A DNA stretch of 64,000 nt from an uncultured Prevotellaceae bacterium (GTDB taxonomy: Bacteria > Bacteroidota > Bacteroidia > Bacteroidales > Bacteroidaceae): NCBI GenBank assembly GCA_900316285.1, contig ONCG01000017.1:95767-159766 (forward strand), read 5' to 3'. Shown piece by piece: positions 1-64,000 of the stretch. The notes beneath the pieces were generated by a model, which did not search any database, had not been told where the DNA came from, and worked only from the letters and a program-made list of their open reading frames with translations. The translations under genes and the position numbers were made by a program. The number at the start of each line of letters is the position of its first letter. Positions within the stretch are counted from its first letter, which is position 1.

Positions 1-9
1 AAGCAAAGA

Positions 10-44
10 TTTGATAACAAATCGCTTTTTTTTTACTAACTTTG
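10..44 (+). promoter_or_regulatory. Bacteroidetes-type promoter of asd
   Basis: TAACTTTG at 37-44 fits the -7 element TAnnTTTG of Bacteroidetes. TTTG at 10-13 could be the -33 element, although the 23-nt spacer is slightly long. It lies 36 nt before the asd start codon. Confidence 0.6.
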
Positions 45-79
45 CACACAAATTGTAAAGACTAACACGAAAGAAGACA

Positions 80-1090
80 ATGAAAGTAGCAATTGTTGGC
101 GCAAGCGGAGCAGTAGGACAGGAGTTCCTTCGCATTCTGGCTGAGCGCAATTTCCCTATTGACGAGTTGGTTCTCTTCGGCTCTGAGCGCAGCGCCGGCC
201 GTAAATATGAGTTCCGTGGTAAGGAGTATGAAGTAAAGCTCCTGCAACATAACGATGACTTCAAGGACATCGACGTGGCCTTTGTGTCGGCCGGTGGTGG
301 CACCTCGAAGGATTTCGCCGAGACCATCACGAAGCATGGCTGTGTGATGATCGACAACAGCAGTGCCTTCCGCATGGACCCCGACGTGCCTCTGGTTGTT
401 CCCGAGTGCAATGCCGAGGATGCACTGGTGCGCCCTCGTGGCATCATTGCCAATCCTAACTGCACGACCATTATGATGGTGGTGGTACTGCAACCGCTCG
501 AGAAGCTGAGCCACATCAAGCGCATCCGCGTCTCGTCCTATCAGAGTGCCAGTGGCGCCGGTGCCGCTGCCATGGCCGAGCTGCAGCAGCAGTACAAGCA
601 ACTTGTCGACGGTGAGCCTGTGACGGTGAAGAAGTTCCCGCACCAACTGGCATACAATGTCATCCCACAAATCGACGTGTTCACCGATAACGGCTACACG
701 AAGGAAGAGATGAAGATGTTCAACGAGACACGCAAGATCATGCATACCGATGCCCGCTGCTCGGCTACCTGCGTGCGTGTGAGCTCGTTGCGCAGTCATA
801 GCGAGAGTGTTTGGATCGAGACCGAGCGCCCCATCAGCATCGAGGAGGCCCGCGCCGCCATCGCTGCCGCTCCCGGCTGCACGCTCAAGGACGATCCCGC
901 CAACCTCGTTTATCCCATGCCGCTCGAGACCGCCGGCCTCGACGATGTCTTCGTAGGTCGCATCCGCAAGGACTTGGCCGACGACTGTGGACTGACGCTG
1001 TGGCTCTCAGGCGACCAGATTCGCAAGGGTGCTGCCCTCAATGCCGTGCAGATTGCCGAATATCTCATCAGCGTTGGCAATATTGGCTGA
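80..1090 (+). CDS. asd: Aspartate-semialdehyde dehydrogenase
   Basis: A 336-residue cytoplasmic enzyme that reduces aspartyl-4-phosphate to aspartate-4-semialdehyde with NADPH, the branch point to diaminopimelate, lysine, threonine and methionine. The N-terminus carries the nucleotide-binding motif [14 protein letters not shown] (residues 7-20). The catalytic cysteine is in ANPNCTT (Cys128), and the length is normal for the family. The start follows a clear TAnnTTTG promoter. It is the first gene of the window; the next gene, 78 nt downstream, has its own promoter. The pathway connects to the diaminopimelate dehydrogenase at 52.3 kb. Identification rests on recognised motifs and overall sequence character. 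Confidence 0.97.
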
Positions 1091-1116
1091 ATAAATCGGC
1101 CTATTGGCTGATTGTA

Positions 1117-1148
1117 TTTGCTCGTGCGACATCAGCCGCCTATCTTTG
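1117..1148 (+). promoter_or_regulatory. Promoter of the VTC/DUF4956 cluster
   Basis: TTTG at 1117-1120, a 20-nt spacer and TATCTTTG at 1141-1148 match the Bacteroidetes housekeeping promoter closely. The start codon at 1168 is 20 nt further on, which favours that start over any upstream one. Confidence 0.8.
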
Positions 1149-1167
1149 CAAACAAAACCCTATTGGT

Positions 1168-1926
1168 ATGGAAGTCCTCACCGACATACTGGCTACATTC
1201 GACCCGATCACGCTCGAGGAGATGAGTAGCATCAAGCTCATGAACCGCATCGACACAAAGTTTGTGACGACGCGGCGAAAGCTCATGCAACTCCTCGACA
1301 TGGCACGGGCCGACTATTGGGCACAGGACATACGCGGAGAGCGACTTTCGAAATACGACACCACCTACTTCGATACCGACGACTTTGCGATGTATCGCAT
1401 CCACCAGTCGGGGCACACGGGGCGTCAGAAGATGCGCTTCCGCACCTATGTGAGCAGCGACCTGCAGTTCCTGGAGGTGAAGACGAAGAACAACCACGGC
1501 CGAACGAAGAAGAAACGCATCAAGGTCTTCGACATGGACCTCGACGACGAGGGGAAGCGAGCCTTCCTGGCTGAGCACCTGCGGTATGACATTGCCGACC
1601 TGCAGCCAGCCATTCGCAACAACTTCGAACGCATCACACTCGTGAACCGTGCGAAAACAGAACGCCTCACCATCGATACCAACCTGCAATTCTTCAACCT
1701 CGTCAGCGGAGAGAATCGCGACATGGGGCCGCTCGTCATCATCGAACTGAAGCGCGACGGCCTGTGCTACTCACCTGTGCTCGAGATGTTGCGCCAGCTC
1801 CGCATTCATCCGCATGGCTTCTCTAAGTACTGCATGGGCTCGGCGATGACCAATAGCCAACTGCCCGTCAATCGGTTCAAGCCAAAACTGCGCGATGTGG
1901 AGAAGATCTTATTGACTGAATCGTAA
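1168..1926 (+). CDS. VTC-domain (polyphosphate polymerase-like) protein
   Basis: A 252-residue protein with the hallmarks of the VTC tunnel domain, which in yeast Vtc4 makes polyphosphate from ATP. Visible are RIDTKF (27-32), a string of basic strands including RQKMRFRTY, LEVKTKN and KKKRIKV, TERLTIDTNLQF, the acidic strand VIIELKRDG and a C-terminal FSKYCMG, all typical of the lysine/arginine-lined triphosphate tunnel. The reading frame is open far upstream into asd, but the promoter at 1117-1148 sets the ATG at 1168. The next two genes encode DUF4956 and DUF2490 proteins; VTC and DUF4956 genes are commonly neighbours in bacteria, often with CotH-type proteins. Polymerase activity is inferred from the fold; the product made here is unknown. 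Confidence 0.85.
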   Translation: MEVLTDILATFDPITLEEMSSIKLMNRIDTKFVTTRRKLMQLLDMARADYWAQDIRGERLSKYDTTYFDTDDFAMYRIHQSGHTGRQKMRFRTYVSSDLQFLEVKTKNNHGRTKKKRIKVFDMDLDDEGKRAFLAEHLRYDIADLQPAIRNNFERITLVNRAKTERLTIDTNLQFFNLVSGENRDMGPLVIIELKRDGLCYSPVLEMLRQLRIHPHGFSKYCMGSAMTNSQLPVNRFKPKLRDVEKILLTES

Positions 1927-1985
1927 GACCGAGCTTCCAAAGTGACAATACCCAACTACTAACGTAATAACGAAAACAAGACAAT

Positions 1986-2660
1986 ATGGAAAATCTGTTT
2001 AATTTCACAATCACCACCGACTTCGGCGAGATGATGGTTCGCTTTGTCATCTGCCTGTTGTTCAACTGGTTCATCATCGACCGACTCTACTACAAGAAGA
2101 GCAAACGTCGTGACTTCTACTTCACGTTCCTACTCACGAGCATTGCCATTTTCTTCCTGGTGTTCTTCATGATCTTCGGTCTTGACAAGCTGGGGGGCAA
2201 AACTTCGATGGGTATCGGTATCGGTCTCTTCGGTATCTTCTCCATCATGCGCTATCGCACCGATGCGATGCCCGTTCGCGAGATGACCTATCTCTTCGTG
2301 ATTATTTCGCTATCGGTGGTCAATGCCATTGCCAGCTCGGCCACTACGTCGGAGATTCTGCTCACCGACTTCATCGTTACCGTTGCCATCTGGGTTTGTG
2401 AGAAACGTCTGCGCATCGAGCATTCGAAGCTAGTGCAGTACGATCGCATTGAACTCATCAAGCCGGAGCGTCGCGAGGATCTGATTGCCGACCTGGAGAA
2501 CCGCCTCGGCCTCGATGTTATTAATGTAGAGGTGGGTGCTGTGGATATGCTTCGCGACATGGCCATCGTGAAGGTCTACTACAAAGGTAATAGTCAGAAG
2601 GAAACCATCTCCATCGACAGTAAGCTGAAGCTCAGCAAGGAAGACTTGAAGACGGTATAA
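1986..2660 (+). CDS. DUF4956 family membrane protein
   Basis: A 224-residue inner-membrane protein. Hydrophobic stretches are visible near residues 15-33, 42-62, 68-84 and 98-135, followed by a soluble C-terminal domain of about 80 residues with an alternating beta/alpha pattern. This organisation and sequence fit DUF4956, whose function is unknown but whose genes often sit beside VTC-domain genes. It starts 59 nt after the VTC gene and ends 20 nt before the DUF2490 gene, so the three are probably co-transcribed. A role in anchoring or exporting the VTC product is a guess from context. Confidence 0.85.
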   Translation: MENLFNFTITTDFGEMMVRFVICLLFNWFIIDRLYYKKSKRRDFYFTFLLTSIAIFFLVFFMIFGLDKLGGKTSMGIGIGLFGIFSIMRYRTDAMPVREMTYLFVIISLSVVNAIASSATTSEILLTDFIVTVAIWVCEKRLRIEHSKLVQYDRIELIKPERREDLIADLENRLGLDVINVEVGAVDMLRDMAIVKVYYKGNSQKETISIDSKLKLSKEDLKTV

Positions 2661-2680
2661 TCAAGACAGATAGTAACGAC

Positions 2681-3460
2681 ATGAAAAGAGTTGTATTGTT
2701 TTTTGTGATGTGTGTGACTGCCCTGGCGGCTTCGGCACAAAGCGACGATTTCGGAATATGGACCTCGCTGGAGATTCAGAAGAAGATCGACAAGAAGTGG
2801 AGCGTGGGGCTTGAGGCCGAGATGCGTACTCGCGACGATGTGAAGACTGTCGACCGCTGGAGTGGCGGCCTCGACGTGAGTTATAAGATACTGAAGGGAC
2901 TGAAGGTTTCGGCCGGTTATACCTTCCTTTGGGACAACAACGAGCGCATCTCCTACTATGAGGAAGGCGACAAGAAGGTGATTAATGGTGCCGTGAATGC
3001 CGGTGACCCGAAGAAACGTGCACAGTATTGGGGACCGCGTCATCGCTTCTCTGTGTCGCTGACGGGTGAGAAGAGTTTTGGTCCGTGGGGATTCTCCCTG
3101 CGTGAGCGTTGGCAGTACACCTATCGTCCTGAACACACAGTTGCCGAGCGCTGGTCTTACTACGACGAAGACTGGGATGGCGACGAGCACACCTATCGTG
3201 GCAAGGGCAAGAACGTGCTGCGTTCGCGCCTGCAGGTGGAGTATAAGAAGAAAGGTCAGAAAGTAGTGCCCTTCGCCAGTGCAGAGTTCTACAATGCCTG
3301 GTCGCTTGAGAAGACGCGCTATTCCGTAGGTGCCGAGTGGCGCATCACCAAGCAACACTCGCTCGACCTCTGCTATCGCTATCAGGACGTACGCAACAAC
3401 GACTTCGACTTTGAGCCGGACACCCACATTGTGAGTGTAGGCTATCAGTTCAAGTTCTAA
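2681..3460 (+). CDS. DUF2490 family outer-membrane protein
   Basis: A 259-residue protein with a signal peptide (cleavage near ASAQ, residue 20) and alternating amphipathic strands ending in a final strand SVGYQFKF with a terminal phenylalanine, as in outer-membrane beta-barrels. The pattern, including WTSLEIQKKIDKKW near the N-terminus, fits DUF2490. It is the third gene of the VTC/DUF4956 operon and ends just before a strong terminator. It may be the outer-membrane component of this set; no biochemical function is known. Confidence 0.8.
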   Translation: MKRVVLFFVMCVTALAASAQSDDFGIWTSLEIQKKIDKKWSVGLEAEMRTRDDVKTVDRWSGGLDVSYKILKGLKVSAGYTFLWDNNERISYYEEGDKKVINGAVNAGDPKKRAQYWGPRHRFSVSLTGEKSFGPWGFSLRERWQYTYRPEHTVAERWSYYDEDWDGDEHTYRGKGKNVLRSRLQVEYKKKGQKVVPFASAEFYNAWSLEKTRYSVGAEWRITKQHSLDLCYRYQDVRNNDFDFEPDTHIVSVGYQFKF

Positions 3461-3476
3461 CTCCCAATTCGTTGAA

Positions 3477-3523
3477 AAGAACTGCCCGTTGGCTGAATTT
3501 TGTTGTGCCAGCGGGCAGTTCTT
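3477..3523 (+). terminator. Rho-independent terminator of the VTC operon
   Basis: A 17-bp nearly perfect inverted repeat, AAGAACTGCCCGTTGGC paired with GCCAGCGGGCAGTTCTT, 16 nt after the DUF2490 stop codon. The promoter of the next gene lies within and just after the right arm. Confidence 0.8.
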
Positions 3524-3533
3524 CTTATCTTTG
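3499..3533 (+). promoter_or_regulatory. Promoter of the carbohydrate-binding-domain gene
   Basis: TATCTTTG at 3526-3533 is a good -7 element. TTTG at 3499-3502 lies in the loop of the preceding terminator, giving a 23-nt spacer. The start codon follows at 3585. Confidence 0.6.
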
Positions 3534-3584
3534 CAGCATGAATTCTGTGAGTTCATATTTTCAAAAAATTAGACTTTACACTTT

Positions 3585-5459
3585 ATGAAGAGAATATGTT
3601 TCATCATCATAGCCTGTCTCGCCGTCGTAGCGGTGAAAGCCCAGACCGTCAACGTGAAGGTCGGCCAGGTCACCTATGTCCACCGGGCAACCAATGTTGG
3701 CGAGATGCCCTTTGCCGCTGGCAGCACGCTGACCATCGAAGGCAAGGTGTATTCAGTTGAAAAGTCATTGTCGACTACCGATTTCATCGATGAAATCGCT
3801 GTTGGCGATGCCGATGTTGAGGATAATACCGTCAGCGTCAGTTACAATGGCGCCACGGCCAGCGTTGTCGTTGCAGGCAATGTGGCACGCTATCTCAGCG
3901 TTTCAGTCAGCGGAGCACATGTCAGCATCGTGCAGGCCGATGACCTGGCAGATGAGATCTCCTACACACTCTCAGGAACGAGTACCGATGGCGAGTTCTA
4001 TATGGACGGCTCGCTGAAAGCCTCCATTGCTCTTGCCGGACTTACGCTGACCAATCCTTCGGGCCCTGCCATTAACATTCAGAACGGAAAACGCATCGAC
4101 GTCAGCGTGAAAAACGGCACCGAAAACACGCTGCGCGACGGCTCCGGCGGCGACTGGAAAGGTTGTTTCCGCTGCAAAGGCCACACCGAGTTCAAGGGCA
4201 AGGGCACACTCAACGTCTATGGCAATACTGCCCACGCCATTTGGAGCAAGGAGTATGTGGAGATGAAGAATTGCACCATCAACGTGCTGAAGGCTGTCGG
4301 CGACGGTCTGAACTGCAACCAGTACTTCCTCATGGAGAGTGGTACGCTCAACATCTCCGGTGTGGGCGATGATGGTATACAGGTGAGTTATGAGACCGAC
4401 GACGATGGTAATAGAGAGTCCGACGAGGAGAACACGGGTGCACTCACGGTTACTGGTGGAACGCTTACCGTCACTACTTCGGCTGTTGGCTCGAAAGGAT
4501 TGAAGGCAGAAGGTGCCGTTGTCATCAACGAGAATAGCGCCACGACGCTGATTACCGTGAAGAACTCGGGCGGCGTAGACACCAGCGACAGCTCGGATCC
4601 CACCAGTAGTGCCTGCCTGAAGAGCGATACGTCGATAGACATCGCTGCTGGTACGCTCACACTAACGAATACCGGTCAGGGCGGTCGTGCCATCAATAGC
4701 GAGGGTACACTTACCGTGACCGGTGGCATCATCAATGCACAGGCTCAAGGCAGCAACTACGGTTCGTCAGGTGGCGGCGGTGGTGGCGGCTGGCCCCCCG
4801 GCGGTGGTGGCCGTCCTGGTGGCGGCGGTGGTTCGTCGTCGAACGGCAAGAATGCCAAGGGCATCAAAGCCAAGGGTGCCATTAGCATCTCAGGTGGTTC
4901 GCTGACCATGGGCTCAGCCAACCATGAAGGCTTGGAGTCGAAGTCTACGTTGACCATCAGTGGTGGCAAGGTGTATGTGAAGGCCAGCGACGATGCCATC
5001 AACAGCAGTGGTAACTTCACCATCTCGGGCGGCTATGTCTATGCTTGGTCGACGGGCAACGATGGCCTCGACAGCAATGGTAACATGTCCATCGAAGGTG
5101 GCGTGGCGCTTGGCTTTGCCAGCAGTAGCAACAATGCGGAGTCGGGAATCGATGTCGATGAGCGACACAGTCTCTCCATCAAAGGGGGCGACATCTTCTC
5201 CATCGGCGGCCGTAATGACTTCAGGGCAGGCACCAGCTCGCAGACCTACAAGTCGTTCTCCACGCTCACGGTCTCGGCCAACGGCTATGTTGTTGTGAAG
5301 TGTGGCAGCACCCAGCTGTTTGCCGTGAAGATTCCAGCCAGCTATAGCAACAAATCGGGTGTCATCAGTGCGACGACGTCCGCGTCAGGCACCTTGAGTG
5401 TTGCATCGTCTTCGTCGGTAAGTGGTACGGAGGTGAACGGCTACATCGACTTGCGATGA
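3585..5459 (+). CDS. Secreted carbohydrate-binding-domain protein (DUF4353-like)
   Basis: A 624-residue exported protein with a signal peptide ending near VKAQ (residue 20). The body consists of repeated short beta-rich turns of the type GTLTVTGG, ISISGGSLTMGS and MSIEGGVALGF, which suggest a right-handed parallel beta-helix. A glycine-rich linker with a WPPGGGG core occupies about residues 392-420 and splits the helix in two. This is the arrangement of the 'carbohydrate-binding domain-containing' (DUF4353) proteins that often accompany CotH-like kinases and VTC/DUF4956 genes; no CotH gene is present here. It has its own promoter but follows the VTC operon directly. A cell-surface or matrix role is inferred; the ligand is unknown. 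Confidence 0.8.
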   Translation: MKRICFIIIACLAVVAVKAQTVNVKVGQVTYVHRATNVGEMPFAAGSTLTIEGKVYSVEKSLSTTDFIDEIAVGDADVEDNTVSVSYNGATASVVVAGNVARYLSVSVSGAHVSIVQADDLADEISYTLSGTSTDGEFYMDGSLKASIALAGLTLTNPSGPAINIQNGKRIDVSVKNGTENTLRDGSGGDWKGCFRCKGHTEFKGKGTLNVYGNTAHAIWSKEYVEMKNCTINVLKAVGDGLNCNQYFLMESGTLNISGVGDDGIQVSYETDDDGNRESDEENTGALTVTGGTLTVTTSAVGSKGLKAEGAVVINENSATTLITVKNSGGVDTSDSSDPTSSACLKSDTSIDIAAGTLTLTNTGQGGRAINSEGTLTVTGGIINAQAQGSNYGSSGGGGGGGWPPGGGGRPGGGGGSSSNGKNAKGIKAKGAISISGGSLTMGSANHEGLESKSTLTISGGKVYVKASDDAINSSGNFTISGGYVYAWSTGNDGLDSNGNMSIEGGVALGFASSSNNAESGIDVDERHSLSIKGGDIFSIGGRNDFRAGTSSQTYKSFSTLTVSANGYVVVKCGSTQLFAVKIPASYSNKSGVISATTSASGTLSVASSSSVSGTEVNGYIDLR

Positions 5460-5572
5460 GCGCAGGAGTATGGAAATAGAGTAACTTTTTATGGTCATGT
5501 TATTATAATTTGGATAGCAATTTGGTATGTATATGTGTCTTCAATAGGTAATCTTTGAATAACCGATTTAAG

Positions 5573-5618
5573 AGAAAAAAAAGGATGCAGCCCTCGTGCC
5601 GTGATGGCAGGAGGGCTG
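5573..5618 (-). terminator. Terminator of the kinase/regulator operon
   Basis: CAGCCCTC (5588-5595) pairs with GAGGGCTG (5611-5618), with an inner GCC/GGC pair. Reading leftwards, the stem is followed by a run of T (the A-tract 5573-5582 on the plus strand), so it terminates the minus-strand operon 40 nt after its last stop codon. Confidence 0.75.
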
Positions 5619-5657
5619 TTTAATGTTGGTATATGCAGGGTTAAGAAGATTGGTTCG

Positions 5658-6419
5658 CTATGCCTTACCGAGGAAGTTGCTGTTGATGTAGTTGTTGAGT
5701 GTTTCGCGGTACAGATCGCCAATGGGCAGATAGGCCGCCTCTTCGTTTGGTGCCATCTGTGGTGGAGCAATGACGACGCGGTTCTTGTTCACCTCCTGTA
5801 TCTTTTGCAGGTTGATGATATAGGATCGGTGTATGCGCATGAAGCCCGTGGGCAGTTGTTCCTCCAGTTTCTTCATGGAGAGTAGGGCGGTGATGGGCTT
5901 CTGCGAGTCGAAGTAGATCTTCACGTATTCGCTCATGCCTTCGATGTAGCGGATGTCGTCAACAGAGATGCGCACCAGCCGGTAATCGGTCTTGAGGAAG
6001 AGGGAGTTCCCTGATGCTGCACCAGTTTGTCCCTCTGCACTTGGAGCAGAGAGGGCGAGCATCTGCTCATATCTCTTCTTCACCTTTTCCGCTGCACCCA
6101 TGAACTCGTTGAGGCCGAAAGGCTTCAGCAGGTAGTCCACGGCATCTACTTTATAGCCTTCGATGGCATATTCGGCATAGGCGGTCGTGAAGACGATGAT
6201 GGGTGGTGCTGCCAGCGAGCGCACGAAGTCCATGCCCGAGAGGTCGGGCATGTTGATATCGCAGAAGATGGCATCCACCGATTCTTGTTCCAGGAATTGT
6301 TTCGCCTCAATGGCACTCTGGCACTGGGCTGCCAGTTGCAGGTAAGGCACTTTTCCTATGTAGGTCGCGAGCTGTTGTAGTGCGAGCGGCTCATCGTCGA
6401 TAGCCATGCATCTGATCAT
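5658..6419 (-). CDS. LytTR-family response regulator
   Basis: A 253-residue DNA-binding regulator. The N-terminal receiver has the acidic pair in AIDDEP (residues 6-11) and the phospho-acceptor Asp54 in IFCDINMPDLSG; TTAYAEYAIEGY and LLKPF supply the later conserved Thr and Lys. From about residue 145 a LytTR domain follows, with ISVDDIRYIEGMSEYVKIY and the typical IHRSYIINLQKI. It overlaps the upstream kinase gene by 4 nt, so the two are translationally coupled and form a pair. Regulators of this type in Bacteroidetes act on surface or envelope genes, but the target is not visible here. Confidence 0.95.
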   Translation of the reverse strand: MIRCMAIDDEPLALQQLATYIGKVPYLQLAAQCQSAIEAKQFLEQESVDAIFCDINMPDLSGMDFVRSLAAPPIIVFTTAYAEYAIEGYKVDAVDYLLKPFGLNEFMGAAEKVKKRYEQMLALSAPSAEGQTGAASGNSLFLKTDYRLVRISVDDIRYIEGMSEYVKIYFDSQKPITALLSMKKLEEQLPTGFMRIHRSYIINLQKIQEVNKNRVVIAPPQMAPNEEAAYLPIGDLYRETLNNYINSNFLGKA

Positions 6420-7606
6420 GTGAGCGGTATGTTAAGTTCCACATTGTAGGTTTCTGCTTCGTCCTTGATGTCCAGCGTATAGTTGCGGCCGTAGAGCAGG
6501 TCGAGCCGTTTCTTCACATTCGCCAGTCCCACACCGCCCTCGCTGATTCGTTTGCTGGCTTGCTGTGTGCTGGTCTGGTCGGCTTGTTTCTTGCTGTTGC
6601 GACAGCTGAAGAGCAGCCGCTGGTCTTCTGCTTGCAGTTTGATGCTGACAAACGACTGCTGCTGGTAGCTCACGCCGTGCTTGAAGGCGTTCTCAACGAA
6701 CGTGATGAGCAACATCGGAGCAATCAGACTGTCGGGCAACTCATCGGGAATGCTCACGCTGATGTTTACATGGTCGGTGTAGCGCAGCTGCATCAGTTTC
6801 AGGTAATTGCGCAGGAAGTCGACATCGCGCCCCAGAGGGACCATGGGGTGATTGCCCTCATAGAGCACGTAGCGCATGAGCTTTGAGAGGTCCACAATGG
6901 AGGTCTTCGCCTTTTCAGGATCGATGTCCACCAGTGCGTGGATGTTGTTCAGTGTGTTCATGAAGAAGTGTGGGTTGATCTGATACTTCAGATACTCCAG
7001 CTGGCTCTCAATGTTTTCGCGTTCCAAAACAAGCATCTGCTTACGGTCGCGGTCGGACTTGAAGTAGAGTTTCACACCGATATTCATGCCCAGCAGCAGA
7101 ATGAGGAACAAACTGTTCACAATGCCGCCTTGGGTGAGCAACAGTGGAAGCCCCGGCGGCATCTCGCCTGGCTTGGGTCCTCTGGGCTTCTGGAAGGGTG
7201 GACGCTCGTTGTCGCCCTGCTGATTGGGTTCCTCAGCCATGGGTGGTGGCATTTTGTCGTTTACTTCCAAGCGTGGGCCAAACGCAGGCCTGCCACCCTC
7301 TTTGCGATGACTGCTATAGCAGTTGAAGAGTACAAACACGGCAACGAGACATCCCGTGGTGGCCAGATAGAGTCGCTTTCGCTCCTTGTAGACTAGCAGC
7401 GGGGCCAACACGAAGTTGTGAATGAGGAAGATAATCAGGAAAACAGCAAAGATCTTCCATACGTGAAAGATTTCGGGCCAGTGTACGGGAATCTCTTCAC
7501 CGGTGGTGGACCTGATATATGAAGTCAGCACCGGCGCCGCAAACAGCACCAGCCACAAAATGAGATAGAAGATGTTCTCCTTTTGGTTGCGTAGACTTAG
7601 TCTCAT
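6416..7606 (-). CDS. LytS-type sensor histidine kinase (His_kinase family)
   Basis: A 396-residue inner-membrane kinase. Four hydrophobic segments lie near residues 13-30, 50-72, 82-96 and 160-181. Between the third and fourth is a proline- and basic-rich stretch (about 100-155). The His_kinase box QINPHFFMNTLNNI puts the phosphorylated histidine at 213, and the ATP-binding domain has ENAFKHG and GGVGLANVKKRL. There is no recognisable ligand-binding domain, so the signal is unknown. It shares a 4-nt overlap with the LytTR regulator downstream, and a strong minus-strand promoter lies about 100 nt upstream. Confidence 0.93.
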   Translation of the reverse strand: MRLSLRNQKENIFYLILWLVLFAAPVLTSYIRSTTGEEIPVHWPEIFHVWKIFAVFLIIFLIHNFVLAPLLVYKERKRLYLATTGCLVAVFVLFNCYSSHRKEGGRPAFGPRLEVNDKMPPPMAEEPNQQGDNERPPFQKPRGPKPGEMPPGLPLLLTQGGIVNSLFLILLLGMNIGVKLYFKSDRDRKQMLVLERENIESQLEYLKYQINPHFFMNTLNNIHALVDIDPEKAKTSIVDLSKLMRYVLYEGNHPMVPLGRDVDFLRNYLKLMQLRYTDHVNISVSIPDELPDSLIAPMLLITFVENAFKHGVSYQQQSFVSIKLQAEDQRLLFSCRNSKKQADQTSTQQASKRISEGGVGLANVKKRLDLLYGRNYTLDIKDEAETYNVELNIPLT

Positions 7607-7705
7607 AGGCTCATTCCTGTTATTGTTATAACGCTTTGGAGGGTTGTTTTATTGTGCTATTCCTAGCAATCGCAGCTCCTTGTTATAGATGTTGATACAC
7701 AATGC

Positions 7706-7737
7706 AAAGTTAACAGACTGGCAGTTGTTTTGCAAAT
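7706..7737 (-). promoter_or_regulatory. Promoter of the kinase/regulator operon
   Basis: On the minus strand TTTG (7734-7737), a 20-nt spacer and TAACTTTG (7706-7713) match the Bacteroidetes consensus exactly, 100 nt upstream of the kinase start codon. Confidence 0.8.
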
Positions 7738-7817
7738 GTAATCAGCCAAGCGCCTCTTTTTTTCAGTAAATCAAGTTAAAAAGAGGAGGGGAGGAGCGTG
7801 GTATGAAAACTTTTTCG

Positions 7818-7825
7818 TAACTTTG
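7818..7825 (+). promoter_or_regulatory. Promoter (-7 element) of the C10 peptidase gene
   Basis: TAACTTTG followed by C, 30 nt before the ATG at 7855. No clear TTTG was found at the -33 position. Confidence 0.55.
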
Positions 7826-7854
7826 CAGACTGAAAAAAGTCTATTTAACTCATT

Positions 7855-10731
7855 ATGATCAAAAGATTCTCGCTATTACTGCTCCTCGTGAGCTTTGTAC
7901 TCGTTGTCTCGGCTAACCCTATTGACAAGGCTGAGGCTCGTTTGGTGGCACAGGAATTCGTTGGCATCGACGATGCGACAAGTGACGACGTGCCCGTTGC
8001 ACCTTATTATATATTCTCGCGTGGAGCGGGTAAGGGCTTCGTTATTGTGAGTGGTGATGACTCGACGCCTCCTATCCTCGGCTATACCGATCAGGGCGAT
8101 TTTGTACTTGACGAACTGCCCGAACAGTTGAAGGCCATGCTCGAGAACTGGGCAGTGGGCATTGGTAAGATTCAGGCTGCTCCGAAGCGCGTTGGGCCGA
8201 AGCGTAGTATCAGCGAGCGGTTGGAGACCGCACGTCGTGGTGTGGAGAGTTTTAAGGAGAAATGGCAGGATGTGCCCATTCTCTGTCAGACCCATTGGCA
8301 CCAGAGTTCGCCCTATAACGACCTGTGTCCTGTCAACGAGCAGGGCAAACGTGCTGTGACGGGTTGTGTGGCAACGGCTGCTTCGCAGATTATCTACTAC
8401 TTCCGTAAGGATAATCCCGCCGAACTGCAGCACAACACTCCTACTTATTCGTATGGATATCCTGTGACGGAGTCGCTGCCGAAGGGCACACCCATAGAGT
8501 ACAACCTGATGAAACTGAGCGGCAGTGGCACCAGCAAGCAAAATCATGCAGTGGCAGTGCTGATGTATGCCATTGGCACCAGTTCGTATCTGACCTATGG
8601 CGAGTCGACAGGTGGTCAGCCCGATGACTGTGGTAAGGCCATGGCCAGCCAGTTCCTGCTCGACAACGACTATCGTGCCAAGTGGAACTACTCGCAGCAG
8701 GCATGGGAGAACCTGATCTACAAGAGCCTGAAGGCCGGCAGCCCGATGCTCTATGGTGCCACGGCAAAGGACAAGTCGGGTGGACATGCCGTGGTGCTCG
8801 ACGGCTATCAGTCGAAGACTGGCCTCTATCACTTCAACTTCGGCTGGGGTGGTCAGGGCGATGGCTGGTATACTGTTGATGACGAGAACGGCATGAATGG
8901 CTTCCCCTACGACCAGCGTGGCTGCATGAACTTCCGTCCGCGCAAGCCGAACCTGAAGGCCGAGATGCCTATTGATACACTCTACCATCGTGCTACGGCA
9001 ACCATCAACGTGCATGTAGAGAACAACGGCACGCTCCCTTATTCCGGCATCTCGTTCTATGTGAGCAGTGTGGACCGTCTGCCTAGCGCTGCCTCTAAGA
9101 CCGACAACGATGTTGTCATCCCTGCCGGCGGTTCTGGCGATGTGACTTTCACGTATCGTCCTAGTACTTCACCATCGCGCTATCCGCAGCTCTATCTCTT
9201 TATCACCGATGCAAATAAGAACATCCTTGACTCGTGCGTCGTCCCCGTGAAAGAGAGTGTGGCCGACCTTGCGCTGAATCAAATCACAGTGGATGCAGGC
9301 TCGGTGACTACCGAACTCGATGGCATGTCGTTTGGCATGGTGAACAATACGACGGCAACCGTCAGTGCCAGCTTTACCAATGGCGAGGCAGGCACGTTGT
9401 GTCAGCCCACTGTGAAGTGTCAGCTGAATGAATACAACCCTGAGACGAAGGATTGGGTGGAGGTGAAGCACACATATGTCTCCAACGATGTATTTGAAGT
9501 TGGCGAGACCCGTCAGCTGCAGTTTGCTTTCCGCTCGCTGCAAGAGGGTAGCTATTACAAGGCTTATATTGATCGGAAGATTAGTGCTTCCGACGACTGC
9601 GAATTGAAATATGCAACGGCCGACACGGTGGTTTATTTCACCGTGCGTCCCTCTGACTTCAGCATACAGATCGACGGCCGACGCGCTGTGGCTTCAGGTA
9701 ATTGGAACTCCACGCTCTTCGAGAATGCAAAGGCCGATTCCACGGTTTGCTCATACGATTTCACCCAGGTGAAAGAGCTCACGGCTATTCCCGCAGTGGC
9801 TAACCCCAATGCTGTGTTCTTCACTTCTGCACCTCTGGCAGGAGCCGCCAACGTGGTATGTGACGGCAGTTGCGACAACCTCGTCATCGTTGCAGGCAAG
9901 GAGTTTAGCCCAGGCCAGGAGTTCGTGGCTAAGAAGCTGTCCTTCGTGCTCCCAACCAGCAAGGCTGGCGAGTGGTGTGAGGCTTTCGTTCCGTTCCCTG
10001 TGACTGTTCCTTATGGCATACAGGCCAGAAACCTTTTGTCGGCAGGATCGTCGAGTATGACCTCTGAGCCGGTTCGCGTGCTCAATGGTCAGTCGCCTGC
10101 CGTCTTCATCTCTGCCCACGACGGCTTGAATGCCTTGGAGGGAGAGAACGTTCCTATCGGCACCGATAGCGTGAAGACTGCCCTTGACGACAATGTGCGT
10201 TCCGCAACGGTCTACATACCAATGGAAGCCAAAGCCATGCTGTTCGGCTTCAAGAGTGGTGCACCTTACTTCCTGCCGACGACCGAAAGAGCGGTGGCTC
10301 CCTTCCATACGATGCTGCTGAAGTACTCCGCCAATGGTGTGCGCGCCATTCCTATCTCCGACATTAAATATCCCGATCTTGCAGACGTCATTAATCGTGC
10401 TACGCTGCTTGTGGCCGAATATCCGCAGATGAAGGGAACGGCTGCGCTCGACGAGTTCCTGGCAGCTATCAAGAAGGGTGAAGATGCATTTACATTCGTG
10501 ACACCGACGAAGTCGTCAGAGATTCGTGAGGAGATTGATGCCCTTGAGGCAGCCATTGAAGTCTTCCTCGATGCAACGGTGACCGGCATCGACGAGCCAG
10601 CAACACTGGCTGGCAATGCCAATGGTCCAGTTGAATACTATTCGCTCTCGGGCGTTCGCCTGCAGGCTCCCAGCCGTGGTGTTGTCATTGTGAAGCGTGG
10701 TAACCAGGTCCGCAAGGTTGTCGTGAAGTAA
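7855..10731 (+). CDS. Secreted C10-family cysteine peptidase (streptopain-like) with C-terminal sorting-type tail
   Basis: A 958-residue exported protease. A signal peptide (1-20) is followed by a Spi-like inhibitory prodomain with GFVIVSGDD (61-69). The catalytic domain has Cys171 in AVTGCVATAASQ and His311 in SGGHAVVLDGY, then FGWGGQGDGWY, all classic for family C10. After about residue 370 come several beta-rich Ig-like modules and a helical stretch. The extreme C-terminus, with YYSLSGVRL, RGVVIVKRG and QVRKVVVK, resembles the type A sorting domain of type IX secretion cargo, which fits the presence of sprA in this window. It stands alone between a promoter and a bidirectional terminator. 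Confidence 0.9.
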   Translation: MIKRFSLLLLLVSFVLVVSANPIDKAEARLVAQEFVGIDDATSDDVPVAPYYIFSRGAGKGFVIVSGDDSTPPILGYTDQGDFVLDELPEQLKAMLENWAVGIGKIQAAPKRVGPKRSISERLETARRGVESFKEKWQDVPILCQTHWHQSSPYNDLCPVNEQGKRAVTGCVATAASQIIYYFRKDNPAELQHNTPTYSYGYPVTESLPKGTPIEYNLMKLSGSGTSKQNHAVAVLMYAIGTSSYLTYGESTGGQPDDCGKAMASQFLLDNDYRAKWNYSQQAWENLIYKSLKAGSPMLYGATAKDKSGGHAVVLDGYQSKTGLYHFNFGWGGQGDGWYTVDDENGMNGFPYDQRGCMNFRPRKPNLKAEMPIDTLYHRATATINVHVENNGTLPYSGISFYVSSVDRLPSAASKTDNDVVIPAGGSGDVTFTYRPSTSPSRYPQLYLFITDANKNILDSCVVPVKESVADLALNQITVDAGSVTTELDGMSFGMVNNTTATVSASFTNGEAGTLCQPTVKCQLNEYNPETKDWVEVKHTYVSNDVFEVGETRQLQFAFRSLQEGSYYKAYIDRKISASDDCELKYATADTVVYFTVRPSDFSIQIDGRRAVASGNWNSTLFENAKADSTVCSYDFTQVKELTAIPAVANPNAVFFTSAPLAGAANVVCDGSCDNLVIVAGKEFSPGQEFVAKKLSFVLPTSKAGEWCEAFVPFPVTVPYGIQARNLLSAGSSSMTSEPVRVLNGQSPAVFISAHDGLNALEGENVPIGTDSVKTALDDNVRSATVYIPMEAKAMLFGFKSGAPYFLPTTERAVAPFHTMLLKYSANGVRAIPISDIKYPDLADVINRATLLVAEYPQMKGTAALDEFLAAIKKGEDAFTFVTPTKSSEIREEIDALEAAIEVFLDATVTGIDEPATLAGNANGPVEYYSLSGVRLQAPSRGVVIVKRGNQVRKVVVK

Positions 10732-10785
10732 CACGGCAGCCCTGCGGGCGCTGGCTTGGAATGATTTAAAGCTTATATAAACAGC

Positions 10786-10820
10786 AAAACCCCTCGATAC
10801 GTGGCGTATCGAGGGGTTTT
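10786..10820. terminator. Bidirectional terminator between C10 peptidase and tRNA-Val
   Basis: A perfect 11-bp stem CCCCTCGATAC/GTATCGAGGGG (10790-10800 and 10806-10816) flanked by AAAA and TTTT, so it can work in both directions: for the peptidase from the left and for the tRNAs from the right. Confidence 0.85.
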
Positions 10821-10825
10821 CGTTG

Positions 10826-10899
10826 TGTCGACACTTGGACTCGAACCAAGGACCCCCACCATGTCAAGGTGATACTCTAACCAGCTGAGCTATGCCGAC
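10826..10899 (-). tRNA. tRNA-Val (anticodon GAC)
   Basis: The minus strand folds as a cloverleaf. Acceptor arm GTCGGCA pairs with TGTCGAC plus discriminator A. The D-arm is AGCTCAGCTGGTTAGAGT, the anticodon loop TTGACAT gives GAC, and the T-arm contains GGTTCGAGTCC. CCA is not encoded. It lies 44 nt downstream of tRNA-Leu, probably in one transcript. Confidence 0.93.
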
Positions 10900-10943
10900 A
10901 AAATGTTTATGGTGCAACGTCATCACCTTCCTTGTTCAGGAAG

Positions 10944-11025
10944 TGCGCCTGACAGGACTCGAACCTGCACGTCGCAAGACACCAGATCCTAAGTCTGACG
11001 CGTCTACCAATTCCGCCACAGGCGC
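10944..11025 (-). tRNA. tRNA-Leu (anticodon UAG)
   Basis: The minus strand gives acceptor GCGCCTG paired with CAGGCGC and discriminator A. The D-loop contains TTGGTAGACGC, typical of leucine tRNA. The anticodon loop CTTAGGA gives UAG, followed by a long variable arm and a T-arm with GGTTCGAGTCC. CCA is not encoded. Confidence 0.93.
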
Positions 11026-11171
11026 TTGCGGAGATAGTTTGCGGGTGCAAAAGTACAATGTTTTTATGAAATATGCAAATTATTCTGCATTTTTCTTTCG
11101 TTCGAGTTGCGTTTTTGCTCTTTTATAGCCTTTATAGTCCCTAAATGGTAGGCTGTCAATGCATAAAAATC

Positions 11172-12245
11172 TTATCGCAACAGTTGGCGGGCATACTCGA
11201 TGATGGTGTCGATGCCACGGGCGAAGTCAGCATCGGTGAGCGCGACAAAGTGGTCAGGATCGATGCCGAACTCTGTGGACTGGCGGTTGCGGTCGTACAT
11301 CGGACAGGCAGAGAACCGCACGCTCCAGCCGCAGGGTATCTCAGATGAGAAGGGCAGTCCGGCCCCGCCACCCGTGCGGTCGCCGACGATGGTGACGTTC
11401 GGGCAGCACTTCATGTATTGCACAAACTCGTTGGCTGCACTGAAGACGCCACGATTTGTGAGCACCACGACAGGCTTTTGCCAGCGAATGCCCTTCGACG
11501 GCTTCAGCCTTTGTTCTTCCATCTTCGAGAAATCGTTGTGGCCGCGTCCCGTCTTATGCTGCATGTAGCCCACGAGGATTTTCTCGTTGGTGAAGCGGGC
11601 TGCCAGCTGTTCGGCTGAGGAGACAAGGCCGCCGCCATTGCTACGGAGGTCGATGATGAGGCCACGGCATGGCGATAGGGAGTAGAGGATGTCGTCGAGA
11701 TTGCCCTCACCCAGTTCGCTTCCGAACGACGAGCAGCGCAGGTAGCCTGTCTGGTCGTCGAGGATGCGATACTGCAAGCCCGTGGCGATGCGGTAGTCGG
11801 TGCCGAGGTAACGGCGGATGAGTGTGTCGCTGACGTTGGTTGGGTAGTCTTCTTGCCACGACCAGTTGCGAGCGATGTCGAATGAAGCATAGAGATTGAC
11901 GTGTCCGTCGCGCAGTTCGGCAAGCATATTGGCCAACACCTCAAACTGTTGCGTCTTCGTCATGGCGGCATCGAACTGCGGTTTGTAGCGGCGGTACACC
12001 TCGTTCCAGTCGAGTCCGTACTCCTTCTGCTTGTAGTCGAAGAAACAGTAGTGCTCGTCGATGATGCGCCACAGCGCCTCGAAGTTGCCTTGCGGTGTGT
12101 CGGCAAATTCGTCCTCGTCGACGCAAGCGACACAAAGCGACAAGGTAACAAAGTAACAAAGTAACATACCAAAGTGACGAGGAAACCAAGTGATAAGTTT
12201 CCCTATCGCTTTCCACTGCCGGCTTTTTTGATCAATCCTTCTCAT
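11172..12245 (-). CDS. S41-family peptidase lipoprotein
   Basis: A 357-residue (or 332 if it starts at the ATG at 12167) membrane-attached protease-like protein. A hydrophobic core ends in a lipobox LCVAC, with the lipidated Cys followed by acidic residues. The C-terminal half is a tail-specific protease (S41) domain: GLIIDLRSNGGG, VVLTNRGVFSAANEF with the likely catalytic Ser, and GDRTGGGAG. A PDZ domain is not evident, unlike CtpA. The signal-peptide core LLCYFVTL is encoded by copies of the octamer GTTACTTT that also forms an array just upstream (12249-12304); a change in copy number would shift the frame. The longer start supplies the positive n-region and is retained, with moderate confidence. 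Confidence 0.88.
   Translation of the reverse strand: MRRIDQKSRQWKAIGKLITWFPRHFGMLLCYFVTLSLCVACVDEDEFADTPQGNFEALWRIIDEHYCFFDYKQKEYGLDWNEVYRRYKPQFDAAMTKTQQFEVLANMLAELRDGHVNLYASFDIARNWSWQEDYPTNVSDTLIRRYLGTDYRIATGLQYRILDDQTGYLRCSSFGSELGEGNLDDILYSLSPCRGLIIDLRSNGGGLVSSAEQLAARFTNEKILVGYMQHKTGRGHNDFSKMEEQRLKPSKGIRWQKPVVVLTNRGVFSAANEFVQYMKCCPNVTIVGDRTGGGAGLPFSSEIPCGWSVRFSACPMYDRNRQSTEFGIDPDHFVALTDADFARGIDTIIEYARQLLR
12138..12166 (-). repeat. GTTACTTT octamers inside the S41 signal-peptide region
   Basis: On the minus strand three to four consecutive octamers (GTTACTTT, GTTACTTT, GTTACCTT, GTCGCTTT) follow the internal ATG at 12167 and encode the hydrophobic core of the signal peptide. Confidence 0.8.
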
Positions 12246-12248
12246 ATA

Positions 12249-12304
12249 GTTACTCTGTTACTTTGTTACCTTGTTACTTTGTTATTTTGTTACCTTGTTA
12301 TTGT
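12249..12304. repeat. Seven-copy octamer array (GTTACTTT family)
   Basis: Plus-strand units are GTTACTCT, GTTACTTT, GTTACCTT, GTTACTTT, GTTATTTT, GTTACCTT and GTTATTGT, in strict 8-nt register. The array fills the gap between the S41 gene and the DUF3316 gene and contributes the last codons of the latter. Confidence 0.9.
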
Positions 12305-13168
12305 CCATCCGAGCACTAGCAAGTGACTGATGTGATGTTGTTTCAAGTTGTTCACCTTGGCCTGTTGGTAGTCGCCGAGATAGCCTATGCGCAGCATGGA
12401 TTGTGGCTTGCGGCGCGAAAGGGGAATGTCGAATGTGAGCATGTGGCGCAGAGAGGGTGTTGCGGCGATGGTTGTCGGCACAATGTTATGATCGTAGTTG
12501 CCACGCGAGAAGATCTCGTAGTACGACTGTCCGTAGTTGGGTGAGAACATCAGGCCTGCCAAGGGAATGCTGAGTTCGTAGCGCAGGTAGGAGGTGCGGC
12601 GCAGCAGTTGCACCTGCTTGGTGACCGCTGCCGACGGAAGGAGTTGCACAGAGGCATAGGCTTGAGCTGGGTTGTTGCTGTTGCGAGTGTTGTAGAGTGC
12701 TCCTATCTGCGCTCCGATGCCACCACCTGCCTCCAGCGATAGCGTGGGTGTGAGTTGCCAGAAGCGGCGCAGATGGTAGCTGAAGTGGTACATGCCACCT
12801 ATCTCATCGTTGTTGTCGGCGCGGTTGCTGACGAAGGAGAACGTGCCCTCGTTGATGAAGGTCTGCATGAATTGTCGCCAGGGCTTCCGCTTCTGCGAGA
12901 TGATGCGAAGGTCGCTGCCAATGTATTTCTCTTGCGAGAGGTAGGTGTCGAGGATGCTGGCGTAGCCCATGCCAATTATGGTGGCCTTCTCCTGGGTGGG
13001 GAGGGGGGAGAGCTGCTCTTGCTGGGTTGGGTCGGGGGCGGCTGGGGTTTGAGCAGGGAGCGGGAGGGAGAGTTGCGATAACATCGCAACAAACAGAACC
13101 GGCAGGAGTAAGGACTTCCTGAATGGCTTCCTGATGGGGTGGGGCTGGTGTTGGCTACATGTCGTCAT
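12290..13168 (-). CDS. DUF3316 family secreted protein
   Basis: A 292-residue exported protein with an n-region rich in basic residues, a hydrophobic core around residues 20-38 and a cut near LPAQ. A low-complexity Pro/Gln linker follows, encoded by a G/C-biased stretch resembling the GGGGAGGGG repeats elsewhere in the window. The domain begins near GMGYASILDTYLS (residue 67), typical of DUF3316. It continues with barrel-like strands and ends LLVLGWTITR, consistent with an outer-membrane or periplasmic beta-barrel. The start codon overlaps the end of the topoisomerase gene by 14 nt, so it is probably co-transcribed with it. Function unknown. Confidence 0.75.
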   Translation of the reverse strand: MTTCSQHQPHPIRKPFRKSLLLPVLFVAMLSQLSLPLPAQTPAAPDPTQQEQLSPLPTQEKATIIGMGYASILDTYLSQEKYIGSDLRIISQKRKPWRQFMQTFINEGTFSFVSNRADNNDEIGGMYHFSYHLRRFWQLTPTLSLEAGGGIGAQIGALYNTRNSNNPAQAYASVQLLPSAAVTKQVQLLRRTSYLRYELSIPLAGLMFSPNYGQSYYEIFSRGNYDHNIVPTTIAATPSLRHMLTFDIPLSRRKPQSMLRIGYLGDYQQAKVNNLKQHHISHLLVLGWTITR

Positions 13169-16100
13169 CGCTGAATAAACTTAGCTGACCAGTCTTTGGG
13201 TCGTACTTAAACTGAGGGCTGGGAGCATCGTCGGCAGGAGGAGTTGGAGTGGAGGATGGCGCCTCAATGGGTTGCTTCACCTCGGGTTTCTTCTCCGCTT
13301 GCTTCTTTTCCTCGGGTTTCTTTTCCTCTTGCTTCTTTGGCTTTGCAGTCTGCTTCTTGGGCTTTTCAGTCTTTTCGGCTGGTTTCTCTTCCGGCTCAGG
13401 AGTCACCTCGGGAACTGGCTTCTTCGGCTCGGCTGCAGCCTTCTTTGCCTTAACGGGTTTGGCAGGAGCTTCTTGTTCAATGGGAGTAGCAGGAACTACT
13501 TGCTCAATGGGAGTAGCAGGTGCCTCCTTCTCGGCAACGGGTTCCGGCTCGACAGGCTGTTCTGGCTCGGCAATGGGAGCAGGTGTTTCAGGAACCTCTT
13601 CAGTAGGAGTGTCCTCGATAGCGGCATCACCACCCTCACCGATGTCCTCGCCTTCTTCGTCATCCGTATCTTCGTTCTCTGGTTCCGGCAGACGAGTGGG
13701 CTCTAACTCTTCTACGGACTCTATCTTCCACATGGTGACACGCTTGCCCTTGGCCTTGTAGCCCTTCACGGCGATGAACTCCTCGACATCGATCTCCATA
13801 GGTTCGCGCCAAGCATCGGCACCGCCGAAGGTGACGCGGATGCGCGGATAGGGCTGGTCGGTAAGCATTATCAGCTGCGAATTCTTGTTGTCGCCAAGGA
13901 AGTTCTTCTTCGTCTTCGTGCTTTCCATGAGGAAGCGCTTGATGTAAGGATAGCCTTGGTTGTCGGCATCGTAAAGCATCGTGCTCCACACCTTCTCCGG
14001 ATCGAACTTCTCGATGCGCATGATGTCGTCCTCATAGTGGTTGTTCAGGTCGAAGTTCGTGCAGTAGTAGTCGCAGTTCTTCAGAACGACCAATATCAGG
14101 TCGTCGTCGTAGAACTCGCCGAGATATTGCCCGTGGTCGTCGTAGTTCAGTCGGTTTACATCCGGATCCCACCACACCTTCAGACCGCCGAGCGTAGAGT
14201 GTCCGAGACTCTTCAGCGATATACGGTGAACAGGATTCTTCGTCAGGATGTTTCCCTTCACGCCGCGACCCTTGATGAGTACGTCGGCGAACGAACGTTC
14301 CATGAACAGCTTCTTGTTCTTGCTCTTGGTTTGCAGGATAGAGTCGAAGGTAATCTTGATGACCTCCGCCTCACCATTCGGGTTGGCGGTGAAGTATAGA
14401 ATCTTCGAACCAGGCTTTCCTTGCGTCAGGTCGACCTCTCGGTCGCGGGTGATGGATGGAACATTGAAGCGCTTGATGTAGCAAGGGCCGTTCTTTCCAT
14501 CGCGGTACACCATATTATATGTCGTACGCGTGTCGTTCTTCTTGAACACCTGCAGGTGCAGGATGTTCTTGCCCACGAAGAGCTTATCGGCCACGCGCAC
14601 CACCTTCATGCGTCCGTCGCGGTAGAAGATGATGATATCGTCGATGTCGGAGCAGTTGCAGACGAACTCGTCCTTCTTCAGACCCGTGCCGATGAATCCC
14701 TCCTGGCGGTTGATGTAGAGCTTCTGCGTGGCCTCGATGACCTTTGTGGCTTCGATGGAGTCGAAGTTTCGAATCTCGGTGCGACGCGGATGGTCCTTAC
14801 CGTATTTCTCCTTGATGAAGCTGAACCATTCGATCGTGACGTCGACCATATGGTCCAGTTTGTGCTTGATGTCCTTGATTTCCTTCTTGATGCGGGCGAT
14901 GAGTTCGTCGGCCTTGTCCTTGTTGAACTTCAGGATGCGCTGCATCTTGATTTCCATGAGTCGCAGGATGTCGTCGCGAGTGATGTCGCGGATGAGCTTC
15001 TTGCGGAAAGGCTCCAACCGCTTGAACAGATGCTCGACAACGGCATCCATGTTGGGCGCCTGCTCGAACTCGCGGTCCTTATACATGCGTTCCTCTATGA
15101 AGATGCGCTCCAGCGAGGCAAAGAACAGCTGTTCCTCAAGTTCACCCTTGCGAATCTCGAGCTCACGACGCAGGAGTGACATCGTAGAGTCAGTGTTGTG
15201 GCGCAACACATCGCTCACGGTGAGGAACTGCGGCTTCTGATCTTGAATGACGCAGCAGTTGGGCGAGAGATTGATCTCGCAGTCGCTGAAGGCATAGAGG
15301 GCATCGATGGTCTTGTCGGACGATACGCCCGGTGCGAGGTGCACTTGTATCTCGACATCGGCAGCGGTGTTGTCGTCCACCTTCTTGGCTTTGATCTTGC
15401 CTTTCTCGATGGCCTTCAGGATGGTATCGATGAGCGACGAGGTAGTCTTTGAAAATGGAATTTCGCGAATGACAAGTGTCTTCTGGTCGAGTTTCTCAAT
15501 CTTTGCACGCACCTTCAGAACGCCGCCGCGCTGGCCGTCGTTGTATTTCGACACGTCGATGCTTCCACCCGTTGGGAAGTCGGGATACAACTGGAACGGC
15601 TCGCCACGCAGATAGCTGATGGCGGCGTCGCAGAGCTCGTTGAAGTTATGCGGCAGAATCTTCGACGACAAGCCTACGGCGATACCTTCCGCACCCTGTG
15701 CCAGCAGCAATGGGAACTTCGCAGGCAGCACGATGGGCTCCTTGTTGCGACCATCGTAGGAGAGCTGCCAGTCGGTTGTCTTCGGGTTGAACACCACGTC
15801 GAGGGCGAACTTCGACAGTCGTGCCTCGATGTATCGCGGCGCTGCGGCGCGGTCGCCCGTGAGAATGTTTCCCCAGTTGCCCTGTGTGTCGATGAGTAAG
15901 TCCTTCTGTCCCATCTGCACGAGGGCGTCGCCGATGCTGGCATCGCCGTGCGGGTGGAACTGCATGGTGTGTCCCACGATGTTTGCCACCTTGTTGAAGC
16001 GGCCGTCGTCCATGCGCTTCATGGAGTGCAGGATGCGACGCTGCACAGGCTTGAAGCCGTCTTCGATGTGTGGCACGGCACGTTCCAGAATCACATAGCT

Positions 16101-16337
16101 GGCATAGTCGAGGAACCAGTTCTGATACATGCCCGACAAGTGGTGCACTGCCGATGCGTCGAAGCGATTGGCGGGGCGGTAGTCGGAGTGTTGCTCAGGG
16201 GCGTCAGTGCCCTCCTGGCTTTCCAAGCCTTCAAGGTCTTCTTGGCTATCTGAGGTTCCCGGATCTTCAAGGTTTTCCTGGGTCTCTTCCGTTTCGTTTT
16301 CGTTTAGAATTTCGTCGTCTTTTATCTTGTCGTCCAT
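13155..16337 (-). CDS. DNA topoisomerase IV / gyrase-type subunit A
   Basis: A 1060-residue type IIA topoisomerase A subunit that cuts and rejoins DNA with a partner ATPase subunit, which is not in this window. The breakage domain has HPHGDASIGDALV and the active-site Tyr169 in APRYIEAR. A coiled-coil tower region (about 430-520) and a beta-pinwheel C-terminal domain (about 560-850) follow. Two oddities: an acidic Glu/Asp/Gln-rich N-terminal extension of about 60 residues, and a Pro/Glu/Lys/Ala-rich tail from about 860 to 1040, before a final QFKYDPKTGQLSLFSDDD. The start at 16337 is chosen because a promoter element lies at 16360-16367, inside the longer open frame. Bacteroidetes carry two A-type paralogues; ParC is more likely than GyrA because the C-terminal GyrA-box is not evident. 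Confidence 0.9.
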   Translation of the reverse strand: MDDKIKDDEILNENETEETQENLEDPGTSDSQEDLEGLESQEGTDAPEQHSDYRPANRFDASAVHHLSGMYQNWFLDYASYVILERAVPHIEDGFKPVQRRILHSMKRMDDGRFNKVANIVGHTMQFHPHGDASIGDALVQMGQKDLLIDTQGNWGNILTGDRAAAPRYIEARLSKFALDVVFNPKTTDWQLSYDGRNKEPIVLPAKFPLLLAQGAEGIAVGLSSKILPHNFNELCDAAISYLRGEPFQLYPDFPTGGSIDVSKYNDGQRGGVLKVRAKIEKLDQKTLVIREIPFSKTTSSLIDTILKAIEKGKIKAKKVDDNTAADVEIQVHLAPGVSSDKTIDALYAFSDCEINLSPNCCVIQDQKPQFLTVSDVLRHNTDSTMSLLRRELEIRKGELEEQLFFASLERIFIEERMYKDREFEQAPNMDAVVEHLFKRLEPFRKKLIRDITRDDILRLMEIKMQRILKFNKDKADELIARIKKEIKDIKHKLDHMVDVTIEWFSFIKEKYGKDHPRRTEIRNFDSIEATKVIEATQKLYINRQEGFIGTGLKKDEFVCNCSDIDDIIIFYRDGRMKVVRVADKLFVGKNILHLQVFKKNDTRTTYNMVYRDGKNGPCYIKRFNVPSITRDREVDLTQGKPGSKILYFTANPNGEAEVIKITFDSILQTKSKNKKLFMERSFADVLIKGRGVKGNILTKNPVHRISLKSLGHSTLGGLKVWWDPDVNRLNYDDHGQYLGEFYDDDLILVVLKNCDYYCTNFDLNNHYEDDIMRIEKFDPEKVWSTMLYDADNQGYPYIKRFLMESTKTKKNFLGDNKNSQLIMLTDQPYPRIRVTFGGADAWREPMEIDVEEFIAVKGYKAKGKRVTMWKIESVEELEPTRLPEPENEDTDDEEGEDIGEGGDAAIEDTPTEEVPETPAPIAEPEQPVEPEPVAEKEAPATPIEQVVPATPIEQEAPAKPVKAKKAAAEPKKPVPEVTPEPEEKPAEKTEKPKKQTAKPKKQEEKKPEEKKQAEKKPEVKQPIEAPSSTPTPPADDAPSPQFKYDPKTGQLSLFSDDDM

Positions 16338-16359
16338 AGGTCTTTGGTAAATTATCATG

Positions 16360-16367
16360 CAAAAATA
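16360..16367 (-). promoter_or_regulatory. Promoter (-7 element) of the topoisomerase gene
   Basis: TATTTTTG on the minus strand, 23 nt upstream of the ATG at 16337. It rules out the longer start at 16370, which would be upstream of transcription. Confidence 0.6.
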
Positions 16368-16421
16368 CATAAAAAAAGTGAGAAAATCGTCATGAAAAGC
16401 AATTTTCTCGCAATAATCATG

Positions 16422-16429
16422 TAATTTTG
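16422..16429 (+). promoter_or_regulatory. Promoter (-7 element) of the FMN-binding protein gene
   Basis: TAATTTTG followed by C, 30 nt before the ATG at 16460; divergent from the topoisomerase promoter. Confidence 0.6.
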
Positions 16430-16459
16430 CAGCGTTAAAAGTAGAAATGCAATAAGATT

Positions 16460-16864
16460 ATGAACATGAATAACTTGAAGAGAATAAAAACGGCAGCAGG
16501 AGCAGTCCTCCTGTCAGCATTCCTGATGAGCGCAATGCCTGGCGATGACACTATCACTCGTGAGGGTGCCACCACGATTGTCAATACCACCACAATTGGC
16601 AAGAGCATCGAAGGCTATGCCGGACCTACGCCCTTGAAGATTTATATCGAAAAGGATAAGGTGGTGAAGGTGGAGACCTTGCGCAGTCAGGAAGGCCCGA
16701 AGTACATGGCGAAGGCCAAGAAGCTGCTTGAAAAGTATCAGGGCAAGTCGGTCGCAAAGGCCAAGAAGCTGAAAGTGGATGCCGTCACGGGTGCCACGCT
16801 CACGAGCAATGCGCTGATGAAGAATGTCCAGAAAGGTCTCGAATACTACGAGAAGAATAAGTAA
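16460..16864 (+). CDS. Secreted FMN-binding-domain protein
   Basis: A 134-residue exported protein. A signal peptide (about residues 1-28) is followed by a single FMN_bind domain with GYAGPTPLKIYIEKDKVVKV and, near the C-terminus, DAVTGATLTS. The latter matches the (S/T)GAT motif in which a threonine is covalently flavinylated by ApbE in related proteins. It is a lone domain, not part of an Rnf or Nqr operon, so it may be an extracytosolic electron carrier. It has its own promoter and terminator. Flavinylation is inferred from the motif only. Confidence 0.88.
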   Translation: MNMNNLKRIKTAAGAVLLSAFLMSAMPGDDTITREGATTIVNTTTIGKSIEGYAGPTPLKIYIEKDKVVKVETLRSQEGPKYMAKAKKLLEKYQGKSVAKAKKLKVDAVTGATLTSNALMKNVQKGLEYYEKNK

Positions 16865-16885
16865 CTATCCCGTAAAAACTATAGA

Positions 16886-16926
16886 AGAATCCGGCTGAGC
16901 TACGGCATCAGTCGGATTCTTTTTTG
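16886..16926 (+). terminator. Terminator of the FMN-binding protein gene
   Basis: AGAATCCG and CGGATTCT form the outer stem, with TGA/TCA inside, followed by six T residues; 21 nt after the stop codon. Confidence 0.85.
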
Positions 16927-16946
16927 TCTGGATGCCACATGTAGTG

Positions 16947-17056
16947 ATGCAAAAGCAGTCCAGTTATCGTGCCAAAGCAGTCCCTTAATTATGCTAGAGC
17001 AATCCTTTAATCGTGCTAAAGCAGTCCTTTAATCATGCTGGAGCAGTCTTCTTATC
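16947..17056. repeat. 22-nt tandem array A (5 units)
   Basis: Five units start at 16947, 16969, 16991, 17013 and 17035, each exactly 22 nt, with consensus RTGCTAAAGCAGTCCTTTAA plus TC. Most units hold a short dyad TGCTnnAGCA. It is the first of three consecutive arrays that fill the non-coding gap 16865-17410; no gene was found in this gap. Confidence 0.92.
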
Positions 17057-17082
17057 ATATAATAATTCATATTTTATAAAGT

Positions 17083-17170
17083 AATATATGATATATTACT
17101 CACCAATATATGATATATTACTCGGCAATATATGATATATTACTTTGCAATATATGATATATTACTTCAT
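17083..17170. repeat. 22-nt tandem array B (4 units)
   Basis: Four units start at 17083, 17105, 17127 and 17149. Each contains the same AATATATGATATATTACT block followed by four variable bases. AATATAT-G-ATATATT is a perfect odd palindrome. The sequence is unrelated to array A but the period is identical. Confidence 0.93.
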
Positions 17171-17176
17171 GAAATG

Positions 17177-17286
17177 CATGCTCTATGCTTATGAAAGCTA
17201 TGCTTTTGAACGATAAAAGACATGCTTTTGAAGTATAAAAGGCATGTTGTTGAAGGATGAATGGCATGCAGTTGAGGGCCTGAAAG
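17177..17286. repeat. 22-nt tandem array C (5 units)
   Basis: Five units start at 17177, 17199, 17221, 17243 and 17265. All begin with CATG or TATG, with a loose consensus CATGCTTTTGAAGnATAAAA plus GG. A partial sixth unit starts at 17287. The period is again 22 nt. Confidence 0.85.
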
Positions 17287-17363
17287 CATGGAAAAAAGAT
17301 GTAGATGCACTGTTTTTTCATCATTATCTTCCATTTTTATGACAAGAATAGAAAATGTTTTCT

Positions 17364-17371
17364 TATCTTTG
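17364..17371 (+). promoter_or_regulatory. Promoter (-7 element) of the esterase gene
   Basis: TATCTTTG followed by C, 39 nt before the ATG at 17411. Confidence 0.6.
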
Positions 17372-17410
17372 CACATGTAAAGTTTAATTGATCAAGAAAA
17401 CGCTAAGAAA

Positions 17411-18289
17411 ATGAAGAAACAATTTTTGGTTTTGGCATGGTGCCTTGTGCAGTGTGCAATGGGAATGGCTCAAGGCTGGGGAGCCCAGAGCAAAGTGGTC
17501 ACCGACAGCATGTATAGCGAGACGCTGAAGGCGTGGCGGGCGTATAACGTGTTCATTCCCCGCAGTTTCGAACAGGATAAAGACCGCCAATATCCCGTGC
17601 TCTATCTGCTGCATGGCATGTGGGGAACCAATAAGGACTGGGATGGGCGCGGCCATGTGAAAGACGTGATGGATCAGTTGGTGGCTTCCGGCGAGGCTTG
17701 CGAGATGATTATCGTCATGCCGAATGCCGGTGGAGTAGTGGGAAAGGAATGGAACGGCTACTTCAATATGAAGGGCTGGGCCTATGAAGATTTCTTCTTC
17801 AACGAACTGCTGCCGAAGGTGGAGAAGCAATATCGTGTCATTGGCGACAAGCAGCACCGTGCCGTTGCAGGCCTGTCGATGGGTGGCGGCGGCTCGACGA
17901 GCTATGCCGAGCGCCATAGCGACCTATTTGGTGCATGCTACGCCATGAGTGCGCTGATGGAACTGCCGCAGTACACGCCCGAGCAGGAACGAAACACCGA
18001 CCTCGAGAGTATGGAAGGACAGCTCTATTTGTCGGTGCGCAACCTCGGCTGCACGAAGTTCTTGCGCGAAGCCAACGATGAGGTGAAGAAGCAGTTGCGT
18101 ACGGTGCAATGGTTTGTTGATTGCGGTGACGACGACTTCCTGCTCGACCGTAATCTGGAATTCTATCAGGCCATGCGCGAGGCTCGCATCCCTTGCCAGC
18201 TGCGTGTTCGCGACGGCGGCCACACATGGGAGTATTGGCACTCCGCCCTTTACACCTGTCTGCCTTTTGTGACACGGGTGTTTAAGTAA
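17411..18289 (+). CDS. Secreted esterase of the esterase-D / feruloyl esterase type
   Basis: A 292-residue exported alpha/beta-hydrolase. The signal peptide ends near AMGMAQ (residue 21). The fold markers are YPVLYLLHGM (61-70), the nucleophile elbow GLSMGGGG with Ser156, and the histidine in DGGHTWEYW near residue 270. This matches the 'esterase family' (COG0627-like) proteins that Bacteroidetes use to remove acyl groups from plant polysaccharides or other substrates. It stands alone, with its own promoter and terminator, so the substrate cannot be inferred from neighbours. Confidence 0.9.
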   Translation: MKKQFLVLAWCLVQCAMGMAQGWGAQSKVVTDSMYSETLKAWRAYNVFIPRSFEQDKDRQYPVLYLLHGMWGTNKDWDGRGHVKDVMDQLVASGEACEMIIVMPNAGGVVGKEWNGYFNMKGWAYEDFFFNELLPKVEKQYRVIGDKQHRAVAGLSMGGGGSTSYAERHSDLFGACYAMSALMELPQYTPEQERNTDLESMEGQLYLSVRNLGCTKFLREANDEVKKQLRTVQWFVDCGDDDFLLDRNLEFYQAMREARIPCQLRVRDGGHTWEYWHSALYTCLPFVTRVFK

Positions 18290-18298
18290 CAAACAGCC

Positions 18299-18337
18299 GA
18301 CCCTCCCCGACCTTTTACGAGGAGGGTTTTCTTTTTT
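18299..18337 (+). terminator. Terminator of the esterase gene
   Basis: ACCCTCC pairs with GGAGGGT across a short loop, followed by a T-rich tail; 10 nt after the stop codon. Confidence 0.75.
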
Positions 18338-18347
18338 ATGTTTTTCA

Positions 18348-18377
18348 TGTCACAAATCAGAAGCTGTTGCGTATAAG
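18348..18377 (+). promoter_or_regulatory. Candidate ECF sigma-dependent promoter
   Basis: TGTCACA (18348-18354), 15 nt, then CGTATAAG (18370-18377), just upstream of a sigma-factor gene. The layout resembles self-regulated ECF promoters of Bacteroidetes. There is no TAnnTTTG element here. Assignment is inference. Confidence 0.45.
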
Positions 18378-18409
18378 TGGCATAGAAATGAATCAATAAC
18401 GCGTTAAAG

Positions 18410-18895
18410 GTGACAACCGAAGAGTTTAAGCAAGAGGCGCAGGCCATGCGCCCACAGCTCATCAACCAGGCCCGACGGTATCTCGGCGATACCGATGAAG
18501 CCGAGGATGTAGTGCAGGATGCACTGCTAAGGCTGTGGCAGATGCGCGAACAACTCTCATCGCCACTGGTCCGAATGGCCGTGGTCGTCACCCGCAACCT
18601 CGCCATCGACCACCTGCGTCGCCGCCGTCCTGCTGCTTCGCTCGAGTTGGTGGCAGCCGAAGAGGAACCGCAAGTCGATCCTCGCACCGAACGAATCCTT
18701 GCCATCGTCGACACGTTGCCGCCCTTGCAGCAGACCGTTCTCCGGCTGCGCCACATGGAAGACATGGAGATGGCCGACATCGCTGAGCTCACCGGTAGTA
18801 ACGAGGTGGCCGTTCGGAAAACGCTCAGCAGAGCCCGTCAGGCAGTGAGGGAAAAGTATTTGTCAATGCGAAAAGAAAAAGAAGTGAAGATATGA
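18410..18895 (+). CDS. ECF-type RNA polymerase sigma factor
   Basis: A 161-residue sigma-70 family factor with only regions 2 and 4. Region 2 has the DEAEDVVQDALLRLW signature (about 31-45). Region 4 has LPPLQQTVLRLRHMEDMEM followed by the helix-turn-helix ADIAELTG and VAVRKTLSRAR. The start codon is GTG; the ATG upstream (18388) is closed by a stop after three codons. Its end overlaps the next gene by 4 nt, which pairs it with the anti-sigma-like protein. It heads a four-gene operon (18410-20793). Confidence 0.92.
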   Translation: MTTEEFKQEAQAMRPQLINQARRYLGDTDEAEDVVQDALLRLWQMREQLSSPLVRMAVVVTRNLAIDHLRRRRPAASLELVAAEEEPQVDPRTERILAIVDTLPPLQQTVLRLRHMEDMEMADIAELTGSNEVAVRKTLSRARQAVREKYLSMRKEKEVKI

Positions 18896-19410
18896 TGAAT
18901 GAACTTGAAATACGTACGCTGACCGAGCGATTCTTCAACGGCGAGACCACACTTGCCGAAGAGCGCCGGCTCTATCAACTCTATAGCGAGGCAGAGTCGT
19001 TACCTGCCGACCTGGAAGAGTTGAGGGAGATGATGGCGGACCTGGGGGAACTATCAAAGAGACCCACCCCCCAGCCCCTCCCTGCATCGAGGGGAACAAT
19101 TACTCATCGCAATCAGAAGGACATTCAACTCCCCTCCATACAGGGAGGGGCTGGGGGTGGGTCTTCTGCTCCTTCAGGAAGGGGCTGGGGGTGGATCTCT
19201 ATTGCCGCCTCTCTTCTCCTCTTCTTCACACTGGGCTCCATGTGGTACGGCTACCAGCAGAAGAACGAGTGCGTGGCTTATGTCTATGGGGAACGCGTGA
19301 CCGACCGGGAGTTGGTGATGCATGAGATGCACACCGCTATGGCCTCGCTCACCACCGACGATGCTACAGCTACGATGGAACAACAAATGAAAGAACTGTT
19401 TAGCGAATGA
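18892..19410 (+). CDS. Anti-sigma-factor-like membrane protein
   Basis: A 172-residue single-pass protein. The N-terminal part (RTLTERFFNGETTLAEERRL, residues 8-27) is typical of Bacteroidetes proteins encoded after ECF sigma genes and probably binds the sigma factor in the cytoplasm. A hydrophobic segment lies near residues 99-116, followed by a short extracytoplasmic tail. The linker just before the membrane segment (about residues 57-100) is Pro/Gly/Ser-rich and is encoded by an inverted repeat of REP type (19061-19194), which looks like an in-frame insertion. It overlaps the genes on both sides by 4 nt. Confidence 0.75.
   Translation: MMNELEIRTLTERFFNGETTLAEERRLYQLYSEAESLPADLEELREMMADLGELSKRPTPQPLPASRGTITHRNQKDIQLPSIQGGAGGGSSAPSGRGWGWISIAASLLLFFTLGSMWYGYQQKNECVAYVYGERVTDRELVMHEMHTAMASLTTDDATATMEQQMKELFSE
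19061..19194. repeat. REP-like inverted repeat inserted in a coding region
   Basis: The left arm (19061-19084) starts GACCCACCCCCCAGCCCC. The right arm (19141-19163), ending GGGGCTGGGGGTGGGTC, is its reverse complement apart from one extra base. A second copy of the right arm lies at 19179-19194. The whole block is in frame. Confidence 0.88.
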
Positions 19411-19871
19411 AGACAATGAAACGGTTATTAGTAATAGTGATGACGATGGCCTGCTGTCAGACCTTTGCGCAGAGCGGCATGCACATTTCGGCCCTCTTCG
19501 AAGGGAAGATAGTGCCGATGAGGCAGATGGTGGAGACACGCATTCGCGGAAAAGCCATCAGTCGGTACAAACTGTCGTATTTCCATAGCGTGCGCTTCAA
19601 GGCCGATGAGGCACTGGTGAAGAAGATTGACCACCTGGCTGCAGCAGACTTCGTGGCAGACTCGGAGAAACGGAAGGACCGCGAACCATCGAGCATAGGC
19701 AGGGGACAACACGGGAAAGGGAACTCTACGTTCACGCAGATGTACGAACTGGCACCGCATGGCTCCACGAATCGCTACCTTTGCTATAAGGTTGTCAACG
19801 ATTTAATGACGGTTATCTATATGGAAGGAACCGTCACATCTCTCGACGAATTAAGGGAGATATTTAAATAA
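19407..19871 (+). CDS. Small secreted protein, DUF6108-like
   Basis: A 154-residue protein with a signal peptide (cut near TFAQ, residue 22), then HISALFEG, ISRYKLSYFHSVRF, and a C-terminus YMEGTVTSLDELREIFK. This pattern is like the DUF6108 proteins of Bacteroides, which are also encoded behind ECF sigma genes. It overlaps the anti-sigma-like gene by 4 nt and is part of the same operon. A role as envelope sensor or effector of the sigma system is a guess; the function is unknown. Confidence 0.7.
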   Translation: MKTMKRLLVIVMTMACCQTFAQSGMHISALFEGKIVPMRQMVETRIRGKAISRYKLSYFHSVRFKADEALVKKIDHLAAADFVADSEKRKDREPSSIGRGQHGKGNSTFTQMYELAPHGSTNRYLCYKVVNDLMTVIYMEGTVTSLDELREIFK

Positions 19872-19905
19872 GGATATAAAAAAAATAACAAAAACAATAA
19901 ATGAC

Positions 19906-20793
19906 ATGAAAACGAAAATGACTATTCTTCTGGCTCTGGCCACATGTGCCACTGCCTTTGCTTCGAATGGTTCCACACCCGAAGCCGACAATGACACACT
20001 CATCGTGAACAATCCCAGCAAAGTAACCGTCATCACTGGCGACTCGCTACAGACCATCCGCATAGAAGGACGCAACGACGACCCCAACTTCCGATATGAA
20101 AACACGTTGCAGTTGGTAGACTCTAACTACGTCAGCGGCCTCATGCTGAACGGCGATAATTGGGAGTTCTCGTTGCCCATCGGTAAGAAACATAGCGACG
20201 AATGGGTGGAAAACGAAGTGACGATGCACTTGGGCGTCGGCGGTTGCACTGCTCTAGGCGCGCCAGAAGAGATGGATGTGTCGATGAACCATTCGTTTGA
20301 AATCTTCTGGACCATCGCCCAATGGGACTATACACCGAAGAACAGCCACAGCACATGGTCGGTGGGATTGGGCCTCGACTGGCGCAACTACCGCATGACA
20401 AGCAACTTGCGATTCACGAAAACGCCCGACAACAGTGTGATTATTACTCCTTATGAAGGCGAGAATGTTAGCCCGAAGTTCTCACGGGTGAAAGTATACA
20501 GCCTGCAGATGCCCGTGCTCTATCGCTATAAGTTCAACAGGAACTTTGCCTTGAGCGCTGGACCGGTGCTGAACCTGAACACGCATAGCAGTCTGAAGAC
20601 GCGCTACAAGATTGACGGACAGAAATACAAGGACAAGGCAAATGATGCACGCGTCAATCCGGTGACGGTCGATTTCATGGGAATCATCGAAACGCCCATC
20701 ATCGATCTCTATTTGAAATACTCTCCCTGCAACGTGCTGAAGACTGACTACGCACCGAAGTTCCAGTCGCTCAGCTTAGGTATCTATATATAA
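19906..20793 (+). CDS. Outer-membrane beta-barrel-like protein
   Basis: A 295-residue exported protein. The signal peptide ends near TAFASN (residue 20). A stretch with amphipathic strands follows (WSVGLGLDWRNYRM, VYSLQMPVLYRYKF, FALSAGPVLNLNTH), ending LSLGIYI. This is the look of a PorT-type or OMP_b-brl barrel. It is the last gene of the sigma / anti-sigma / DUF6108 operon, 34 nt after the previous stop, so it may be a principal target or envelope partner of that system. Confidence 0.7.
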   Translation: MKTKMTILLALATCATAFASNGSTPEADNDTLIVNNPSKVTVITGDSLQTIRIEGRNDDPNFRYENTLQLVDSNYVSGLMLNGDNWEFSLPIGKKHSDEWVENEVTMHLGVGGCTALGAPEEMDVSMNHSFEIFWTIAQWDYTPKNSHSTWSVGLGLDWRNYRMTSNLRFTKTPDNSVIITPYEGENVSPKFSRVKVYSLQMPVLYRYKFNRNFALSAGPVLNLNTHSSLKTRYKIDGQKYKDKANDARVNPVTVDFMGIIETPIIDLYLKYSPCNVLKTDYAPKFQSLSLGIYI

Positions 20794-20830
20794 GAAAAGG
20801 AGACCCGCCCCCTGGGTGTTAAAAAGATAA

Positions 20831-20864
20831 GAGGCACAGGACGCATCACTGCGTCCCATGCCTC
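20831..20864. terminator. Hairpin between convergent sigma operons
   Basis: GAGGCACAGGACGC pairs with GCGTCCCATGCCTC (one mismatch) in the gap where the two ECF operons meet. The stem is a relative of the hairpin at 23757-23784. It lacks a strong T-tract, so a termination role is likely but not certain. Confidence 0.55.
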
Positions 20865-20950
20865 CTCCCGGGTATAATAAGAAAACTTACAAATTACTCG
20901 TTTTTGTCAATCATTTGATTGGCTGTAAAGATACATCCTTATTTCACACG

Positions 20951-22378
20951 TTATAGCTTCGACATCTCGTCCAGATACTTCTCTATCTGGCTGGTGATGT
21001 ATTTCTGTAACTTTTGTGCACTCTTGGTAAACCGAATGGTCCGCACTTCGTTGAGCTTCTTGTTCTGGTAGCGGTACATATCAATGATGAACTTATACAT
21101 CTCCACCTGCTCATTTGGCGACAAGCAGTTGTCTTTCGCCACCTTTACCAATCCTTGGAAGTGAGTATCAATAGACTTGCTCAAAGTGAGAATCTGCTTG
21201 AAGTGCGGCTCCAATTGGAGGTACGATGTGTTTCGCATATTTTTTATCGCATCGAAAGTTTCGTCAATCATTTGCACATCGGCTTCGATGGTTTTGACTC
21301 TGGCGCTTATCTTTGCTGCCTCCTCTGGTGGTAATATTCTCCCTAAATATGTCTCAACGTCTTCTACCCCTACGGTGTCTGCTATCATTACATCGGCATC
21401 ATCGACTACAGAAACATTGTCAATAATCATATCGGCATCATCGACAACAGAAACATCGTCAATACCACGTATCTGCCGCTTATTAAGCAGGCTCTTGCCC
21501 GAATAGCGACCCACGCGGCGCTCATAGTCCCGGTCTTCGTCATAGTAGCCGTTGTGTGTGGTGATTTGGTACGTTTCGCCTGGCACAAAGTCAAGATTGG
21601 TCCATAAGTGACAGAGTGAACCGTCGGGCATGACCGTACGAATACGTCCCACCTTAGGTTTGTCAATTTCCACGCTGAAACTAAAGCGCTTGTTCTTTAC
21701 AGGCATATACGCTATAAAAGCATCGTCGGCCTGTTTGTCCAGTTCTTCGCTGGTGTCGGCCATATAGACCACGTAGAGGGAGTCTGTCAGGTCGTAACCC
21801 ACGCGTCCGTCAATCCTGAAGGTATTCTTTGCAGTTTCCTGATTCTTGGTATAGAGGTCTGGGCGCAGCGAGGTAATCATATAGACGGTGCCCGCGACAT
21901 TTTTATCCGTGGTTTCTTCCCATACGATGGCGTATGCATCACGCAACTGAGGGTTGTCAGGGTTCTTGCAGCACATGAACCACATCTCCTGCTTACTATT
22001 GGTGCGAATACGTACATCCTTGCTCTTCTGTCCGTTGTTAGTCACCACCTTCAGGTTGAATAGTTCTGTATTGCCTGGCAGCAGGTGCATGTACTGATAC
22101 GACAAAGGCTCATCTTCGCTGAAACCGATGGGTATGGTCCACAGGTCTTCTTTCTGACAGGTGAATGGCGCGATGCGTTCACTTGACTCAATAAGACCTG
22201 TTTCAGGATTTTTGGTGACGGACAGTGTCTGGATTCCCTTCTCAGCATAAAATGCGATGATACCTTCCAGACTCCGGATGACACTCTTTGCCTTCTTCTG
22301 CGGGGTAGCCGTAGGATCGGCACTGGCGGTTGTTATGGCGCTGCAAGCAATAAGCAGCATGATGATAAGACGTTTCAT
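20951..22378 (-). CDS. Secreted protein of unknown function in an ECF sigma operon
   Basis: A 475-residue exported protein (signal peptide to about residue 20, cut near TTASA). I do not recognise the family. The N-terminal 250 residues look like mixed beta strands. From about 300 to 330 there is a duplicated acidic segment, DVSVVDDADMIIDN then NVSVVDDADVMIAD, encoded by a 39-nt direct repeat. The rest, from about 340, is helical and Lys/Asn/Gln-rich, possibly coiled coil. It follows the anti-sigma-like gene by 43 nt and is the last gene of the minus-strand operon 23689-20951. Confidence 0.7.
   Translation of the reverse strand: MKRLIIMLLIACSAITTASADPTATPQKKAKSVIRSLEGIIAFYAEKGIQTLSVTKNPETGLIESSERIAPFTCQKEDLWTIPIGFSEDEPLSYQYMHLLPGNTELFNLKVVTNNGQKSKDVRIRTNSKQEMWFMCCKNPDNPQLRDAYAIVWEETTDKNVAGTVYMITSLRPDLYTKNQETAKNTFRIDGRVGYDLTDSLYVVYMADTSEELDKQADDAFIAYMPVKNKRFSFSVEIDKPKVGRIRTVMPDGSLCHLWTNLDFVPGETYQITTHNGYYDEDRDYERRVGRYSGKSLLNKRQIRGIDDVSVVDDADMIIDNVSVVDDADVMIADTVGVEDVETYLGRILPPEEAAKISARVKTIEADVQMIDETFDAIKNMRNTSYLQLEPHFKQILTLSKSIDTHFQGLVKVAKDNCLSPNEQVEMYKFIIDMYRYQNKKLNEVRTIRFTKSAQKLQKYITSQIEKYLDEMSKL
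21392..21466. repeat. 39-nt in-frame direct repeat
   Basis: Two copies, starting at 21392 and 21431, encode the 13-residue duplication in the 475-residue secreted protein. The second copy is cut short at its end. Confidence 0.85.
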
Positions 22379-22421
22379 TTTCTATCAATTCGTTTAATTC
22401 GTAAAATTCGTTGTTGTGAAA

Positions 22422-23144
22422 TCACTGTTGTGCAGTTTGTTCCAAGTTGTGTTTTGCAATCTCCAGTTCCAGTTGCACCCACTTCACATAGGCATCGTTG
22501 GCCTGCTTCTTCAAGAGTGCGATTTCTTCTGGCGTATAGCGATAGTTCTCCGGGCGGGTAATGGGAATGTCGCGTTCCGTCAGTACGGCGGGCGTCGGTT
22601 CTAGTTGTGAGCATACGGAGAGTTGGGCGCTGACAGCCCCGTCCACACGATTAGGTGCCTCCATGACTGCCACTTCCGTTGTGGTTGGTTCTGCTGTTTG
22701 TGTTTGAGGTGCTTCTTGTGGCAGAGGGACCTCTTTTCGCAGAGTCGTTTCCCTCCTAACCCTTGCTCTTGGTTTGCTTTCGATGGCAGCCATAACCTTT
22801 GCCGTTTCCCTTGCTTCTACCTCCTGTGCAGCATTTTCACTCTCGCTTGTTGCCACTGTAATCGTTGGCTTTGGCAACATGGTTACATGGTCTGCCTCTT
22901 TAGACTTCATCAACGTCACACCTATACCTACGATGATGAGCAGGCAAGCGGCAGCAGAAAGCCAGCGAAGGCTTTTTGTTCTCCCCTCCCTTGGGGAGGG
23001 GTTGAGGGTGGGCTCCTCCATGCGCTTCATCAGCCGTTCATTCAGGTCTGCAGGCATGGGTGGCTGCTTCTGCTCTCGATGGCGGATGGCTTCGCGCAGG
23101 TTATCGTCGCCTTGTAGCATGGTGTAGATATCGTTCTCGTTCAT
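22422..23144 (-). CDS. Anti-sigma-factor-like membrane protein
   Basis: A 240-residue single-pass protein. About 55 cytoplasmic residues (NDIYTMLQGDDNLREAIRHR at the start) precede a hydrophobic segment near 64-80 (LSAAACLLIIVGIGVTLM), and a long extracytoplasmic part with predicted helices follows. The linker NPSPREGRTK just before the membrane segment is encoded by a GGGGAGGGG palindrome (22981-23015). It overlaps the sigma gene by 4 nt and so probably controls it, by position; no family domain is recognised. Confidence 0.68.
   Translation of the reverse strand: MNENDIYTMLQGDDNLREAIRHREQKQPPMPADLNERLMKRMEEPTLNPSPREGRTKSLRWLSAAACLLIIVGIGVTLMKSKEADHVTMLPKPTITVATSESENAAQEVEARETAKVMAAIESKPRARVRRETTLRKEVPLPQEAPQTQTAEPTTTEVAVMEAPNRVDGAVSAQLSVCSQLEPTPAVLTERDIPITRPENYRYTPEEIALLKKQANDAYVKWVQLELEIAKHNLEQTAQQ
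22981..23015. repeat. REP-like palindrome inside a coding region
   Basis: CCCCTCCC (22983-22990) and GGGAGGGG form a hairpin, followed by TTGAGGGTGGGCTC. It is the same kind of element as at 19061-19194 and sits at the equivalent place in the second anti-sigma-like gene. Confidence 0.8.
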
Positions 23145-23689
23145 GGATGCATGGCTTTTATCATTTTGTAGAGTTTCTTACGGATTCGGCACAGTTGCGA
23201 GCCGACGGTAGAGGGTATGGAGCCCGTGACGTATGCAATGTCGGCAAGGCTCATGTTGTCGTAGTAGAACATCGTAATGATGGCCTGCTCATGCGGTGGG
23301 AGCGATGCCAAAGCTTCTTCAAGTGCCTGGACGGTATGGCTGTCGTTTGCATTGTCTTCAGGAATATCAACGAGGTTGTTGAACCCCAGGTCTTGCTCGT
23401 CCATATAGACGATGTCTGGTTGACGGCGTCGCACGAAGTTGACGGATTCATGGTAAGCAATCCGGCAGAGCCATGTGGCGAGCGATGCTTTTCGCGTGTC
23501 GTAATCGCCGATGCCTCGCAATGCTTTGACAAACACATCCTGATAGACCTCCTCGGCATCTTCTTGCCGTACGACAATGCGCCGCACCAATTGGAACACG
23601 GCAGGACCGTAATCGCCGACAAGCCGTTGGCAAGCAGCGCGGTTCCGCTTCCGCAGTAGGTCTATGAACAGTTCTGTCGTTTGTTCCAT
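23141..23689 (-). CDS. ECF-type RNA polymerase sigma factor
   Basis: A 182-residue sigma-70 family factor of ECF type. Region 2 contains RQEDAEEVYQDVFVKALRGI (about 41-60) and region 4 LPPHEQAIITMFYYDNMSL with ADIAYVTG and TVGSQLCRIRKKLYK. It heads the minus-strand operon with an anti-sigma-like gene (4-nt overlap) and a secreted protein. This operon is convergent with the other ECF operon at 18410-20793. The two sigma factors are clearly different in sequence. Confidence 0.92.
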   Translation of the reverse strand: MEQTTELFIDLLRKRNRAACQRLVGDYGPAVFQLVRRIVVRQEDAEEVYQDVFVKALRGIGDYDTRKASLATWLCRIAYHESVNFVRRRQPDIVYMDEQDLGFNNLVDIPEDNANDSHTVQALEEALASLPPHEQAIITMFYYDNMSLADIAYVTGSIPSTVGSQLCRIRKKLYKMIKAMHP

Positions 23690-23703
23690 TTTGATGTCCT
23701 TAC

Positions 23704-23741
23704 ACTATTATATACACAGAAGTCGGGAAAACATTGCAACC
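23704..23741 (-). promoter_or_regulatory. Candidate ECF sigma-dependent promoter
   Basis: On the minus strand GTTGCAATGTTTTCC and, 9 nt later, GTGTATATAATAGTG precede the sigma-factor gene by about 15 nt. This looks like a self-regulated ECF promoter and differs from the one at 18348-18377. Assignment is inference. Confidence 0.45.
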
Positions 23742-23756
23742 TTTCGCAAAAAAAAC

Positions 23757-23784
23757 GCACGGAACGCATTGCTGCGCCCCGTGC
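23757..23784. terminator. Terminator of the C1B peptidase gene
   Basis: A stem GCACGG-ACGCA / TGCG-CCCCGTGC, 29 nt beyond the peptidase stop codon on the minus strand, followed leftwards by a long T-tract (A-tract at 23748-23755 on the plus strand). A T-run also follows it on the plus strand. It is related to the hairpin at 20831-20864. Confidence 0.75.
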
Positions 23785-23812
23785 CATTTTTCTTCGCAGA
23801 ATGAAGAATGGC

Positions 23813-25216
23813 TTACTCGTCCACTTGGAACAGCGGATCCTCAGGCATGACCATGATGGGTTTCTGCTCGTACTGCTTCAAAGTCTCGGCGGGGACGTAC
23901 TGCTTGTCGACCACCAGACGGAACATATACTCCTCAAACCAGCGGTTGGTCATGATGAGGCAACCGCCTACACCACTGGCTGCACCCCATGAGTTCTCCA
24001 CTTTCCACTTCACAGGATTGCCGTCCTTATCGAGGTCGACGGCCGTGAGTGTCATGGCGTGTGTAGAACCGCTGTCGAAAGTCATGATGCGCTGGGCCTT
24101 ATCCATCTTGAACTCCGTGCCGAACAGCGAGCCGTAGTCGTAGTTCTCGGTGTCGAGATAGCCGCGCTTGCGGTCGAACTGCTTGCCTACGTCGTAGCTG
24201 GAGTACAGCTTCCGGCCGTCCTTTAGCGAAGCGATGGCCAACTGTTCGATGTCCTTCATCGGCAGATTCAGGTACTTCCAGTTCGTGCCGTCATAGGTGT
24301 GGCGGTCGTACTCCACCTCATATGTCTTGTAGTAGGGTCGGCGCGGGTCGTTCATCACCATGATAAACGTGCCGTTGATTTCGCGGCCCACCGTCTCCTC
24401 GTAGAACTGCTTCGGTGTGTATTTGCGTGGTTCGCCCACCTGTTTGCCATCCTTATTCTTATGAGCGTAGGTGAACTCCTTCACCGGCTCGCCCAGCGTG
24501 ATGCAAAGCATGCGATAGATGTCGCTCAGCATCTCAGTCTTGCGAGCCTGAACAGCCTTCGAGGAGGTCTTCGAGGCGACCATCTCGCGCAACTCCAGAC
24601 CGTATTCGCGCAACTTCGATGAGATGATGCGAGCCATGCGCGAGGTGTTATCGGCGGAGTAAGTTTCAGGCTGCACACCCTTCGGCACCAGTCCGTACTT
24701 ATAGGCAAGGTCAGAAACACCGCAGAACGTTCCGCCATCGTTGATGGGGTGATGGAAGAAGAACTGCACGCGGGTGTCGTCCATGGGCTTCGAGGCATGG
24801 TCGATGACGCCCTGCAACATCAGGTTGGCCTTCTCCAGCTGGTCGTAGAAGAACAGGTAGTCGTGTGAGAACTCCACGGCAAGTGTGTCCTCGTGCTGCT
24901 TGGCGAAGTTCGAACGCAGCACATTTAGACCCGAGAACATCCAGCAGCGGCCACTCGACTTCTGGTCGTGGATCGACTGTTTTGGCGTTTCAATGCTGAA
25001 ATGCGTGTCGATGTCGCCTTGGTTTTGGAAGTTCTTCGCCAAGTCGTCGATGTTGTTCTGTGCAATGGCGTTGAAGAGCCCGCGGCTCATCGGCTGTTGT
25101 GCTTGTTGTTTCTCCATCTGTTGGAGCATCTGTGGTGTGATGCCGCCTGATGTCTGTGCCTGGGTGATGCCTGCCACGGCGAGGCTTATTCCCAGAAGGA
25201 AGAGTTTCTTGTTCAT
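23813..25216 (-). CDS. Secreted C1B cysteine aminopeptidase (bleomycin hydrolase type)
   Basis: A 467-residue papain-like peptidase of family C1B. Unlike the cytoplasmic PepC, it has a signal peptide (cut near TQAQ, residue 21). Catalytic Cys91 is in QKSSGRCWMFSGLNVL, the catalytic His in FDSGSTHAMTLTAVD and the Asn in KVENSWG. The C-terminus is at DEPLFQVDE, longer than needed for the PepC self-blocking arm. It stands alone with a terminator. It probably works in the periplasm or outside the cell and trims peptides; periplasmic C1B enzymes are common in Bacteroidales. Confidence 0.92.
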   Translation of the reverse strand: MNKKLFLLGISLAVAGITQAQTSGGITPQMLQQMEKQQAQQPMSRGLFNAIAQNNIDDLAKNFQNQGDIDTHFSIETPKQSIHDQKSSGRCWMFSGLNVLRSNFAKQHEDTLAVEFSHDYLFFYDQLEKANLMLQGVIDHASKPMDDTRVQFFFHHPINDGGTFCGVSDLAYKYGLVPKGVQPETYSADNTSRMARIISSKLREYGLELREMVASKTSSKAVQARKTEMLSDIYRMLCITLGEPVKEFTYAHKNKDGKQVGEPRKYTPKQFYEETVGREINGTFIMVMNDPRRPYYKTYEVEYDRHTYDGTNWKYLNLPMKDIEQLAIASLKDGRKLYSSYDVGKQFDRKRGYLDTENYDYGSLFGTEFKMDKAQRIMTFDSGSTHAMTLTAVDLDKDGNPVKWKVENSWGAASGVGGCLIMTNRWFEEYMFRLVVDKQYVPAETLKQYEQKPIMVMPEDPLFQVDE

Positions 25217-25315
25217 AAAGATTTCGTGTTTGGTTTTGTTTCGTCTGCGAAGTTACAAAATAAATCCCGAATAACGGCATGGCTCTTTACTTTTTTAATA
25301 AATCTTGGGAAAAAG

Positions 25316-25347
25316 TTTGGGGATGAGCAGGAGAATCGTTAATTTTG
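25316..25347 (+). promoter_or_regulatory. Promoter of the PI-PLC-like gene
   Basis: TTTG (25316-25319), a 20-nt spacer and TAATTTTG (25340-25347). The upstream-most reading-frame start (25305) would precede the promoter, so the ATG at 25380 is the start. Confidence 0.8.
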
Positions 25348-25379
25348 CAGACAGAAACAAACGAACATCATTACCGACC

Positions 25380-26567
25380 ATGAAGAAAATGAATGCCTTA
25401 CTGATGGCTGCCCTCTTTTGTTGCAGCCCGCTGTTTGCCGACGATTGGATGCAACGCCTGCCAGATAGTGTCTATGTGGCCGTACTCTCTATTCCCGGTG
25501 CTCACGATGCCGCTACGGGCAGTGGGTGGGAAGAAGGAATGGAGGATCTGGGCGATGCTTTTGCCCGTACCCAAGACCTCGACATCGCCACGCAGTGGAG
25601 CATGGGCGTGCGGGCTTTCGACCTGCGACCGTGTGTCTACGAAGACTATATGAACCTGAATCATGGCATTGTGCCCACCAGCGTTCATTTCGAGGATGCC
25701 CTTCAGCTGCTTTGCGACTCGCTGACAGCCCATCCTTCGGAGTTCGTTGTCATCCACATGCTTCACGAGACCGATGGCGACATGGTGCAGGATGCCTACA
25801 ACAAGCGCATCGTTGAGCTGCTCGGGCATGATGACTTCAAGGATTTCTTCGTACCATTTAAGAAAGATCTCACTGTGGGCGACATGCGTGGAAAGATTCT
25901 TCTGCTCAGTCGCGACCAGTATGCCTCGGTGCCTGTGGGTGGTTTCTTTCAGAACTGGACGGGCTCGGCCGATTGGGCTAAGCAGACGCAGGCACGCATC
26001 GTCGGTCCTCAGGGTGCCTCATCGGTTCTCTATGTGCAGGACTATTCCGACACGCACAATAGCGGTGGACTGACCACGAAAGTGAATGCCCTCAGCAAAC
26101 TGCTCACCTTCAGCATGGCACATAAGACAAAGCGGGTGGGCTCCATCATCTGGGTGTTTAATTTCGCATCGGCCTATTCGAAGGTGGAGTCTATCTTTGG
26201 CTATGAGGTGTCGTCGAGCGACGGCTATCGGGAGAATGCAACCTATACCCACAGCGCTATCCTCGACATCCTGCGTGAGAAGCCTGCCGGCCCTACCGGC
26301 ATTGTGCTTATGGACTATGTGGGTGTCGACCGCAGCGGCGATTATGAAGTAAAAGGCAAGGAAGTTCTTGAGGCCATCATCGAGAACAACTTCCGTTATC
26401 TGGGCGATGCTGCAGGTTTGGAGTCGCCGATGGCAGAAGAAAAGCCTAATATAAAGAAAGATGTGAAATGCTTTTCCATCGATGGGAAGTGCCTGCCAAG
26501 TGATGTCCACGGCCTTCGCCTTGTTGTTGATAGCGATGGAAAAGTGAAAAAGGTGCTGCATCCATAA
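25380..26567 (+). CDS. Secreted phosphatidylinositol-specific phospholipase C-like protein
   Basis: A 395-residue exported protein (signal peptide to about residue 20, ending SPLFADDW). The PI-PLC X domain is visible: SIPGAHDAATGSG with the first catalytic His (about residue 42), FDLRPCVYED, LNHGIVPTSVHFEDAL with the second His, then FVVIHMLHE. Such enzymes cleave phosphatidylinositol or its glycan anchors to a cyclic inositol phosphate without Ca2+. The last 30 residues (KCFSIDGKCLP, HGLRLVVDSDGKVKKVL) resemble a shortened type IX sorting-type tail. It is monocistronic. Substrate is not proven; inositol lipids are made by some Bacteroidales and by hosts. Confidence 0.85.
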   Translation: MKKMNALLMAALFCCSPLFADDWMQRLPDSVYVAVLSIPGAHDAATGSGWEEGMEDLGDAFARTQDLDIATQWSMGVRAFDLRPCVYEDYMNLNHGIVPTSVHFEDALQLLCDSLTAHPSEFVVIHMLHETDGDMVQDAYNKRIVELLGHDDFKDFFVPFKKDLTVGDMRGKILLLSRDQYASVPVGGFFQNWTGSADWAKQTQARIVGPQGASSVLYVQDYSDTHNSGGLTTKVNALSKLLTFSMAHKTKRVGSIIWVFNFASAYSKVESIFGYEVSSSDGYRENATYTHSAILDILREKPAGPTGIVLMDYVGVDRSGDYEVKGKEVLEAIIENNFRYLGDAAGLESPMAEEKPNIKKDVKCFSIDGKCLPSDVHGLRLVVDSDGKVKKVLHP

Positions 26568-26588
26568 GTTCGGTCGTCGTGAACTGTA

Positions 26589-26673
26589 GGGGCAGACCCC
26601 CGTGTTTGGCCGAACAACATGTAAAACTTGCACAACAGGTACAAGATATCGGGCAGACACAGGGGCCTGCCCT
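26589..26673. repeat. REP-like inverted repeat in an intergenic gap
   Basis: Arms of about 25 nt (26589-26613 and 26649-26673) match at about 19 positions when one is reverse-complemented; the cores are GGGGCAGACCCCCGTGTTTG and AGACACAGGGGCCTGCCC. It lies between two convergent genes and could also serve as a terminator. Confidence 0.8.
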
Positions 26674-26682
26674 TGCAATTGG

Positions 26683-27195
26683 TTACTTTTTATCCTCCTC
26701 GCTTGGCGCTTTGTCCCATTCCTTCAGGATTTCCTTGGCGCGCTCCAAGTGCTTTTTGTCGCGACGGCCACGGCGGTCGAGCAAGCTGGCGAAGTCGAAG
26801 GAGGCGATGCCACGTGGAGCTTCTGCCGCCCCTGCCATAGCTCCCATCTGTGCCCAAGCCTTGAAGGCGGCAAGCATTTCCGGGCTGGCTGCATTCACCT
26901 TCACTTCTGGCAACATGTGTTCGATGGGCAGCAGATACATCGTGTCGCTCAGTTCTACCATGGCCAGTCGCTCGCGTTCATAGCGCACATGGCTGAAGGC
27001 GATGCTGTCGAAGAGCACGGGAATCGTTGCCCGTCCGAGATGATCGGTCTCTACCGATCGCTGCTGGTCTACTCGCACCGACACGCCTTTCACTGGCAAG
27101 TCGGTATCCATGTCGAGCACGGTGATGCTTCGCTGGGCTGTGGCTTCGTGGCTGAGCAGGATCAGTACGATCAGCAATAGGAATGGTTTGTACAT
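26683..27195 (-). CDS. Secreted protein with carboxypeptidase-regulatory-like start
   Basis: A 170-residue exported protein. The open frame extends to 27240, but the codon at 27195 gives a proper signal peptide (KPFLLLIVLILLSHEATAQ) and lies after a likely -7 element. The segment SITVLDMDTDLPVKGVSVRV with DHLGRATIP resembles the CarboxypepD_reg / CarbopepD-like beta-sandwich of Bacteroidetes outer-membrane proteins. The C-terminal part is helical and highly charged (LDRRGRRDKKHLERAKEIL). It is convergent with the PI-PLC-like gene and monocistronic. Function unknown. Confidence 0.7.
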   Translation of the reverse strand: MYKPFLLLIVLILLSHEATAQRSITVLDMDTDLPVKGVSVRVDQQRSVETDHLGRATIPVLFDSIAFSHVRYERERLAMVELSDTMYLLPIEHMLPEVKVNAASPEMLAAFKAWAQMGAMAGAAEAPRGIASFDFASLLDRRGRRDKKHLERAKEILKEWDKAPSEEDKK

Positions 27196-27376
27196 ATTAG
27201 CTTGTTTTGGCTGCAAAAATAATATGAAACTCACAAACATCCAACTTTCGACGTTTTTCTTAAACTGAATTATGGAAAAACAAAAAATATTTATATAATT
27301 AGCGTGAAAAAGTGTAATCTTTTCCTCGAAACTTGCATTTTTATCTTTCTTTTTTTAGACTTTCAACTTTTCTTCG

Positions 27377-27384
27377 TATCTTTG
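27377..27384 (+). promoter_or_regulatory. Promoter (-7 element) of dxs
   Basis: TATCTTTG followed by C, 54 nt before the dxs start codon; no clear -33 element. Confidence 0.55.
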
Positions 27385-27438
27385 CATTTGCAATCTGTGC
27401 AAAAAACGGGTTCAGTCTTGTTGAGGGCTGCCCGGTAA

Positions 27439-29382
27439 ATGTATCAAATGGAACAAACAAACGAAAGGCTGTTAAGCCAAATAACATATCCTGAAGACCT
27501 GCGCCGCCTGAAGGTGGAATCGCTGCCCGAGGTGTGTCAGGAGCTACGCGAGGAGATCGTGAAGGAGCTCAGCGTGAACCCTGGACATCTGGCTTCATCG
27601 CTGGGTGTCGTCGAACTTACCGTGGCGCTGCACTACGTCTTCAATACTCCCACCGACCGCCTCGTCTGGGACGTGGGCCATCAGGCCTATGGGCATAAGA
27701 TGCTCACTGGTCGCCGCGAGCGATTCTCCACCAATCGCAAGTTGGGTGGCATCCGCCCGTTCCCGTCGCCCGATGAGAGCGAGTACGACACATTCACCTG
27801 TGGTCATGCCTCAAACAGCATCTCTGCAGCACTGGGCATGGCGGTGGCAGCGAAGACGCAAGGCCATCAGCCCGCACCGAAGGTGGTGGCCATCATCGGC
27901 GATGGTGCGATGAGCGGCGGTCTGGCTTTCGAGGGACTCAACAATGTGTCGTCCACCGATAACGACTTGCTCATCATCCTGAACGATAACGACATGTCGA
28001 TCGACCGTGCCGTTGGCGGAATGGAGAAATATCTTTTGCAACTCGACACCAATGCCACCTACAACCGCTTGCGCTTCAAGGCATCGCAGTGGCTGAAGGC
28101 ACGTGGCATGATGAACGACAACCGCCGCAAAGGCCTCATTCGACTGAACAATGCGCTGAAGTCGGCACTGGCCCACCAGCAGAACATCTTCGAAGGCATG
28201 AACATTCGCTATTTCGGACCTTTCGACGGACATAACGTTGAGGAACTGGTGCGCATCCTCCGACAGTTGAAGGAAATGCGCGGACCGAAGCTCCTGCATC
28301 TGCATACCACGAAGGGCAAGGGCTACAAGCCCGCCGAACAGCAGGCCACCATCTGGCATGCACCCGGAAAGTTCGATGCCGAGACTGGCGAACGCCTGGT
28401 GAGCGACAACAGCAACGAGCCTCCTAAATATCAAGATGTGTTTGGTGAGACACTGCTTGAGCTGGCCCGGCAGAACGATCGCATCGTCGGTGTCACACCG
28501 GCCATGCCGACGGGTTGCTCCATGAACATCATGATGAAGGCGATGCCCGACCGCACGTTTGATGTAGGCATTGCCGAAGGCCATGCAGTGACGTTCTCGG
28601 CCGGTATGGCGAAAGAAGGTCTGCTGCCGTTCTGCAACATCTATAGTGCCTTCTCGCAGCGCGCCTACGACAACATCATCCACGATGCAGCCATCCAGAA
28701 GCTTCCCGTGGTGTTGTGTCTCGACCGTGCAGGCCTCGTCGGACAAGACGGCCCAACCCATCATGGCGCCTTCGATATGGCATTCCTGCGACCCGTTCCC
28801 AATCTCACCATCGCCTCGCCGATGGATGAACACGAGCTGCGGCGACTGATGTTCACCGCCCAACAACCGGGCCAGGGCACGTTTGTCATTCGCTATCCGC
28901 GAGGCCGCGGCGTGCAAGTCGACTGGCGTTGTCCGCTTGAGACCGTTGAGGTCGGCACAGGGCGCAAACTCCACGACGGCACGGATGTGGCCGTACTCAC
29001 CATCGGTCCGCTCGGAAACGATGTGGAGGAGGTCATCGCCACGCTCGCTGCCACGAATCCTTCGCTCTCCGTTGCCCACTACGACATGCGCTTCCTAAAG
29101 CCGCTCGACGAGCAACTGCTGCACGAAGTAGGCCAGCGGTTCCGCCGTATCGTCACCATCGAGGACGGCGTGCGCAACGGAGGCTTTGGCTCGGCCATCC
29201 TCGAATGGATGAGCGACCACGGCTATCAGCCTCAGATGACACGTCTTGGCCTTCCCGACAGCTTCGTCGAACACGGCACCATCGACGAGCTTCGTCACAT
29301 TGTAGGCCTCGACCGGCAGAGCATTCTGAATGCCATCCAGGGCATCAACGCTCATGACTTGAACTCCAACAGCCAACTCTAA
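27439..29382 (+). CDS. dxs: 1-deoxy-D-xylulose-5-phosphate synthase
   Basis: A 647-residue thiamine-diphosphate enzyme that joins pyruvate and glyceraldehyde 3-phosphate, the first step of the MEP isoprenoid pathway and a source for thiamine and pyridoxal. Visible are [17 protein letters not shown], the ThDP/Mg motif [16 protein letters not shown] with LNDNDMSI, the transketolase pyrimidine domain ([36 protein letters not shown]) and the C-terminal transketolase domain. Start at 27439, or three codons later at the second ATG (27448). The trkA gene follows after 15 nt, in an arrangement known from other Bacteroidetes. Confidence 0.97.
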
Positions 29383-29397
29383 ACAGAACTTAAACCC

Positions 29398-30741
29398 ATG
29401 AAGATTATCATCGTAGGCGCCTACGCCATCGGAACCCATCTGGCCAAGCTGCTCTCACGCAACGACCACGACACGGTGCTCATCGACTCCGACCCGGAGC
29501 GTCTGATGGGTATCAGTGCCGACTACGACCTGATGACTGTTCAGGCATCGCCGTCGCGAATCCAGACGCTGCGGGATGCCGGTGTTGACGATGCCGACCT
29601 GTTCATTGCCGTCACGCCCGACGAGAATTTGAACATGAATGCCTGTATGCTTGCCAAGGCCCTTGGCGCCCAGCGCACAGTGGCAAAGGTCGACAACAAC
29701 GAGTATATGGACCCGAAGCTGAAGTCGTTCTTCGAAGGTGTGGGCGTTACCTCGCTCATCTATCCGGAGAACCTTGCCGCCATCGATATCGTCAACGGAT
29801 TGAAGATGTCGTGGGTGCGCCAGCGCTGGGACGTCCACGACGGAGCACTTATCATGCTTGGCATCAAGCTGCGCGAGACCTGTGAGATTCTCAACCAGCC
29901 GCTGAAGGACCTCTGCAAGCCCGAGTCGCCTTATCACATTGTGGCCATTAAGCGCGAAAACGAGACGATTATCCCGCGTGGTGACGATGTATTGATGCTT
30001 CACGACATCGCCTACTTCATGACCACGCGCCAGTACATTCCCTACATCCGTGGCATCGTGGGCAAGGAGCGCTATGCCGATGTGAAGAACGTCATGATCA
30101 TGGGCGGTGGTGCAACAGCCGTTCGAGCCTGTGCGCTGATACCAGAATACATGAGTGTGAAGATCTTCGAGTCCAATGAGGCACGCTGCGACAGACTGAA
30201 CGAGCTACTTCCCAACAAGCGAGTGATGGTCATCCACGGCGACGGCCGCGACATCGGTCTGCTCAACGAGGAAGGCATCAAGAACACGCAGGCCTTCGTC
30301 GCCCTCACGGGAAATGCAGAAACGAACATCCTCGCCTGTCTCACCGCTAAGCGACTCGGCGTGCGCAAGACGGTGGCAATGGTCGAGAACTTCGACTATA
30401 TCTCCATGGCCGAGAGCCTCGACATCGGTACTATTATTAATAAAAAGGTGCTGGCGGCCAGCTACATCTATCAGATGATGCTCGATGCCGATGTCCACAA
30501 CATTCACTTCCTCATGTCGGCCAATGCCGATGTGGCTGAGTTCACTGCCGAACCCGACTCGAAGGTCACCCACAAGAAGGTGTTCGAGCTCGGCTTGCCT
30601 AAGGGAACCACCATCGGCGGACTTGTGCGCAACGGCGAGGGACACCTCGTCAGCGGCGGCACGCAGATTGAGGCCGGCGACTCGGTGGTGGTGTTCTGTC
30701 ATGAGGTTGACATGTCGCGAATCGAAAAATTCTTCCGTTGA
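29398..30741 (+). CDS. trkA: Trk potassium transporter regulatory subunit TrkA
   Basis: A 447-residue cytoplasmic NAD(H)-binding subunit of a Trk/Ktr K+ transporter. Two RCK repeats are present. The first begins MKIIIVGAYAIGTHLAKLL and has VLIDSDPER; the second begins NVMIMGGGATAVRACALI and has VMVIHGDGRDIG. RCK_C domains follow each, the last ending SVVVFCHEVDMSRIEKFFR. In the first glycine motif GAYAIG replaces the usual GAGxVG. It is 15 nt after dxs and 19 nt before trkH, so all three are likely one operon. Confidence 0.96.
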   Translation: MKIIIVGAYAIGTHLAKLLSRNDHDTVLIDSDPERLMGISADYDLMTVQASPSRIQTLRDAGVDDADLFIAVTPDENLNMNACMLAKALGAQRTVAKVDNNEYMDPKLKSFFEGVGVTSLIYPENLAAIDIVNGLKMSWVRQRWDVHDGALIMLGIKLRETCEILNQPLKDLCKPESPYHIVAIKRENETIIPRGDDVLMLHDIAYFMTTRQYIPYIRGIVGKERYADVKNVMIMGGGATAVRACALIPEYMSVKIFESNEARCDRLNELLPNKRVMVIHGDGRDIGLLNEEGIKNTQAFVALTGNAETNILACLTAKRLGVRKTVAMVENFDYISMAESLDIGTIINKKVLAASYIYQMMLDADVHNIHFLMSANADVAEFTAEPDSKVTHKKVFELGLPKGTTIGGLVRNGEGHLVSGGTQIEAGDSVVVFCHEVDMSRIEKFFR

Positions 30742-30760
30742 TCGTAATATTCTTCCGCTG

Positions 30761-32218
30761 ATGCTCAACTTCAAGATTATCTATAAAATCATCGGCACGC
30801 TGCTCTTCATCGAAGCAGGAATGATGGTGCTGTGCATGGGACTCGCCCTTTATCTGGGCGAGGACGACTCGCTGGCCTTCGTCATGTCGGTGTTCATTAC
30901 CATACTGGGTGGAATTCTGTTCAAATATATCGGCCGCGACTCCGATAACTCACTGGGTCGCCGCGAAGCTTATCTGCTCGTGACGCTCACATGGATCATC
31001 TTCAGTTTTTTCGGTTCACTGCCATTCCTCATCAGTGGTTACATCAACGACTTCACCAATGCCTACTTCGAAACCATCTCCGGTTTCACCACGACGGGCT
31101 GTAGCATCCTCGACGATGTAGAGATTCTGCCGCATGGCCTGCTCTTCTGGCGTACGATGACGCAATGGATTGGCGGTTTGGGAATCGTGTTCTTCACCAT
31201 CGCCATCATCCCCTCCCTTGTTGGAGGTAATGTGAAAGTGTTCTCGGCTGAGGCCACCGGTCCGATTCGTGCGAAGATGCACCCGCGGTTGAGCACCACG
31301 GCGAAGTGGATTTGGAGCATCTATTTCATGCTTACCATCGGCTGTGCTGTTTGTTACTATGTGGCCGGCATGGGACTCTTCGACTGTATGAACTATGCGA
31401 TGACCACCACTGCCACGGGTGGTTTCTCCACACACAATGCCAGTACGGGCTACTTCCATAATCCTTACATCGACTACACGGCCATCGTGTTCATGTTCCT
31501 TTCCGGAACAAGTTTCACATTGCTCTATACCACCCTCTTCAAAGGTCGCTTCCGTCAGTTCTTCCGCAATTCCGAGTTCCGTCTATATGTTTTAGCTGTC
31601 GTTGTGGCAACGGCGTTTATCACCGTCTTCCTCATCCGCGACAACCACTACGAAGCCCTTGATGCCATCCGTGTGAGCCTCTTCCAGGTCACCTCGTTCA
31701 TCACCACCACCGGTATCTTCAACGACGATGCTGCCCAGTGGCATCACATCACATGGGTCGTGCTGAGCATCTGCATGTTCTTAGGCGCCTGCTCGGGGTC
31801 CACCAGCGGCGGCTTCAAGTGCATTCGTATGGTGATGGTGTTCAACATCCTGCGCAACGAGATGCGCCGCATCCTGCATCCCAGGGCCGTGCTTCCCGTA
31901 CGTGTCAACGACAACACCATCCCTTATTCCTCGCAGGTGACGTTGCTGGCGTTCCTCACCGCCTATATGTTCCTCTGCCTGTTCACCTATTTCTGCATGA
32001 TTCTCATGGGTGTCGACAGCACCAATTCCATTACGATTGCTCTGAGCTGTGCCAGTAATGTCGGTCCTACCCTCGGCTTGGAGATTGGTCCCACGATGTC
32101 GTGGGGCATCCTACCCGCTGGTGTGAAGTGGCTCCTCTCCGGCCTGATGCTCATGGGTCGTCTTGAAATCTTCACCGTCATCGTTCTCTTCACCCGTGCG
32201 TTCTGGAGGGAGAATTAA
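30761..32218 (+). CDS. trkH: Trk potassium transporter channel subunit TrkH
   Basis: A 485-residue inner-membrane protein with the four pore-loop repeats of the TrkH family. The loops read TTTGCSILDD, TTTATGGFST, TTTGIFNDD and CASNVGPTLG, each with the selectivity glycine. About ten hydrophobic helices are visible. The open frame extends upstream to 30485 within trkA, but the ATG at 30761, 19 nt after the trkA stop, gives the usual N-terminus (MLNFKIIYKIIGTLLFIEAG). A short direct repeat, ATTCTTCCGYTGAT, spans the trkA end and the trkH start. It works with TrkA in K+ uptake. Confidence 0.95.
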   Translation: MLNFKIIYKIIGTLLFIEAGMMVLCMGLALYLGEDDSLAFVMSVFITILGGILFKYIGRDSDNSLGRREAYLLVTLTWIIFSFFGSLPFLISGYINDFTNAYFETISGFTTTGCSILDDVEILPHGLLFWRTMTQWIGGLGIVFFTIAIIPSLVGGNVKVFSAEATGPIRAKMHPRLSTTAKWIWSIYFMLTIGCAVCYYVAGMGLFDCMNYAMTTTATGGFSTHNASTGYFHNPYIDYTAIVFMFLSGTSFTLLYTTLFKGRFRQFFRNSEFRLYVLAVVVATAFITVFLIRDNHYEALDAIRVSLFQVTSFITTTGIFNDDAAQWHHITWVVLSICMFLGACSGSTSGGFKCIRMVMVFNILRNEMRRILHPRAVLPVRVNDNTIPYSSQVTLLAFLTAYMFLCLFTYFCMILMGVDSTNSITIALSCASNVGPTLGLEIGPTMSWGILPAGVKWLLSGLMLMGRLEIFTVIVLFTRAFWREN

Positions 32219-32221
32219 AAG

Positions 32222-32338
32222 TCCCTTACAATAGGGGGTTGGGGGTCTTGAGTAATATCTCTGTCCCCAAACATCATTGATATAGAGTTCATTCACATAT
32301 TGTATCACGAGACCTCAATTCCCCTATATGAGGGGGCA
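32222..32338. repeat. Degenerate REP-like palindromes between trkH and manA
   Basis: A left hairpin (CCCTTACAATAGGGGG, then TTGGGGGTC) and a right hairpin (GACCTCAATT, then CCCCTATATGAGGGGG) lie as an imperfect inverted pair around 70 nt of A+T-rich sequence. They resemble the GGGGAGGGG elements inside the anti-sigma genes. Confidence 0.6.
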
Positions 32339-32343
32339 TAAAG

Positions 32344-33306
32344 ATGTACTACAAATTCACTTCTATTTTAAAAAACACCATCTGGGGCGGCACGAAGATT
32401 GCACCGTTCAAGAACATTCAGACTTCGCTGCGTAAAGTAGGCGAGAGTTGGGAAATCAGTGGCGTGCCCGGTAATGAGACCATTGTCAGTGGTGGCCCTG
32501 ACGCAGGTCGCAACCTTAACGACCTCGTTGCAGAGCAGAAGGAGGCTTTGGTGGGCAAGGCCAACTACGAGCGCTTTGGCAACGAGTTCCCATTGCTCAT
32601 CAAGTTCATCGATGCACGCGACGACCTGTCCATACAAGTGCATCCCACCGACGAGATTGCACATCGTCAGGGACGCGAGCGCGGAAAAACCGAGATGTGG
32701 TATCTCATGCCCTCTGAGCCCGAGGCCACGCTGCTTTGCGGACTGAAAAAGCATATCACCCCCGACGAATACAAGCGGATGGTCAGCGAGAAAACCATCG
32801 TCGATGCTATCGCTCGCTATCGCGTCCACGAGGGCGACTGCTTCTTCTTGCCCGCAGGCCGCATTCATGCCATCGGCTCTGGCTGCTTCCTCGCAGAGAT
32901 CCAGCAGACCAGCGATGTCACCTACCGCATCTACGACTTCGATCGCCACGACGACCTTGGCCGTCCACGCGAACTGCACACCGAGCTCGCCGCCGAGAGC
33001 ATCAACTACGACGTGCTTCCCGACTACCAAACCCACTACACACCGGCGAAGAACCAGCGCGTGCAGCTCGTAGAGTGTCCGTATTTCACCACCTCTGTCT
33101 ACGACCTCGACCAGCCCATCAACCTCGACTATACCGCCCTCGACTCCTTCGTTATCCTCATCGGACTCAGTGGGGCAGGCATTGTCACCGAGGCTCACGG
33201 CACGCGCTTCGTGCTCCGTGCCGGCGAAACCATTCTTCTGCCTGCCACCACAGGCCGATTGAGTGTCGAAGGCACCGTGAAATTCCTCGAGACGTACGTA
33301 GGCTAA
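32344..33306 (+). CDS. manA: Mannose-6-phosphate isomerase
   Basis: A 320-residue zinc-dependent cupin that interconverts mannose 6-phosphate and fructose 6-phosphate. Zinc ligands are visible in IQVHPTDE (Gln, His), GKTEMWYLM (Glu) and the later GRIHAIGSG (His). The length is normal for the short type I form found in Bacteroidetes and Firmicutes. It is preceded by a REP-like region and followed by the 22-nt repeat array at 33358-33599. It provides mannose for glycan synthesis or feeds mannose to glycolysis. Confidence 0.95.
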   Translation: MYYKFTSILKNTIWGGTKIAPFKNIQTSLRKVGESWEISGVPGNETIVSGGPDAGRNLNDLVAEQKEALVGKANYERFGNEFPLLIKFIDARDDLSIQVHPTDEIAHRQGRERGKTEMWYLMPSEPEATLLCGLKKHITPDEYKRMVSEKTIVDAIARYRVHEGDCFFLPAGRIHAIGSGCFLAEIQQTSDVTYRIYDFDRHDDLGRPRELHTELAAESINYDVLPDYQTHYTPAKNQRVQLVECPYFTTSVYDLDQPINLDYTALDSFVILIGLSGAGIVTEAHGTRFVLRAGETILLPATTGRLSVEGTVKFLETYVG

Positions 33307-33357
33307 TCGCTTGTTATTCATCCCTTTAGCATGCTGTCGGCATGCTATAATCCTCGC

Positions 33358-33599
33358 GCAGCAATGGGGCACATTTCGTGCATCATTGCTGCCGCTTTTT
33401 TGCAGCATACCTGCCGCTTTTTTGCAGCACGTCTGCCAAACTTCTGCAGCACGTCTGCCATCTTTAGGCAGCATTGCTGCACACTTTCGGCAGCATTGCT
33501 GCACAACTTAGGCAGCATTGTGGCACACTTTAGGCAGCATTGCTGCACAACTTGTGCCAACATGCTGTGGCACATCTGGCACTATCATTTCGGCAGTAG
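33358..33599. repeat. 22-nt tandem array D (11 units)
   Basis: Units start every 22 nt from 33358 to 33578. The nine from 33358 to 33534 begin with GCAGCA or GCATCA and have the core GCAGCATTGCTGC, an odd palindrome (GCAGCA-T-TGCTGC). The last two units are degenerate. It fills the first half of the non-coding gap 33307-33831; apart from it and a promoter the gap holds no gene that I can see. Confidence 0.9.
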
Positions 33600-33747
33600 A
33601 GGTCAATGAATCATTTAGGTAAAGATATGTTAGGTGGCACGAAAGACAATTCATTTTTAAACTATGGTGATGATTCTAAGGAATTGAATCATAAAGGAAA
33701 AACGTGTTAAAAGCGTGAGATGGCTTGCAGGATAAGATGAAAAATGC

Positions 33748-33755
33748 TAACTTTG
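33748..33755 (+). promoter_or_regulatory. Promoter (-7 element) of the 33832-35088 gene pair
   Basis: TAACTTTG followed by C, 76 nt before the start codon at 33832. Confidence 0.5.
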
Positions 33756-33831
33756 CAATCAGAAACATACAAAGAGTTAGCATCTTGTGAGTTGACTACA
33801 AGACATTGGTGCTTATCATGAAATAAAGATT

Positions 33832-34485
33832 ATGAGTTACGATATCATGGTTATTGACCGTCATGAGCGGTTTGTGAAGGTTAAGGATTTCGAGGCATGG
33901 TATGACAAAACGACCCAGTGGGACGAACCTCTCGACTACAACGACCCCAGTCATGCCACACAACGACTGCAGGCGTGGTATGAGAAGATGAGGGAGACGG
34001 TGCCGCCTATGAACGGCCCTTATGCCAACGAGGACAATCCGGATATAGCTGTTGACTATTCTATTGCCCGCGATGCCATTTACGTGGCGATGTCTTGGGA
34101 ACATGCCAAAGAGCAACGCGTAACGGCTTGGAGGTTGGCCATGCAACTCGGGTTGGCATTCTTTGACATTAGTGATACAAGTTGTGTTTATTATCCTGAC
34201 GGTTGGAAACTGTTGTGCACCGAGAAGCAGAAGCAAATAGAGGAAGCAGAGGAGGAATACAACAAATCTGTAAAGCACCTGGTGAATATTTTCATAGTCT
34301 GTTTTTTGTTGTTGTGCTTGTTGTGCATAACGTATTTTACTGGCAGCAAAGAATTGAATACAATTCAAATCGTTGTGACTTTGATCACTTTAGCTATCTT
34401 CGGCGTCGACGTTTGGTTGTTGTCGGCAGCAAAGAAGAAGCGTGACAAGAGGCTTGCTGAAATTGAAAACGAGGGAGAGAAATAA
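33832..34485 (+). CDS. Membrane protein of unknown function
   Basis: A 217-residue protein that I cannot assign to a named family. The N-terminus (MSYDIMVIDRHERF) and the block DYSIARDAIYVAMSWEHA followed by LAFFDISDT resemble a loose group of 'MSYDLMVF...' proteins seen near polymorphic-toxin and immunity loci. A helix (about 130-148) precedes two hydrophobic segments (150-169 and 178-198) and a basic tail. The next gene starts immediately after its stop codon, so the two are translationally coupled. The pair is richer in A+T than its neighbours, which suggests an acquired module. An immunity role is a guess. Confidence 0.72.
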   Translation: MSYDIMVIDRHERFVKVKDFEAWYDKTTQWDEPLDYNDPSHATQRLQAWYEKMRETVPPMNGPYANEDNPDIAVDYSIARDAIYVAMSWEHAKEQRVTAWRLAMQLGLAFFDISDTSCVYYPDGWKLLCTEKQKQIEEAEEEYNKSVKHLVNIFIVCFLLLCLLCITYFTGSKELNTIQIVVTLITLAIFGVDVWLLSAAKKKRDKRLAEIENEGEK

Positions 34486-35088
34486 GTGGATATTGACGTT
34501 TCATATTCTACTTTCATGGTTCCTGACAAAAACGAAGAAGAGAAAAAAGTGGATATTGACGTCTATTATCCTACTTTCATGATTCCTGACCAAACGTTGA
34601 AATCTATCATACGCAGTGTTCCTTCCACCCGGGTCATCCTTTATGATTACATCAAAGACCATTCTATCAGCAAGGAGTGGAAGGAATGGGCTTTCAGCAT
34701 GATGGAAACTGGCTACAATACGGATGGAATTGTGCAACTGGCAGGAGAAGATCTGTCAATGAATCCTTTCGAATTCAAGGAACTTGCCAGCCGCATCTTC
34801 AATGAACTTGGCATTTGTGTCTCGCCTCAACTAGCTTATGAGCAATACATTTTGTGGATAGCAAATCAAGTTGACCACGGCGAGCTATCAGCTAAGGAAG
34901 GTTTTCAAATTCTATATGAAGCGGCTGTAGATTCTGAATATGATGATGCCTTCATGGCATTTTATCAACTGAACGATGCTTTTGGAATACTGGTGGACCA
35001 AAACGGGTATTCAGAAGATGCAATAGAGCGAATGCGAAGGGATGTTTTCATGAAATATCTGATGCAGAATGGCAGCGATTCGCTTTAG
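34486..35088 (+). CDS. Soluble protein of unknown function with a duplicated N-terminus
   Basis: A 200-residue protein with no recognised domain. The frame begins with GTG directly after the stop of the previous gene. Its first 21 codons are repeated by the next 21 (VDIDVSYSTFMVPDK, then VDIDVYYPTFMIPDQ), so the true start may be the first GTG, the second GTG (34549) or the ATG at 34579. From residue 45 it is mostly helical and acidic (WKEWAFSMMETGYN, FKELASRIFNELGI, YEQYILWIANQ). Size, charge and coupling to the upstream gene are like those of immunity proteins, but this is inference. It is followed by ruvA on the same strand. Confidence 0.68.
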   Translation: MDIDVSYSTFMVPDKNEEEKKVDIDVYYPTFMIPDQTLKSIIRSVPSTRVILYDYIKDHSISKEWKEWAFSMMETGYNTDGIVQLAGEDLSMNPFEFKELASRIFNELGICVSPQLAYEQYILWIANQVDHGELSAKEGFQILYEAAVDSEYDDAFMAFYQLNDAFGILVDQNGYSEDAIERMRRDVFMKYLMQNGSDSL

Positions 35089-35186
35089 CCATTCAGCGCT
35101 GTAATCAGAGTTTTTTCACCTTTGGATGCAATAAATGGCGATTGCATCCGTTATTTTCCTGTATATATACAATTTTTTAGAGGTGT

Positions 35187-35804
35187 ATGATAGAATATAT
35201 TAAGGGCGAGCTGACTGAGCTGACGCCTGCTTTGGCTGTTGTAGAAGCGGCCGGAGTGGGGTATGCGCTGCAGATTTCGCTGAATACTTATTCAGCCATA
35301 CAAGGCAAAAAAGAAGTGAAGCTGTACGTCCACGAAGCCATTGTGACGGGTGGACGCGACGACTCATTCACGCTGTATGGCTTCTCGACGAAGCAAGAGC
35401 GCGAACTCTACCAGATGCTTATCACGGTGAGTGGGGTAGGGGCGAACACGGCGCGCATGATTCTTTCGAGCCTTTCACCGAAAGAACTGTGCAATGTGAT
35501 TGCCAACGGCGACGAGCGCATTCTGAAAGGCGTGAAGGGCATAGGCCTGAAGACAGCCCAGCGCATCATCGTCGACCTGCGCGACAAGGTGATCTCATCG
35601 GGTGTGGCCAGCGAACTGCATGCCGGTGGCGCAACGGCCGCTGTTGCGGTGGCGTCGCCCGTCAGGGATGAGGCCGTGCAAGCACTTACGATGCTGGGCT
35701 TCTCGCCTGCACCAAGCGCGAAGGTGGTGTCGCAGATTCTGGCTAACGATGCCACGCTGCCTGTGGAACAGGTCATCAAGCTGGCGCTGAAGATGATCAA
35801 GTAG
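35187..35804 (+). CDS. ruvA: Holliday junction branch-migration protein RuvA
   Basis: A 205-residue DNA-binding subunit of the RuvAB complex. The N-terminal OB-fold domain starts [20 protein letters not shown]. Helix-hairpin-helix motifs are visible in [16 protein letters not shown] and [19 protein letters not shown]. The C-terminal domain ([14 protein letters not shown] to [11 protein letters not shown]) contacts RuvB. Length is normal. sprA follows 148 nt downstream, an order known from other Bacteroidetes; a repeat array (35824-35935) fills the gap. Confidence 0.97.
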
Positions 35805-35823
35805 AGCCCGCGCCTGTGGCGCT

Positions 35824-35935
35824 GTTAAGAAAGGTTGAGAAGGGTTAAGATGCGCCTGCGGTGCGGTTAAGAGTAGCCCTTTGGGCAGTTGAGAACGGTT
35901 AAGATGCGCCTGCTGCGCGGTTGAGAACGGTTAAA
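35824..35935 (+). repeat. Array of mixed 10-nt and 22-nt units (GTTRAGA family)
   Basis: Units start with GTTAAGA or GTTGAGA: 10 nt at 35824 and 35834, 22 nt at 35844 and 35866, 10 nt at 35888, 22 nt at 35898, 10 nt at 35920, and a partial one at 35930. The 22-nt units carry small hairpins such as GCCCTTTGGGC. It lies between ruvA and sprA. Confidence 0.88.
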
Positions 35936-35952
35936 ATATCTGTAATTAAACA

Positions 35953-38900
35953 ATGAGACAACGAACACGAGCACTGATGACGATGCTACTGGCCATGTTG
36001 ATTGTGGTCAGCTATGCATTGGCTGTGCCCGTGTTTGACCTTCGGTCTTCCACAGTCACGACTCGGCATAGCTCAAACGAGTTCAGCTCTCCCCTCGCTG
36101 CTCCCGTGTTTCAGGACGACCTGACACGACGCCGACAGCAGAACCGCAACCCACAACAGGTGGGTGGAGCGCAGCAGGCAGGCGGTTTGCAGCAGGGCCG
36201 CAACCCACAAGGGCGTGGACTACAGCAGGGGCGCGGCTTGCAGCAGGGAAACCTGCGTGGCCAGCAAAATCGCAATCGTAACGGCGGTCAGCAGGACGAC
36301 GATAAAGAAAAGAATAAGGTGGACGTGGCCGAGCAGCCCATCCTCGACGACGATGAGGAGATACCCGATTCACTGCTGAACCCCCGCTGGAAGATTCAGC
36401 GCACCACCCCTATCACCTACGACGACCTGCAGCAAAACCCTTCCGACCTGCAGCGACCAGAGAACATGAAGCAGCAGGTGGAGTATAACGACACACTCGA
36501 CCGCTACGTCATTGGTTCGAAGATTGGCCAGCAGTGGATAGCCGCGCCGATTATGATGACGCCCGAGGAGTATCTGAACTGGAGCACTACGCAGCAGATG
36601 CGCAAGTTCTTCCGTACGAAGAACGATGAGATATACCAAGCCAAGGGTAAGGAGAAGTTCGACTTCACCGACATGCACTTCGACCTGGGTCCGGCAGAGA
36701 AGATATTCGGTCCCGGCGGCGTGCGCATCAAGACGCAGGGTACCGCCGAGCTGAAGTTCGGTGCCACGCTGAAGAACATCGACAACCCGTCGCTTCCTGT
36801 GCGTAACCGCAAGACCACCACGATGGACTTCGACGAGAAGATCAATCTGAGCGTGAATGGTAAGGTGGGTGATAAGGTGAACATGAACCTGAACTACAAC
36901 ACCGATGCCACCTTCGACTTCGACTCGCAGAACATGAAGCTGAAGTACGACGGTAAGGAAGATGAGATCATTCGCCTCGTAGAAGGTGGTAACGTGTCGT
37001 TCCCCAGCAACTCAAGTCTTGTGCGAGGTGCCTCGAGCCTGTTCGGACTGCGTACCGACTGGCAGTTCGGTAAGCTGTCGCTGCAGACGGTGGTGAGCCA
37101 GAAGAAGTCGTCGTCGAAGAGCGTAGGCTCGAAGGGCGGCGTACAGCTCACTCCCTTCGAGATTGACGTGGCCGACTATGAGGAGAACCGCCACTTCTTC
37201 CTCTCGCAATACTTCCGCGACCGCTACGATGCCGGCATGCGCACCTTGCCAAACCTCACCACCGGTGTGAAGATCAACCGCGTGGAACTTTGGGTGACCA
37301 ACAAGACCGGTACGACGACCAATACCCGTAACATCATCGCACTGACCGACCTTGGTGAGAATAGTAAGGTGTCGAATCCGCGTTGGACAGTATCGGGGGC
37401 ACTTGTGCCTTCGAACCAGGCGAACAGCGAGTATGGCTCAATGGTGAATGAGTATGGCGAAGCCCGTAACATCGACCAGACGTCGACGGTGCTCGATGGC
37501 ATTCCGAAGTTCGTGGGCGGCAGCGACTATGAGAAACTGCAGAGCGCCCGTCTGCTGTCGTCGTCGGAGTACACCGTGAACACGGCGCTGGGCTATATCT
37601 CCTTGCGTACCGCCCTGCAGACCGACCAGGTGCTGGCTGTTGCTTTCGAGTATACCTACGGTGGACAAACCTACCAGGTGGGTGAGTTCGCTTCCGATAT
37701 CACCGACGTGCAGCAAGCACTTTATGTGAAGGCGCTGAAGAACACGTCGAACAACCCCTCGCAGGGCAACTGGGACCTGATGATGAAGAACGTGTACTAC
37801 CTTGCCTCGTCGGTGGAGAAGGACAAGTTCCGTCTCGACGTGAAGTTCCAGAGCGACACCGCGGGCGTGTACCTTACTTATATACCTGAGCCGCAGGTGA
37901 AGAGCGAGATGCTTATCAAGGTGCTGGGTGCCGACCGCCTCGATAACAACATGAAAGCCCACTCGAACGGACGATTCGACTACGTGGAGGGCTACACCGT
38001 GCAGAACGGCCGTGTGTTCTTCCCCGCTGCCGAGCCTTTCGGTGAGTATCTGTTTAAATACCTCAAGGCCAAGGGCGTGAGCGAGTCGAAGGCCGCCGGC
38101 TATGCCTTCACCGAGCTCTACGACTCCACGAAGACCATCGCAAAGCAGATAGCAGAGAAGGATAAGTTCGTGCTCGTGGGACAGTTCCGCGGCTCGGCCG
38201 CCAACGTCATCTCGCTCGGTGCCTACAACGTGCCGCGCGGATCGGTGGTGGTAACGGCAGGTGGTGTGACGCTCACAGAGGGCAGCGACTACTCCGTGGA
38301 CTATAATGCCGGTGAGGTGACAATTCTGAACCAGAGCATCCTCGATGCAGGAACGGCCGTGAACGTATCGCTCGAGAGCAATACCGACTATGGACAGATG
38401 CGCAAGACGATGGTGGGTGTGAACTGGGCGTACGACTTCTCGAAGAACTTCCAGCTCAGTGGTACGCTGCAGCACCTTTCCGAGCAGGCTCTTACCACGA
38501 AGGTGGGTATGGGCTCTGAACCGCTGAACAATACCATCTGGGGCCTGAACATCAACTGGAAGAAGGAAAGCCAGTGGCTGACAAACATGCTCGACAAGAT
38601 TCCACTCCTGCACCTCACGCAGCCTTCGCAGATTTCCTTCACCGGTGAGTTTGCCCAACTCATTGCAGGACAAAGCCACGGCACGCAGGACAATGCCTCT
38701 TACATCGACGACTTTGAGAACACCGAGAGCGAAATCGACGTGTCTACGGCTACGTCGTGGACGATGTCGAGTGTACCGTCGATGTTCAGCGAGAGCCGCG
38801 ACAAGACCGGCCTCACCAGCGGCTACAACCGTTCGCAGATGGCCTGGTACACCATCGACCCGCTCTTCACGCGCCGCTCGTCGAGTCTGACGCCTAGCCA

Positions 38901-41900
38901 CATCAAGAGCGACCTCGACCAGTTGTCGAACTTCTACATCCGTGAAGTGTACACCAACGAGCTCTTCCCCAACCGCGACCAGAGCAACTATAGCGGTGCA
39001 ACAGCCACGCTGCCCATCCTGAACATTGCCTACTACCCCAATGAGCGCGGTCCGTACAACTTCAACCCCGACCTCTTGCAGAACGGTTGGCTCAACAACC
39101 CCACGCAGCACTGGGGCGGTATGATGCGCAAACTCGAGACCACCGATTTCGAAGCTGCGAACATCGAGTACATTGAGTTCTGGCTCATGGATCCGTTCCT
39201 CTACACCAACCAGCAGGACAATGCCCATGAGTATGGCGGCGACTTCTACATCAACCTCGGTGAGGTGAGCGAGGACATCCTGCACGACGGTAAGAAGTTC
39301 TATGAGAGCGGACTGCCCGTCGACGGCTCGCAGGCCTACACGTTCACGCAGTGGGGAAAGATTCCGACGCAAAGCACCGTCACCTATGCCTTCGCCACGA
39401 CCAGCGGCAGTCGTCCCCGCCAGGACCTCGGCCTCAATGGTCTGAACAATGACGAGGAGCGCACCTACGAGACCTATCAGGAGTTCCTGCAGCAGATACA
39501 AGGCAAGGTGTCGGCAGCCGTCTTCGATTCCATCATGAACGACCCTGCCAACGATGACTATCACTACTTCCGCGGTAGTGACTACGACCAGATTCGTGCC
39601 GACATCATCCGTCGTTATAAGTACATCAACAACCCGCAGGGCAACTCCCCCGACAACGACTCGCGCACCGAGGGCTATGACACCAGCTACAAGACATTGC
39701 CCGATGTGGAGGACATCAACCAGGACTACACGCTGAACGAGTATGAGAAGTACTATCAGTATAAGGTGTCGATACGTCCCGAAGACCTCGTCGTAGGTCG
39801 CAACTACATCGTCGATAAGCGCGAGTATACGAAGACCCTGCGTAACGGCCAAGACGGTCGCATCACATGGTATCAGTTCCGCATCCCCCTCGACGACTAC
39901 CAGCAGCGCGTTGGCTCCATCAACGACTTCACGTCGATACGCTTCATGCGTATGTTCCTCACTGGTTTCCAACATCCCGTGGTGATGCGCTTCGGTACAT
40001 TGTTCCTCGTGCGTGGCGATTGGCGCGTCTACGAGCAAAGTCTCGACAACAGTGGCTCGAAGTCGGGTAAGATGACTGTCAGCGCTGTGAACATCGAGGA
40101 GAACAACGACATGACCCCCGTCAACTATGTGTTGCCGCCGGGCATCCGTCGCGACACCGACCCGTCGCAGCCGCAGCTCGTAGAGAGCAACGAGCAGGCG
40201 CTGTCGATGGTGGTCAGCAATCTGGGCAACGGAGAGTCGAAGGCCGTGTATAAGAACACCACACTCGACCTGCGCCAGTACAAGCACATCCAGATGTTTG
40301 TGCATGCCCATGCCTTCGAGGAGAACGTCACCAGCCTCGCTGACAACCAGTTGGCTGTCTTCGTGCGTCTGGGTAGCGACTATAAATCGAACTACTACGA
40401 ATACGAGATACCCCTAAAGCTCACGCCCGAGGGACACTACGACCGCTACTCGCCGCAGGACTGCCGTGCCGTGTGGCCTGAAGAGAACATGTTCGATGTG
40501 CCGCTGAGCATCTTCACCGCATTGAAGAAGGCCCGCAACCGTGCAAAGGCGGAAGGCTCGGCAAGCTACAACCGTCTCTACTCCGAGTACGACGAAGACC
40601 GCCCGCAGAACAAGATCTCCATCATGGGTAATCCCACGCTTGGTGAGGTAAAGACCATGATCATCGGTGTGCGCAACCTTAGCGGTACGGCAAAGTCGGG
40701 AGAGATTTGGGTGAACGAGCTGCGACTGAAGGAATACAACAACGAAGGCGGCTGGGCAGCACAGGGTAATCTGAATATGCAGCTCTCTGACCTTGGCACC
40801 GTGAACGTGCAGGGCCGCTACACCTCGGAAGGCTTCGGTGGACTCGAGGAGGGTGTGGCACAACGCAGCACCGACGACTATAAGACCTATAGCATCACCA
40901 CTTCGCTCGAGCTGGGTAAGTTCTTCCCCGACAAGGCAAAGGTGTCGGCACCGCTCTACTACTCGGTGACGAAGGAGGAGACGCGTCCGAAGTACAACCC
41001 GCTGGATACCGACATGCGTTTGAGCGACGCCCTCGATGCTGCAGGCAGCGACCATGAGCGCGACAGCATTGAGTCGATTGCCATCACCCGCACTACTAAC
41101 ACCAACTTCTCGCTTTCGAATGTGCGGGTGGGCATCCAGAACAAACGCCACCCGACACCCGTCGATCCGGCTAACTTCTCGTTCAGCTATAGCCACTCCC
41201 ATCGCAACACCGTCGGTGAGACCACTGTCTACGAAAACGAAGACCAGTGGCGAGGCAGCATGAACTATGCGTGGACGCCGGTGTTCAAACCCCTTGAGCC
41301 GTTCAAGAATATCAAGTCGAAGTCGAAGTGGTATGAGATTCTGAAGCGCTTCGGACTGAACTGGCTGCCGCAGAACGTGGCATTCAACACCGATATCTCG
41401 CGCAACTACTACGAATTGCAGGAACGCGACATGGAGGATCTCGGCGGTTCGCAGCTGCCGTTAAGCTTTAGCGAGCAGTTCCTTTGGAACCGTGACTTCT
41501 CGCTGCGTTGGGACCTGACGAAGAATCTGCACATGAACTTCCAAAGTGCCACCCATGCTGAGGTGGAAGAGCCCTATACACCCATCAACAAAGACCTCTA
41601 TCCTGACCGCTACGATGCATGGAAAGACTCGGTGAAGTACTCGCTGCGCCACCTCGGCTCGCCTCTCGACTATAGCCAGTCGTTCCAGGCCAGCTACCAG
41701 CTGCCGCTGAACCTACTGCCCATCTTCGAGTGGTTGAATGCCGACGCATCGTACAACGCCACTTATGGCTGGGTGCGTGGTACTGACCTCGAGGACGGCT
41801 CGTCGCTTGGTAATGTCATCAATAACAACCGCACGCTGAACCTCAACGGAACGTTCAACTTTGAGAAACTCTATAACATGGTGCCGTTCCTGAAGAAGAC

Positions 41901-44034
41901 CAACGAACGCTTCAACAAGGAGAAGAGTGCCAGCCAGCTGAAGAAGGAAAAGGAGGAGAAGGAAAAGGCGAAGGAAGAGGCACGCAAGAAAAAGGCGGAA
42001 GAGGAGAAGGCACGCGCTGAGGCCATTGCCAATGGTGCCGACCCCGCTCAGCTCGATGCTGATAAGAAGACCAACGACCAGAAGAAGGAACTGCCGAAGA
42101 ATTCGAAGAGCTTTGAGAAGGAATTGAAACTCCTGCCCGATACCGTCATTGAAGTGCAGCACGGCAAGAAGACCAAGCGCTTCACGCTCACCGCGAAGAC
42201 CGAGGACGGCAAGCAGTATCCGCTGAAATATAAGGTGGTGGACGAGAATAAGATCAAGGTGTGGATACCGAAGTCTCTGGCCAAGCAGATCAAGGCCGAC
42301 GCCCTCGCTGCCTTCCAGGCGTTGACCGACTCGCTCGCTGCCGATTCTGTAGCCCGTGCGCAAGCCTTGGCTGCCGACACACTGAAGAACGATACTGTGC
42401 AGGGCGATTCGAAGGGAAAGACGCGCAGGCGTCCTACGGCTCCACGTGTCAGAAGTACGGAGAAGGAGAAACCGAAGTTCGAGATACCCGTCACGCAGGT
42501 GAAGCTCACGCTCACACCCAAGGAGCCACTCGACGATAAGGGTTGGTACAAGACTACACAGGCTGTAGCACGTGTGCTGATGATGGTTCGCAATGCCAGC
42601 CTTAGCTATCGCAACCAATACTCCATGGCGCTGCCGGGATTCCTGCCGAATGTCGGCAATGCCTTCGGACAGTCGCGAGGGAACAGTCTGATGGCGCCGG
42701 GACTTGATTTCGCTTTCGGACTCATCGGCGACTCCTACATCGAGAAGGCACGCGAGAACAACTGGCTGCTCATGCGTGATAGCGTCGCCACGCCCGCCAC
42801 GACCAATAAGACCGAGGATCTGCAACTGCGCATGACACTCGAGCCGGTGAAGAACTTCAAGATTGACTTGAATGCCTCCCGCACGATGACAACGGGTAAG
42901 AGCATCCAGTATATGTATGTGGGCAATCCCACTACGCAGAACGGTACGTTCACGATGACGACCCTTTCGCTGGGTAGTGCCTTCCAGGGCATCGGCAATG
43001 CCAACAATGGCTATAAGAGTAAGGTGTTCGAAAAGTTCGTGGCTTCGCTCGATGGCTACCGCGACCGCGTCGAGCAACTCTATGATGGCCTGAAGTATCC
43101 TGTCGGCACCGATATGCAGGGCAAGCCTTTCGATCCCGCAAACGGAAGTGTCAACAAGTATTCGGCTGATGTGATGGTGCCCGCCTTCCTCGCCAGCTAT
43201 ACTAGCATGGGTGGTAACAGTCTGAGCATCTTCCCGGCTCTCTCGCGCCTGTTGCCCAACTGGACCATCCGCTACAGTGGACTCAGCAAACTACCGTGGT
43301 TCAGCGAGCATTTCAAGAGCGTGAACATCAACCACTCGTATAAGAGCATCTATGCCGTCGGCGCCTACAGTAGCTACAGCACATTTATGGAGGTGATGAA
43401 CGGCCTTGGCTTCATCAACGATGCCACCACGGGCAATCCCATCCCGTCATCGATGTTCAACGTCTCTACGGTGAGCATCAACGAGTCGTTCTCGCCCCTG
43501 CTCGGTATGGATGTCACGCTGCAGAATGGTATGACAGTAAAGCTGGAGTATCGTTCTACACGTGTGCTCAACCTCTCGATGACCAGTATCCAACTCAACG
43601 AGGCTACCTCGAAGGACTGGGTAGTTGGCCTTGGCTATAAGATCAATGATTTCAACATCTTCGGTGGTCGCAATCATCGTCTAGTGAAGAGCAATAAGCG
43701 CGGCAGCGGCGATAACGAGAATAATAACTCCAACACGCGTCAGAACAGCAGAAGCAGCAGTAGTACGGCAAACCGCGCGCTGAACCTGCGTCTCGACCTG
43801 AGCTATCGCCAGCAGGCGAACATCACGCGCGACATAGCATCGCTCACCTCCTCGGCAAGCAGCGGCAACAAGGCGTTCTCGCTGAAGTTCATGGCCGACT
43901 ACACGCTCTCGAAGCTCGTCACGATGACATTCTATTTCGACCGTCAGACCAACACCCCGCTGCTCTCGTCGAATAGCTACCCGACGACTACGCAGGACTT
44001 CGGCCTCTCGCTGAAGCTCTCATTGACGCGCTGA
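35953..44034 (+). CDS. sprA: Cell-surface protein SprA (Sov), type IX secretion translocon
   Basis: A 2693-residue outer-membrane protein, the largest in the window. SprA forms the giant 36-strand barrel through which type IX secretion cargo crosses the outer membrane. A hydrophobic signal segment (about 8-25) is followed by a Gln/Gly/Arg-rich repeat region (about 57-100, with QQGRGLQQGNLRGQQN). The SprA body (YNTDATFDFDSQNMKLKYDG, IDDFENTESEIDV, YPNERGPYN) comes next. A Lys/Glu-rich helical insertion lies at about 1995-2040, and the C-terminus ends in a barrel strand with FGLSLKLSL. It follows ruvA, as in Flavobacterium. The C10 peptidase and the PI-PLC-like protein are plausible cargo. Long antisense open frames inside are codon-bias shadows. 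Confidence 0.95.
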   Translation: MRQRTRALMTMLLAMLIVVSYALAVPVFDLRSSTVTTRHSSNEFSSPLAAPVFQDDLTRRRQQNRNPQQVGGAQQAGGLQQGRNPQGRGLQQGRGLQQGNLRGQQNRNRNGGQQDDDKEKNKVDVAEQPILDDDEEIPDSLLNPRWKIQRTTPITYDDLQQNPSDLQRPENMKQQVEYNDTLDRYVIGSKIGQQWIAAPIMMTPEEYLNWSTTQQMRKFFRTKNDEIYQAKGKEKFDFTDMHFDLGPAEKIFGPGGVRIKTQGTAELKFGATLKNIDNPSLPVRNRKTTTMDFDEKINLSVNGKVGDKVNMNLNYNTDATFDFDSQNMKLKYDGKEDEIIRLVEGGNVSFPSNSSLVRGASSLFGLRTDWQFGKLSLQTVVSQKKSSSKSVGSKGGVQLTPFEIDVADYEENRHFFLSQYFRDRYDAGMRTLPNLTTGVKINRVELWVTNKTGTTTNTRNIIALTDLGENSKVSNPRWTVSGALVPSNQANSEYGSMVNEYGEARNIDQTSTVLDGIPKFVGGSDYEKLQSARLLSSSEYTVNTALGYISLRTALQTDQVLAVAFEYTYGGQTYQVGEFASDITDVQQALYVKALKNTSNNPSQGNWDLMMKNVYYLASSVEKDKFRLDVKFQSDTAGVYLTYIPEPQVKSEMLIKVLGADRLDNNMKAHSNGRFDYVEGYTVQNGRVFFPAAEPFGEYLFKYLKAKGVSESKAAGYAFTELYDSTKTIAKQIAEKDKFVLVGQFRGSAANVISLGAYNVPRGSVVVTAGGVTLTEGSDYSVDYNAGEVTILNQSILDAGTAVNVSLESNTDYGQMRKTMVGVNWAYDFSKNFQLSGTLQHLSEQALTTKVGMGSEPLNNTIWGLNINWKKESQWLTNMLDKIPLLHLTQPSQISFTGEFAQLIAGQSHGTQDNASYIDDFENTESEIDVSTATSWTMSSVPSMFSESRDKTGLTSGYNRSQMAWYTIDPLFTRRSSSLTPSHIKSDLDQLSNFYIREVYTNELFPNRDQSNYSGATATLPILNIAYYPNERGPYNFNPDLLQNGWLNNPTQHWGGMMRKLETTDFEAANIEYIEFWLMDPFLYTNQQDNAHEYGGDFYINLGEVSEDILHDGKKFYESGLPVDGSQAYTFTQWGKIPTQSTVTYAFATTSGSRPRQDLGLNGLNNDEERTYETYQEFLQQIQGKVSAAVFDSIMNDPANDDYHYFRGSDYDQIRADIIRRYKYINNPQGNSPDNDSRTEGYDTSYKTLPDVEDINQDYTLNEYEKYYQYKVSIRPEDLVVGRNYIVDKREYTKTLRNGQDGRITWYQFRIPLDDYQQRVGSINDFTSIRFMRMFLTGFQHPVVMRFGTLFLVRGDWRVYEQSLDNSGSKSGKMTVSAVNIEENNDMTPVNYVLPPGIRRDTDPSQPQLVESNEQALSMVVSNLGNGESKAVYKNTTLDLRQYKHIQMFVHAHAFEENVTSLADNQLAVFVRLGSDYKSNYYEYEIPLKLTPEGHYDRYSPQDCRAVWPEENMFDVPLSIFTALKKARNRAKAEGSASYNRLYSEYDEDRPQNKISIMGNPTLGEVKTMIIGVRNLSGTAKSGEIWVNELRLKEYNNEGGWAAQGNLNMQLSDLGTVNVQGRYTSEGFGGLEEGVAQRSTDDYKTYSITTSLELGKFFPDKAKVSAPLYYSVTKEETRPKYNPLDTDMRLSDALDAAGSDHERDSIESIAITRTTNTNFSLSNVRVGIQNKRHPTPVDPANFSFSYSHSHRNTVGETTVYENEDQWRGSMNYAWTPVFKPLEPFKNIKSKSKWYEILKRFGLNWLPQNVAFNTDISRNYYELQERDMEDLGGSQLPLSFSEQFLWNRDFSLRWDLTKNLHMNFQSATHAEVEEPYTPINKDLYPDRYDAWKDSVKYSLRHLGSPLDYSQSFQASYQLPLNLLPIFEWLNADASYNATYGWVRGTDLEDGSSLGNVINNNRTLNLNGTFNFEKLYNMVPFLKKTNERFNKEKSASQLKKEKEEKEKAKEEARKKKAEEEKARAEAIANGADPAQLDADKKTNDQKKELPKNSKSFEKELKLLPDTVIEVQHGKKTKRFTLTAKTEDGKQYPLKYKVVDENKIKVWIPKSLAKQIKADALAAFQALTDSLAADSVARAQALAADTLKNDTVQGDSKGKTRRRPTAPRVRSTEKEKPKFEIPVTQVKLTLTPKEPLDDKGWYKTTQAVARVLMMVRNASLSYRNQYSMALPGFLPNVGNAFGQSRGNSLMAPGLDFAFGLIGDSYIEKARENNWLLMRDSVATPATTNKTEDLQLRMTLEPVKNFKIDLNASRTMTTGKSIQYMYVGNPTTQNGTFTMTTLSLGSAFQGIGNANNGYKSKVFEKFVASLDGYRDRVEQLYDGLKYPVGTDMQGKPFDPANGSVNKYSADVMVPAFLASYTSMGGNSLSIFPALSRLLPNWTIRYSGLSKLPWFSEHFKSVNINHSYKSIYAVGAYSSYSTFMEVMNGLGFINDATTGNPIPSSMFNVSTVSINESFSPLLGMDVTLQNGMTVKLEYRSTRVLNLSMTSIQLNEATSKDWVVGLGYKINDFNIFGGRNHRLVKSNKRGSGDNENNNSNTRQNSRSSSSTANRALNLRLDLSYRQQANITRDIASLTSSASSGNKAFSLKFMADYTLSKLVTMTFYFDRQTNTPLLSSNSYPTTTQDFGLSLKLSLTR

Positions 44035-44039
44035 CGTGC

Positions 44040-44104
44040 CCTCAACGTCTCAACCCCTCAACGTCTCAACCCTTCTCAACGTCTCAACCCTTCTCAACGT
44101 CTCT
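44040..44104. repeat. CTCAACGT/CTCAACCCTT repeat before dacB
   Basis: On the minus strand units GTTGAGAAGG (10 nt) and GTTGAGAC or GTTGAGGG (8 nt) alternate, directly between the sprA stop and the dacB start. They belong to the same GTTRAGA family as 35824-35935. Confidence 0.85.
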
Positions 44105-45430
44105 ATGAAGAAATTCCACATATACGCCCTCCTGTTAGCCACCATGCCTTTTCTCTCTTCCCTTCAAATAGGAGGTGGGGATAGGCTTGGTTCCTTGTAT
44201 GCTGCGACAGTGTCGCAGTACTCATTACCCGTCGACACCCTTCCTGTTGACACCCTCGTTGCCGACTCCCTGCCTCCCGTCCCCTGGGAGCAACAAGTGC
44301 GGCTGCAACTCGACAGCCTCATAGCCAATAGTTCTCTCCTTGAGACCACGCAGCTAGGCCTGATGGTGTGGGACCTCGATGGCGACTCCGCCTTCTACTA
44401 TCATAACCACCGACAGCGCATGCGCCCGGCATCGACGATGAAACTGATGACCGCCGTGACGGCTCTCGACCTCTATGGCGGCAATCATCCGTTTACCACT
44501 GAGCTGCGCTCGCGTGGCACCATTTCTGGTTGCACTCTTTATGGCGACCTCATCTGTGTGGGCGGCATGGATCCAGCCTTCGACGGTGGCGACCTGCAGG
44601 TATTCGTCGATCGCATTCGCTCGGCCGGCATCGACACCATCTGTGGCCGCATTGTTGCCGATAGGTCGATGAAGGACACGCTGTTGCTTGGTGAAGGCTG
44701 GTGCTGGGATGACGACAACCCTTGTCTCTCGCCGTTGCTCGTGAACCGTAAGGACAACTTCCTGCAGCGTTTCACTCGCGAACTTCAGTCCGCAGGTATC
44801 GTCCTCTGCGATACATGCAATCAACTCTCAACTCTCAACTCTCCGCTCGGCCCAACGGGACGCTTTCAGAACGGAGTGGGGAAAGAACTCTCCACTCTCT
44901 TCTCCCTTTCCCACTCGTTCGACCAGATTCTCACGCGCATGATGAAGCAGAGCGACAACCTCTATGCCGAATGCATGTTCTATCATAACGCTTTGGCTAC
45001 CTCGCGTCCTGCCACGCAAAAGAACGCCCGAACGGCCGTGCGACAGATGATACAACGGCTCGGCTACGACCCTGCCCGCTATCGCGTGGCCGATGGTTCC
45101 GGCCTCTCCCTTTATAATTATGTGTCGGCCGAACTACTTACCAGTCTGCTTCGCTACGCTTGGCGCTCCGACCGCATTCGCGAGCACCTCGTGCCTTCGC
45201 TGCCATTGGCGGGTGTCGACGGAACGTTGAAAGATCGCATGCAGAAATCGAAAGCCTATCGCAACGTGCGAGCCAAGACCGGCACCCTTACTGGTATCAG
45301 CTCTTTGGCTGGCTATCTCACAGCCGCCAACGGTCATCAGTTTGCCTTCTGCATCATCAACCAAGGTGTGGTGAAGGCGAAGGACGCTAAGGATTTTCAG
45401 GACAAGGTATGCAGATATCTGTGCGAATGA
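44105..45430 (+). CDS. dacB: D-alanyl-D-alanine carboxypeptidase/endopeptidase (PBP4 type)
   Basis: A 441-residue periplasmic S13 peptidase that trims or opens peptidoglycan cross-links. The active-site triads are all visible: STMK with Ser110 and Lys113 in MRPASTMKLM, SDN in KQSDNLYAE and KTG in RAKTGTLTGISS. A signal peptide lies at the start. The frame is open back to 44036, but that part is only the translated CTCAAC repeat, so ATG 44105 is chosen. Two further oddities: an N-terminal LPVDTLPVDTLVADS duplication, and an internal stretch CNQLSTLNSPL encoded by three CTCAACT units (44821-44843). Confidence 0.93.
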   Translation: MKKFHIYALLLATMPFLSSLQIGGGDRLGSLYAATVSQYSLPVDTLPVDTLVADSLPPVPWEQQVRLQLDSLIANSSLLETTQLGLMVWDLDGDSAFYYHNHRQRMRPASTMKLMTAVTALDLYGGNHPFTTELRSRGTISGCTLYGDLICVGGMDPAFDGGDLQVFVDRIRSAGIDTICGRIVADRSMKDTLLLGEGWCWDDDNPCLSPLLVNRKDNFLQRFTRELQSAGIVLCDTCNQLSTLNSPLGPTGRFQNGVGKELSTLFSLSHSFDQILTRMMKQSDNLYAECMFYHNALATSRPATQKNARTAVRQMIQRLGYDPARYRVADGSGLSLYNYVSAELLTSLLRYAWRSDRIREHLVPSLPLAGVDGTLKDRMQKSKAYRNVRAKTGTLTGISSLAGYLTAANGHQFAFCIINQGVVKAKDAKDFQDKVCRYLCE

Positions 45431-45506
45431 ATATCGCTCGTTGCCCTTCCGATTCTTGACTAATGATATGAATCGGCGCCAATTATGAAGATTTTTATCA
45501 AAAAAC

Positions 45507-45537
45507 TTTGAGATTTGCGAAAAAAATTGTTACTTTG
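45507..45537 (+). promoter_or_regulatory. Promoter of the outer-membrane barrel gene
   Basis: TTTG (45507-45510), a 19-nt spacer and TTACTTTG (about 45530-45537), 42 nt before the start codon at 45580. Confidence 0.65.
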
Positions 45538-45579
45538 CAACATATTAGACATAGTATTAACAACAAAAACGAAACAATT

Positions 45580-46221
45580 ATGAAGAAAGTATTTGCAGTT
45601 ATTGCTGCACTCGTACTCGCAGTGCCTTCGTTCGCTCAGTATAGCAGCGGCGGTTTCGATCTCGACAAGGAGAATCTGTATTATGGTGTTCGTATCGGTA
45701 TGACGGGCGCTACCCTCAGCGGTGATGCTGCTGAGGTGAAAGACCTGGGTTCCAAGGTTGGTCTCACACTGGCTGGTATCATCGGTCTGCACATCTCGAA
45801 GACTGCTCCTGTGTTCCTCGAGAGTGGACTCTACTACACCGAGCGTGGTGCCAAGAAGGACAAGTTCAGCGTCAGCTACAACAATCTTGAGATCCCCGTG
45901 CTCGTGAAGTATGGCCTCAAGGCTACCGATGAGATTGCTCTTCTGCCGTTCGTCGGCCCAGTGTTCTCCTATGGCATCAGCGGTAAGTATAAATACAGCG
46001 ATGGAGGAACATCGGTTGAGGTTGGTGCCTTCGATGAGAAGAAGTGGCCTAACGGAAATGCCTTGAAGCGCGCTAACATGGGCTTCAAGCTGGGTTGCGG
46101 TGCTGAGTACAACAACCTCTATCTCGAGGCAGGCTACCAGTTTGGTATTACCGATATCAGCAAAGGCGACGATGGCATCCACTCGAATGCCCTCTTCGTG
46201 AACTTCGGTGTAAACTTCTAA
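45580..46221 (+). CDS. Outer-membrane beta-barrel protein (PorT-type)
   Basis: A 213-residue exported protein with a clear signal peptide (KKVFAVIAALVLAVPSFAQ). It has the small eight-stranded barrel pattern of OMP_b-brl_2 proteins: YYGVRIGMTGATLSG, VFLESGLYYTERGAKK, LEIPVLVKYGLKA, FVGPVFSYGI, LYLEAGYQFGI and a final ALFVNFGVNF. The start at 45580 is preferred to the frame's upstream codon, because the promoter lies between. It has a strong terminator and is monocistronic. Function unknown; such barrels are often abundant surface proteins. Confidence 0.85.
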   Translation: MKKVFAVIAALVLAVPSFAQYSSGGFDLDKENLYYGVRIGMTGATLSGDAAEVKDLGSKVGLTLAGIIGLHISKTAPVFLESGLYYTERGAKKDKFSVSYNNLEIPVLVKYGLKATDEIALLPFVGPVFSYGISGKYKYSDGGTSVEVGAFDEKKWPNGNALKRANMGFKLGCGAEYNNLYLEAGYQFGITDISKGDDGIHSNALFVNFGVNF

Positions 46222-46247
46222 AGTAGCGAGCGCCTATTAAGCAATAA

Positions 46248-46294
46248 GCGGTACTCCAGCTATCTGCAACAGGTAGTTAGAGTGCCGCCTTTTG
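46248..46294 (+). terminator. Terminator of the outer-membrane barrel gene
   Basis: GCGGTACTC pairs with GAGTGCCGC, with an inner stem CTATCTG/CAGGTAG, followed by a short T-run; 27 nt after the stop codon. Confidence 0.8.
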
Positions 46295-46324
46295 GTCTTA
46301 TGGGTAAACACTTTTTCTTTCATC

Positions 46325-46915
46325 ATGATCAAGATTGCTGTATTCATTTCGGGAAGCGGCTCCAACTGCGAGCAGCTCATCCGTCATTTCAACAACGCCC
46401 CCGATGGGCAAGAGAAGGGTGCTGAGATTGCCCTCGTGGTGAGCAACCGCGCAGATGCCTATGGGCTGGTGCGTGCAGAGAGGCTTGGGGTGCCGACGGT
46501 AGTGGTGCCGAAGGCTGAACTTGCCAAGAGCGAGGTAGTGTTGCCATTGCTGCAGCGTTACGACATCGGCTTCATTGTGCTGGCAGGATTTCTGCCGTTG
46601 GTGCCCGACTATCTCATCGATGCCTTCCCTCGCCGCATCGTGAACCTCCACCCGGCTCTACTGCCGAAGTTCGGCGGAAAGGGCATGTGGGGGCACCATG
46701 TGCACGAGGCCGTGAAGGCTGCCGGCGAAACGGAAACGGGCATGACCGTTCATTATGTTACTCCGGTTTGCGATGGTGGTGAAATCATCGCGCAGTTCCG
46801 CGTAGCGATTTCTCCTGACGACAGTGTCGACGACATTGCCGAAAAGGAACACCAGTTGGAGATGAAATACTATCCGTCGGTGGTGGAGCAGGTTGTTTGC
46901 GGCGATAGTGTATAA
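46325..46915 (+). CDS. purN: Phosphoribosylglycinamide formyltransferase
   Basis: A 196-residue enzyme that transfers the formyl group of 10-formyltetrahydrofolate to GAR, the third step of purine synthesis. Visible are the phosphate loop FISGSGSNCEQL, the folate-site region LAGFLPLVPDYLIDAFPRRI with the catalytic Asn-His in VNLHPALLPKFGGKGM, and GETETGMTVHYV with the catalytic Asp later in CDGGEII. The start at 46325 gives the usual N-terminus; the frame is open 11 codons further up. Nothing in the context suggests a purine operon. Confidence 0.95.
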   Translation: MIKIAVFISGSGSNCEQLIRHFNNAPDGQEKGAEIALVVSNRADAYGLVRAERLGVPTVVVPKAELAKSEVVLPLLQRYDIGFIVLAGFLPLVPDYLIDAFPRRIVNLHPALLPKFGGKGMWGHHVHEAVKAAGETETGMTVHYVTPVCDGGEIIAQFRVAISPDDSVDDIAEKEHQLEMKYYPSVVEQVVCGDSV

Positions 46916-46933
46916 AAACGAAATCATGATGTT

Positions 46934-48127
46934 ATGAGCGTAAAACTGCAATCCTTTGGAAACAAGGTGGTACTGGTGATGAATGGCCACCTCGATACGG
47001 CAACGTCGCAGCAGATGCAGGACGAGATTCAGAAGCTATTGGCGAAGGCTGGCAAATTTGAACAGTTGATTTGCGACGTGGAAGGTGTCTCTTACATCTC
47101 CAGCTCTGGTCTGCGTCTTTTGCTCAACTTGGCGAAACGCCATCCCTCCTTCCGTGTGGTGGAGGCTCAGCCCGAAGTGTATCACGTGCTGGATATGACC
47201 GGTTTTACGAAGATTATGTCCGTTGATCGTGCCCTTCGCAAGATGAGTGTGAAGGGTTGTGAACACATTGGCAGCGGTGGTGTGGGGGAGGTCTATCGCA
47301 TCGACGATGACACCATCATCAAAGTGTTCCGCGAAGGTTCTACGATGGAAGAGGTGAATACCGAGATGACGATGGCGAAGGAAGCCTTCGTGATGGGTAT
47401 GCCGACTGCCATCTCGTTCGATGTGGTGCGCATTGATAACCAGTTGGGACTGGTCTACGAATTGTTGCGAGCTCATACGCTGGGCGCCTGTTTGAAGGAT
47501 GAGCCAGAACGAATTGACGAGTTTGCGCAGCAGTACGCTTCGTTGTTCCAGCAGTTGCACGACATCCATGTGCCAAAGGGCAGCATCATCCCTTCAGCAA
47601 AAGCACATGTTAAACAGTCTGTGCACCATATCGCTCGATATTTCGATACCGCGTCAATCGACTTGATGTTGCAGATGGCGGAAATGATTCCCGATGCCGA
47701 CCGTCTGTTGCATTGCGACTTGCAGGCGAAGAATGCAATGATTCAAGACGGCGAACCGATGCTCATCGACATGGGCGAGGTAGGCTACGGACATCCCGTC
47801 ATCGACCTGGGCAACTCCTATTCGTCGATGGTGAATTTGGTGGGCGACTACGAGGCCATTATTGGCTTGCCACGAGAGTTGAGCAGTGAGTTGTGGATGC
47901 GCATGATTAAATACTATTTTAAAGACGAACCCGCCGATGTGGTGGCTCATCGCATCGAACAGATTGATGCCGTGAGCAGAATCCGCAACTTCAGCTGGCT
48001 CGCCCTCAGCGACTCCTTCCCCAAGGACTTAATTCGCATGTGCCAGAATCTCTTTGCCGAACGCGTGTTGCAGCAAAAAGACCACCTGCTTGAGGTGTGT
48101 GCAACGCTCAGTGATTGGAAAGCGTGA
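46934..48127 (+). CDS. STAS domain fused to an aminoglycoside-phosphotransferase-like kinase domain
   Basis: A 397-residue two-domain protein. Residues 1-103 form a STAS (anti-sigma-factor antagonist) domain with the switch-site motif VSYISSSGLRLLL (Ser56-58). Residues 108-395 form an APH/choline-kinase-like domain: a glycine loop IGSGGVGEV (112-120), Lys130 in IIKVF, the catalytic loop LLHCDLQAKNAMI (His260, Asp262, Asn267) and the metal-binding LIDMGEV (Asp279). The kinase part resembles the TIGR02172 paralogous family. STAS antagonists are normally phosphorylated by HPK-like kinases, so fusion to a protein-kinase-fold domain suggests a self-contained switch. Such a role is inference. It starts 18 nt after purN. 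Confidence 0.85.
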   Translation: MSVKLQSFGNKVVLVMNGHLDTATSQQMQDEIQKLLAKAGKFEQLICDVEGVSYISSSGLRLLLNLAKRHPSFRVVEAQPEVYHVLDMTGFTKIMSVDRALRKMSVKGCEHIGSGGVGEVYRIDDDTIIKVFREGSTMEEVNTEMTMAKEAFVMGMPTAISFDVVRIDNQLGLVYELLRAHTLGACLKDEPERIDEFAQQYASLFQQLHDIHVPKGSIIPSAKAHVKQSVHHIARYFDTASIDLMLQMAEMIPDADRLLHCDLQAKNAMIQDGEPMLIDMGEVGYGHPVIDLGNSYSSMVNLVGDYEAIIGLPRELSSELWMRMIKYYFKDEPADVVAHRIEQIDAVSRIRNFSWLALSDSFPKDLIRMCQNLFAERVLQQKDHLLEVCATLSDWKA

Positions 48128-48154
48128 GAGCGAATAGACAACAGATTATAAAAA

Positions 48155-48188
48155 AAAGTCCGATGAACCAACTCGTTCATCGGACTTT
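48155..48188. terminator. Bidirectional terminator
   Basis: A perfect 14-bp stem AAAGTCCGATGAAC / GTTCATCGGACTTT around a 6-nt loop. It has an A-tract on the left and T-rich sequence on the right and lies between two convergent genes. Confidence 0.9.
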
Positions 48189-48213
48189 CTTTGTCCTGCA
48201 AGATTAATGCAGG

Positions 48214-49956
48214 TTATGCTTCTTCAGCAGCGGGCTCGACAGCGCGGAAACTGGCGAGGTCGTCCACTTGGAAGTTCTTGATGTAGGCAGCCTTGCCGAG
48301 CACGTCCTCTTCTGTCATGCGCACGTAGACGTTTGCCGACTTCTCGAACAACTCGGGACACTTGGCAGCGTCGCGGATGATGAGCAGCGACATCACAAGC
48401 TCGCAAGTCATGTCGTACAGACGACGAGCCAGGAAGTCGAAGGCATCCTGATTCTCCAGACCCTTTGCATAAGCGAGGGCCTCCTCGTAAACAGGAATCA
48501 ATCTCTCGATTCTCTCGAGAAGTTGAGAGTTGAGAGCGGAGAGTTGAGAGTTCTTAAGATCAGCCAGCATGTCCTTGATGTTGTTCAGCATGGTGCCGTT
48601 CGAGATGTAGCGGATGGCAGCGACCACCTGCAGCTGGGTCGTTCCCTCGTAGATGCTGAAGATGCGGGCGTCACGATAGAGACGCTGGCATTTGTACTCC
48701 ATGATGAAGCCCGAACCACCATGAATTGAGATGGCGTCGTAGGCATTCTGGTTGGCGTATTCCGAATTCATACCCTTGGCGAGTGGCGTGAAGGCATCGG
48801 CCAGACGCTGATACTTCTTCAGCTCCTGCTTCTCCTCGGGTGTGAGCTTACGGTCGCGCTCGATGTCCTCGAGGCACTTGTAGACGTCAACGTAGCAGGC
48901 GGTCTGATACAACAGCGAGCGGCCGGCATCAAGCTTTGCCTTCATGCGCGACAGCATGTCGTAGACGGCGGGGAAGTTGATAATCTTCTCACCGAACTGA
49001 GCACGCTCCTTAGCATAGGCCAGTCCTTCGTTGTAAGCCTCCTGCGAGAGACCAACGCTTTGAGCGGCGATGCCCAGACGGGCACCGTTCATCAGGGCCA
49101 TCACATACTTGATGAGACCCAAACGCGTGCTTCCGCAGAGCTCTGCCTTTGCGTTCTTATAGGTCAGCTCACACGTAGGCGAACCGTGGATACCCAGCTT
49201 GTGCTCGATGTGGCGCACGTTCACACCGCCGTTGCGCTTGTCGTAGATGAACATCGACAGGCCGCGTCCGTCCTTCGTTCCCTCTTCCGAACGGGCGAGT
49301 ACAAGGTGGATGTCTGAGTCGCCATTGGTGATGAAACGCTTCACACCGTTCAGACGCCAGCAGTTTTCCTTCTCATCGAACGTAGCCTTCAGCATCACGC
49401 GCTGCAGATCGGAACCTGCATCAGGCTCGGTGAGGTCCATCGACATGCCTTCGCCTGCACAGACACGGGGAATGTACTTCTGGCGCTGCTCCTCAGATCC
49501 GAACTCATAGAGCGTGTCGATACAGCTCTGCAACGACCAGATGTTCTGGAAACCGGCATCAGCAGCCGAGATGACTTCCGACAGCATCGAGAACACTGCG
49601 TTCGGCAGGTTCAGACCGCCGTAGCGGCGAGGCATCGAAACGCCCCACAGACCAGCCTTGCGGGTGGCATCGAGGTTTTCGAAAGTCTTGCTTGCATAAA
49701 CCATACGGCCGTTCTCAAGGTGCGGACCTTCCAGGTCGACGTCCTCCGAGTTCGGAGCGATGATGTTGGCAGCCACGTCACCAGTGATGTCGAGAATCTG
49801 CTTGTAGTTCTCGATGGCATCGCCCAGGTCAACGGGAGCATAGTCATATTCTTTCGCATCAGCGAAGCCTTTCTCTTTCAGCTCGACAATACGAGCCATG
49901 AGGGGATGGTTCAGGTAGAACCCGATCTCAGGATGATCGCTATAATAGTTTGCCAT
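48214..49956 (-). CDS. Acyl-CoA dehydrogenase
   Basis: A 580-residue flavoenzyme that oxidises an acyl-CoA and passes electrons to ETF. Motifs include MSMDLTEPDAGSDLQ (FAD/substrate site), GVKRFITNGDSD, KLGIHGSPTCELTYKNAK and SIHGGSGFIMEYKCQRLYRD. It is longer than the classical 380-residue enzymes because of an N-terminal extension and a C-terminal helical domain, as in the large ACAD subfamily of Bacteroidetes. The linker NSQLSALNSQL (near residue 470) is encoded by GTTGAGA repeats (48523-48553). It is the last gene of the etf operon. Substrate not determined. Confidence 0.92.
   Translation of the reverse strand: MANYYSDHPEIGFYLNHPLMARIVELKEKGFADAKEYDYAPVDLGDAIENYKQILDITGDVAANIIAPNSEDVDLEGPHLENGRMVYASKTFENLDATRKAGLWGVSMPRRYGGLNLPNAVFSMLSEVISAADAGFQNIWSLQSCIDTLYEFGSEEQRQKYIPRVCAGEGMSMDLTEPDAGSDLQRVMLKATFDEKENCWRLNGVKRFITNGDSDIHLVLARSEEGTKDGRGLSMFIYDKRNGGVNVRHIEHKLGIHGSPTCELTYKNAKAELCGSTRLGLIKYVMALMNGARLGIAAQSVGLSQEAYNEGLAYAKERAQFGEKIINFPAVYDMLSRMKAKLDAGRSLLYQTACYVDVYKCLEDIERDRKLTPEEKQELKKYQRLADAFTPLAKGMNSEYANQNAYDAISIHGGSGFIMEYKCQRLYRDARIFSIYEGTTQLQVVAAIRYISNGTMLNNIKDMLADLKNSQLSALNSQLLERIERLIPVYEEALAYAKGLENQDAFDFLARRLYDMTCELVMSLLIIRDAAKCPELFEKSANVYVRMTEEDVLGKAAYIKNFQVDDLASFRAVEPAAEEA
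48523..48553. repeat. GTTGAGA heptamers inside the acyl-CoA dehydrogenase gene
   Basis: On the plus strand GTTGAGA-GTTGAGA-GCGGAGA-GTTGAGA gives four consecutive heptamer units that read in frame as SQLSALNSQL on the coding strand. Confidence 0.8.
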
Positions 49957-49962
49957 ATTATC

Positions 49963-50148
49963 TTATTTGTTTTCTTGATTCTTCTTATAAATTCTTGCTC
50001 CTATTCTTGTGCCGACTACTGTACCACAAATATAAGCACAGAAGTTTACTAAAGCTGCAAGTTCATAATTACCTTTCGTATTAAGGAAATAGGATATACC
50101 GAGCAGAGCAATAGCACAGATAAACAGGAAATAATCTAATGCTTTCAT
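49963..50148 (-). CDS. Small two-helix membrane protein in the etf operon
   Basis: A 61-residue protein that I do not recognise. It has two hydrophobic helices (about residues 5-22 and 31-49, the second with small-residue motif GTVVGTRIGA) and a basic tail RIYKKNQENK. It sits one base after the etfA stop and 6 nt before the acyl-CoA dehydrogenase start, so it is co-translated with them. Its codons are more A+T-rich than the neighbours'. It may anchor the ETF/dehydrogenase complex to the membrane, or be a late insertion into the operon; both are guesses. Confidence 0.7.
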   Translation of the reverse strand: MKALDYFLFICAIALLGISYFLNTKGNYELAALVNFCAYICGTVVGTRIGARIYKKNQENK

Positions 50149-50149
50149 C

Positions 50150-51175
50150 TTACTTCGAGTTCTGCTTGTAGTACTTGATCAGCTTGGGCACAACCTCTTC
50201 CACAGTACCAACAATCACGTAGTCAGCGATGCGGTTGATGGGTGCATCGGGATCGCTGTTGATAGAGATGATGATACCCGAGTCCTGCATACCGGCGATG
50301 TGCTGAATCTGTCCAGAGATACCACAGGCGATGTATACCTTCGGATGAACGGTAACACCCGTCTGACCAATCTGGCGGTCGTGGTCGAGCCAACCAGCAT
50401 CGACGGCAGCGCGGCTACCACCCACCTCACCATGAAGAACCTTTGCCAACTGGAACAGCATGTCGAAGTTCTCCTTCGAACCCATGCCGTAACCACCTGC
50501 CACTACGATGGGAGCACCCTTCAGGTTGTGCTTGGCAGCTTCCACGTGGTGGTCGAGCACCTTCACCACGAAAGCCTCGGGCGAGACATACTTCGAAACC
50601 TCGGGATAGACCACTTCCTTCTTGCAGTCACCCTCGTAGAGTGCTTTCTGCATGACACCACTACGCACGGTAGCCATCTGAGGACGATGGTCGGGGTTCA
50701 CGATTGTTGCTACAATGTTTCCACCGAAGGCGGGACGAATCTGATAGAGCAGGTTCTCGTACACCTTGTCGTTCTTCTTGTCCTCGTACGGACCAATCTC
50801 CAATTCCGTGCAGTCAGCAGTAAGACCAGAGGTCAGCGACGACGACACACGGGGACCGAGGTCACGTCCAATCACCGTTGCACCCATCAGACAAATCTGC
50901 GGCTGCTCCTCCTTGAAGAGGTTCACCATGATATCAGTGTGAGGAGCCGACGTGTAGGGGAACAGTCCCTCACCGTCGAAGACAAACAGCTTGTCGACGC
51001 CGTAAGGCAGAATCTGATCTTCCACCTTGCCCTTGATGCCTGTTCCGGCCACAACAGCGTGCAGTTCCACTCCGAGTTCATTGGCGAGCTTACGACCCTT
51101 GGTCAGCAGCTCTTGAGATACTTCCTGTACCTGAGTACCTTCTATTTCGCAATATACAAATACGTTGTTAGCCAT
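50150..51175 (-). CDS. etfA: Electron transfer flavoprotein subunit alpha
   Basis: A 341-residue subunit that carries FAD and, with EtfB, takes electrons from the acyl-CoA dehydrogenase encoded downstream. The N-terminal domain (VFVYCEIEGTQVQEV) resembles EtfB. The C-terminal FAD domain shows GAPIVVAGGYGMGSKENF, VDAGWLDHDRQIGQTGVTV, YIACGISGQIQHIAGM and INSDPDAPINRIADYVIVG. Six nt separate it from etfB. No fused ferredoxin domain is present. Confidence 0.95.
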   Translation of the reverse strand: MANNVFVYCEIEGTQVQEVSQELLTKGRKLANELGVELHAVVAGTGIKGKVEDQILPYGVDKLFVFDGEGLFPYTSAPHTDIMVNLFKEEQPQICLMGATVIGRDLGPRVSSSLTSGLTADCTELEIGPYEDKKNDKVYENLLYQIRPAFGGNIVATIVNPDHRPQMATVRSGVMQKALYEGDCKKEVVYPEVSKYVSPEAFVVKVLDHHVEAAKHNLKGAPIVVAGGYGMGSKENFDMLFQLAKVLHGEVGGSRAAVDAGWLDHDRQIGQTGVTVHPKVYIACGISGQIQHIAGMQDSGIIISINSDPDAPINRIADYVIVGTVEEVVPKLIKYYKQNSK

Positions 51176-51181
51176 ATCTCT

Positions 51182-52054
51182 TTAACCAATAATCTTCTCG
51201 TCCAACAATTCTTTGATCATTCCCTCGATATCAGCATCAGAAGCCGTCAAAGTCTTCGACTCCTTTGCTTGGAACACGATGTTCTTCACGGCCTTCACCT
51301 TCGTAGGTGAACCAGCCAGACCACACTGGTTGGGATCGCCATCCACGTCGGCCACACTCCACTGGTTCAGCGTCAGGTCAGGACGCTCCTCGTAGAGATA
51401 GTCGTATGCAGTACCCTCGGCGGGACGCTCCATCGGACACGTCGCACGCTTGTACTTCATCACCAGCTTGGCGTTCTGCGGACGGCAGGGAGCAGCGCTT
51501 CCGTTCACCGTCACCACCACGGGCAGCGGAGCCTCTACGGTCTCCACACCACCGTCGATGACGCGCTTGATAGTTGCCTTGCCATTCTCTACGCTGAGGA
51601 TTTCCTCTGCATAAGTCACCTGGTTGAGGCCGAGTTTCTGAGCCACCTGCGGGCCCACCTGAGCCGTATCGCCGTCGATGGCCTGGCGACCACCGATCAC
51701 CATGTCGACATCACCAATCTTCTTGATGGCCGTTGCCAGCGCATACGAGGTGGCCAGCGTGTCGGCGCCTGCAAAGAGGCGGTCGGTGAGCAGCCAACCA
51801 GTGTCGGCGCCGCGATAAAGACCTTGACGGATGATTTCACCTGCACGCGGAGGACCCATCGTGAGGATTCCTACTGTAGAGCCTGGATGCTGTTCTTTCA
51901 AGCGAAGAGCCTGCTCCAAGGCGTTCAAATCTTCTGGGTTGAAGATGGCGGGAAGGGCAGCGCGATTCACTGTACCTTCAGCGGTCATCGCATCCTTACC
52001 CACGTTTCGGGTGTCTGGCACTTGCTTGGCCAGCACAACAATTTTTAATGCCAT
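51182..52054 (-). CDS. etfB: Electron transfer flavoprotein subunit beta
   Basis: A 290-residue subunit. It has the usual MALKIVVLAKQVPDT start, NPEDLNALEQALRLKE, GGRQAIDGDTAQVGPQVAQ, and a C-terminal arm with DADIEGMIKELL. It binds a second nucleotide or flavin. It heads the operon etfB-etfA-small membrane protein-acyl-CoA dehydrogenase and has a consensus promoter. Whether this ETF is a simple or a bifurcating one cannot be settled by eye; the dehydrogenase pairing allows either. Confidence 0.95.
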   Translation of the reverse strand: MALKIVVLAKQVPDTRNVGKDAMTAEGTVNRAALPAIFNPEDLNALEQALRLKEQHPGSTVGILTMGPPRAGEIIRQGLYRGADTGWLLTDRLFAGADTLATSYALATAIKKIGDVDMVIGGRQAIDGDTAQVGPQVAQKLGLNQVTYAEEILSVENGKATIKRVIDGGVETVEAPLPVVVTVNGSAAPCRPQNAKLVMKYKRATCPMERPAEGTAYDYLYEERPDLTLNQWSVADVDGDPNQCGLAGSPTKVKAVKNIVFQAKESKTLTASDADIEGMIKELLDEKIIG

Positions 52055-52093
52055 AAATATAATATGTTATAACTCAATCTCGTTAAAGCGGTG

Positions 52094-52125
52094 CAAAATT
52101 ACACTTTTTTCGTCTGCTGACCAAA
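52094..52125 (-). promoter_or_regulatory. Promoter of the etf operon
   Basis: On the minus strand TTTG (52122-52125), a 20-nt spacer and TAATTTTG (52094-52101); start codon 40 nt further on. Confidence 0.8.
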
Positions 52126-52173
52126 AGAAACGTCAAAAAACGCACAAAAATGAATCGATTGTGCACATTTTTA

Positions 52174-52213
52174 TTTGTTTGTGCAGATATTTCCAACTAT
52201 TTTTGTACTTTTG
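52174..52213 (+). promoter_or_regulatory. Promoter of ddh
   Basis: TACTTTTG (52206-52213) is a fitting -7 element 37 nt before the ddh start codon. TTTG occurs at 52174-52177 and at 52178-52181, so the spacer is 24-28 nt, longer than usual. Confidence 0.55.
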
Positions 52214-52250
52214 CATGACAAATCTGTAAACCCACAAAACTATCAGAGAC

Positions 52251-53150
52251 ATGAAGAAAATTAGAGCCGCCGTAGTAGGCTACGGCAACATCGGACGCTT
52301 CACGGTGGAGGCACTGGAAGCTGCAAAAGATTTTGAAATCGCTGGTGTCGTGCGCCGTAAGGGTGCCGAGGACAAGCCTCTGGAGCTCACTCCGTATGAG
52401 GTGGTGAGCGACATTCGCGAACTGAAAGACGTAGATGTGGCCATCCTTGCCACGCCCACCCGTTCGTGTGAGGAATATGCCAAGCAAATCTTGCCGTTGG
52501 GTATCAATACCGTCGACTCGTTCGACATTCATACCAACATTCGCGGCTATCGCGAGCGACTCATGGAGGTCTGCAAGCAGACGGGGACCGTGGCTATTAT
52601 TGCCGCCGGTTGGGACCCGGGCAGCGACAGTATCGTGCGCACGCTCATGCAGAGTCTCGCCCCGAAGGGCTTGAGCTATACCAATTTCGGCCCTGGAATG
52701 TCGATGGGTCACTCGGTATGTGTACGTTCGAAGGAGGGCGTGAAGAATGCTCTGTCGGTGACCATTCCACTCGGCGAGGGCATTCATCGCCGCATGGTTT
52801 ATGTGGAGTTGGAGGACGGCGCCCGTCTCGAGGACGTCACCGCAGCCATCAAGGCCGATCCCTACTTCGCTAATGATGAGACGCATGTGTTTGCTGTGGC
52901 CAGCGTCGACGATGTGCGCGACATGGGTCACGGCGTGAACCTCGTGCGCAAGGGCGTCAGTGGAAAGACGCAAAACCAGCGTTTCGAGTTCAATATGCAG
53001 ATTAACAACCCAGCCCTCACGGCTCAGGTGTTGGTGAATGTGGCTCGTGCATCGCTGCGTCAGCAGCCTGGCTGCTACACGATGGTCGAACTGCCTGTCA
53101 TCGACATGTTGCCCGGCGAGCGTGCCGACCTCATCGAACATCTCGTGTAA
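52251..53150 (+). CDS. ddh: meso-Diaminopimelate dehydrogenase
   Basis: A 299-residue NADPH enzyme that makes meso-diaminopimelate from tetrahydrodipicolinate and ammonia in one step, bypassing the acyl pathways. The N-terminal Rossmann motif is AAVVGYGNIGRFTVEAL. Later signatures are TPTRSCEEYA, NTVDSFDIHTNIRGYRE, AAGWDPGSDSIVRTLM and NFGPGMSMGHSV. Length is standard. Together with asd at the left end it supplies lysine and peptidoglycan precursor. The enzyme is typical of Prevotella and other Bacteroidales, among others. Confidence 0.96.
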   Translation: MKKIRAAVVGYGNIGRFTVEALEAAKDFEIAGVVRRKGAEDKPLELTPYEVVSDIRELKDVDVAILATPTRSCEEYAKQILPLGINTVDSFDIHTNIRGYRERLMEVCKQTGTVAIIAAGWDPGSDSIVRTLMQSLAPKGLSYTNFGPGMSMGHSVCVRSKEGVKNALSVTIPLGEGIHRRMVYVELEDGARLEDVTAAIKADPYFANDETHVFAVASVDDVRDMGHGVNLVRKGVSGKTQNQRFEFNMQINNPALTAQVLVNVARASLRQQPGCYTMVELPVIDMLPGERADLIEHLV

Positions 53151-53188
53151 GCTCTCTTGTTCTATCCTAAAGCCCCATCGTCCTCGAT

Positions 53189-54952
53189 ATGAAAAAAGTC
53201 CTTCGGCGATTCTTAGCCCTCGTTGTCTTCGTGATGGTCGGCAGCATGCTGCCACTGACCATTGCTGCGCAGACAGGTTTTGACGACCTGCCTGACCCCA
53301 CCGCTGACGCCAAACAGCCGACGGGGGTGGGCGATGCGCTGCCCGTGACCATCGACAACACGCCCGACTCTATCGCAAAGGCTTTGATGTCGCGGCCCGC
53401 ACCCGGTTCCACTCGTGAGGGCGACAACCCCGTGCTGTTCCTTATCGGCAATTCTACGATGCGCAACGGCACTCGTGGCGATGGCTCCAATGGTCAGTGG
53501 GGTTGGGGATTCTATGCCTCGCAGTTCTTCAACGGACGGAAAATCTCCGTGGAGAATCAGGCGCTGGGCGGCATGTCTACTCGCACGTTCTACACCGACC
53601 TCTGGCCGGCTGTGCGCGAGGCGCTGCAGCCTGGCGACTGGGTGCTGGTCTCCATCGGTCACAACGATGGTGGTGAGTTCTTCGACCAGAGACGAGCGCG
53701 TGCGGTCATTCCCGGATTGGATCCCGACACGATGATCGTCGGCTTCAACCAACGCACGCAACGTCAGGACACCGTTTACAGCTACGGCAATTACATCCGT
53801 CGCTACGTTAGCGAGATACGCGCCAAGGGGGCACATCCTATCCTGATGTCGCTCACGCCGCGCGATGCCTTCGATGAAGACGGGCACATCATCCGCAAGC
53901 CTCAGTCGCAGTGGCTGGCTACCCTGTCGGCGGAACTCGATGTGCCGTATGTGGACTTAAACGACATCTCTGGGTGTAAACTCGACTGCTACAGCCGCTG
54001 GAAAGAAAAGTATCACTTCTTTGGCGACCAGATTCACACCTCGCACTTCGGGGCACTGATGAATGCACGCTCGGCTGCCGAGGGTCTGATGGCATGCCAG
54101 CATCCCTCGCTGGCACCGCTTAAGGCGATGATGCTGAACGTGGAGCCAGAGTGCTATCAGACGAGTCAGCCGAGTCAGACCAGTCCGACCCATCCGACAG
54201 TCTTCTTCACGGGCGACTCCACGGTGAAGAATTCTGACAACGACGATAACGGAATGTGGGGTTGGGCAGCGCTGGCAGGTGAGGTGTTCGACGAGTCGAA
54301 GATTAACCTCGTCAATGCAGCCCGTGCCGGACGCTCCACGCGCTCGTTCATCCGCGAGGGCCTCTGGGAGAAGGTCTACAACTCCTTGCAGCCTGGTGAC
54401 TACGTGCTCATTGAGTTTGGTCATAACGATATCTGTTCCATCACCGACCCGAAGGAGCGAGGTGTGATAGCCGCAACAGCCGACACCTGCCACGTCTACA
54501 AGATGGAGAAGGACGGCCGCTTCGAGGTGGTCTATAGCTTCGGTTGGTATCTGAAGAAGATGATCGACGACACGCGCGAGAAGGGCGCCACGCCCATCCT
54601 CGTCTCGCTGACGCCGCGCAACGAGTGGCCTGGCGGACGTGTCGAGCGTCGCAACGACAGCTATGGCCGTTGGTATCGTGAAGTGATCGACGCCACGGGT
54701 GTCGACTTCCTCGATTTGCACAACCTGTCGGCCGACGTGCTCGACCGCGAGTTTGCCGTGAAGCGCTTGCCGAAAAACAAGGAAAAGGCGAAGGCTCGCA
54801 TCGCGAAAATCAAGGAACTCTGTGGCAACCGCTATTTCAAGAAGGACCACACCCATGCCTCGAAGGCTGGTGCACGGCTCAACGCACAGAGCGTGGCCCG
54901 TGGCCTGCGCGAGATGCAGAGTCCGCTGGCTGCCTATCTGCTGAACCCATAA
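53189..54952 (+). CDS. Secreted protein with two SGNH/rhamnogalacturonan acetylesterase-type domains
   Basis: A 587-residue exported protein (signal segment to about residue 28). Two GDSL/SGNH hydrolase domains follow one another. The first (about 80-310) has FLIGNSTMRNG with Ser89, block III VSIGHNDGGEF and the DxxH box DQIHTSHFGA. The second (about 335-585) has FFTGDSTVKNS, IEFGHNDICSI and DHTHASKAGA. Both keep the catalytic Ser, Asn and Asp-His and resemble family CE12, which deacetylates rhamnogalacturonan and related pectins. The first domain reads GNS instead of GDS at block I. The tandem form is uncommon to my knowledge. It lies 38 nt after ddh; no other polysaccharide-use genes are near. 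Confidence 0.88.
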   Translation: MKKVLRRFLALVVFVMVGSMLPLTIAAQTGFDDLPDPTADAKQPTGVGDALPVTIDNTPDSIAKALMSRPAPGSTREGDNPVLFLIGNSTMRNGTRGDGSNGQWGWGFYASQFFNGRKISVENQALGGMSTRTFYTDLWPAVREALQPGDWVLVSIGHNDGGEFFDQRRARAVIPGLDPDTMIVGFNQRTQRQDTVYSYGNYIRRYVSEIRAKGAHPILMSLTPRDAFDEDGHIIRKPQSQWLATLSAELDVPYVDLNDISGCKLDCYSRWKEKYHFFGDQIHTSHFGALMNARSAAEGLMACQHPSLAPLKAMMLNVEPECYQTSQPSQTSPTHPTVFFTGDSTVKNSDNDDNGMWGWAALAGEVFDESKINLVNAARAGRSTRSFIREGLWEKVYNSLQPGDYVLIEFGHNDICSITDPKERGVIAATADTCHVYKMEKDGRFEVVYSFGWYLKKMIDDTREKGATPILVSLTPRNEWPGGRVERRNDSYGRWYREVIDATGVDFLDLHNLSADVLDREFAVKRLPKNKEKAKARIAKIKELCGNRYFKKDHTHASKAGARLNAQSVARGLREMQSPLAAYLLNP

Positions 54953-55018
54953 GGCCCCAAAAGCCCCTCAGGACCTTCAAGTCCTTACCGGCCCTAAACC
55001 CTATTTCTGCTACAAGCA

Positions 55019-56941
55019 ATGATTGACAGACAAACCGTAGAGAGAATCAAGGACGCCGCCAATATCGTAGAGGTAGTGTCGGAGTTTGTGACACTCAAGA
55101 AGAGTGGCGCAAACTATAAGGGCTTGTGTCCGTTCCACAACGAGAAAACACCGTCGTTCATGGTGTCGCCAGCCCGAAACACCTGTCATTGTTTTGGATG
55201 CGGCAAGGGCGGAAACCCCATCTCGTTCATCATGGAGCACGAGCAGATGACCTATCCCGAGGCACTGCGCTGGCTGGCCAATAAATACCACATCGAGATT
55301 CAGGAGCGCGAGCTAACCGACGAGGAGAAGCGCGAACAGTCGGAGCGCGAGTCGATGTTCATCGTGAACGAATACGCGATGGAGTATTTCGAGGATATGC
55401 TGCACAACCACCCCGACGGCGTGGCTATTGGCAAACAGTACTTCCGGCAGCGTGGCATCCGCGACGACATCATCCGCAAGTTCCAGCTGGGCTACGACCC
55501 TGCCGACCGCTTTGCCTTCGCGCGTGCGGCCATGAAGAAAGGCTACAAGGCAGAGTTCATTGAGAAGGTGGGCATTTGTTATAAGAACGACCGCGGCGAC
55601 CTCATCGACCGCTATGCCGGCCGTGTCATCTTCCCGTGGATAGGCATCTCTGGAAAGGTGGTGGGCTTCGGCGGTCGTAAGCTCGATGCCGCCACGAAGG
55701 GCGTGCAGCAGAAGTATGTGAACTCACCCGACTCCGAAATCTATCATAAAGACCGCGAGCTCTACGGACTCTATCAGGCCAAGCGCGCCATCGCGAAGGA
55801 AGACTGCGTCTACATGGTGGAAGGCTACACTGATGTCATCGCTATGCATCAGGCGGGCATCGAGAACGTCGTCGCCAACTCCGGCACGGCACTCTCGAAT
55901 CATCAGATCAGCATCCTGCATCGCTTCACGTCGAACATCATCCTGCTCTACGACGGCGATGAGGCCGGCATCCATGCTGCCCTGCGCGGTACCGATATGT
56001 TGCTCGCTGAAGGCATGAACCTGAAAGTGCTGTTGCTGCCTAACGGTGAGGACCCCGACTCCTTCGCCCGCAAGCACACTGCCAGCGACTTCCGTCAGTA
56101 CATCGAGGAGCACCAAGCCGACTTCATACAGTTCAAGACCGACCTCTTGTTGCGCAACGAACGCGACCCGTTGAAGCGTGCCAACGCCATCAACTCCATC
56201 GTGCAGAGCATCTCAATGGTAGTGAACCCCATTCTCCGCGACACCTATCTACATGACTGCTCGCAGCGCATGGGTATTGCTGAGGCTACGCTCATCAGTC
56301 AGATGAATAAGTTCATCCGCGAGCGCAAGGGACAGCAGGAAGTGCGCCCTGTGCCGCAGGAGCGGCCGCAGCAGCCCGTCAGCCAGCCAAAGGCGGAGAA
56401 GACAGGACCCTCGCCCGTCGAGCAGATGATCATCCAGCACATCATCCGTCACGGAGAGAAGGTGGTGTTCGAGAATGTGGCCGCTGAGGATGGCAATACC
56501 TACAACCTCAGCATCGCACAGTTCATCAAGATCAACCTGAGTGTCGACGGACTGTCGTTCAGTAACGAGCTCTACAACCAGATTCTCAGCGAGGCGGTGG
56601 CCCATAGTGCCGACCCGGGATTCGTTGCCGAGCGATACTTCATCAACCACGATGACATCAATATCAGTCGCCTCGCCACCGAGATGGCGATGGACAAAAT
56701 ACCGCTTGCCGAGAGCCAGCAGCCGCGAAACGATGTGGAGACGCTGCGCCAGCGCACTCAACACCTGGTGCTCGACTTCCGCATGGACTACCTCGACCGC
56801 CGGCTAAAAGAGATTCGTCGTGAGATAGCCGCAGCCACCAACGATGCCCAACGCTTGCAGCAGCTCATGGAGGACTTCAAAGACCACTCCGAGCTCCGCA
56901 ACGCCCTCGCCCGCAAACTCGGTAGCAACATCATCTTATAG
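55019..56941 (+). CDS. dnaG: DNA primase
   Basis: A 640-residue enzyme that makes RNA primers at the replication fork. The N-terminal zinc-binding domain has CPFHNEKTPSF and CHCFGCGKGG. The TOPRIM core has VEGYTDVIAMHQAG, ANSGTALS and LLYDGDEAGI. The C-terminal part (from about 430) has a Gln/Pro-rich linker with RPQQPVSQPKAEK and a helicase-interaction domain. The start is placed at ATG 55019, which gives the usual MIDRQTVERIKDAANIVEVV. The gene stands alone, not in the rpsU-dnaG-rpoD operon of proteobacteria. Confidence 0.97.
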   Translation: MIDRQTVERIKDAANIVEVVSEFVTLKKSGANYKGLCPFHNEKTPSFMVSPARNTCHCFGCGKGGNPISFIMEHEQMTYPEALRWLANKYHIEIQERELTDEEKREQSERESMFIVNEYAMEYFEDMLHNHPDGVAIGKQYFRQRGIRDDIIRKFQLGYDPADRFAFARAAMKKGYKAEFIEKVGICYKNDRGDLIDRYAGRVIFPWIGISGKVVGFGGRKLDAATKGVQQKYVNSPDSEIYHKDRELYGLYQAKRAIAKEDCVYMVEGYTDVIAMHQAGIENVVANSGTALSNHQISILHRFTSNIILLYDGDEAGIHAALRGTDMLLAEGMNLKVLLLPNGEDPDSFARKHTASDFRQYIEEHQADFIQFKTDLLLRNERDPLKRANAINSIVQSISMVVNPILRDTYLHDCSQRMGIAEATLISQMNKFIRERKGQQEVRPVPQERPQQPVSQPKAEKTGPSPVEQMIIQHIIRHGEKVVFENVAAEDGNTYNLSIAQFIKINLSVDGLSFSNELYNQILSEAVAHSADPGFVAERYFINHDDINISRLATEMAMDKIPLAESQQPRNDVETLRQRTQHLVLDFRMDYLDRRLKEIRREIAAATNDAQRLQQLMEDFKDHSELRNALARKLGSNIIL

Positions 56942-57141
56942 GAACTCGACGCTCTGCGTTCTCTTTACTGCTCATAGATTCCTCTGATTACTCAGAAAAA
57001 CTGCGTGGCTCTGCGTGAGGATTTCATCGGAAAGAAATTACAAGGAATTGCCAGAAATTTCATCCTGAAATGAGATGTTTAGGAACTGCCCCTATAGTTC
57101 GAGGTTACAACTTGCATCTCATGCAGTCGAGGGAAATCAAA

Positions 57142-57172
57142 ACTCTCAACTATAAACTCTCAACTCTCAACT
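57142..57172. repeat. CTCAACT heptamers before cls
   Basis: AACTCTCAACTATAAACTCT then CAACTCTCAACTATA, a GTTGAGA-family simple repeat ending 5 nt before the cls start codon. The upstream part of this 235-nt gap holds short TCTGCGT direct repeats and no gene. Confidence 0.75.
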
Positions 57173-57176
57173 ATAC

Positions 57177-58622
57177 ATGAACTACCTGCACTGGATCTTC
57201 CTAGCCATCTACGGCTTGCTCATCGTCGGAACGATGGTGACCATCCTGATGGACAACCGTCAGCCGGCAAAGGCGATGGCATGGATCCTCGTGCTTACGT
57301 TCATGCCTGTGGTGGGCATCATCCTCTACATCTTCTTCGGACAAAACACGCGCAAGGAGCGCATGATCAGTCAGCAGAGCCTCGACCAGCTCACGAAGCG
57401 CTCCATGCTGGAGTTTGCCGAGCAGCGTGACCTCACCATCCCTCAGGAGAACCGCATGCTCGTGCAGCAGTTCATCAATGAGAGTATGGCGCTACCCTTC
57501 AAGGGCAATAGCATCGACATCTACACCACCGGCCACGACTTCTTCTTATCGCTGCTGCAGGCCATCGGGCAGGCGCGCCACCACATCCACCTCGACACCT
57601 ACATCATTGACGACGACCCCCTCGGACGCCTCGTCAGCGATGCACTCATCGACCGTGCCAAGCAAGGCGTCGAGGTGCGACTTATCTACGATGACGTGGG
57701 CTGCTGGCGCGTGCCGAATCGATTCTTTGAGCGGCTGCGCGAAGCCGGTGTCGATGTGCGGGCATTCATGCCTGTTCACTTCCCCGCCTTCACCAGCAAA
57801 ATCAACTACCGCAATCACCGCAAGCTCTGTGTCGTAGACGGACGTGAAGCCTTTGTCGGTGGCATGAACATTGCCCTCCGCTATGTGAAGGGAACCACGA
57901 AGACGAAGCGTGGGAAGACCGTCTCTGTGACACCCTGGCGCGACACCCACCTGCGTGTGGTCGGCGGAGCGGTCTATGCCATACAGCGAGCCTTCCTCGT
58001 CGACTGGTACTTCGTCGACCGCACCCTCGTCAGCGGACGCGAATATTATCCGCGTGCCGAAGAGACCGATGGCGGCCTGTCGCAGCTCGTCACGAGCAAC
58101 CCCACTGCACCTTGGCCCGACATCATGCAGGGCTATGTGCGCATCCTGCTTGAGGCTCGCCACTATGTCTATATGGAAACCCCATACTTCCTGCCCACCG
58201 AGCCCATCCTCTTTGCGATGCGAACGGCAGCCCTCTCGGGTGTCGACGTACGGCTTATGGTACCCTTGCATGTCGACTCGAAACTCGTCGAGTGGGCCTC
58301 GCGGTCCTATCTCATGGAAGTCATCGAGTCAGGAGTGCACATCCTGTTCTATCGGGCGGGCTTCAACCACTCGAAGCTGCTTGTCTGCGACGACCAACTC
58401 TCCACGTGTGGTTCCACGAACGTCGACTTCCGCTCGTTCGAGAACAACTTCGAATCAAACCTGTTCGTCTACGACCGCGACGTTGCCTTGCGCATGAAAG
58501 CCGTGTTCCTCGACGACGAAACCCGTTGTGTGCGAGCTGAGGAGCTCAGCGACATCCACAACCGCCCATTCCACCAGCGGCTGTGGGAATCCCTCGTCCG
58601 CCTCCTCGCCCCGTTGCTATAA
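57177..58622 (+). CDS. cls: Cardiolipin synthase
   Basis: A 481-residue membrane enzyme of the phospholipase D superfamily that joins two phosphatidylglycerols to cardiolipin. Two N-terminal hydrophobic helices (about 3-22 and 34-55) form the PLDc_N anchor. Two HKD motifs follow: NYRNHRKLCVVDGREAFVGG and FNHSKLLVCDDQLSTCGSTN. Size and order are as in bacterial ClsA. It is followed by the repeat region 58643-58709 and the PEP-synthase-like gene. Confidence 0.95.
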   Translation: MNYLHWIFLAIYGLLIVGTMVTILMDNRQPAKAMAWILVLTFMPVVGIILYIFFGQNTRKERMISQQSLDQLTKRSMLEFAEQRDLTIPQENRMLVQQFINESMALPFKGNSIDIYTTGHDFFLSLLQAIGQARHHIHLDTYIIDDDPLGRLVSDALIDRAKQGVEVRLIYDDVGCWRVPNRFFERLREAGVDVRAFMPVHFPAFTSKINYRNHRKLCVVDGREAFVGGMNIALRYVKGTTKTKRGKTVSVTPWRDTHLRVVGGAVYAIQRAFLVDWYFVDRTLVSGREYYPRAEETDGGLSQLVTSNPTAPWPDIMQGYVRILLEARHYVYMETPYFLPTEPILFAMRTAALSGVDVRLMVPLHVDSKLVEWASRSYLMEVIESGVHILFYRAGFNHSKLLVCDDQLSTCGSTNVDFRSFENNFESNLFVYDRDVALRMKAVFLDDETRCVRAEELSDIHNRPFHQRLWESLVRLLAPLL

Positions 58623-58642
58623 TAACCCTCACCCCTTCTCCG

Positions 58643-58709
58643 CTCTTCTCAACCCTTCTCAACCGCGCCGAGGCGCATCTCAACCTCTCAACCTCTCAAC
58701 TTCTCAACT
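58643..58709. repeat. GTTGAGA-family repeat with an embedded GC-rich unit
   Basis: On the minus strand GTTGAGAA, GTTGAGAG, GTTGAGAG, a 21-nt unit beginning GTTGAGATGCGCC with the hairpin CGCC-TCG-GGCG, and GTTGAGAAGG. This is the reverse orientation of the family found between ruvA and sprA (35824-35935). It ends just before the start of the next gene. Confidence 0.82.
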
Positions 58710-58715
58710 TCAAAT

Positions 58716-61700
58716 ATGGACAACAGAATCCCCGAGCAATGGAGCCAGTTCCTGCTCAAAGACGTGACCTTTGCCAATCTGATGATGCGCCGCATCTACA
58801 ACGTGCTCATCGTCGCCAACCCCTACGATGCGTTCATGCTCGAGGACGACGGCCGCGTCGACGAGAAAATCTACAATGAGTATGTGGAGCTAGGACTGCG
58901 CTATCCACCCACGTTCACACAGGTCTCGACCATCGAGCAAGCCCGCGAGGTGATGAGTTCCACACACATCGACCTCGTCATCACAATGCCTGGTAATGCC
59001 GACAACGACGCATTCTCCGTGGCCCGACAGATCAAGGCCGAAGACCCTGAGGTGCGTTGCGTGGTGCTTACGCCATTCTCTCATGGCATCACCCGTCGCA
59101 TGCAGGACGAAGACCTGTCGATGTTCGACTATGTGTTCTGCTGGCTCGGAAACACCAATCTCATCCTCTCCATCATCAAGCTCATCGAGGACCGCATGAA
59201 CCTCGAGCACGACATTCAGGAGGCGGGCGTGCAGCTCATCCTCCTCGTTGAGGACAGCATTCGCTTCTATTCGTCCATCCTCCCGAACCTCTATAACTAC
59301 CTGCTCATCCAGAGTCAGCACTTCTCCACAGAGGCCCTGAACCCGCACTCTGCCACGATGCGTATGCGTGGCCGTCCAAAAGTGGTGCTGGCACGTAGCT
59401 ACGAGGAGGCATGGGCCGTCTACGAACAGTTTCACGACAACGTGCTCGGCGTCATCAGCGATGTGCGCTTCCCCATGAAGACCACCGACAGCCCGTCGCG
59501 TTCCGGCGAAGGCTTGTCGGGCATTGAGAAGGATCCCGAGGCTGGACTGAAGCTGTTGCGGGCCATTCGTGCTCGCGACGAGTTTGTGCCGCTCATCATG
59601 GAAAGTTCCGAGAGCGAGAACCGCCAAAAGGCTGAGGCCGAGGGCTTCCACTTCGTCGACAAGAACTCGAAGAAGATGAGCATCGACCTGCGCCACATCC
59701 TCGAGGAGCACATGGGCTTCGGCGACTTCATCTTCCGTGACCCGAAGACGCGCAAGGAAATCATGCGTGTCAGCAACCTGAAGGAGCTGCAGGACAACAT
59801 CTTTATAATTCCGCGCGAGGCGATGCTCTACCACATCTCACGCAACCACATGAGCCGTTGGCTCACGGCACGCGCCATCTTCCCCGTGTCGCAGTTCCTG
59901 AAAACTGTCACCTGGCAGAAGCTGCAGGACGTCGATGCACACCGACAAATCATCTTCGATGCCATCGTACAGTATCGACACATGAAGAACCAGGGTGTTG
60001 TGGCTGTCTTCGACCGCGGACGCTTCGACAAATATGCCCACTTTGCACGCATCGGCGACGGTTCGCTCGGCGGCAAGGGCCGTGGTCTGGCATTCCTCGA
60101 CAGCATCATCAAGCGCAATCCGAAGCTCGACCAGTTTGAGGGCGTCAGCGTGCAGATACCGAAGACCGTCGTGCTCTGCACCGATGTCTTCGACCGTTTC
60201 ATGGAACAGAACAACCTCTATCCCATCGCCCTCAGCGATGCACCTGATGAGGAGATTCTCCGCCACTTCCTCCATGCACAGCTGCCTGATGCGTTCATCG
60301 CCGACTTTTTTGCTTTCTTCGAGGCCACACGGTCGCCCATCGCCATTCGTTCCAGTTCGTTGCTCGAGGATGCCCACTATCAGCCGTTCGCCGGTGTCTA
60401 TGCCACCTACATGATACCTTGGCTCAGCGACAAATACCAGATGTTGCAGATGCTCGCCGCAGCCATCAAGAGCGTCTATGCATCGGTCTACTATCGCGAT
60501 TCGAAAGCATACATGACGGCTACGTCGAACGTCATCGACCAGGAGAAAATGGCAGTCATCCTGCAGGAGGTGGTGGGCAGTCAGCATGGCGACCGCTTCT
60601 ATCCTACGTTCAGTGGAGTGCTGCGCTCGCTCAACTACTATCCCATCGGCGATGAGAAAGCTGAGGAGGGTATTGCACAACTCGCACTAGGACTCGGTAA
60701 GTACATCGTCGACGGCGGGCAAACCCTCCGTGTGTCGCCTTATCATCCCAATCAGGTGCTGCAGACCAGCGAACTCGACTTCGCCCTACGTCAAACGCAG
60801 ACGCGCTTCTATGCCCTCGACTGTTCCGATGTCAGCCAGGAGTTCAAGGTAGACGACGGTTTTAATATTCTCAACCTGAAGGTGAAAGAGGCCGACGCCG
60901 ACGGCACGCTCTACGGCATCGCTTCTACCTACGACCCCTACGACCAGATCATCCGCGACGGCATCTACGACGGTGGACGCAAGGTCATTACATTCAGCGG
61001 TGTGCTGCAACAGAATGTCATGCCGCTGCCCGAAATCCTGCAGGAAGCTATGCATTGTGGTGCCGACGCCATGAAGCGACCCGTGGAGATAGAGTTTGCC
61101 TGCGACCTCAGAGGGCAGAAGGCAGAGTTCTACCTCTTGCAGATACGCCCCATCGTCGACACCATGCAATCCGTCGACGAAGACCTGAGGGCCGTCGACG
61201 ACAGCCAATGCCTGCTGCGCTCCGACAACACCCTCGGTCACGGCATCATCGATGATGTCTGTGATGTTGTCTATGTGAAGACCGACCAAGACTACAATGC
61301 AGCCAACAACCCGGAGATAGCCGTGCAGATAGAACGGCTCAACCAGCAGTTCTTGGCATCGGGTGGCAGCTATGCCCTCGTTGGACCCGGCCGTTGGGGC
61401 TCCAGCGATCCTTGGCTTGGCATTCCGGTGAAGTGGCCGCACATCTCCTGTGCACGCATCATCGCCGAGGTGGCACTCCCCAACTATCGCATCGACCCCT
61501 CGCAGGGCACTCACTTCTTCCAAAACCTCACCTCGCTTGGTGTCGGCTATTTCACCATCGATGCCGGCAATGCTGCAAAACCTGCTGAGGGCAGCGGTGA
61601 AAGCACGTCCCACGCCTCCTTCTTCCGCAAGGAGCTGCTCGATAGCATGCCCGCTGTCAGCGAGACGGAGTACATCCGCCACGTGCGCCTGCCCAAACCC

Positions 61701-61766
61701 CTTCGCATCCTGATGGATGGTAAGAAGCAACTTGGTGTTGTCATCCTCGACACCACTCCCGCATAA
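58716..61766 (+). CDS. Receiver-like domains fused to a PEP/pyruvate-binding (PPDK_N) domain
   Basis: A 1016-residue cytoplasmic protein. Residues about 28-160 form a receiver-like fold whose usual Asp is replaced (DLVITMPG). Residues about 174-330 form a second receiver with LLVEDS (Glu179, Asp180), the phospho-acceptor Asp249 in VISDVRFP and Lys316 in FVDKNS. From about 445 a PPDK_N ATP-grasp domain follows, with GDGSLGGKGRGLAFLD and SPIAIRSSSLLEDAHYQPFA. The phosphohistidine swivelling domain and the C-terminal TIM barrel of PEP synthase are missing; the C-terminus has VGPGRWGSSDPWLGIPV. It is thus not a complete PEP synthase, though annotations often say so. A phosphorylation-controlled ATP-grasp enzyme is inferred. 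Confidence 0.82.
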   Translation: MDNRIPEQWSQFLLKDVTFANLMMRRIYNVLIVANPYDAFMLEDDGRVDEKIYNEYVELGLRYPPTFTQVSTIEQAREVMSSTHIDLVITMPGNADNDAFSVARQIKAEDPEVRCVVLTPFSHGITRRMQDEDLSMFDYVFCWLGNTNLILSIIKLIEDRMNLEHDIQEAGVQLILLVEDSIRFYSSILPNLYNYLLIQSQHFSTEALNPHSATMRMRGRPKVVLARSYEEAWAVYEQFHDNVLGVISDVRFPMKTTDSPSRSGEGLSGIEKDPEAGLKLLRAIRARDEFVPLIMESSESENRQKAEAEGFHFVDKNSKKMSIDLRHILEEHMGFGDFIFRDPKTRKEIMRVSNLKELQDNIFIIPREAMLYHISRNHMSRWLTARAIFPVSQFLKTVTWQKLQDVDAHRQIIFDAIVQYRHMKNQGVVAVFDRGRFDKYAHFARIGDGSLGGKGRGLAFLDSIIKRNPKLDQFEGVSVQIPKTVVLCTDVFDRFMEQNNLYPIALSDAPDEEILRHFLHAQLPDAFIADFFAFFEATRSPIAIRSSSLLEDAHYQPFAGVYATYMIPWLSDKYQMLQMLAAAIKSVYASVYYRDSKAYMTATSNVIDQEKMAVILQEVVGSQHGDRFYPTFSGVLRSLNYYPIGDEKAEEGIAQLALGLGKYIVDGGQTLRVSPYHPNQVLQTSELDFALRQTQTRFYALDCSDVSQEFKVDDGFNILNLKVKEADADGTLYGIASTYDPYDQIIRDGIYDGGRKVITFSGVLQQNVMPLPEILQEAMHCGADAMKRPVEIEFACDLRGQKAEFYLLQIRPIVDTMQSVDEDLRAVDDSQCLLRSDNTLGHGIIDDVCDVVYVKTDQDYNAANNPEIAVQIERLNQQFLASGGSYALVGPGRWGSSDPWLGIPVKWPHISCARIIAEVALPNYRIDPSQGTHFFQNLTSLGVGYFTIDAGNAAKPAEGSGESTSHASFFRKELLDSMPAVSETEYIRHVRLPKPLRILMDGKKQLGVVILDTTPA

Positions 61767-62116
61767 CACCCAAGGAGCCTACCCCTAGCGACGTGAATCC
61801 GGGTTGGGGGTGGGCTCTTCTTCTCTTGACATATATCAAGAAATCGCCCGTTTTAGTGAATAAATCAGAACTTATTGCTTGGGTAAACGATAAAATCGTT
61901 ACCTTTGCATCGTGTTTTTCATGGTATTAGATTTAAGGTTAAGTAGATTGGGACTCAGCGGAGCCCCTTTTTTTATGTCCATACCCCACACAGCCAAGGT
62001 CTAGAAGTCCACGACATTTCCGATGGAAGATATGATGGGCGCATACAGAAGTACCAACAAGGGATATTGAGATAGGCAGCTGCCATATGATAGCAGTCCG
62101 ATAAATTGGGATTTAC
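61767..62116. other. Non-coding gap around the candidate small RNA
   Basis: Besides the candidate RNA, a short REP-like remnant (CCTACCCC, then GGTTGGGGGTGGGCTC at about 61798-61813) follows the PEP-synthase-like gene. From 61976 to 62116 I see no gene or clear signal. Confidence 0.6.
61900..61974 (+). ncRNA. Candidate small RNA or leader (promoter plus terminator)
   Basis: TACCTTTG (61900-61907) is a consensus -7 element. About 40 nt later comes a terminator, GGGACTC/GAGCCCC (61950-61956 and 61961-61967) plus seven T residues. A transcript of about 60 nt is expected (61914-61974). It includes TTTTTCATGGTATTAGATTT, a block that I believe recurs in Bacteroidales leaders but cannot verify. An ATG at 61921 opens a 27-codon frame (MVLDLRLSRLG...), which runs through the terminator. 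Confidence 0.5.
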
Positions 62117-62461
62117 TTATCTGCTTATGTGCGAGCCTATAGTTTCCATTATTCGCAAATCGGTAAACTTCTTCTTATATGGATCGAACTTCTGCATTTT
62201 TACAGCATTAGGACTAATACTCCATGTAGGTCCTTGCTCTTTGCGAACAAAAGATAGTCTAGGCTGCTGTTGACAACTGTCTTTTCTAATGGTATCGTAA
62301 TTGCACATAACATGCCACTGGCATAAAGAGTCAGTTCTAATGGCTATGCTGTCTTGCTTGACCGTTGTGCTGTCCACGCTGTTTTGGGCAAAAGCAAAAC
62401 AAGGTACAATCAACAGGACAATTAGCCCAATAGGTTTCTTTGATACTATCATATAAATCAC
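62117..62461 (-). CDS. Small secreted protein of unknown function
   Basis: A 114-residue protein with a signal peptide (IGLIVLLIVPCFAFAQ), cut near residue 26. The mature part is Ser/Thr/Asp-rich with several cysteines (DSLCQWHVMCNYDTIRKDSC) and no domain that I recognise. The start is at 62461, or three codons later at the second ATG (62452). The base composition is more A+T-rich than in the neighbouring housekeeping genes. It is the last gene of a possible minus-strand pair with the lipoprotein gene at 62508-63338, 46 nt upstream. Confidence 0.6.
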   Translation of the reverse strand: MIYMIVSKKPIGLIVLLIVPCFAFAQNSVDSTTVKQDSIAIRTDSLCQWHVMCNYDTIRKDSCQQQPRLSFVRKEQGPTWSISPNAVKMQKFDPYKKKFTDLRIMETIGSHISR

Positions 62462-62507
62462 GATTAATCTGTTCTTGATTCACTCGGACAGGCCAATGAC
62501 ACACCCT

Positions 62508-63338
62508 TCATTTCTTCTTAATTGTAAACTCCACCTTTTGTATCCCGCGCTTATAAACATTGCAGAGGATGAGGGCGTAGTGCAGCGTTTCGCCTTGCTT
62601 CATCGATTGCTGGACGTGGGCCATCTCGCTTTCTGTAAGTATGTTCTTGAAGAGGATTGCAGAACGATTGCTCGGCACAAGGCGTATCTCATCGGTAAGC
62701 GGTGAAAGGACGTAGGCGTAGGTTGCTTGATAACGGGCACCCGCCTGGTATAGCGGATGGCTCTTGTCGAGAATGTTCTCCAGATAGATTCGCGCATCCT
62801 TGTCAAATTCGGGTGTCGGCGTGCCGTCGGCGTATGTCACCTGACAGTCGGCGTCTACCAGATATTCACCACCTTTGGCTATGGCATATTTCTCTATAGG
62901 GCATTGCTGCTCATACTCTATGTCTGCTTCGCTCTTTACTTCTTTCTCCACAGGCTCCGCCACCTCTTCAACTTTCTTGTCAGCGAGGATGCGTACCAGT
63001 TCGTATGTACGGTTGCTGGCATCCTGAGGAGGATTGGCCAAAATAGTCCGCTTCACGCGCAGCACGTATTCGTGACCTCTTTCGTAAGTGAAACCTTTGA
63101 CAGCACTGAAATACAGGTTCTGCCATTGTCCCGGTTCGTCTTCCGTCATCACTTGCATACACTCAATGGGATGCTCTCCCATACTGTCGAAGAGGTCATA
63201 CATAACGCCTGGTTCAGCGGAAACATTCATGATAATTTCCTTGGTTATGTCTTTGTCATCATCGTCGCTGCTGCAAGAGACGAGGGAGAAAGCAGCAAGT
63301 GTCGCTAAGGCGAGTTTCCAGATTTTCATTGTTTTCAT
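62508..63338 (-). CDS. DUF4377-type lipoprotein
   Basis: A 276-residue lipoprotein. The signal peptide ends in the lipobox LVSCSSDDDD, and the acidic residues after the Cys fit surface-lipoprotein export in Bacteroidetes. Residues about 35-120 match DUF4377: HPIECMQVMTEDEPGQWQNL, GFTYERGHEYVLRVKRTILA, NPPQDAS and YELVRIL. A charged linker (VEEVAEPVEKEVKSEADIE) leads to a second domain that I do not recognise (about 145-276). Function unknown; DUF4377 proteins often come with heat-shock HslJ-like META domains, not seen here. Confidence 0.78.
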   Translation of the reverse strand: MKTMKIWKLALATLAAFSLVSCSSDDDDKDITKEIIMNVSAEPGVMYDLFDSMGEHPIECMQVMTEDEPGQWQNLYFSAVKGFTYERGHEYVLRVKRTILANPPQDASNRTYELVRILADKKVEEVAEPVEKEVKSEADIEYEQQCPIEKYAIAKGGEYLVDADCQVTYADGTPTPEFDKDARIYLENILDKSHPLYQAGARYQATYAYVLSPLTDEIRLVPSNRSAILFKNILTESEMAHVQQSMKQGETLHYALILCNVYKRGIQKVEFTIKKK

Positions 63339-63639
63339 TTCTGTTATGTTTTATACGTTAATGTTCTGTCTATATAAACGCGAGTCGTCGGAAATCTTGC
63401 ACCGTCGGGCGTTAAACTATCCTAATTGCAGGACATAAAAACGGCGCGAGCCTGATTCCGCATCCGTATTCTCGGCATCGCCAAACGCCTTCCAGCCAGA
63501 TACAAATCTCAGCCCGCGCCTAAACGCGAGCATCAACTTCTATCATCTTGGCTGTGTATTTTTGGCGAAATTCAGAATACAAGAATCAAAAAGTCAACGC
63601 TTACTTATGTAGTTCTATGTTATGTCCTATCTGCTCATG
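63339..63639. other. Non-coding gap with an inverted-repeat-bounded element
   Basis: Between the two minus-strand genes. GGCGCGAGCCTG (from 63443) and CAGCCCGCGCC (to 63520) form an imperfect 11-bp inverted repeat around 78 nt. On the minus strand the segment 63420-63519 is an open stretch of about 33 codons (LRFVSGWKAFGDAENTDAES and so on) without a proper start. It could be a remnant of a coding region or a dispersed repeat. Nothing else is visible. Confidence 0.5.
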
Positions 63640-64000
63640 TCATTTTAACAGGTTTCTATTATCATCGTTTTCCAACACACGCATCTGATTGATGGCAATC
63701 TGATTGAGCCGAACAAGTCGGTCGCCCTGTGGCACTCCCTCATCAATAAGAACAGCATTGATGTTCTCCATATTTGCCAAACATATGAGTTCGTTGATGG
63801 AAGCATAGTCACGGATGTTTCCTTTCAGTTCAGGATGGGCTTCACGCCATTGCTTGGCCGTCTGTCCAAACATGGCTACATTGAGTACGTCTGCCTCCTC
63901 TGCATAGATGATGCTGGCCTGTGCAGCCGTCACCTCTTCTGGAATCAGGTTTTGCTTTATAGCATCAGTATGAATGCGGTAGTTGATTTTCGACAGTTCA
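63640..64000 (-). CDS. C-terminal part of a KilA-N-type domain protein (runs off the right edge)
   Basis: The frame is open from the stop at 63640 to the window end, so the gene continues beyond it; at least 119 residues are seen. The readable part begins ELSKINYRIHTDAIKQNLIP, then ASIIYAEEADVLNVAMFGQT, AKQWREAHPELKGNIRDYAS and NQMRVLEN. This is like the C-terminal half of the KilA-N domain proteins that are widespread in Bacteroidetes genomes, often in accessory regions and sometimes of phage origin. The family assignment is from memory of the pattern. The true start is outside the window. Confidence 0.65.
   Translation of the reverse strand, partial: ELSKINYRIHTDAIKQNLIPEEVTAAQASIIYAEEADVLNVAMFGQTAKQWREAHPELKGNIRDYASINELICLANMENINAVLIDEGVPQGDRLVRLNQIAINQMRVLENDDNRNLLK

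Follow-up and report, generated by a model that had tools for sequence, protein, structure and literature searches.

The repetitive region between 16948 and 17299 of the window (the whole 64,000-nt stretch of DNA analysed here, from an uncultured Prevotellaceae bacterium) forms a single continuous array of small palindromes, not three independent arrays, and its units recur throughout the genome at a sharply fixed pitch of 22 nt. The original prediction that three adjacent blocks, A, B and C, each have a 22-nt period was borne out by TRF (16948-17048, 17083-17166 and 17200-17275), and the autocorrelation of 16926-17300 peaks at lags of 22, 44 and 66 (0.66, 0.57 and 0.47; runner-up 0.34). The same prediction took the blocks for separate arrays of unrelated sequence, and neither part of this holds. 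The supposed gaps of 26 and 6 nt lie inside a single 22-nt register, and when written out from 16948 in rows of 22 letters the region reads as about 15 consecutive units (16948-17277) plus a partial one. Block A comprises five 22-nt units (16948..17057 by TRF and by rows in register). It is followed by a degenerate unit in the first supposed gap (17058..17079), a near-twin of which, differing in 1 of 21 letters, adjoins B at another locus of this genome (L009). Block B consists of four AATATATGATATATT dyads with 7-nt spacers (17080..17167), and block C of five A-related but inverted units in the common register (17168..17277) and a last partial unit (17278..17299). None of these features is assigned to a strand.

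The A consensus matches the reverse-complemented C consensus at 16 of 22 letters, a score equalled by 4 of 20,000 mononucleotide shuffles (P ~2e-4, over all rotations and both strands; three block pairs compared in all). The similarities of A to B (10/22) and of B to C (9/22) lie within the shuffle range, so that B resembles neither A nor C. Twenty base-centred dyads of at least 5 of 7 pairs are found between 16930 and 17310. Eight of them share phase 18 mod 22, namely two in A (axes 17002 and 17024), four in B (17090, 17112, 17134 and 17156) and two in C (17200 and 17222), and the other twelve comprise five half a period away, at 7 mod 22, and seven elsewhere. Given the single register, the kinship of A and C and the presence of B elsewhere in the genome, no cause particular to each array is required to account for the shared period. 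The window holds a second period-22 array of the A/C type (33389..33553, strand unassigned; AGCAnTGCT units such as GCAGCATTGCTGC), which the original prediction did not mention and which shows higher periods of 44 and 66 nt. Clusters of 8-10-nt repeats of the CTCAACNN type occur at 44041-44103 and 58628-58708.

The A-B-C array starts 22 nt beyond the intrinsic terminator (16883..16925, + strand, a hairpin and then a run of T; 16880-16930 folds at -26.9 kcal/mol, z -6.7) of a small FMN-binding-domain (FMN_bind) protein gene (16460-16864). On the other side of the array lies a putative esterase gene (17411-18289), and a gyrase/topoisomerase IV A subunit gene is located upstream on the opposite strand. 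The closest esterase relatives found are in the metagenome-assembled genomes Prevotellaceae RUG12665 (96 % aa) and Prevotella RGIG7592 (91 %, water buffalo omasum). From esterase identities and layout, the loci L030 and L029 were assigned to two sister species, G236 and G264, respectively.

The suspicion that the shared length is no ordinary coincidence is supported by the periods of other arrays. Of 11 intergenic minisatellites (at least 2.8 copies, period at least 13) in the portion of this genome that was sampled, window included, 8 have period 22. A lack of any excess at 22 was looked for and not obtained, as 5 of the 7 arrays in 15 stretches of this genome without the window have period 22 (outside ORFs of at least 120 aa, at least 2.8 copies, period 13-60). 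Stretches picked mostly for holding arrays were kept out of these counts. The excess is strong in this genome and weaker over the genus, where 20 stretches from other species yield 22 in 3 of 13 intergenic arrays, the other periods in the genus being 14, 16, 20, 21, 27, 40 and 41. Periods of 22-23 nt recur in the order in small numbers: esterase loci of Bacteroidales have 22 in 5 of 10 arrays, plus one at 21 and one at 23, and all three arrays in the order-level stretches have 23 and none 22, two of them, in one locus, looking related. Outside Bacteroidales, 380 kb contained a single array, with a period other than 22. At L164 5674-6119 of another species (G016), three adjoining 40/41-nt arrays of differing sequences echo the same-period pattern and also the 41-nt repeats known for P. 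gingivalis.

A general claim that all 22-nt arrays are built of dyads was rejected. Arrays of 21-23 nt have a stem of 4.6 against 3.4 in shuffles of the TRF units (4/20 at p<=0.05), and arrays of other periods 3.5 against 2.8 (2/14 at p<=0.05), which is only mildly positive, and in a lag test on adjacent non-identical dyads none of the sets had an excess at 22 (own genome 0, genus 1). We therefore restrict the dyad claim to the present repeat family.

Within this family, the A/C-type unit has the core AGC-NNN-GCT. Neighbouring AGCAnTGCT pairs, 4-33 nt apart, occur 138 times in this genome and not once in the reversed-pattern control; among the 50 pairs listed, from at least 21 places, 47 have pitch 22, two 23 and one 21. 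For G014, G236 and G047, 68 of the 75 pairs listed are at 22 (47 of these from the sister species G236), five at 23, one at 21 and one at 25; pairs of G268, scanned along with these three, are not among the 75. Such pairs are present in 64 of 398 genomes of the genus, this genome counted; outside it, 45 of the 77 forward matches listed, in 16 genomes, have pitch 22 and the rest are scattered, with reversed-pattern controls of 0-2 per genome. Among 148 genomes of other genera of the order the pair was found in only four, once each and never at pitch 22 (reversed control up to 7 in one genome). The 35,868 intergenic bases of the 15 own stretches contain 13 AGCAnTGCT that each have another copy 22 or 44 (+/-1) away and no single one, and seven more copies lie in ORFs of these stretches. 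When all 256 palindromes of the 4+1+4 form are compared, AGCA.TGCT is the most frequent in intergenic groups spaced at 22 (13 occurrences), followed by TTAA.TTAA (4).

The conservation within these units is that of a symmetric consensus. Over 29 arrays, 109 of 142 cores have AnT as their central three letters, and 942 arm combinations beyond the AGC core comprise 456 that are Watson-Crick, 326 of transition type and 160 of transversion type, which is a purine/pyrimidine match in 782 of 942 positions. The neighbouring genes of the 29 arrays are convergent in 9 cases, co-directional in 11 and divergent in 6, with 3 without a call. Placement is largely intergenic: none of 12 sites lies inside an ORF of at least 130 aa, and 4 of the 29 AGC-type arrays overlap an ORF of at least 100 aa.

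The B unit, AATATATnATATATT plus 7 nt, likewise recurs. An 18-letter B pattern with up to two mismatches has 38 matches in this genome, all within six arrays, and these six loci, with four in G236 and seven in G264, give 17 B loci, or 13 distinct sites after comparison of the flanks. Neighbouring B dyads have pitch 22, i.e., 7 nt between 15-nt dyads, in 52 of 54 pairs (gaps of 0-29 allowed between 13-letter cores); the remaining two pairs are AT runs, and reversed-pattern controls give 0, 0 and 2 pairs in this genome, G236 and G264, respectively. The block changes in size by whole units, with 2, 4 or 5 dyads per site. The register of the surroundings was tested with B alone setting it: on the odd axis so predicted, non-B units, five on each side of B at six sites, average 3.38 of 7 pairs, with at least 5 pairs in 13 of the 60 units. 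The best rival odd axis, at the half-period, has 2.63 pairs (6/60 units with at least 5), other odd axes have 1.2-2.6 pairs (0-3/60 units, half-period axes apart), and an even axis half a base off has 2.60 pairs (8/60). Among the six sites are L011, without its inverted copy L012, and L030, which is orthologous to the window site. L011 and L012 (G000:C33) are copies of each other at sites ~21 kb apart, inverted as whole elements including non-repeat flank.

B begins with AAGTAATATAT at 12 of 13 sites and ends with ATATATTACTT at 11 of 13, the dyad itself having been the selection criterion. Such inverted ends follow from an array of dyad units and do not in themselves point to a transposon. 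Mirrored letters flank the block, with ATn preceding AAGT at 9 of 13 left ends and nAT following ACTT at 9 of 13 right ends, and we interpret this as a tendency of the full element toward a long imperfect palindrome. A fixed order of the B spacers was rejected: of the 13 sites, seven have exactly GCAAAGT in first place and six have GGTCAGT or GGTCGGT in last place. With these counts, and with the first spacer used to choose the orientation, the order is a tendency only. REP-like hairpins (GTAGGGACGCGGCGTGCCGCGT) are seen beside arrays at L011 6300-6400, L012 6890-7060 and L270 3773-3800, and further, CGACCCCGTCGGGGTCG-like hairpins at L010. An L13-Bacteroidia ribosomal protein leader (L013 6190-6264) adjoins a B array between divergent genes.

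Filled and empty sites distinguish the sister species. At the window site the array is present in this genome and in G236 and missing from G264; at the G236 site the A-B-C layout is kept, and the unit sequences partly differ from those of the window. At a further site (L297), B alone stands beside genes in G264 and is missing from this genome and G236. The junction there is ambiguous, since the host gene in this genome ends in AAGTAA, which is also the start of B. Neither a transposase, nor a target duplication, nor an autonomous partner came to light; a search of the own genome with an 18-letter pattern, which diverged ends would escape, returned no autonomous element with B ends. A T6 run stands at either end of the window insert, perhaps by chance. 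The two runs resemble a target-site duplication, but at the array the identity to the sister species changes over in part. In a comparison of 12663-20807 with L029 and L030, L030 is the closer in most 200-base intervals left of the array. To the right L029 is closer over the esterase (90 vs 83 %), at 18.3-19.0 kb (84 vs 80) and at 19.9-20.8 kb (89 vs 84), and L030 at 19.2-19.85 kb (82 vs 78). This switch suggests that the junction may be recombinational, and from these alignments the array may mark a recombination junction.

We consider it rather probable that these arrays represent a palindromic repeat of Prevotella, non-coding, dispersed and mosaic in build, akin to BIMEs and MITEs, that spreads and changes in length by whole 22-nt units. 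Each unit would carry one short dyad of either the AGC-NNN-GCT (A, C) or the AATATATnATATATT (B) type, with the A and C units inverted about the centre. B blocks would appear at new sites either as MITE-like elements mobilised in trans by some enzyme or by recombination with existing copies, and the arrays would gain and lose whole units by duplication and loss and be homogenised locally. By such spread, whole-unit change and homogenisation, the 22-nt register would be inherited and not invented three times. The route of B movement and what holds the unit at 22 we infer only. Common descent of the two unit types is unsupported, as B and A/C units share no sequence; inheritance alone gives no account of why 21- and 23-nt variants stay rare, and the low share of period 22 in other species of the genus speaks against this explanation.

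The main rival is a cooperative binding protein. A dimeric DNA-binding protein would occupy each dyad, and with 22 bp equal to two helical turns all copies would lie on one face and form a cooperative nucleoprotein filament with a putative role in the nucleoid, insulation or silencing. The pitch stays at 22 across species though the spacers differ, two different dyads share one register, and the symmetry of central letters and arms described above is likewise expected of a binding site. Against this stand the two dyad types without a common core, the lack of single AGCAnTGCT in the intergenic bases surveyed, the mixed gene context and the fact that no protein was identified; we regard binding as possible, yet clearly less probable than the mosaic repeat. 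Somewhat less probable still, and in our opinion unlikely, is a genus-specific chromosome-structuring system, in which well over 100 adjacent palindromic sites of this genome, spaced at two helical turns, would be occupied by a cooperative DNA-binding factor and B would seed in-register arrays.

An RNA element, in which the array is transcribed and its units or the whole fold-back act as an RNA hairpin, would account for several features and is nevertheless improbable. The fold of the array is better than that of shuffled sequences (RNA z -5.2 in the window and -5.8 at L030; as DNA -2.8), although tandem palindromes fold well by construction. G-U mismatches are coherent in strand, at 28:0 and 23:1 in L269 and L270 and, on the other strand, 0:19 and 2:26 in L301 and L308, but in co-directional cases this polarity is independent of the direction of the flanking genes. 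When the right arms are shuffled among the 164 distinct units, pairing exceeds the shuffles at k=9 (z 5.9), but there is no covariation at k=5, 6, 7, 8, 10 and 11 (z -1.1, -2.3, -1.7, 1.2, 0.7 and -4.0). Furthermore, the window array sits after a terminator, and the arrays of nine loci have no Rfam match at gathering score, the only such match at these loci being a ribosomal leader outside the array and the window giving sub-threshold matches only. With the covariation test negative and no agreement with gene direction, we rejected the RNA hairpin as the leading model. It is the symmetry of the consensus, more than compensating stems, that is conserved, and this argues for a repeat or binding site at the DNA level over an RNA hairpin.

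Equally little probability attaches to a mechanistic step, i.e., a replication or recombination enzyme, present throughout Bacteroidales, that would add fixed-length units beside a dyad, so that any seed palindrome would become a 22- or 23-nt array. Unrelated 22-23-nt arrays in other Bacteroidales (6/10 at esterase loci, 3/3 at the order level) and the 22- and 23-nt repeats mentioned for P. gingivalis (PMC4596501) are consistent with it; against it are the small numbers, the modest excess of dyads over shuffles in 21-23-nt arrays and the failure of the stricter lag test on non-identical dyads to show an excess at 22. Independent slippage minisatellites of the same length by chance, in line with the other periods among intergenic arrays of at most 60 nt in the genus, are contradicted by the common register, B at 13 sites and the near-constant pitch of the AGCAnTGCT pairs listed, and are most improbable.

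With the mosaic repeat as the preferred reading, a local oddity becomes a genome-wide family whose pitch is sharply fixed, in a genus that is dominant in rumen and gut. As judged from sequence comparison, the Prevotella arrays may constitute a new form of dispersed palindromic intergenic repeats. Filled and empty sites and a defined consensus make the cause of the pitch testable, be it a protein, an expansion enzyme or descent, and the arrays may mark hypervariable gaps of use in strain typing.

The literature covered, which leaves out most subscription journals, held no description of these Prevotella arrays. They are not CRISPR arrays, as they consist of contiguous diverging 22-nt units and not of identical repeats with unique spacers. 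The BIME/REP elements of enterobacteria are dispersed intergenic mosaics of short palindromic units in tandem; the present arrays are likewise dispersed intergenic palindrome mosaics, but differ in their 22-nt pitch. This genome has three Y1_Tnp matches, possible RAYTs (C12:31183, C20:92274 and C15:132682), one of which, with a frame of 184 aa, is of possible RAYT size. MITEs are short, non-coding and variably present at their sites. The B block is short, non-coding, AT-rich and variably present as well, but differs from MITEs in that no target duplication or parental element was identified and in that its inverted ends follow from the dyads.

The parallel to Porphyromonas drawn in the original prediction is apt in kind, as 41-, 23- and 22-nt tandem repeats of strain W83 and the 23-nt units of BrickBuilt are mentioned in the account of that element (PMC4596501). 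BrickBuilt is a 23-nt minisatellite of P. gingivalis within a MITE, with 19 dispersed copies in one strain, a leader, a tail and 12-bp IS5-like ends, and is reported for P. gingivalis and P. gulae (PMC4596501). Around the 17 B loci the best matches to these GAGACCTTTGCA-like 12-bp ends reach 8-10 of 12 letters, against 8-11 in 200 random own stretches. The unit is 23 nt there and 22 nt here, and the parts of that account drawn on here do not describe BrickBuilt as a mosaic of two units. Both occur in Bacteroidales, are intergenic and dispersed, consist of imperfect tandem units without spacers, have filled and empty sites between strains and are predicted to form long stem-loops, and one BrickBuilt copy also follows a Rho-independent terminator. 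By these likenesses, the nearest described relative of the Prevotella arrays is probably BrickBuilt of Porphyromonas.
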